22,786 bases of DNA from a virus: IMG/VR virus record IMGVR_UViG_3300024054_000151, positions 1-22,786 of that record; one strand, written 5' to 3'. Numbering within the stretch: position 1 is the first letter of the stretch; every line of letters starts with the position of its first letter. The notes under the pieces were generated by a model. That model searched no databases and was not told the DNA's origin. It saw only the letters and a list, made by a program, of their open reading frames with translations. A program made the translations under genes and the position numbers. This document shows positions 1 to 22,786 of this stretch, in pieces.

Positions 1-33
1 AACGTATTGCGATTCTCGACAAACCGCTGGAAC

Positions 34-60
34 AAAAAGCCCGGATGTGATGTCCGGGCT
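34..60 (-). terminator. Rho-independent terminator closing the late cluster
   Basis: Read on the minus strand, an 8-bp perfect stem (AGCCCGGA / TCCGGGCT) with a 7-nt loop is followed at once by TTTTT (34-38). It lies about 20 nt downstream of the stop of the holin-like gene, the last gene of the leftward cluster. The U-tract is on the minus-strand side only, so it works for leftward transcripts. Positions 1-33 beyond it hold no gene that I can support. Confidence 0.85.
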
Positions 61-81
61 GTTTCGTGCTCGTGGTGGCTC

Positions 82-360
82 CTAAATGCTGTTTGCCCGG
101 TGCGTGAAGTGTGCGACGCCGAACGACAGTCCGGCGGTCACGAGCACCTCTAAAGCGGCCTGTAGTTCGTGCTGGCTGACATCGCCGCCTGCTATGACGG
201 TGACGAACGCGAGCACGAGCGACACGACAGCGTTGACGATGCGCGGGTCGATCCGTGATACGCCCGCATAGTCGCGGGCGTACTTTGCCACGTTCACGAA
301 CCAATTTGCCGCGAAGCCGAGGATGCCGCTGGCGATGAGGATGGTTAGGATGGTTTCCAT
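82..360 (-). CDS. Holin-like small membrane protein
   Basis: This 92-aa protein has three hydrophobic segments, at about residues 4-24, 42-59 and 69-85. Short polar linkers join them, and the longest (about 25-41) is basic and acidic mixed. Size, three transmembrane helices and position as the last gene after two cell-wall or protein hydrolases match a phage holin, which makes membrane lesions that end the infection cycle and release the lysins. I recognise no specific holin family motif, so the call rests on topology and context. The ATG at 360 is the only sensible start; no Shine-Dalgarno motif precedes it. The 49-nt gap upstream, unusually AT-rich and palindromic, may give this gene its own regulation. 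It could alternatively be an unrelated small membrane protein. Confidence 0.6.
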   Translation of the reverse strand: METILTILIASGILGFAANWFVNVAKYARDYAGVSRIDPRIVNAVVSLVLAFVTVIAGGDVSQHELQAALEVLVTAGLSFGVAHFTHRANSI

Positions 361-404
361 ACAATTACTAATTAGTAGTTGTTTAGTAATAGATTATATA
401 ATCT
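361..404 (-). promoter_or_regulatory. AT-rich double palindrome upstream of holin gene
   Basis: Two palindromes fill the gap between the cell-wall hydrolase and the holin-like gene. Positions 361-382 form a 22-bp palindrome with one mismatched pair. Positions 391-404 (AGATTATATAATCT) form a perfect 14-bp palindrome that contains TATAAT on both strands. No good -35 is visible at 16-18 nt from the minus-strand TATAAT. The site could be an operator or promoter for late holin timing, or an RNA processing structure. Function is inference only. Confidence 0.35.
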
Positions 405-409
405 CGACC

Positions 410-919
410 CTACGAAACGCGGAAGTAGGCGATGGTGCCGTTATTCCGGCCGTAGTATCTGTGCCACCCGTCAAGGGTGAAATTGACCTCGACGGTGCCT
501 GATAGTGAATTGTTGGAGATGATCCAGCGCGAACCGTTCGGGGCGTCGTTCTTTCCAAGCGTACCCACGTGACCATTTTTTAACGCTACCAGTCCGGTCG
601 GCGAGATGATGATGTCGCCGTAATCTGGGTAGGATACCTCCTCGAAGCTCGGTGATTTTACGAGATAGTTATACATGTCGCGCGTCGAGACAAGCATAGG
701 GAACCGCAGCTCGGGTAGTGCCTTTTGCAGTATCGTAGACATGACTTCCGCGCACGCCACCTCGTTTGGTACATTGCTTTTCGGCGTCGCATCACGGCCT
801 ATGAAGCTTACGGCCGTGTCGTAAATCTTATCTCGTTTTTCCATACGTTGATTCTGAATGATGCCGAGTAATTCGAGCGCTCGAAGCAGGTCTGCTTTGA
901 GTGAGTCAAGCAGGGTCAT
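410..919 (-). CDS. CHAP/NlpC-P60-like cysteine cell-wall hydrolase (endolysin candidate)
   Basis: This is a 169-aa protein. Residues 1-30 are helical and charged. Residues 31-169 look like a papain-fold amidohydrolase: a Cys in PNEVACAEV (C56) at the start of a helix, GDIIISPTG (101-109) as the usual strand before the active-site loop, a His in NGHVG (H117), and SNNS (135-138) as polar third residue. The Cys-(~60)-His-(~20)-Asn order and the GDII..GHVG spacing are those of CHAP and NlpC/P60 peptidoglycan hydrolases. The probable role is cleaving host peptidoglycan at lysis, next to a holin. The ATG at 919 is preferred because it starts 5 nt after the upstream stop; an in-frame TTG at 949 would add 10 residues and overlap the protease gene. 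The exact bond cut (amidase or endopeptidase) cannot be read from sequence. Confidence 0.7.
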   Translation of the reverse strand: MTLLDSLKADLLRALELLGIIQNQRMEKRDKIYDTAVSFIGRDATPKSNVPNEVACAEVMSTILQKALPELRFPMLVSTRDMYNYLVKSPSFEEVSYPDYGDIIISPTGLVALKNGHVGTLGKNDAPNGSRWIISNNSLSGTVEVNFTLDGWHRYYGRNNGTIAYFRVS

Positions 920-923
920 ACGC

Positions 924-1784
924 TCATCGTACGCCCCGTATCGCGTCAAGCAATCGAGAGATGGTGATAAGAACCTGCTGTAAGAGTCCGAGGCGGATAG
1001 CGCCGGTCGGGTCGGGGTTCTGAGCGGTGATGGCGAGGCGATAGCCCCAATCGAAGAAGCGGTAGTCCTGGGCGAGACGCTTCAAGAATGGGTCGTAGGA
1101 GTCATTTGCGTAGATGTCGGCGGTTATGTATGCGCAGGCGTGATTGAACGGATTATCGGTGCGCTCGTAAACGCCTAAATCATTCGGGAACGGCCAGCCA
1201 TGGACGCCCACGTCGAGCATGGTGCCGGTCTTGCCGAAGTCTGCTGCTACGACCTGTTCGTAGGCGATGGGGAAGCGCTTGAGGAACTCTTGTCCGAGGT
1301 CGAGGTGCTGGGGGAGTATCCGGTCTTTGTCCATGTACTCGTCCCAGGTCATGCCATCTTTGAGCGGAAGCAGGTGCATAGGGATGACGCCGAATTTGCG
1401 GATCGCATCGACGGGCTGCTTCAAACCATTTCCGGAGCGCGTCGTATTGCTCAAAATCTCAATGAACGCATCTGCAAGGGCAAAAGAGCCGTTGATGCGG
1501 TAGCCGTTGTCGTCGCACCATTTCTTGAGTACGGGGTGCATTCCGTTGTCGTAAAGGAAATTGAGCTTTGTCTCCAAAAGATTCAGCGGTGCTCGTGAGG
1601 CGCAACCATTCGTGTCCATGACGTTATTGCGCTGCACGACGCCTCGGGGAAGATAACGTAGACGCGAAGTGACGGGGACGGTTGCTATGTCGGTGAGGAT
1701 CGCCCCGAATTGCCACTCGTCGCCGCGCTGCGCTGCACGTTCCAGCGCTTCATCAAAACTCGGTCGCGTAATTGATGATTCCAT
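924..1784 (-). CDS. Papain-like (C1-type) cysteine peptidase, lysis-module candidate
   Basis: This is a 286-aa protein. A Cys-centred motif DTNGCASRAPLN (C61) resembles the nucleophile region of C1 papain-family peptidases. A His lies in NPFNHACAY (H215), followed about 12 residues later by ANDSYDPF (N227/D228), the place of the third catalytic residue. The C-terminal stretch (DYRFFDWGYRL) resembles the last strands of that fold as I remember it from Patescibacteria-linked homologues. There is no signal peptide or transmembrane segment, so a holin would be needed for export if it acts on the wall. It sits between a TM/coiled-coil gene and the second hydrolase, which suggests lysis. A role in virion maturation or in entry is an alternative. 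The classical Gln before the Cys of papain is not obvious, so activity needs testing. Confidence 0.65.
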   Translation of the reverse strand: MESSITRPSFDEALERAAQRGDEWQFGAILTDIATVPVTSRLRYLPRGVVQRNNVMDTNGCASRAPLNLLETKLNFLYDNGMHPVLKKWCDDNGYRINGSFALADAFIEILSNTTRSGNGLKQPVDAIRKFGVIPMHLLPLKDGMTWDEYMDKDRILPQHLDLGQEFLKRFPIAYEQVVAADFGKTGTMLDVGVHGWPFPNDLGVYERTDNPFNHACAYITADIYANDSYDPFLKRLAQDYRFFDWGYRLAITAQNPDPTGAIRLGLLQQVLITISRLLDAIRGVR

Positions 1785-1792
1785 ACAAGTAA

Positions 1793-2029
1793 TTATAACC
1801 TAGATTCTAAGTTGGTAATCCGTGCTGCGTGATCTGCCATGCGCTCGCGCATGTCGGCGTCACGGTCGATGAGAATATCAAGCTTGTCCACGAGCTTCTG
1901 CACTGCGGCTTCGAGTCGTCCGATTGCTTTCGTGTTGTCTCCTGTGTCGTGTTGTCCGCGAACGAGCCATACGATGACAGCAAGCGCATATGCGCCGAGA
2001 GTAAGGAGGTTGTCTGAAAGCCATGTCAT
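1793..2029 (-). CDS. Small protein with N-terminal TM helix and coiled coil
   Basis: This is a 78-aa protein. Residues 6-23 form one hydrophobic helix (LLTLGAYALAVIVWLV), and residues 35-78 form a heptad-rich amphipathic coiled coil with regular Leu/Ile/Ala spacing. Its start overlaps the stop of the preceding secreted-protein gene in an ATGA, and the protease gene follows after 8 nt, so it is translationally tied to both. The topology (one membrane helix, long helical tail) is that of i-spanin-like, antiholin-like or holin-accessory proteins. I recognise no exact family. A lysis or lysis-timing function is inferred from context. Confidence 0.6.
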   Translation of the reverse strand: MTWLSDNLLTLGAYALAVIVWLVRGQHDTGDNTKAIGRLEAAVQKLVDKLDILIDRDADMRERMADHAARITNLESRL

Positions 2030-2844
2030 ACAAACATCGGCCCCTCTTCACGAGACGATACCCACATTTGAGGAAGGTCGGGGACTTGTGGCGGGGGACT
2101 GCCGCCACCTGACGAAGGGGCAATCGAAGCGAGTACCTGCCCCGTGTATTGAAAGGTCGGCGTAACTGTCCAGTTAGACGCTTGTGTGCCCGATGGTGTG
2201 AATGGCCCTTCGTATCCCATAGCAAAGTCTGCTGCGAGTGTGGCGTTGGTGTTCTCAAGTTCCTTGGTTTGCCCTGATGCGGCTGTAAAATTTACGTCAG
2301 TTCCGTGCGTGTGCAGCACGGCGGAGACGATCCATGCGTTATCGACGGTCGTGTTGATGTTGAGGGAACTGCCGCTGCCGCCTGCGCCGCCGAACTCGCT
2401 CTCTTGTGCGTTCGCTGCTATCGGGCTTGCGCTATCAACGCCCGTGAAAGAGATGACGCCGATGACGCAGGTCACGTTGGAAACGGTTGTCACTGCCACT
2501 GTTCCTGTTCCGCCGCTCGCGGTGTAGTACCGCCACATGGAGATGAGCTGTCCAGCGCCAGTGTTTTGGGTCGTGCCTATCTGCGTCAAGGCGTTGCCGT
2601 TCCATGTGATGCCGGAGTGTCCGATGCTGGCGCTGCCAACTGCCACGACAATCAGACTATTTGCCGCTGCGGTGTAAGAAAACGTGTTGCCGGTGCCTGT
2701 GTTGTTGCATGTTCCGGCTTCCTGCAGCTGGCTCGTGTCTTTGGCTATGGCTGCGTATGCGGTGCCAGGATAGAAGGCGAACAGCCCAATGATGAGAACA
2801 GTCGCAAGGATTATGCTGCCGATTCTTTTGAGTGTTTTTTTCAT
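2026..2844 (-). CDS. Secreted beta-rich protein, fibre/adhesin-like
   Basis: This is a 272-aa protein starting MKKTLKR, followed by a hydrophobic core (residues 8-24) and a cleavage-like TAYAA site around residue 31, which is a textbook Sec signal peptide. The mature part is Gly/Thr/Ser/Asn-rich and beta-strand like, with two Cys (CNNTGTG early, VTCVIG later). It contains ITWNGNALTQIG and WIVSAVLHTHG, a style found in exported adhesin-like domains. The C-terminus is Pro/Gly-rich (GGGSPPPQVPDLPQ) and looks like a tether. The ATG at 2844 begins 1 nt after the stop of the 881-aa fibre gene; an ATG at 2856 would add four residues in front of the signal peptide and overlap that gene. It is probably a partner of the fibre, on the virion or on the cell surface. 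I do not recognise a named family. Confidence 0.6.
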   Translation of the reverse strand: MKKTLKRIGSIILATVLIIGLFAFYPGTAYAAIAKDTSQLQEAGTCNNTGTGNTFSYTAAANSLIVVAVGSASIGHSGITWNGNALTQIGTTQNTGAGQLISMWRYYTASGGTGTVAVTTVSNVTCVIGVISFTGVDSASPIAANAQESEFGGAGGSGSSLNINTTVDNAWIVSAVLHTHGTDVNFTAASGQTKELENTNATLAADFAMGYEGPFTPSGTQASNWTVTPTFQYTGQVLASIAPSSGGGSPPPQVPDLPQMWVSSREEGPMFV

Positions 2845-2845
2845 A

Positions 2846-5491
2846 CTAATCGGCATCGGTTCTTAGCTGCGGCGAGACAGTAATCACATTCGGGCTGCTC
2901 GCCCTCGTGCCGATGGCGATGTACATGTATTGGCCTATCGTCCACGTCACGGACGTGGTGTTGCGCGTGCTGCTGGTGGTGCATTGCATCGTGCTCGATG
3001 CGCTGCCGTTGCCGACGGTGACGTAGGCGGTTCCTGTGTCGGTGTCGCAGTACAGTCCCAAGAGCGTGAGCGGCCGGTGCGTGCGCATCATTTTGATGGT
3101 CGTAGTGCCAGAAGCGCCGAACGCGCCTCGGTAGGTGAGGGTCGATGACGCGAACGGCAGCCCTGCCATGCCGTCGGGGAAAAGGGCGCGTTCCGCTGTC
3201 CCGTCGTGATAGCGCAGCGATGAAGATGCCTGTGTCTGGTCGATGGCGAGTTTCGCGGAGGCGTCTACGGTCGGGTTCGATGCCGAAGGTATCTTGAGCC
3301 AGCCGCCAATCGTGGTGTTGCCCGCGCTGTCGATGCTTGTCGTCGCGGTGCCGCCGAACCATGCGCTGTATGCGGATAAGAGACTCGACGTGGCGTTTGC
3401 GAAGGTCTGTAGCGCCGTCCATGAATTTGCGTTCGCCATGTTGAGCGAGAGTGTGCCAGCCGCGCCGCCTACAAGTGCGCCGAAGGTGCCGGAGTACGAG
3501 AGGCTGCCGCCGATAGTGACGGAGGTGGTGGCGACGCCGTACACACCGGCGGCACCATTGGAGACGAGAAGGTTGCTGCTTGCAGGCTGCGAAGTAGTGG
3601 CAAGACCGGTCCACGTGACGGTGCTATTGGAGCCGCCGACGAGTGCGCCGAGCGACGAGAAGCCGGAGAACGGGCCAGAGAACGACAGTGATGTGGTGGC
3701 AACGGTGCCGAGGGATTTCGCGCCTGTCCAGTATGCGAGGTTGCCGGTTGAGGGTGCGGATGAGGTGGAGATGCCGTCGAAGGAGAGCGTGTCGCCCGTG
3801 AGGACGATGGGCCAGGTGGCGGATAGGTTGGTGTCAGCCGAGATATCGACTGTGGCGCAGGTGGCGACTCCTGCCCCATTGAGCGACCTGACAAACTGAT
3901 TGGTGCATGAAGTACCGGCGTATTCTGCTGCAAGGCCGTTTGCGTCTGTGAGTATGAGCGCCGAGGTAAGCGTCGGGAACCATGCACTGCCCGCGACAGT
4001 CAGGCCGGTCGTCGATGCGTTGGTGAACAGTGTCGTCGAGGCGAGCACCATAGTGTCTTTGAGCCACAACGGGGTCGTGGTGCTCTGGTTTGCGACTCCG
4101 TTGTATGAAGATGGCGTGAACGGCCACACGCCGCCACCCGCTGACGGCCATGTAGTGCGGCAGGTGTCGAGACAGATCGTGCCGGATGACAGGACGGTGG
4201 ATGAGGCATTGCCGAATGTCTGCAACGCGCTCCATGTGTTCGTGTCGGCAAGCAAGGTCGAGGATGCGGCGGTAATCGTGATGTTCGCGGTGCCGTCGAA
4301 CGAGACGCCGTTGATAGTGCGGGCGGTTTGCAGGGCGGTGGCGGTGCCAGCGTTGCCGGAGATGCTGCCGGTGATAGTGCTACTGAATGTGTTGTTGCCG
4401 GAAAAGGTGTTGTTGTCGGCCAAGAGTGTAGTGGATGCGACGGTGACTGAACCGCCGACGCTCAATGTCTGTCCGTTGATGGTGCCGAGAGTGCCGGTGA
4501 GTAGGTTCGTGCCGATACTCGTAGTCGCGGTAAGACGCTGATTGGCGTCGAGTGCAAGGAGCGAAGAAGCGGTGATGCCCGTGAACCACGGTGCGGCGGT
4601 GAATGTAGCGAGCGACGTGGTGCTGTTGGTGATGGTCTGCAATGCGCTCCAGCTGTTCGCCGTCGTTGTGCCGAATGCGAGCGAGATGGTGTTGGCGCTG
4701 TTTTGGAGTGGGTAGGTGAACGTGAGTGCCGCCTGCTTGCCGTTGAACGTCGTCCAGTCGGCCGAGGTGAGGAAGCCCTTTGCCGCGCCGCTCGCCGCTT
4801 GTCCATTCGTGTAGTCAATCGAGATGTTGCCGCTCGCCGCATCGAAGTCATTGGCGGCGAATGATGCCGCACCTTTGGTGCTGCCGTCCGCTGCGGCGTT
4901 TGCGATGCTCAAAGAACCGCTGCCGAGCACGGTGAGCGAGCCGGATAGCGGGCTGTTGATGGTGGCCGAGCTGGTGGCCGCACCGTACACCCCTTGCCCG
5001 CCATTGGAGACGAGAAGGTTACTCGATGAGGGCTGCGAGGTCGTCGCAAGTCCCCACCACGTCCACGTCGTGTTCGAGCCGCCGACCAAGGCCCCAAGTG
5101 TCGCGGGGATATTGGCGGGGAAGCCCGAGAGGGTGAGCGTGGTGGTAGCCACCTTGCCGAGGGTGGCTGGTGTCGCGTTGGTGGATGTCCAGTACGAGAG
5201 TTGCCCCGCGGTCTCGCCGGTGGAAGTGGCGACGTTGCCGGAGCCGCCACTTCCTGATCCGCACGGTGATCCGGTAGTCGTTGCGATGTTGGAAGCGGTG
5301 AGTTGCAGACAGCCGCCAGGGGTGAGTCCGGTAAACTTGATGGGGGTGTTGGCGACGTTCTGCGTGATGTTGCCGCCGCTCGTTTTCCAGGGATTGAGCT
5401 GGTAGATGGTGCCTGTTTCGGCGTGGGCAAAAACGCCGTAAGCGAAGAAGGCGAAGGTGACGACGAGTAGTGCGGTGAGTTTTTTGTACAT
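2846..5491 (-). CDS. Large repetitive fibre protein with Sec signal peptide
   Basis: This 881-aa protein begins MYKKLTALLVVTFAFFAYGVFAHA, a signal peptide with cleavage after AHA near residue 24. The rest is Thr/Ser/Ala/Gly-rich, typical of trimeric beta-structured phage fibres. Residues 90-178 and 581-660 are diverged copies of one module (LGALVGGSN ... GLATTSQP.SSNLLVSNG). Three units of the form N(S/T)W(S/T)ALQT(I/F).N(S/A)(T/S) are spread through the chain. The last 100 residues differ (TLLGLYCDTDTGTAYVTVG) and could be the receptor-binding tip. I chose the ATG at 5491, 14 nt after the upstream stop; the longer frame to 5557 adds a charged stretch in front of the signal and overlaps the upstream gene. 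The repeat style matches proteins I know from Parcubacteria. A signal peptide on a phage fibre is unusual. Confidence 0.7.
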   Translation of the reverse strand: MYKKLTALLVVTFAFFAYGVFAHAETGTIYQLNPWKTSGGNITQNVANTPIKFTGLTPGGCLQLTASNIATTTGSPCGSGSGGSGNVATSTGETAGQLSYWTSTNATPATLGKVATTTLTLSGFPANIPATLGALVGGSNTTWTWWGLATTSQPSSSNLLVSNGGQGVYGAATSSATINSPLSGSLTVLGSGSLSIANAAADGSTKGAASFAANDFDAASGNISIDYTNGQAASGAAKGFLTSADWTTFNGKQAALTFTYPLQNSANTISLAFGTTTANSWSALQTITNSTTSLATFTAAPWFTGITASSLLALDANQRLTATTSIGTNLLTGTLGTINGQTLSVGGSVTVASTTLLADNNTFSGNNTFSSTITGSISGNAGTATALQTARTINGVSFDGTANITITAASSTLLADTNTWSALQTFGNASSTVLSSGTICLDTCRTTWPSAGGGVWPFTPSSYNGVANQSTTTPLWLKDTMVLASTTLFTNASTTGLTVAGSAWFPTLTSALILTDANGLAAEYAGTSCTNQFVRSLNGAGVATCATVDISADTNLSATWPIVLTGDTLSFDGISTSSAPSTGNLAYWTGAKSLGTVATTSLSFSGPFSGFSSLGALVGGSNSTVTWTGLATTSQPASSNLLVSNGAAGVYGVATTSVTIGGSLSYSGTFGALVGGAAGTLSLNMANANSWTALQTFANATSSLLSAYSAWFGGTATTSIDSAGNTTIGGWLKIPSASNPTVDASAKLAIDQTQASSSLRYHDGTAERALFPDGMAGLPFASSTLTYRGAFGASGTTTIKMMRTHRPLTLLGLYCDTDTGTAYVTVGNGSASSTMQCTTSSTRNTTSVTWTIGQYMYIAIGTRASSPNVITVSPQLRTDAD
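3512..3751 (-). repeat. Fibre module, copy B (residues 581-660)
   Basis: This segment encodes the second copy of a module that is also found at 4958-5224 in the same fibre gene. Shared landmarks are LGALVGGSN, GLATTSQP and SSNLLVSNG followed by GVYG.AT. At DNA level a 20-nt stretch at 3555-3574 is identical to 5001-5020. The spacing between copies is about 1.45 kb. Confidence 0.8.
4958..5224 (-). repeat. Fibre module, copy A (residues 90-178)
   Basis: This is the first copy of the duplicated fibre module, with the same order of landmarks as copy B plus a roughly nine-residue longer N-terminal part (STGETAGQLSYWTSTNATPA). The copies have diverged clearly, so the duplication is not recent, though the 20-nt identical core could still support recombination between them. 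Confidence 0.8.
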
Positions 5492-5504
5492 ACGTATCGT
5501 TGGA

Positions 5505-7232
5505 TTATTTTGTTGCTTTTCGTAGGCCCTTGCCTTTTGTTGCAGGTGTTGTACCATTTTGGAATGGCAATCCTTGAGACGATTTTTGCAGTGCTTGTCG
5601 CGCAGTGGATTCTGCGGATGTTTGGGCGGAATTGACTTTCGGTGTAGATGAATAAGTGCGCTGAAAGCGTCCTGTTTTTGGGTTTACGGTAACAGGATTT
5701 TTTGTCGCCGGAACAGACATTACACTTGACATATCGCGCATTGGCATAATGAAAGGTCTATTCGGTGATCCAAGCGGAGGCGCGGGTGGCAAAGCAAGCC
5801 GACTGGCGCGGTCAATTCCTTGCTGTTCGATCCACTGCAATGCCTGTCGATATGCAGCAGGGTTTTTAGTTTCAAGGTTTTTTAGAATAAGTCTCTTTAC
5901 CGGGCCTGCTACTGAGTTGCTGATAAGTAGGTTTGCCACTGCATCACCGCCAAGTGCACCGAGTATTTTTGTGGGAATAGAACTACCCATCGTTGAGCCG
6001 ATGGTCATAAGGACATATTTACCAAGGCGTCCACCCTTTACTGTCTTACCGTGCAATGAAGAAAGAAAGTCTGCGGCGTCAAGTCTGCTGCCAATTTCAC
6101 GATTGAGCTGGGCGACATCAGCATATCCGGCTTTCTCGGCCGTATCTTCAATCGTTTTTTGAGCCGCTTTACCGATAAGATAATTGACATCTGCCTTGAG
6201 TGGCTTTGAGGCATCCCATTTTTTATCTGCCCACCGAGCAGACTTTATGTCGTCCACTTTTGTGAGTAGTATTTGTTGGCCGTATGATGCACGATATTCT
6301 GCAAATGATTTTCGTATCTCCCTGACGAGTCCGGCAGAATTACCAGAATCAATGTTCTTTTCTGATTTTGCAAGTGAGATTGCCTTGAATTCAAGTTCTG
6401 ACAGGTGTGTCTTTGGTACTTGGTACTCAATTTCCTTTATTGCAGACCTGTTGGCTTCACGAAGCGGCTTGATTGAATGTCGAAATGTATCGGCCTGTTC
6501 GAGTGTTTCAAGGATTGATCCATTTTGTTTTGGAATGATGCCACTTTCTGCGAGGATGCGCTCGGGCGGCAAACCGGTTGTGCCTGCCTTATTCATCATC
6601 TCAGTCTTTGATTGACCTCGGGCGAGTGCGTTGCGTGTCTTGACGGTAGTGCCTGCGAGATCGCGGTATGTTTGTTCCAGTGCGTCAATATGTTTTGCTC
6701 TAATGTTGGGAATACTGACGGTATCTTTTGCTTTGCCAAGTGCGTTTTTCGCGCCTGTGACGGCGGGTTTCGCGCCAATTAGTCCTGCGACTGCTCCTGC
6801 TACAGTGGTCGTATCTATGATACCTTGCGCTATTTTTGTTGGCAGGTCTGGGCGTGTGTCGTCAACAGAACCAAGCCCATATTCTGTAAATGGTTTGGTA
6901 TTACTCAATGCGTCCCCTCCTTTTTCAACGAGAGGCGCGACGGTACGATTCATTATTGGAGCGAGTGGTGCAGATATGGTATTGATTCCTCCTGCGAGGG
7001 CATGAAAGCCACCAGCAACACTTTCAACAAGATTTGGTGAGGTGGTTCGTTTCAATCCTTCGCCAATTTGCCGTACACCTCCCATGAAAGCATCTTTGAT
7101 TTCACCGCCAATGGATGATTGCAGTGTTGTTTGCTGAATCGGTTTGACGCCAGCCTGCGCCATTTGCTGTGATAGCGAACCCGCCTGCGGCTTGAAACCT
7201 GCCTGCGCCATTTGTTCTGCGAGAGTTGCCAT
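5505..7232 (-). CDS. Probable internal/ejection virion protein (575 aa)
   Basis: This is a 575-aa protein. The N-terminus has a duplicated motif, LAEQMAQAGFKPQAG then LSQQMAQAGVKPIQQ (residues 4-33). Residues 50-110 and 140-165 contain Gly/Ala-rich hydrophobic stretches (VESVAGGFHALAGGINTI; TVAGAVAGLIGAKPAV). The middle is mainly helical and charged, and residues about 400-450 hold two more hydrophobic stretches. The C-terminus is basic and disordered (ATKGKGLRKATK). A large helical protein with amphipathic membrane-prone segments, encoded beside another such protein and between hub and fibre genes, fits the DNA-ejection proteins of podoviruses. The name is by context; I see no enzyme motif. 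A sample of its DNA is markedly AT-richer than the fibre genes (about 40% GC at 6241-6300 against 68% at 3301-3360). Confidence 0.5.
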   Translation of the reverse strand: MATLAEQMAQAGFKPQAGSLSQQMAQAGVKPIQQTTLQSSIGGEIKDAFMGGVRQIGEGLKRTTSPNLVESVAGGFHALAGGINTISAPLAPIMNRTVAPLVEKGGDALSNTKPFTEYGLGSVDDTRPDLPTKIAQGIIDTTTVAGAVAGLIGAKPAVTGAKNALGKAKDTVSIPNIRAKHIDALEQTYRDLAGTTVKTRNALARGQSKTEMMNKAGTTGLPPERILAESGIIPKQNGSILETLEQADTFRHSIKPLREANRSAIKEIEYQVPKTHLSELEFKAISLAKSEKNIDSGNSAGLVREIRKSFAEYRASYGQQILLTKVDDIKSARWADKKWDASKPLKADVNYLIGKAAQKTIEDTAEKAGYADVAQLNREIGSRLDAADFLSSLHGKTVKGGRLGKYVLMTIGSTMGSSIPTKILGALGGDAVANLLISNSVAGPVKRLILKNLETKNPAAYRQALQWIEQQGIDRASRLALPPAPPLGSPNRPFIMPMRDMSSVMSVPATKNPVTVNPKTGRFQRTYSSTPKVNSAQTSAESTARQALQKSSQGLPFQNGTTPATKGKGLRKATK

Positions 7233-7233
7233 A

Positions 7234-8802
7234 TCATTGGTTCAAGAACTGCTGCACGGCTTCTTCGCCGTATTGTGCGATGGCGTCTTGCAGGTCGGAT
7301 TCGGAGATGCCTTTCTGCGAGGCGGCTGCTGTAAGATTTGAAGAAACATTATGTGTTGCGTAATCGACAAGGAAACTGGCACCATCAGACCTGCCAGTAA
7401 GATTGTTGATATTTTGTATGTACTGATTATTGGCGTTGTCGTAACTACGTTTTGAGGATTGGTACTTTGATTCAATGGTCTTTTTTATGTTTTCGCGTGC
7501 CTGCTTTGACAAGAAACCGGTTCCGGCTATTGCCTGTGTAATGCCTTTACCATAAGCATTTACCCATGATTGTGCATATTTCTGCGCAGTGGCATACTCA
7601 CCCTCCCTTACGACGCTTCCCGGATCGAGAGCTTTAGCGAGAGAATAGATAAGTGCTTGGTCGTCGGCTGGGTTCCGCGTATTCGCGTCAATTGATGTTG
7701 CGAAATTATATCCCTCCTGAACGGTAGCGAAGTTCTGTACAACTGGTTCGGTCGAGTACTGGTTTACTTTTGCTCGAACTGCAGTAGCAGTAGTACTCGA
7801 AAGGCCGGAATATAGTTGCTCATTCGTTCCAACTCCACCACCGCCAACGGATGCTGCTTTATTTGGCGTTAATCCTTTCCCGATTGCGATAATCTTCGAC
7901 GTGTCGCCGTCCCAATTCGACGGCATGAACAGAAGCCGGTCGCCTGCATCAACGGATTTGCTATATTCGGGAGGCAGCCCGAGGTCTGTGGATTCGATTT
8001 GAATCTTGCCGGTGAGCGGATTTTGCGTGGCGACGATGTAGTAGCCGTTCTCCACGCGCTTATCGAGAATCGTCTCCTGTGGCCGGTTGAGGGTGAAAAG
8101 CGCTTTGAGGCGCTGTTCGCCGCCGAGCTGCTGGGCAAGGTGAGCATAGGAGTCGGGGTCGGTCGCTTTGAGGCCGTCGGCCGTCACACCTCCCTTGGCG
8201 AGGTCGGTGAGTTGGGTGACGGCTTCCTGGGCGCGCTCAGTCTTGCGCTTGAGGATGTTTTCTGCACTTGCACGGGCGTCGAGGCGGCTCTGGCGGGCTT
8301 CTTCGAGGGCACTTGCGCGGATGTTACTGAGAAGCGACTGGATAGCCACGGCACGCTCGTTCTGTATCTTGGCATTGTCCTTTTGGTTTATCTGCGTTGT
8401 TTCGTTCGCGGCTCGTCCTGCTTCGCTCGAACCTGCAAGCCCCGTGAGCACAGACACAGAATCTGTGCTGCGTGAGCGGCCCTCGTTGATGGTCTTCTGT
8501 TCGGCAAGCAGGTCGTCGTAGTGGCGAGTGAGCGCGTCTATCTGGCCTTGGGCGGCTTGCATCTTTTGAGCTTGTATCTGCTCTGTGGTCTGGGGAGATT
8601 GAAAGGTGTCGAGGTAGTCCGATGCAGCCTGTTCGTTGGCGGTGTAGCGGGGGACGTAGGTAGCAGGTGCGGCGGGTGTAGTAGCGGGTGTGGTTGGAGT
8701 AGAATGCGTTGGAGTTTTCGACGCATTGTACGCCGCGACACGCTCGTTATACTGCGGTATCGTTTCCTCTGCCTTCTTGTAGTAAGTGGTGTCGGTTGGC
8801 AT
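7234..8802 (-). CDS. Probable internal/ejection virion protein (522 aa)
   Basis: This is a 522-aa protein. Residues 30-55 are a Thr/Pro/Ala linker, and about 60-215 are long alpha-helical and coiled-coil like, rich in Gln/Ala/Arg/Glu. A beta-containing middle follows, then a helical C-terminal half. The motif LAKALDPGSVVREGEYA (about residues 385-400) is one I know from structural or internal virion proteins of tailed phages, where a DPGSVVRE element is recurrent. It starts three nt after the fibre stop at 8806, and its stop lies 1 nt from the next ATG (7232), so the two large proteins are co-expressed. A role as ejection or tail-lumen protein is inferred. DNA composition shifts inside the gene: the 3' part is AT-rich (37% GC at 7441-7500), the 5' part GC-rich. 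Confidence 0.55.
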   Translation of the reverse strand: MPTDTTYYKKAEETIPQYNERVAAYNASKTPTHSTPTTPATTPAAPATYVPRYTANEQAASDYLDTFQSPQTTEQIQAQKMQAAQGQIDALTRHYDDLLAEQKTINEGRSRSTDSVSVLTGLAGSSEAGRAANETTQINQKDNAKIQNERAVAIQSLLSNIRASALEEARQSRLDARASAENILKRKTERAQEAVTQLTDLAKGGVTADGLKATDPDSYAHLAQQLGGEQRLKALFTLNRPQETILDKRVENGYYIVATQNPLTGKIQIESTDLGLPPEYSKSVDAGDRLLFMPSNWDGDTSKIIAIGKGLTPNKAASVGGGGVGTNEQLYSGLSSTTATAVRAKVNQYSTEPVVQNFATVQEGYNFATSIDANTRNPADDQALIYSLAKALDPGSVVREGEYATAQKYAQSWVNAYGKGITQAIAGTGFLSKQARENIKKTIESKYQSSKRSYDNANNQYIQNINNLTGRSDGASFLVDYATHNVSSNLTAAASQKGISESDLQDAIAQYGEEAVQQFLNQ

Positions 8803-8805
8803 AGG

Positions 8806-10206
8806 TTAGATCGTGTACCACCGAACGACGACGATGCCGCCGGTGCCAGCGCCTCCTGCCGGTGTTCCTGCTGCCCCGTCGCTTGCGCCGCCCCCTCCTG
8901 CGCCATAGCCGACGCCCGCGCCACCGTTGCTTGTGCCATCGACGGAACCAGGGCCTCCATGACCGAAGACAGACTCGCCGCCATCACCTCCTAAGACAGT
9001 CGCGGTGCCGGAGAAGTGGCCAGTGCCGCCGGTGCCGCCAGTTACTCCGAAATCACCATTTGTCGTGCTGCCGCCTGCACCTCCCGCAGTGCCGGTGTTA
9101 TCGCTTCCGCACGAACTGCCGCCGGTGCCGCCGTTTGCGGTTATCGTAGTTGCTCCTGCGAAAGAAGAGTTGCCGCCGTTGGTGCCGGTGCCGCTGCCGT
9201 CGGTATCTCCTGCGCCTCCTGCGCCGATGGTGACAGTTACGTTGCCGGTGACGGATACTATTGCGCGCGCGTATCCGCCTGCTCCGCCGCCTCCTGCCGC
9301 ACATTCGCCTGTAGCAGATGCTCCGCCCCCTCCTGCGCCGCCTCCCACAACTTCGACTTCGACTTTCGATACATTCGATGGTTTGACCCATGTGCCGTTC
9401 GCCGTGAAGACGGTCGTTGTTGCTTGCGGGTAGGTGTAGAGAGTCGTGGTCGAAATGAAATAGTTATCAATCTTTCCGCTATTCTGCGTCACCACGATAC
9501 GCAAAGGAGCAGTCGCGCTGTTGTACGTTGAAGTGGCAGACGACGCGGGAATGGCGAGATTGCCAGAGCTGCCTGCTGATGTGGATGATGCCGATTCGAT
9601 TTGAGTGGCGAGTTCAACGACGCCTTTTGCAACTGCCGTCGCGTCAATGACGCCTGCGCCATTGAATGCGAGTCCGGTGATGAACCCGTAATCGCATATT
9701 TCATCGGCGCTCGCGCAATCAGGTGTGGTCGTAGAGTATTTGAGTATATTGTTGTAGGTGTCCTCGCCGTTTGCCTGTGCTTTGAGGATTTGAATCACGG
9801 GGTAGTCGGTTATTTTCACGCTCGCGCCGCGACGGTGGGCGAATTGCAGCGCAGATACTGTCGTCGTGCCGGTTGCCTGCGAGATGCCGCGCGACATGCT
9901 GGTGACGGATGTGCCGGAGATGGTGCCGCAGACGGTCTCCGCCTGTGCGCTTCCTTCATCAATCGTAAAGCACTGGTAGCCCGACAGTGATCCGCCGCCG
10001 CGCACGGAATTGGCGGAAAGCGTCATGCTGGTAGCCGATGACGTGATCGGTGCGGCAAGCGAAGTCTCGAAGTTAGCGGTAGCGCTCGGCAGAGCTGCGC
10101 CAAGTGACGGTACCTGGGACAGCGGCACCTGCGGCTCGGGCGAACCGGTGATGAACCCGACGAGAGAAGAAAGAATGAAAAGTGTTGCAAAGAGTATGTT
10201 GGCCAT
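8806..10206 (-). CDS. N-terminally anchored fibre with glycine-rich receptor-binding-like domain
   Basis: This is a 466-aa protein. Residues 2-20 (ANILFATLFILSSLVGFIT) form one hydrophobic helix without clear AxA cleavage, so it is a signal anchor or a lipid-free signal. Residues about 45-175 hold a domain with GYQCFTIDEG, MSRGIS, FAHRRGASVKITDYP and a Cys pair in PDCASADEICDYG; I know this layout from many Patescibacteria proteins. Residues 288-460 are strongly Gly-rich (GGGAGGGG and similar) after the phage-type sequence VFTANGTWVKPSNVSKVEVEV, which resembles Gly-rich tail-fibre or adhesin tips. Start ATG 10206 lies 37 nt after the hub-like gene; the upstream frame extension only shadows that gene. 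Probably a host-recognition fibre. Paired Cys suggest folding outside the cytoplasm. Confidence 0.65.
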   Translation of the reverse strand: MANILFATLFILSSLVGFITGSPEPQVPLSQVPSLGAALPSATANFETSLAAPITSSATSMTLSANSVRGGGSLSGYQCFTIDEGSAQAETVCGTISGTSVTSMSRGISQATGTTTVSALQFAHRRGASVKITDYPVIQILKAQANGEDTYNNILKYSTTTPDCASADEICDYGFITGLAFNGAGVIDATAVAKGVVELATQIESASSTSAGSSGNLAIPASSATSTYNSATAPLRIVVTQNSGKIDNYFISTTTLYTYPQATTTVFTANGTWVKPSNVSKVEVEVVGGGAGGGGASATGECAAGGGGAGGYARAIVSVTGNVTVTIGAGGAGDTDGSGTGTNGGNSSFAGATTITANGGTGGSSCGSDNTGTAGGAGGSTTNGDFGVTGGTGGTGHFSGTATVLGGDGGESVFGHGGPGSVDGTSNGGAGVGYGAGGGGASDGAAGTPAGGAGTGGIVVVRWYTI

Positions 10207-10243
10207 AAGTGAATAGTAACGAATGGTAATGGTTTTGTAGCGA

Positions 10244-12136
10244 TTATATTGTATGGGCAGGTATACTTTTTTTCCCTTTGTCGCGGATGTCCTTGAACGT
10301 GATGGAGTGAACCGACACATACCCGACATCCTGGGCTTCAAGCTTGACGCGCACAAAATTGAACCGGTCTGAGTTTATGGGAAAATCTATCTCGTAAGGG
10401 GACGCACTAGCGTCGCCGCCACCACCGAGGATTTTTGAGCCGATGATGGGATTACCGATAGAGGTCAAAACGCCGGTATCAACGTATGAGCCGTCACCGT
10501 CGATAGTCTGTACCTCGGTAAACGCGCCGCCATCATAGGAAAGAGATACTTTGAGCGATTGATTTGGTTGTATCAGTCCGTCGATGACCATTCGGCGGCA
10601 GGTTTTGAGGTGGTCGGTGCCGAGATTGAGGTCGGAAGAAGTCCAGTAGTTTGATATAACATCTCCATCTTCATCGAAGCCGGAAAAAATAGTGTACACG
10701 TTGTTCGTAACAGAATCACCTGCGACAAGCGTACCGCCGTACGTTGCAAGGCATGATGCGTAGTAGTCGAGCGCGTCCCATGCGCCGGAAATGACGTTGC
10801 GGACGAACATGCGCGAGTTGTACTCATTTGCGACGCCTGACACTTTCTCCTGCACGCAGAAAATCTCAAAGTCGCCCCAGCGATACGCGACGCAGTAATC
10901 AAACGAATACGACGAAAGGTCGAGCGCGTCCGATATTGAAAGCGGCTCGATGGTGGTTGAGTTGGTGCCTTGGAGGACTTGGAGGCGGCGAAACTTCGGG
11001 TCGGTCGGGCGCGAGAGGTCGGCGAATATGATACCTTCGGGTGTCTGCCACGCTGCGCGGGGATACGGTATGCCGATATTGCGATAAACAAGGTTTGTAG
11101 AGGTCGTGTCGTCGAGCGTCGCGGTGAATTGCCATGTCTTCAAGAGATGGAAGCAATACTCGATGTTGTTGATGTTGAACACAGCCATGAGATTGCCGCC
11201 GCCGTCATCTTGGCGGAATGATTTACCCTGTCCGTTCGCTGACCCCGAGTAATCGAGGATGCCGGTGCTTGTGGCTGTCTCGTGGTAGTAGGAACAGGTG
11301 ATGGCTTGAAGATTCGCGGGAGCGACGGCGAACGTGACGGATACCGCGCCGGTCGCGTAGTTGACAGTGCCGGTGCCACCTGCGCTGCCGACCATGTTTC
11401 CATTGCGGTCATCGGTGAATGTCTCGGTGCCGTCGGTAACAGATATGTACATGGCAGTCTTAGGCGCTGAAATGGCTGCGAGTGTATGCGCGAACGTGGT
11501 GGTGGAACCGTCGCCAGTGCCGTATGCCTCGCCGGTAACTTGCGTGAAGCTCGAAAGCTGCGCTTTGTCGATATACGAGAGATAGAGGCCGGTCTTGTCG
11601 TTATTCCCTGCCGTAGTGCCGTTGCGCTGACCCGCAAAAGAACGGTTTTGTCCGATATGGAAGACGCCAAAACGATATGTGGTAACTGACTGGTTTACGG
11701 CACTCCCTGGATTTGCTGCTGGTATCTTATAAATGCCAGAATTAGGGGAACCGAGGTACATGAATGAACCGGCGAGTCCTTGGTACGCTTGAAACCATAC
11801 ATCCTCGCCGTCTGCACCGCTTGGTAATAGATTGGTGCTGACTTCTATAGCATCATCGGTGGCTACATCGTAGTATTTGACTTTTCGTCCATGGGAGTAC
11901 CACGGAATCTCGGTGCCGTCGTAGCGGATGCCGATGCCGAGGCCGGTTATTTTTCCTGTCCCTGTCTGCTCTGTGGTGCCAAGACGCGCGTAGCCACGTC
12001 GCAATTCGATATGGTCTTTATGCGTTCCCGTTATCCAGTTCTTGCTGTCCGGCGAGTATCCTGGCTTGAGGGTCTTGATGTCTTTTACAGATGTCTGCAA
12101 GCCTAGAAACTCGCTCAAGACGAAATCAGGAATCAT
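10244..12136 (-). CDS. Tail hub / P22 gp10-like beta-rich tail protein
   Basis: This is a 630-aa protein. It opens with a conserved style, LKPGYSPDSKNW followed by ELRRGYARLG (residues 23-53), that I associate with hub or nozzle proteins of short-tailed phages, which are beta-propellers. Regular strand repeats with Trp/Tyr/Asp (AWQTPEGIIFADLSRPTD, WGDFEIFCVQE) continue to the C-terminus. Residues about 201-290 (GEAYGTGDGSTTTF ... GAVSVTFAVAPA) look like an inserted Ig-like or carbohydrate-binding-like module. It overlaps the adaptor gene by 11 nt. Position after the adaptor and absence of tape-measure or tube genes support a podovirus tail role: closing the portal channel and forming the tail tube. 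The P22 gp10 or T7 gp12 equivalence is inference from order, size and fold style. Confidence 0.6.
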   Translation of the reverse strand: MIPDFVLSEFLGLQTSVKDIKTLKPGYSPDSKNWITGTHKDHIELRRGYARLGTTEQTGTGKITGLGIGIRYDGTEIPWYSHGRKVKYYDVATDDAIEVSTNLLPSGADGEDVWFQAYQGLAGSFMYLGSPNSGIYKIPAANPGSAVNQSVTTYRFGVFHIGQNRSFAGQRNGTTAGNNDKTGLYLSYIDKAQLSSFTQVTGEAYGTGDGSTTTFAHTLAAISAPKTAMYISVTDGTETFTDDRNGNMVGSAGGTGTVNYATGAVSVTFAVAPANLQAITCSYYHETATSTGILDYSGSANGQGKSFRQDDGGGNLMAVFNINNIEYCFHLLKTWQFTATLDDTTSTNLVYRNIGIPYPRAAWQTPEGIIFADLSRPTDPKFRRLQVLQGTNSTTIEPLSISDALDLSSYSFDYCVAYRWGDFEIFCVQEKVSGVANEYNSRMFVRNVISGAWDALDYYASCLATYGGTLVAGDSVTNNVYTIFSGFDEDGDVISNYWTSSDLNLGTDHLKTCRRMVIDGLIQPNQSLKVSLSYDGGAFTEVQTIDGDGSYVDTGVLTSIGNPIIGSKILGGGGDASASPYEIDFPINSDRFNFVRVKLEAQDVGYVSVHSITFKDIRDKGKKSIPAHTI

Positions 12137-12830
12137 ACCGATTGACAGTTCCTAGTCGCGGGTAAGCGTAGAGGTCGGTCGGATCATTGGTGTCGAGTGT
12201 GGAGAGAGCGCGTTCGTCGTCCCACTTTTCCATTGCATTTTTGAGCGATTGCATGACGGCGAAGTTCTGCGGCGACTGGCGAGCCGAGATGGTGTCGTAG
12301 TCAACGCCGCCTTGATAGATGCCGATGGCGTAGAAGCCGAGAAGCGGGAGAAATCGAGAAGGGAACAGCGACCACACGGCGCTTGCGCTGGTGAGGTCTA
12401 TCGCGGTCGATGTGGCAAGGTAGTTGAGGTAGAGGGTGCCGTTGAACGCTACCACGCCGTTGAAGTACAGATTGCCCGCGTTCTCGTCATAGACGAATGT
12501 GCCGCCTGCGTCTTTGTATTCGAGCCGTCGGTCAAAAGGAACTTGTCGGTAGTAGTCTATGCGGTTTGAACCATCGAACAGGCGTATCGGTGTATCGCTG
12601 TAGAAGCGCGAGAAGTCGGTGATAGTGGACAATGACTTGGCAGTCTGCCAGGTGTTGCTCGTCGTGAGCGAAAGTGAAGTGTCAGTCTTTCTCAACACCA
12701 TCCACGGGCGTTCTTCTTCGATGATGGTGCGAGCGGTGTTGACCAAGACATCGAGAAGGTCGGCGTCGATTGCGGCCCCACTGTTGAGAGAGGTGATGAA
12801 TGTAGAAAGCTGCGCTCCGGTGGAAATCAT
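12126..12830 (-). CDS. Putative head-tail adaptor/connector
   Basis: This is a 234-aa protein with an N-terminal helical part containing LLDVLVNTARTIIEEERPWMVLRKTD (quoted here only as landmark; residues about 24-50), a beta-rich middle (VYDENAGNLYFNGVV) and a helical C-terminus rich in acidic residues. The 'LL..A..IIEEERPW..L' start is one I have seen in phage structural proteins encoded just before the tail hub. Its start overlaps the preceding stop as ATGA and its end overlaps the hub gene by 11 nt. By order (portal, scaffold, capsid, adaptor, hub) it is the likely counterpart of P22 gp4 or T7 gp11. There is no catalytic motif. The function is inferred from context. Confidence 0.55.
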   Translation of the reverse strand: MISTGAQLSTFITSLNSGAAIDADLLDVLVNTARTIIEEERPWMVLRKTDTSLSLTTSNTWQTAKSLSTITDFSRFYSDTPIRLFDGSNRIDYYRQVPFDRRLEYKDAGGTFVYDENAGNLYFNGVVAFNGTLYLNYLATSTAIDLTSASAVWSLFPSRFLPLLGFYAIGIYQGGVDYDTISARQSPQNFAVMQSLKNAMEKWDDERALSTLDTNDPTDLYAYPRLGTVNRYDS

Positions 12831-13627
12831 ACGGCGATTTTTGATATGTCGATCGGGCTCGGTTGCTGTTCTTTCGGTTGTTCCGGCTGCTGGCGGATGG
12901 CGAACGTTGAAGTGAACTCGGCCTGATCCATCGCTTGCTTGACGGTTGATTCCACTTTCTGAATGATGCTGCTTTCAAGCTTTGCGAGCATGTCCTTTAC
13001 CTCTTGAAAATCGGCACCGTTCGTTTCGGTGTCTCGCTGTATCTTTTCAAGTACGGGTGAAAGGTCAGTCGCGGGAGTCACTTCTTTTTCTTCGATAGCG
13101 CGCATCGCTCGTTCGACCGCTGTAAGAACAGGCGAAAAGTTGGGTTTTTCGATGGTCGGCTTTGCGCGGTCAATCGCGCTTAGAATCTCGTTGGTTCTGT
13201 CAACCGGCATCTGTTGTTTGGGGATTTTTACCGGCTCCGGTTTCGGAAGCTTGCTCAATTCGTCTTTGACGATATAACGAAGTTCTGCTGCGTCGATACC
13301 TCCGCCGCCGCGCATAAGCGGCATGACGCGCTCCTGCACGAGATAGGTGTTTTCCTCGTCGCCATAATTCGAGTTTTTGGTCGTGTAGCCGCTGTCCGTG
13401 TAGACCGATGTGACAATGGAGATGTAGAACCCTTGCCCCGACGGGTCGGCAGGAACCTGCCAGTCTTTCTTGAACCGCTGCGAGCCCTTGTCGGTTAGGT
13501 TGAGGGTGTCGATGATGGCATCTGTGTAGGCATTGCGGATGACGGCACGGACGTAGTTCGTGTCTGTGTCAAGGTGGTTGGCCAATTGCCGCACCACTGT
13601 GAAGTTTGCTTGCGGCTGGAGATTCAT
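12827..13627 (-). CDS. Virion-associated protein with conserved N-terminal domain and helical tail
   Basis: This is a 266-aa protein. Residues 1-100 form a compact beta-type domain (LDTDTNYVRAVIRNAYTD; RFKKDWQVPADPSGQGFY; VYTDSGYTTKNSNYGDEE). I recognise this as a recurring domain of unknown function in phage structural clusters. Residues about 110-250 are charged and helical with Pro/Lys spacers and a coiled-coil like tail (QEVKDMLAKLESSIIQKVEST); the end is Gln/Pro-rich. It follows a signal-peptide protein after 6 nt and overlaps the adaptor start in an ATGA. Structural or assembly function is likely; a more precise role cannot be read. Confidence 0.5.
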   Translation of the reverse strand: MNLQPQANFTVVRQLANHLDTDTNYVRAVIRNAYTDAIIDTLNLTDKGSQRFKKDWQVPADPSGQGFYISIVTSVYTDSGYTTKNSNYGDEENTYLVQERVMPLMRGGGGIDAAELRYIVKDELSKLPKPEPVKIPKQQMPVDRTNEILSAIDRAKPTIEKPNFSPVLTAVERAMRAIEEKEVTPATDLSPVLEKIQRDTETNGADFQEVKDMLAKLESSIIQKVESTVKQAMDQAEFTSTFAIRQQPEQPKEQQPSPIDISKIAV

Positions 13628-13633
13628 AAGCGG

Positions 13634-14176
13634 TCAGAATGTCGCGGCTCCGATGCAGGTATGTTCGCCGTCGCCGGATGCTCCTGTTAGCCCTGCTGCG
13701 CTTTCTACGACGATGCAGCGAGTCGCGTAGTACGCAGTCGTCTGTATGTCGCTCATCGAAGCGACAACGGTTGACGTGGCCCCCTCTATGGGAATCGTCT
13801 GCTGTGTCGCGGACGACGTTGCGGATGTGAGCTTGTAGTAATCATTCCAATTCGTACCATCGCGTGATGTCTGTATCTTGAATGTCGATGTGGCTGTGCT
13901 CGTCGTGGCGATACCGCCATGCGAGAAGTAAAAGGTCACTTTCTTCGCACCGGCTATGACGAAATGCCCGCCGCCGCCTGAAAGGTTGGTGGATGTGGCA
14001 GCGGTCGTCGTCGCGGAGAAGAAATCAAAACGCTCGTATGAGTTCTCTTTCGTGTCAACGCCGAAAGAGACGCCTGCAAAAGCGATAGTCGCTACCGCGA
14101 AAAGGACAAGGAAGCTGATAAGAGCAAATGCGCTGATGCGTAGTGCGTTCGTCATAGGGCTTTTATTATTACTCAT
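13634..14176 (-). CDS. Small exported protein with Sec signal peptide
   Basis: This 180-aa protein has a basic/polar start and a hydrophobic core (residues about 15-32) ending in TIAFA/GVSFG, a good signal-peptidase site near residue 34. The mature 145 residues are Thr/Ser/Ala-rich and beta-like (HFVIAGAKKVTFYFSHGG; FKIQTSRDGTNWNDYY), resembling a jelly-roll type domain. Two Cys near the end (ATRCIVVES, EHTCIGA) could form a disulfide after export. ATG 14176 gives MSNNKSP; a second ATG at 14155 would still retain the signal. A GC-rich hairpin sits directly upstream. Finding an exported protein between capsid and adaptor genes is odd for a phage. I do not recognise the family. Confidence 0.6.
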   Translation of the reverse strand: MSNNKSPMTNALRISAFALISFLVLFAVATIAFAGVSFGVDTKENSYERFDFFSATTTAATSTNLSGGGGHFVIAGAKKVTFYFSHGGIATTSTATSTFKIQTSRDGTNWNDYYKLTSATSSATQQTIPIEGATSTVVASMSDIQTTAYYATRCIVVESAAGLTGASGDGEHTCIGAATF

Positions 14177-14184
14177 AATCCCAT

Positions 14185-14207
14185 CCCAACCCCCGTGAGG
14201 GGCTGGG
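14185..14207 (-). promoter_or_regulatory. GC-rich hairpin 8 nt upstream of a start codon
   Basis: In the minus-strand RNA, CCCAGCCCC pairs with GGGGUUGGG around a short loop (UCACG). One position is A/C on the plus strand but G-U in the minus RNA, so the fold suits the transcribed strand. No U-tract follows, so it is not a standard terminator. It lies between stop 14219 and ATG 14176 and could tune translation or stabilise the processed mRNA. Confidence 0.45.
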
Positions 14208-14218
14208 TGGAATCGTGA

Positions 14219-14692
14219 CTAGATTCGCGGACACTTGCCGTACCCCCACAAGACGATGCCTTGCTGCGTTCCGCCGCCGAAACCGGCGGTGATTGAAGCA
14301 CCGTCGATGTTGAGCGTGGAAGAAGCGAAGAACATCTGCTTAATGGGCGTTGCGGTCGAGGTGGCGTAGGTCTGCACGCATCCGACGATGACGGTCGAAG
14401 TCGCGGCGTTCGTGGTGGTAACGTCGACGTTACCACCAGCGGTCGTCGTTGCGGAAGTCGTAAGACCTGTGAACGTCGCCGCCGCAGTGCTGGTGAGCGC
14501 GGCCGAAGTCGTGATGGCTCCGGTGCTCGACACCGCGAACTGGCCGGTCGTTCCCGCATCCAGGCCGTTGTAGAAGTGCTGCGTGATCTGGCTGTAGACT
14601 CCGCCGAACGTCTTGCTTTGCAACTGTGCTGCGATGAACCCTATCACCACTCCTGCGATGACACATGCGATTGCTTTGGTGATGTCACTCAT
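14219..14692 (-). CDS. Small membrane-anchored, Thr/Ser-rich protein
   Basis: This is a 157-aa protein. Residues 7-23 (AIACVIAGVVIGFIAAQ) form one hydrophobic helix. The rest is Thr/Ser/Ala-rich and fibre-like (GTTGQFAVSSTGAITTSAAL, 47-66; AGGNVDVTTTNAATSTVIVG). It ends with a Cys near C-terminal GKCPRI and another in VGCVQTYATST, so a disulfide is possible if exported. 'G.FAVSSTGAITTSAALTST' style repeats are ones I know from Patescibacteria surface proteins and phage fibres. It sits 12 nt downstream of the capsid gene. It could be a head-decoration or surface protein, or an anchored short fibre. No family was recognised with certainty. Confidence 0.55.
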   Translation of the reverse strand: MSDITKAIACVIAGVVIGFIAAQLQSKTFGGVYSQITQHFYNGLDAGTTGQFAVSSTGAITTSAALTSTAAATFTGLTTSATTTAGGNVDVTTTNAATSTVIVGCVQTYATSTATPIKQMFFASSTLNIDGASITAGFGGGTQQGIVLWGYGKCPRI

Positions 14693-14704
14693 AGAAGCGA
14701 TGGG

Positions 14705-16006
14705 TTAGTTGTTAGCGGTTGCAGCGGCAGAGAAACTCGACGAGTTGACCGCGTAAGAGACGATCTGCGGTGCTTGGTCGGTAAAGACCTTGATGCCATA
14801 GACGCACCACGCGATGTAGTCCTGACCGATACGCGCCTGCGGAGAGGGGCGATCTGTGAGGGATGGCTCCTTTTGCACGACGAGCGAGCAAGACTTCGAC
14901 AGCGCGAACAGCTGGAAGACCTTTTGCTTCGTGCTCGTCCAGGTGTCGGTCGCGTCGGTGAAGGTTTCGGAGACGACGATGGTGCCCCAGCCGCTTGAGA
15001 CAAGTGTGAGCGTGTCTGCGGAGTTGCTGTTGGTCGCTACGATGTTCTTCAAGAGCCGCTGGTTAGCGGTTGAGACGGAACTGTAGCCCGTGTTAGTCGC
15101 TTCTGCCTCGCTGTCGGCACCGGCCGAGTTGAGAAACTCGGCAAGATTTGCGCGAGTGATGTCAACGGTCGAGGCGATATGTACTTCTGCGGCACCTGTC
15201 GTGCTTGTGAGAGTCGCCTTGAACGTGATTGTCACGCCGTTGATGACGATAGTATCACCGTCGGTCGGCTGCGTGGCCATCGACAAGACATGGCTCGAAG
15301 GCAGCGCGTTCGACATGAACAGGTTGAAGCCTCCGAAGAAGCCCTCATGCCCGTTAGTCGAAACGCGGTCGCCGAGCTGCGTGTCCTTGCCGCCGAGGTA
15401 CAACTGAATGTACGTCAGAATCTGCGGCGAGATGACAGCGATCGGCATGCCGTCCGGCGTCTCGATGTTCATGCCAGCGCGGAAGCGGGTGTTGTGGATG
15501 ACGTTCTTCAGGCGCAGTTTTTCGTACGCGGTGAAGAACACTGTCATCACGTTCGAGGCAGTGACCGTGTGGCCGTTGCCGGATGTGCCGGAGAACGTGC
15601 CGTCGTCCATCGCCGTGCCAGCGCCCTGGTAGACGGCAAGCAACACGTCCGCGTCAATCTGGTTGACGAGCGCGTTTGAGAGCTTGCGGCCGTACTTCTG
15701 CTTTACCGGCAGATGCGCCTGCAAGAGATCGAGGTCTTTGATGTAGATCGAAGCCTCTTTCTCTTTGTTGATAACGAGGGTCTCCTGCGTGTCGGTGATT
15801 GCCTGCACCGAGTAGCTGCCGTCCGCACCCATGTCATTGACCATGACATCGGAGCTGTACGAGCGGGCTACCGTTTGACCCTTGGTGAGCGATGATTCAA
15901 GGCGTGTGTCGGCCAAGACCGGATAGATCGGGTCTCGGAAGTGCGACATCTGGTATTCGGCATTGAATACCGTCTTGAACGTCATCGTATTTGGATTCGC
16001 GGCCAT
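14705..16006 (-). CDS. HK97-fold major capsid protein with inserted domain
   Basis: This is a 433-aa protein. The N-terminus (TMTFKTVFNAEYQMSHF) leads into an extended arm and a spine helix-like part (LLQAHLPVKQKYGRKLSNALVNQIDADVL, about 94-122), then a P-domain-like segment with TPDGMPIAVISPQILTYIQ (183-201) and a conserved end (ARIGQDYIAWCVYGIKVF, 391-408). It directly follows the scaffold-like gene, as expected for a coat protein. Residues about 247-360 (DGDTIVINGVTITFKA ... ITRANLAEFLNSAG) look like an inserted beta/alpha module known from several phage structural proteins, probably exposed on the shell. At 433 aa it is long enough to hold the HK97 core plus this insertion. Start ATG 16006 has no Shine-Dalgarno but a small inverted repeat just before it. 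Confidence 0.88.
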   Translation of the reverse strand: MAANPNTMTFKTVFNAEYQMSHFRDPIYPVLADTRLESSLTKGQTVARSYSSDVMVNDMGADGSYSVQAITDTQETLVINKEKEASIYIKDLDLLQAHLPVKQKYGRKLSNALVNQIDADVLLAVYQGAGTAMDDGTFSGTSGNGHTVTASNVMTVFFTAYEKLRLKNVIHNTRFRAGMNIETPDGMPIAVISPQILTYIQLYLGGKDTQLGDRVSTNGHEGFFGGFNLFMSNALPSSHVLSMATQPTDGDTIVINGVTITFKATLTSTTGAAEVHIASTVDITRANLAEFLNSAGADSEAEATNTGYSSVSTANQRLLKNIVATNSNSADTLTLVSSGWGTIVVSETFTDATDTWTSTKQKVFQLFALSKSCSLVVQKEPSLTDRPSPQARIGQDYIAWCVYGIKVFTDQAPQIVSYAVNSSSFSAAATANN

Positions 16007-16021
16007 AAACTAGATTAGTTT
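16007..16021 (-). promoter_or_regulatory. Inverted repeat immediately before the capsid start
   Basis: AAACTA-GAT-TAGTTT forms a 6-bp inverted repeat with 3-nt spacer, ending right at the capsid ATG on the minus strand. It occupies the place where a ribosome binding site would normally lie, and no purine-rich motif is present. It is short enough to be chance. Confidence 0.25.
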
Positions 16022-16053
16022 TCAAGCTAGTGACCGAAAGAGCGGCGTAAACG

Positions 16054-16917
16054 CTAGATGATTACCTTGCGTCCTTGCGCGTTTTGAGAGATGCCTTGCG
16101 ACTGCTTCATCATCGAGTTGTACTCGGCTTCCCATGCTTCCCGCTGTTTGAGGGACATCTTGGTGAAGTCCGGGTTCGGGTCGAAGTCTGATGAAATGTC
16201 GGCGACATCCTTGCGCTCGTTGCTTTCCATGCCTCGCTTCTTCGGCGAGACAAGCGCGGAAAGCTCGTCTTTGTGCTTGAACGCGATGTAGTCGAGGGAC
16301 TTGTCGTGCCACTCCGTCGTATGAGAGATGGCGTCAAGCTTCTCTTTCATCGCGTTCAATTCATCGGCGGATACTTTGGGGAAAAGCTCTTTGAGCGCGG
16401 GAACGGTCTGCTCGAACTCGGTGTTGAACATGTGCTGCTCCATCACCTTCGAGTTTTGAGACTTCCACGCCTTGAAATCCTGCAAGTCCTTTTTCAAGGA
16501 TTCGTCGGGCTCATTCTTGAGACCCTTGCGGGCTTCTTCGATGATGCGTCGGACAAGATCAGAATCTGCGCCGACTTTCTTGGCGTACGCGATAGCATCA
16601 TCCTCGGCGTCATCCTGTTTGTGTTCAGGTGCCGTTGATGCGGCATCAAGTTTGCGCTGTAGTTCGTCGCGTTCCTTTTCTGCTTGCTCGCGCAATTCCC
16701 GCTCTGACTTCAACTCGGCTTTCTTTTCCTTGTATTCGTCGTAGATCGAGCGCTTGCGTTGCTCTTTCGGTTCGGTTTGTAAAGGTTCGGTGGGTTCCTT
16801 CGGTTCTTCCTTCGGTTCCTCTGTAGATTCCTCGGGTTCCGTCGGTTCCTCTAATTCGGGAAGATCAACGCCATTGGCCTTCAATTCCTCCCGATATTCC
16901 TTCTCTTTTTCGTCCAT
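16054..16917 (-). CDS. Probable capsid scaffolding protein
   Basis: This is a 287-aa, very hydrophilic protein. Residues 20-52 are an acidic Pro/Glu/Thr repeat (EEPTEPEESTEEPKEEPKEP). Residues about 55-95 are a strong coiled coil (EKKAELKSERELREQAEKE), followed by helices. A C-terminal segment (MSLKQREAWEAEYNSMMKQ, then a basic end QGRKVII) resembles the coat-binding helix-loop-helix of scaffolds. It lies just upstream of the major capsid gene. Charge, helicity, size and position are those of phage scaffolding proteins, which template procapsid assembly around the portal and then leave. No protease motif is seen, so it is unlikely to be a self-cleaving protease-scaffold fusion. Confidence 0.75.
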   Translation of the reverse strand: MDEKEKEYREELKANGVDLPELEEPTEPEESTEEPKEEPKEPTEPLQTEPKEQRKRSIYDEYKEKKAELKSERELREQAEKERDELQRKLDAASTAPEHKQDDAEDDAIAYAKKVGADSDLVRRIIEEARKGLKNEPDESLKKDLQDFKAWKSQNSKVMEQHMFNTEFEQTVPALKELFPKVSADELNAMKEKLDAISHTTEWHDKSLDYIAFKHKDELSALVSPKKRGMESNERKDVADISSDFDPNPDFTKMSLKQREAWEAEYNSMMKQSQGISQNAQGRKVII

Positions 16918-16935
16918 AGTGGTGGAGACTGGTGT

Positions 16936-17005
16936 GACCTCGCCAGCACGGTGCCCCTGTAAGATTCCGAGGCGCGAAAAGGCAGTTTACCGACGTGCCG
17001 AGGTC
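16936..17005 (-). promoter_or_regulatory. Structured leader upstream of the scaffold gene
   Basis: The 94-nt gap between the 70-aa gene and the scaffold gene is the longest in the cluster. Positions 16936-16942 pair with 16999-17005 (7 bp, GACCTCG/CGAGGTC), and 16946-16950 pair with 16994-16998 (5 bp), with a 3-nt bulge on one side and a 43-nt loop. No U-tract follows on the minus strand. It could control scaffold/coat level or mark an mRNA processing site. Confidence 0.4.
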
Positions 17006-17011
17006 GCAGGT

Positions 17012-17224
17012 CTATTTGATGGTGCCTTGGATAGACGGCTTTTCGGCAAACTGCTTTGCAAGAGCGAGAAAGTTTTCGCCGTGCAGTTCTTTAGAGTAAA
17101 CGCGAGAGCCTGTACCCCAGGTGACGGTCACTTCCGTGCGAGCGTCATTAGCGGCCTTCTCCGCTTCCTTCTCTGCTAACTTTGCGGCCTTCTCCGCTTC
17201 TTTCTCTGCTGGGGTCATTACCAT
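17012..17224 (-). CDS. Small Lys/Glu/Ala-rich protein with tandem repeat
   Basis: This is a 70-aa protein. Residues 5-28 are two copies of an AEKEAEKAAK-type helix, and residues 31-70 form a small unrelated part (EVTVTWGTGSRVYSKELHG ... SIQGTIK) with a possible beta-hairpin. The repeat is also visible in the DNA (17151-17177 and 17184-17210). It starts at ATG 17224; a second ATG (17218) is two codons inside. It lies between portal-linked and scaffold genes, so a head-assembly accessory is possible. I do not recognise the family. The C-terminal half looks more conserved in style than the simple repeat, which may be a flexible arm. Confidence 0.6.
   Translation of the reverse strand: MVMTPAEKEAEKAAKLAEKEAEKAANDARTEVTVTWGTGSRVYSKELHGENFLALAKQFAEKPSIQGTIK
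17151..17210 (-). repeat. Tandem 27-nt repeat, 33-nt period
   Basis: Two copies at 17151-17177 and 17184-17210 differ at a single base. They encode the duplicated charged helix of the 70-aa protein. Near identity suggests a recent slippage-type duplication. Confidence 0.8.
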
Positions 17225-17233
17225 AAAAATATG

Positions 17234-17262
17234 ATTACTCTATAATGCTCACATTGTTGCAA
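17234..17262 (-). promoter_or_regulatory. Weak candidate promoter before head genes
   Basis: On the minus strand TTGCAA (17262-17257) and AGTAAT (17239-17234) are separated by 17 nt; each matches the sigma70 consensus at four of six positions. The site lies in the 58-nt gap upstream of the 70-aa gene, ahead of scaffold and capsid. Both boxes are weak, so this is a suggestion only. Confidence 0.22.
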
Positions 17263-17282
17263 ATGCAGGTGTTTTCGTTGCG

Positions 17283-17627
17283 TTACAGCGCGGCGCGTAT
17301 CTCGCGGTGGATTTGTTCAAGCGCACCTTTTGCGTCTTTCTCGATGAGAGAGAGCAAGAACAAGCACGCATCCTGTTTGGCCCACAAAGAATTACGCTGC
17401 GCATCGGTAAGTGTTCGATTGCTTGCGAGCTGCAAAGAGATGTCCTTGTACGTTTCTTTCGCTTGCTTGACGATTTGCAGGGAAATATCATTGCTTTGCC
17501 AGCCAGCAAATGCTTGATGTTGAATGAGTGCAGTCTCCCACTGCCGTATCTGTTCCTCGTTTTCCTTGCGCGTGTCCTCGTCAACGTCGGACAGGAATAT
17601 ATCTCTTACGCGGTCGAGGTCGTTCAT
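17283..17627 (-). CDS. Small all-helical protein downstream of portal
   Basis: This is a 114-aa protein, predominantly alpha-helical and charged, with no membrane segment, Cys motif or catalytic signature (one Cys in KQDACLFLL). The start ATG overlaps the portal stop in an ATGA, showing translational coupling. In other phages this place holds head-assembly factors or small minor head proteins. The helical pattern (KENEEQIRQWETALIQ; KEKDAK-like turns) would suit a portal-associated or DNA-end binding protein, but I recognise no family and assign no function. Confidence 0.6.
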   Translation of the reverse strand: MNDLDRVRDIFLSDVDEDTRKENEEQIRQWETALIQHQAFAGWQSNDISLQIVKQAKETYKDISLQLASNRTLTDAQRNSLWAKQDACLFLLSLIEKDAKGALEQIHREIRAAL

Positions 17628-19645
17628 ACGGCGTTGGCGATGTTCATGGCGCGGCTCATACCGCCCGGTATGCCGGGGTTATCCGCTTTTGGAGCGCTTG
17701 CTTGCGGTACGGCCATCGGCTGCTGCATCATCATGCGAGCGTCGTTCTGCGCTTTTCGCTGGACATTCTGTGCGACGATCTCGCTATGTTCCATAGCGTA
17801 GTCAATGAGGGTGTCAAACTTCTCTTTGAGAGTGCTGCGCTTGTCGGAGGCGAAGTCAACGATCTTCTGCATGAATGCGGGCGTCGCGCCATACCACAAT
17901 ACCGGCTTCTGTCCTTGCAGGATAAGCTGGATTGCTTCTGCTGCCTTGGCGAGTGATTTCTTATCGGAATAGGTCTGCACGTCAAGAAACTCTGCAACCT
18001 CTTGATCGGTGTAGTCGCCGATAGAACGCAGTATCTCCTCGTCGCGTTTCTTGCTGTTGATGTTCGGGCTTTGCGCGAGCGCAAGCAATGCGTCTTTTCG
18101 GCGCTGGGCTTTCAGTTCGCTTTCCTGGGCTTTCTGCTCGGTGGAAATGATAAGCACGTCAATATCTTTCGTGGTGTTGAGGTCGAGGCGCGTCACCTCG
18201 TCCCAGTCCCAGCCGTTCTCGCCCATGAGACGGATTGCCATCTTCGACGGCATGTGGTCTTTGAGGCCGTAGATGTAGCGTTTGCCGAGGCCCGCCATCA
18301 TTGCCTGGAATGGCTGCGAGTTCCATGCGACGCGCTTTGAGACAGACCGCTGCTCTGCGAACGTGACGGATGCTTTCTTGGATACTTCCTGCGTGCTGCC
18401 CTGCGCGAGGTCAGTTGCGCCGGTATTGCGGCCGAGTGAGCCGGTTATCCAGTCAATGAGGTTGACGGTGCCGTTCAATTCGCCGACCTTAAACTCATAG
18501 ACGCCCTCCGAGATACGGCGCGTGCCTCCCTTAGTGTCTGCGGGCACAAGCGCATCTGGCCGGTGCATGGCCTCGTCGAGCTTCCGCACGTCGGAGAACA
18601 TGTCTTTGTCGAACGCGCGAGCGCCAAAATTGCGCTTCTCGCGGTTGGTCAGTTCCTGGTTAAACATCGCCACAATCGCGTCTGCTGCCGGATAGAGGTC
18701 ATCGGCATAGGACTTCGAGAGGAAGTTCTCGTCGTCATCATGGGTGGCGTATGGGTGCCACGGATAGAGGTCTGATGAGCAGATGTCTACCCATTTCTCA
18801 AAGCGAAGCCAAGTGCCGCTCCACGGATGGAAGCAGAGATAATAGCGGGTGCCATCTATCGAGAGTATCCATTGAGCGATAGTATAGACGGATTCGCCGA
18901 CGTAAGAGTGATTATCCGGGTCGAGGCCAAGCGGCTTGAATCGAGAGAGTTTTTGACTGTATTCGATGTTATTCTGCGGCAAATACTCGCTATCATTGCA
19001 ATTCGTGATAAGTGTGGTGATTTGTTGTTTGTCATAAATACCTGCCCGTGCGCCCGCAAGCAATTCGCTGCGGGTTTTTTCTATGCACTCCTCGCCTGCA
19101 AAGAGGTGATTTTCTAACGTCATCCCGCCGCGCGGCTGGAAGTGAAAGTGCTTGAGGTTCACTACGTCGAGCGTTGACTTGTACTCGGGATCGCTTTCAG
19201 CTGTGTATTTCGGGATTGCGACGCCGTTCATTATCGCGTGCTTGCGGATCATGCGTAGCTTACTGTCCCATTTCGTGTTTTCCGCAGAGTCCATGATTTC
19301 CATCTGGAATGCGCCGTTTATCTTCTGAACCTTGAAGTAGTCGGCTGCGTCGCCTTCTTTAAACTTCAGTTCCACCGGCGTGTCGTACTGCGCATTGAGC
19401 GTGTCAATCATGCCTGAAAATACAGGGATAGGCACATTGAACAGTTGACGCAGTTTCTTCTGCGTTTTGCCGTCATAGAGCGCCCAGAACTTCGCCAGCT
19501 TCTCCATGCGCGGCTTCTTGAAGTCGGTCGAGGTGATGAGCTGCATCGTAGCGATCTTGACCGCTTCTTCGGCAAGCTGGCGCTTGCCCATGTTCTTGTA
19601 CTTGCTCTCGAACGAAAGGAGTGCAGACTGGTAGTCTTCTGTCAT
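17624..19645 (-). CDS. Portal protein
   Basis: This 673-aa protein forms the dodecameric ring at the head vertex through which DNA is packed and ejected. Size, position after the large terminase and before scaffold/coat, and sequence style support this: a helical N-terminus (KRQLAEEAVKIATMQ), a wing-type beta region, a conserved SKSYADDLYPAADAIVAMFNQ stretch typical of portal stem/wing helices, and a long helical C-terminus ending in a Met/Gln/Pro-rich tail (RMMMQQPMAVPQ), as in P22-like portals with barrels. ATG 19645 is chosen because it overlaps the upstream stop in an ATGA. The reading frame is open 48 codons further upstream, but that part overlaps the zinc-binding protein gene and looks like its shadow. 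An in-range AGGA is 15 nt upstream, a poor spacing. Confidence 0.85.
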   Translation of the reverse strand: MTEDYQSALLSFESKYKNMGKRQLAEEAVKIATMQLITSTDFKKPRMEKLAKFWALYDGKTQKKLRQLFNVPIPVFSGMIDTLNAQYDTPVELKFKEGDAADYFKVQKINGAFQMEIMDSAENTKWDSKLRMIRKHAIMNGVAIPKYTAESDPEYKSTLDVVNLKHFHFQPRGGMTLENHLFAGEECIEKTRSELLAGARAGIYDKQQITTLITNCNDSEYLPQNNIEYSQKLSRFKPLGLDPDNHSYVGESVYTIAQWILSIDGTRYYLCFHPWSGTWLRFEKWVDICSSDLYPWHPYATHDDDENFLSKSYADDLYPAADAIVAMFNQELTNREKRNFGARAFDKDMFSDVRKLDEAMHRPDALVPADTKGGTRRISEGVYEFKVGELNGTVNLIDWITGSLGRNTGATDLAQGSTQEVSKKASVTFAEQRSVSKRVAWNSQPFQAMMAGLGKRYIYGLKDHMPSKMAIRLMGENGWDWDEVTRLDLNTTKDIDVLIISTEQKAQESELKAQRRKDALLALAQSPNINSKKRDEEILRSIGDYTDQEVAEFLDVQTYSDKKSLAKAAEAIQLILQGQKPVLWYGATPAFMQKIVDFASDKRSTLKEKFDTLIDYAMEHSEIVAQNVQRKAQNDARMMMQQPMAVPQASAPKADNPGIPGGMSRAMNIANAV

Positions 19646-19911
19646 GGTGCCATTGTATCGTCCTGTTGGGTTTTGTTGCGTATTTTGCGCTGGTAGCAGC
19701 GATAGCAGAGGCCATGAGCGTGATGACGCGCGAAAATAAAAGGAATGAAGCAGGTGAGACATGACGGCCTGCTCGCGGGAGGTTTGCAATACGGACAGGG
19801 AAAGAACATGAGTATCTTTTCACGCACGCGCGATATGCGAATATTCGGGATTTCGTATTGTTGTTCGCACTTTTGGCAGCGTCGCTTAATCGGTGTTGGT
19901 AGGTAGCTCAT
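19642..19911 (-). CDS. Four-CxxC zinc-binding-type protein
   Basis: This is an 89-aa protein with four CxxC pairs: C12/C15, C39/C42, C51/C54 and C69/C72, enough for two zinc ribbons. The second half (CLTC ... HGLCYRCYQRK) resembles the 'GLC..CY.R' zinc knuckle of phage DNA-binding or HNH-linked proteins; no HNH nuclease motif is present. The first half (CQKC ... CPYC) is rubredoxin-like. The basic C-terminus (YQRKIRNK) could bind nucleic acid. It overlaps the 3' end of the 46-aa gene upstream, and its stop overlaps the portal start (ATGA). Location between terminase and portal suggests a role in packaging or in late regulation; this is inference. Confidence 0.7.
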   Translation of the reverse strand: MSYLPTPIKRRCQKCEQQYEIPNIRISRVREKILMFFPCPYCKPPASRPSCLTCFIPFIFARHHAHGLCYRCYQRKIRNKTQQDDTMAP

Positions 19912-20026
19912 AGGGCGGCAAGATAAATGGCTCTACGCATCCGTTCGGGCATTGCAATCCCTTGATAGGGTCTGGCACGCACTCATGGTCAGCAAAAAGC
20001 TGCTCGCACACTTTGCAGCGGGTCAT
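19886..20026 (-). CDS. Very small Cys-rich protein (46 aa)
   Basis: This short gene reads ATG at 20026 to TAA at 19886. It starts 8 nt after the terminase stop and overlaps the start of the next zinc-binding-type gene by 26 nt. The product has C4 and C7 (TRCKVCEQL), C16 (DHECVPD), C26 and C30 (QCPNGC), a pattern suited to one zinc site, then a Pro-rich tail (EPFILPPYELP). A weak AGAGA lies upstream. Cys spacing, lack of internal stops and exact packing between genes support a real gene. Function is unknown; it may work with its four-CxxC neighbour. Confidence 0.6.
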   Translation of the reverse strand: MTRCKVCEQLFADHECVPDPIKGLQCPNGCVEPFILPPYELPTNTD

Positions 20027-20033
20027 ATTGTCT

Positions 20034-21638
20034 CTAGTCAAGTCCTGGTCGCTCATAATCGGGCTGCTTATAGCTTGTAACCGATGGTTTTTGCATTTCC
20101 GCCCAGTCTTTCATTTGGTAGGCAATGGCGCAGGCGATGAGCAGGTCGAAGTGACGCGTAGTGAGGCGGGGGTCTTCTTCCCTATCCATGAGGTCGTCGC
20201 GGGTGTAGCTCTTGAGTTCTGCGATAAGGTCGGGGTCGGATAGTTCGAGATGCCCGTCTTCTACGGCCTTCTTGAGCGCAAAGAGCATCTTCGGCTTGGT
20301 GTCGTCATTGGTGTGCCAGCCGTATTGCCGCACGCGCGGTGGCATTCCGACTCGTGTTTCTTTCTGCTCGGTGAAATAGATGTTGTCATAAATCTGCTTG
20401 AGGCGGCCGATGGTGGCGTGGCCGTGGTTGTTTATTTCTACTGCAACGATAGGTGCGCCATAGCGGTCTGCCTCACTCTTGATCTCATCGCCGAACGTGT
20501 CCGGTTTTATCGTGTTGTTTTTGAACGTCGCTACAACGCGGCTTGGATTGGTTGAAAAGTCGATGAAGACGCTGGTGCTGCTGTCCAGGCCGACGCCGCC
20601 TGCAACGTCATGTCCTGAACCATAGCGATGCGAGGGGTCGTAGGCATGGAATATCTTGAACCCTGCGATCTCGCGCAGCGGTGTTTTCTTTATCTGCCGG
20701 TCGAGCGATGAGCGGTCGAAAAGGATGTCGGCACCGGCCGACGGTTCGCAAAGATATTCACCGGCGAAGTCATCGGCGTCGCGCTCTATCTGGTCTATCT
20801 CCTCGATGGTGTAGGCGTCCCACATGGGCCTGCCCTCGAAGCGGATCGGGACGATGAGCACTACATTCTGCTCGCCCTCCTTCTGCACAAGACGGTGGAC
20901 GTTGCCGCGTTCAGAAAGGTAGTTGCAGGTGTAGATGCACGCGCCGTCCTTTGAGAGGCCGGTGCGGGCCTCCTCCATGTTGTCGTGGATGCTCTTCGTT
21001 TCGACCGCAGAGCGCAGTGTCTTGCGCGTCTCGAAGTCGTCGAACCAGATGAGGTCGGGGCGGGCGTCTTCCTGTATCTGCCCGCGCTGGTCGGTGCCGA
21101 CAGTGCCTGCTCGAAGTTTGACGCCGGTGGTGGTGGTGAATGATGCCATCGTTTCCTCGCGCTTCTCGGTCGTTTTCTCAAAAATCTCGGAGTAGTAATA
21201 GCGGACACGCTGACTGATGAGCATGTTGTAGATGTCCGTCACGACTTGCTTGCTGTTTGTGTTGTCCTCGGAAAGGACTTTGATGTACTTGCGCGAATGT
21301 TCCAGGTCGTTCGCTACGCAGAAAGCGATAAAGAGCTTGGTGCGGGTGGTCTTCGCTCCGCCACGGAACACGATGTCGGTGAAGGATCTGATTGCGCCTC
21401 GGTAGGCACGGTAGTTGTTGGTATCTATGTCTTTGTGGAATGGCGCGTCTGCTGCCTTGAAATATTGCGGAAAGAACCAGCGCGCCCACAACGCAAAAAC
21501 AAAAAGGACATGCTCCTCGGTATCAGTGCGGTCGAATGCGAAGATAGCGCGGATTTCTTCCCTAGTTCCCTTCTCCAGCGTCTCCTTGATCCAAGATCGC
21601 GCCGACTGCTTGTCGAGCTTTGTCTTTTGTTTGGTCAT
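20034..21638 (-). CDS. terL: Terminase large subunit
   Basis: This is a 534-aa DNA-packaging motor. The ATPase half carries a Walker A-type loop FRGGAKTT (91-98), a Walker B DLIWFDD (195-201) and a C-motif region (YTCNYLSER). The nuclease half has RNase H-like acidic residues: D334 in HAYDPSHRYG, E401 in VAVEINNHG and D498 in TRHFDLLIACAIAYQM. The overall length is usual for the family. ATG 21638 is preferred; an in-frame TTG at 21686 would add 16 residues. Either start lies inside the small-subunit gene (77 nt overlap for ATG), so translation is coupled. The protein docks on the portal and cuts the concatemer. The Walker A is the 'GGAKTT' variant rather than GKS/T, which is common in terminases. 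Confidence 0.94.
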   Translation of the reverse strand: MTKQKTKLDKQSARSWIKETLEKGTREEIRAIFAFDRTDTEEHVLFVFALWARWFFPQYFKAADAPFHKDIDTNNYRAYRGAIRSFTDIVFRGGAKTTRTKLFIAFCVANDLEHSRKYIKVLSEDNTNSKQVVTDIYNMLISQRVRYYYSEIFEKTTEKREETMASFTTTTGVKLRAGTVGTDQRGQIQEDARPDLIWFDDFETRKTLRSAVETKSIHDNMEEARTGLSKDGACIYTCNYLSERGNVHRLVQKEGEQNVVLIVPIRFEGRPMWDAYTIEEIDQIERDADDFAGEYLCEPSAGADILFDRSSLDRQIKKTPLREIAGFKIFHAYDPSHRYGSGHDVAGGVGLDSSTSVFIDFSTNPSRVVATFKNNTIKPDTFGDEIKSEADRYGAPIVAVEINNHGHATIGRLKQIYDNIYFTEQKETRVGMPPRVRQYGWHTNDDTKPKMLFALKKAVEDGHLELSDPDLIAELKSYTRDDLMDREEDPRLTTRHFDLLIACAIAYQMKDWAEMQKPSVTSYKQPDYERPGLD

Positions 21639-21960
21639 CGAAAAGTGGTTTACCGTCCTCGCCTGTAAGTTCTCTGCGTTCTGCAAACTCTTTCTTGCGC
21701 TTGCGCTCCAAATACCACGCAGCGGTTTGCGGGTTCTTTTTTACTGCTTCAACGATGGTGGTGCGTGCTGCTAAAACAGGCTCATTCCGCAGGGCTTCTA
21801 GTCGGTCAAGTAATGCCGGGTCATCAGAGAGATACTGATAATATGTTGGTTTTGATATTCCCGCATAAAAACACATCTCTTCAATGGTGCAGTCAAGAGC
21901 AGCCGCCTCCTCCAATTTCTTAACTACTTGATCTGTTTTTTTACTGGGTCGGCCTGCCAT
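21562..21960 (-). CDS. terS: Terminase small subunit
   Basis: This is a 132-aa protein. Residues 1-50 hold a helix-turn-helix (TIEEMCFYAGISKPTYYQYLSD) that would bind the packaging site. Residues 70-95 have KKNPQTAAWYLERKRKKEFAERRE, a stretch typical of TerS proteins (the 'TA.WYLERK...EF' form), followed by TGEDGKPL. It lies just upstream of and overlaps terL, the standard order. It recognises viral DNA and stimulates the motor. The AGRPSKKT start is basic, as often in these proteins. The ATG at 21960 is 3 nt after the previous stop. Confidence 0.87.
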   Translation of the reverse strand: MAGRPSKKTDQVVKKLEEAAALDCTIEEMCFYAGISKPTYYQYLSDDPALLDRLEALRNEPVLAARTTIVEAVKKNPQTAAWYLERKRKKEFAERRELTGEDGKPLFDDQTKDKARQAVGAILDQGDAGEGN

Positions 21961-21963
21961 AAG

Positions 21964-22410
21964 CTATGCTTCAAGTTCCTTCATCGTCTCCTCGAAGATT
22001 TCGATGTTCTTCTTGAGCCGGATGATTTCATACTCGTTCTGCTTGATTTTGTTCTGAATCTCGACAAGTGCGGCGGCGGTCACGTTCTTGCGTTCCTCAA
22101 GCTGTTTGCTGCTGGTGTAGCCCTTCCATTCCGCCTCGGCTGCGTTTGCGCGATCCTTTGCGTCTGCCTCCATGAAAGCCATGACTTTCTGCGAGTGCTC
22201 GATGAGGGATAGCTCGACAAGCATCTTGTTGCGCTGTTCCGCGATGATGATGATCTGCTGTTGCTTGTTGTCCGGTTCGCCGTCCTCGTAGGGGATACAG
22301 ACCTTTCCTTCCGAGACGAGGATGTGAGCGCCGGTGGCGAGGCGATAATGGGATAGGAGTTTGTTCATCCCGTCGCTGTCCATGATGTCGAACGATTGTA
22401 CGCGAAGCAT
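21964..22410 (-). CDS. Coiled-coil protein, first gene of the packaging operon
   Basis: This is a 148-aa protein. Residues 1-55 look globular (SHYRLATGAHILVSEGKVCIPYEDGE). Residues about 50-148 are an almost continuous charged helix with heptad-like spacing (KQLEERKNVTAAALVEIQNK, then YEIIRLKKNIEIFEETMKELEA). It is the first gene after the promoter at 22446-22472 and sits 3 nt before terS. No membrane segment or metal site is seen. It might assist TerS or act as regulator of the cluster. I do not recognise a family. Confidence 0.55.
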   Translation of the reverse strand: MLRVQSFDIMDSDGMNKLLSHYRLATGAHILVSEGKVCIPYEDGEPDNKQQQIIIIAEQRNKMLVELSLIEHSQKVMAFMEADAKDRANAAEAEWKGYTSSKQLEERKNVTAAALVEIQNKIKQNEYEIIRLKKNIEIFEETMKELEA

Positions 22411-22445
22411 GTAAAAATGAGATGGTTATGAATATATGAATATAG

Positions 22446-22472
22446 GATGATTATATCATCATTTTGATGATA
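22446..22472 (-). promoter_or_regulatory. Extended -10 promoter overlapped by palindromic operators
   Basis: On the minus strand TGATATAAT (TG-n-TATAAT, -10 at 22455-22450) is a consensus extended -10 element, about 40 nt before the coiled-coil gene. Two palindromes overlap it: 22454-22472 (TATCATCA-3nt-TGATGATA, 8-bp arms, perfect) and 22446-22460 (GATGAT-3nt-ATCATC). They give three ATCATC/GATGAT half sites across the promoter, the layout of a repressor-controlled site. The -35 is poor, which an extended -10 tolerates. Confidence 0.6.
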
Positions 22473-22489
22473 CCACGAAGTTGTCCACA

Positions 22490-22786
22490 TCACGCCGCGA
22501 TGATGCTCACGGTGTCCTTGATTCCCTTCTCCACTCGAACACTGATGCTTGCCACATCTGCCGGTGTGTCGTCGGGAATGATGCGCCAATGTCGTAAAGA
22601 GTCGATGAGTAGTTTTATCATAGCAAAACAATTATCCACGTCTGTCAATCGTCCCTTGAATGAGAAGGTGAACGTGAGATGCGCGGGCGTCTTGAATCGC
22701 TTGGCGCGGTGCTCGATGAGAGCGGCGTGGTAGAGGTCTGCGAGTTTCTTGCGCTTTGACCAGTGCATCCCGGCATAAAAAGCGTT
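22490..22786 (-). CDS. rusA: RusA-like Holliday junction resolvase (5' end cut by window edge)
   Basis: Ninety-eight residues are visible up to the right edge; the frame is open there (NAFYAGMHWSKRKKLA), so the true start lies outside. The sequence N.FYAGMHWSKRKK matches the N-terminal part of RusA-family resolvases. The catalytic region reads RLTDVDNCFAMIKLLIDSL followed by IIPDDTPADV: acidic residues in TDVDN, a Lys in the next helix and DD further on, as in RusA, where Asp residues bind Mg for symmetric junction cleavage. RusA enzymes are about 120 aa, so about 20 residues are probably missing. It likely resolves branched DNA before packaging, in line with terminase genes next downstream. 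An in-frame ATG at 22768 is internal to the conserved part and is not the likely start. Confidence 0.85.
   Translation of the reverse strand, partial: NAFYAGMHWSKRKKLADLYHAALIEHRAKRFKTPAHLTFTFSFKGRLTDVDNCFAMIKLLIDSLRHWRIIPDDTPADVASISVRVEKGIKDTVSIIAA

Follow-up and report, generated by a model that had tools for sequence, protein, structure and literature searches.

Gene organization of the locus

The window analysed here is the entire 22,786-nt stretch of the viral record IMGVR_UViG_3300024054_000151, the main genes of which lie on the minus strand and are designated below, like their products, by their lower coordinate. Their order begins with the small and large terminases, 19642, 17624 at the portal position, 17283, 17012, 16054 at the scaffold position and the capsid gene 14705; it continues with 14219, 13634, 12827, 12126, 10244, the fibre gene 8806, 7234 and 5505, and ends with a further fibre gene, 2846, followed by 2026, 1793, which encodes a small protein with one transmembrane (TM) segment, and 924. 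The terminases, the capsid protein and both fibres are named by profile matches; the T7-type gene order suggests which genes have putative roles in the portal, scaffold, tail and ejection, and would likewise make 10244 the nozzle protein. Sequence searches recovered no relatives of 10244 or 2846 in the PDB. About 25 contigs of close relatives were collected by two scans based on capsid and tail proteins and by a third, profile-based scan of viral contigs, and a scan with the N-terminus of fibre 8806 identified a wider phage group, in which the 10244 homologue is 34-45% identical.

Table 1. Features of the window that are discussed in the text (KD19: best 19-residue Kyte-Doolittle mean near the N-terminus; export and signal assignments are predictions)
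Feature	Coordinates	Strand	Remarks
Exported beta protein (predicted)	2026..2844	-	minor tail protein-like, phrog_553 6.7e-7; two mature Cys
Predicted signal peptide of 2026	2752..2844	-	residues 1-31, AYA|A; KD19 2.22
Second fibre, Thr/Ser-rich, with predicted cleavable signal	2846..5491	-	phrog_1833 tail fibre 7.5e-11; 8 Cys
Predicted signal peptide of 2846	5420..5491	-	residues 1-24, AHA|E; KD19 1.90
Tail fibre	8806..10206	-	predicted signal anchor, Pro-rich linker, N-terminal beta-barrel module, Gly-rich C-terminus
Predicted signal anchor of 8806	10150..10206	-	residues 1-19; AF2 helix 2-19; KD19 2.14
Tail protein upstream of fibre 8806	10244..12136	-	64-76% identity in close relatives
XepA/YomS-like beta-sandwich, predicted exported	13634..14176	-	cement-protein-like position
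Predicted signal peptide of 13634	14075..14176	-	residues 1-34, AFA|G; KD19 2.59
Head-adjacent anchored beta protein (predicted)	14219..14692	-	N-terminal TM helix, GGVYxQxTxxF motif, beta-type domain, two Cys
Hydrophobic segment of 14219	14627..14683	-	residues 4-22, anchor-like; KD19 2.32
Major capsid protein	14705..16006	-	phrog_267 major head protein 1.8e-13; KD19 of at least 1.6 in 0/29 (internal control)

Several further elements were observed in these neighborhoods. The conserved protein encoded at 924-1784, which has a counterpart at L045:15383-16315, resembles papain-type cysteine proteases by eye; it adjoins likely lysis genes and gave no Pfam match. Cys-rich proteins that by eye resemble HNH-type homing endonucleases are encoded between structural genes in L022 (11917-12477), L030 (7730-8437) and L043 (216-830 and 868-1464). 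A GC-rich hairpin occupies 14177..14218 (minus strand), between 14219 and 13634, and each of the 16 family intergenic regions that were folded has a predicted stem behind the capsid/14219 block (e.g. L014 11826-11896; L034 8430-8479), with minimum free energies of -14 to -32 kcal/mol in a folding run without shuffled control. In L034, which has no 14219, the hairpin lies directly 3' of the capsid gene, and in the record of phage P22 a stem-loop is annotated behind the capsid gene.

Hydrophobic N-termini of fibre-like and head-adjacent proteins

A preliminary description of this DNA proposed that five genes of the virion cluster begin with a signal peptide or a single hydrophobic helix. All five open reading frames were confirmed on the minus strand (Table 1), and their KD19 values of 1.90-2.59 exceed the classical cut-off of 1.6 throughout. 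Signals were called by rules that combine this hydropathy measure with cleavage sites: 2026, 2846 and 13634, with an AxA-type site soon after the hydrophobic segment, look like proteins with cleavable signal peptides, and 8806 and 14219, which have no convincing cleavage site, look signal-anchor-like. Segments of this kind, with plausible n-, h- and c-regions, have the sequence of a Sec-type N-terminus. Across the family only 1/212 control structural proteins (capsid, portal, scaffold, terminase, 17283, 12827, 12126, 10244 and 7234 proteins) reached a KD19 of 1.6, with 10244 itself contributing 0/24; beside these controls the threshold was reached by 19/20 of the 8806 fibres and by all seven 14219 members found by homology. 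The survey of homologous phages bore out the earlier proposal, the anchor of 8806 being kept in 20/21 family contigs and an anchor or signal in 15 of the 16 fibres of the wider group with an intact N-terminus. Likewise, the statement that ordinary podovirus fibres have no signal agrees with the annotated fibre and appendage proteins of T7, phi29, P22 and Lau218, 0/5 of which reach the cut-off. Two small hypothetical proteins encoded downstream of the Lau218 (L064) tail fibre, gp42 and gp44, have KD19 values of 2.06 and 1.83. As judged from these sequences, the trait is limited to the fibre-like and head-adjacent beta proteins and is deeply conserved.

It is extremely improbable that the real proteins start downstream without a signal, with the hydrophobicity reflecting a miscalled start or chance, and this explanation has already been largely refuted. 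An in-frame stop lies no more than 35 codons upstream of the start in 191/197 control structural genes, and the 8806 segment is open and hydrophobic in 19/19 cases vs 0.23 expected after nucleotide shuffling. Since this segment is open in every case and missing from the other frames, it is evidently translated. Thus, miscalled starts are ruled out by the upstream-frame test and chance hydrophobicity by the internal controls, and the hydrophobic N-terminus is moreover conserved across deep divergence. On the other side, a Shine-Dalgarno-like core is present at only 13/239 structural gene starts in the family, so that the starts are not confirmable through such sites, and the 8806 homologues of L039 and L101 begin at the downstream module. 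The sequence upstream of family gene starts is often AT-rich and sometimes TATAAT-like.

Homologues that start downstream of the hydrophobic segment, which the preliminary description had named as evidence against its reading, are confined to the L039/L040 and L101 lineages. In L039 and L040 the head-slot anchors are missing too, and the next fibre, read only in part, shows no signal. L039 is nested among anchored relatives in the 10244 tree, and the fibre of the distant L043 is anchored; loss being the more economical explanation, we regard L039 as a probable case of loss of the anchors. L101, from the wider group, provides a second case of a fibre that starts at the module. Such apparently repeated anchor loss furnishes natural controls for testing export.

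The fibres and protein 2026

Fibre 8806 matches the phrog_863 tail fibre profile over residues 105-465 (1.9e-39), Gly_rich_2 (1.9e-13) and the Pam3 fibre (6.9e-8). An AF2 model of its N-terminal part (pLDDT 66.7) consists of a helix, a poorly ordered linker and a barrel. Among solved structures the five best matches of the barrel all come from phages and are mostly tail proteins (Z 6.9-8.8), and in a viral structure library it gave matches down to 2.8e-13, including named tail fibres. In 8806 an ordinary tail-fibre N-terminal module is thus carried behind a predicted anchor and a linker. Both the sequence profile and the tail-type N-terminal fold place it among phage tail fibres of the phrog_863 type; however, the usual fibre has no export signal, as in all cultured fibres examined, and 8806 has a predicted one. 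Domain content and gene order point to a role as a tail part of the virion. A tblastn search detected no cultured relatives of fibres 8806 and 2846.

The N-terminus of 2846 is signal-like in all nine relatives with a readable slot, one of them at a KD19 of 1.54, just below the threshold, and the number of mature cysteines is even in 6/6 members counted. For 2026, the syntenic gene in L023 also carries a signal.

The head-adjacent proteins 14219 and 13634

In 18 family contigs the gene immediately after that of the capsid encodes a 14219 protein, which reaches a KD19 of 1.6 in 18/18; its motif also occurs in the form GGVYNQVTxxF in these anchored contigs, and the anchored protein is missing from L032, L034, L036, L038 and L039. 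Profile searches matched 14219 to no known family. Exactly two cysteines follow the TM segment in 18/19 members (L098 included). Small residues (G/A) recur at intervals within residues 4-22, in a pattern of about GxxxxGxxxG that might serve helix packing. A type IV prepilin-like signal was considered for 14219 in view of its short lysine-bearing leader and a glycine, but was set aside, as by eye neither a +5 glutamate nor the long helix is present.

The slot of 13634 is more heterogeneous, with a hydrophobic N-terminus in 9/20 occupants. An AF2 monomer model of 13634 (pLDDT 66) best matches XepA (Z 13.0) and YomS (Z 12.6), followed by a next match at 9.4. This low-confidence model has the C2-like beta-sandwich fold of the XepA/YomS-like proteins, but its gene adjoins the capsid-gene block instead of lying in a lysis cassette. 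Soluble proteins of 125 aa that fill this slot in relatives are homologues of 13634 (HHalign 98.2%); no homology was detected between slot family A6 and families A4 and A7. With its gene beside that of the capsid, 13634 may fairly be labelled, for now, a cement-like protein with predicted export in roughly half of the relatives.

Evidence for export

The cysteine pairs mentioned in the preliminary description are present: 14219, 13634 and 2026 each have exactly two cysteines behind the anchor or signal, and 2846 has eight. In slot 13634 exactly two mature cysteines are found in 9/10 exported members vs 0/11 soluble occupants (p = 3.4e-5 in a Fisher test that ignores relatedness), and one of the exported families is homologous to a soluble one despite this difference. 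L098 has no mature cysteine pair, which counts against the assembly route proposed below. The cysteine pair of 8806 was discarded as evidence for export, as it persists in the anchor-less L039. In three sets the net charge of the N-flank of the segment exceeds that of the C-flank in 17/19, 13/15 and 16/18 members, with the others tied; 16/18 is the value for 14219. These flanking charges predict an N-in, C-out topology. The modelled N-terminus of 8806, in which the helix and the poorly ordered linker precede the barrel, adds a third line of evidence. Export by Sec, taken as a single step, is highly probable from the sequences, because family-wide conservation, cysteine parity and topology charges all support it. 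In this regard, the first two options of the preliminary description, namely display on the infected cell and acquisition by virions, gained common support for the export step that they share.

Proposed assembly and alternative explanations

In the well-studied tailed phages, folding and docking of the tail fibres both take place in the cytoplasm. We propose that in this short-tailed phage the fibre and head-adjacent proteins may instead enter the Sec pathway of the infected cell, and that the fibres would fold and form disulfides outside the cytoplasm. 8806 and 14219 would stay tethered and 2846, 2026 and 13634 would be released; the exported parts might then be joined to tails and heads at the envelope, or once lysis has brought them together with the virions, which would give a virion with fibres that matured outside the cytoplasm. 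Taken as a whole, from Sec export and outside folding to late docking at the envelope or lysis, this chain is plausible, with the balance tipped slightly against it. More tentatively still, we suggest a two-compartment assembly, in which Sec would export and oxidise the fibres and some head-adjacent proteins, the membrane would hold them and virions would pick them up at the envelope or as the cell lyses. Soluble proteins make up half of the slot-13634 occupants, which counts against the whole chain and implies that export is not essential for this slot. Furthermore, a fibre tethered outside by its docking end must meet the tail late, and to our knowledge no such step occurs in tailed phages.

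The main rival to late docking is display, in which the exported proteins would stay on the infected or lysogenic cell without becoming virion parts, and might act as adhesins that change how the episymbiont attaches, or might block superinfection; we regard both this reading and these roles as rather unlikely. Sec targeting, the predicted C-out topology and the fibre-like, adhesive sequences are all consistent with display, as are the co-binned prophages of the metagenome-assembled genome (MAG) nzgw467 (PMC12455944), and since signal-bearing ConA/laminin-G lectins occur near the same genes in some wider-group phages, it is a serious alternative. However, 8806 keeps the N-terminal module of a tail fibre and sits between 10244 and ejection-type genes wherever the region is readable, the same gene encodes an ordinary soluble fibre in L039 and L101, and late-operon expression just before lysis would leave little time for a benefit from adhesion. 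Improbable, by comparison, is the third option of the preliminary description, in which the anchors would not be exported but be buried in the virion, packing in the tail or head or penetrating a membrane on infection. Podovirus tail tips can indeed carry hydrophobic, membrane-active segments, e.g. phi29 gp9, and 8806 is without a convincing cleavage site. Yet the most hydrophobic segment is N-terminal, where SRP/Sec would recognise it first; the 8806 linker is variable among relatives and partly disordered in the model, with no plug fold indicated; and the N-in, C-out topology, the AxA sites of 2846, 2026 and 13634 and the co-occurrence of cysteine pair and signal in slot 13634 also speak against buried anchors.

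If these proteins are exported, with late docking as proposed above or with display, then phages of this group would either use a second compartment for assembly or place proteins of their own on the surface of the infected cell. Both outcomes would bear on the infection of largely uncultured, ultra-small episymbionts and on their attachment to their own hosts.

Putative hosts and associated lectins

The close relative L022 and the remote relative L043 lie in nzgw467, a MAG of the Paceibacteria family UBA5272 with three prophages (PMC12455944). A Patescibacteria host is supported for a single close relative, L022, and we infer such a host for IMGVR_UViG_3300024054_000151 itself. A wide profile matched 2/380 genomes of the phylum, with one weak match; remote 10244 homologues were seen in Patescibacteria genomes at L104 (G203; E 4e-12) and L106 (G015:C20; 4e-9). 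A host origin of fibre 2846 was also considered, but only 1/287 genomes of the phylum matched, weakly, which gives no support to a recent origin from a common host gene. Signal-bearing lectins of the laminin-G/ConA type are encoded near tail genes in phages of the wider group (L087:2440-3249 and L088:213-1106).

Comparison with known systems

The modelled fold of 13634 resembles, at weak Z-scores of 6.7-8.2, that of the capsid cement proteins of Helicobacter phage KHP40, Pam1 and Agrobacterium phage 7-7-1, and the likeness extends to position, the gene lying next to the capsid gene. We know of no secretion signal in capsid cement proteins, whereas several slot-13634 occupants have one. XepA of PBSX and YomS of SPbeta, late proteins of Bacillus prophages, share the beta-sandwich fold; they are pentameric members of lysis cassettes, and the paper on XepA, which has no TM segment, discusses both membrane and capsid binding (PMC6834076). 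The title of the PDB entry of XepA calls it an exported protein, a likeness to the predicted export of 13634; however, unlike XepA, 13634 has a predicted signal peptide and its gene lies next to the capsid gene rather than in a lysis cassette.

Lectins of the ConA/laminin-G type have been reported in Patescibacteria phages as auxiliary genes that are proposed to aid adhesion (PMC12911398). They are putative surface proteins, like the signal-bearing laminin-G proteins of the wider-group loci, but are described as host-adhesion genes and are not placed in a set of signal-bearing fibres. According to a 2018 paper, the target proteins of phage DGRs have neither signal peptides nor TM regions (PMC6199706), and no prior report of Sec-targeted tail fibres was found in the open-access literature searched.

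Among the fibres themselves, the Gly-rich C-terminal domain of the cyanophage Pam3 tail fibre (7yfw, 7ypx) matches the C-terminal part of 8806, the anchor, linker and N-terminal module of which lie outside the matched region. Structure matches further indicate that the fibres of Burkholderia phage BcepMigl (gp23-25) and Escherichia phage ECML-117 possess the same N-terminal beta-barrel module as 8806; however, theirs lies at the extreme N-terminus without a hydrophobic segment, whereas in 8806 it is preceded by the anchor and the linker. As the module starts the protein in BcepMigl, ECML-117, L039 and L101, the module itself needs no anchor. Module, fibre and fold are thus each already known, and it is their delivery through Sec that was not encountered in the open-access literature searched.
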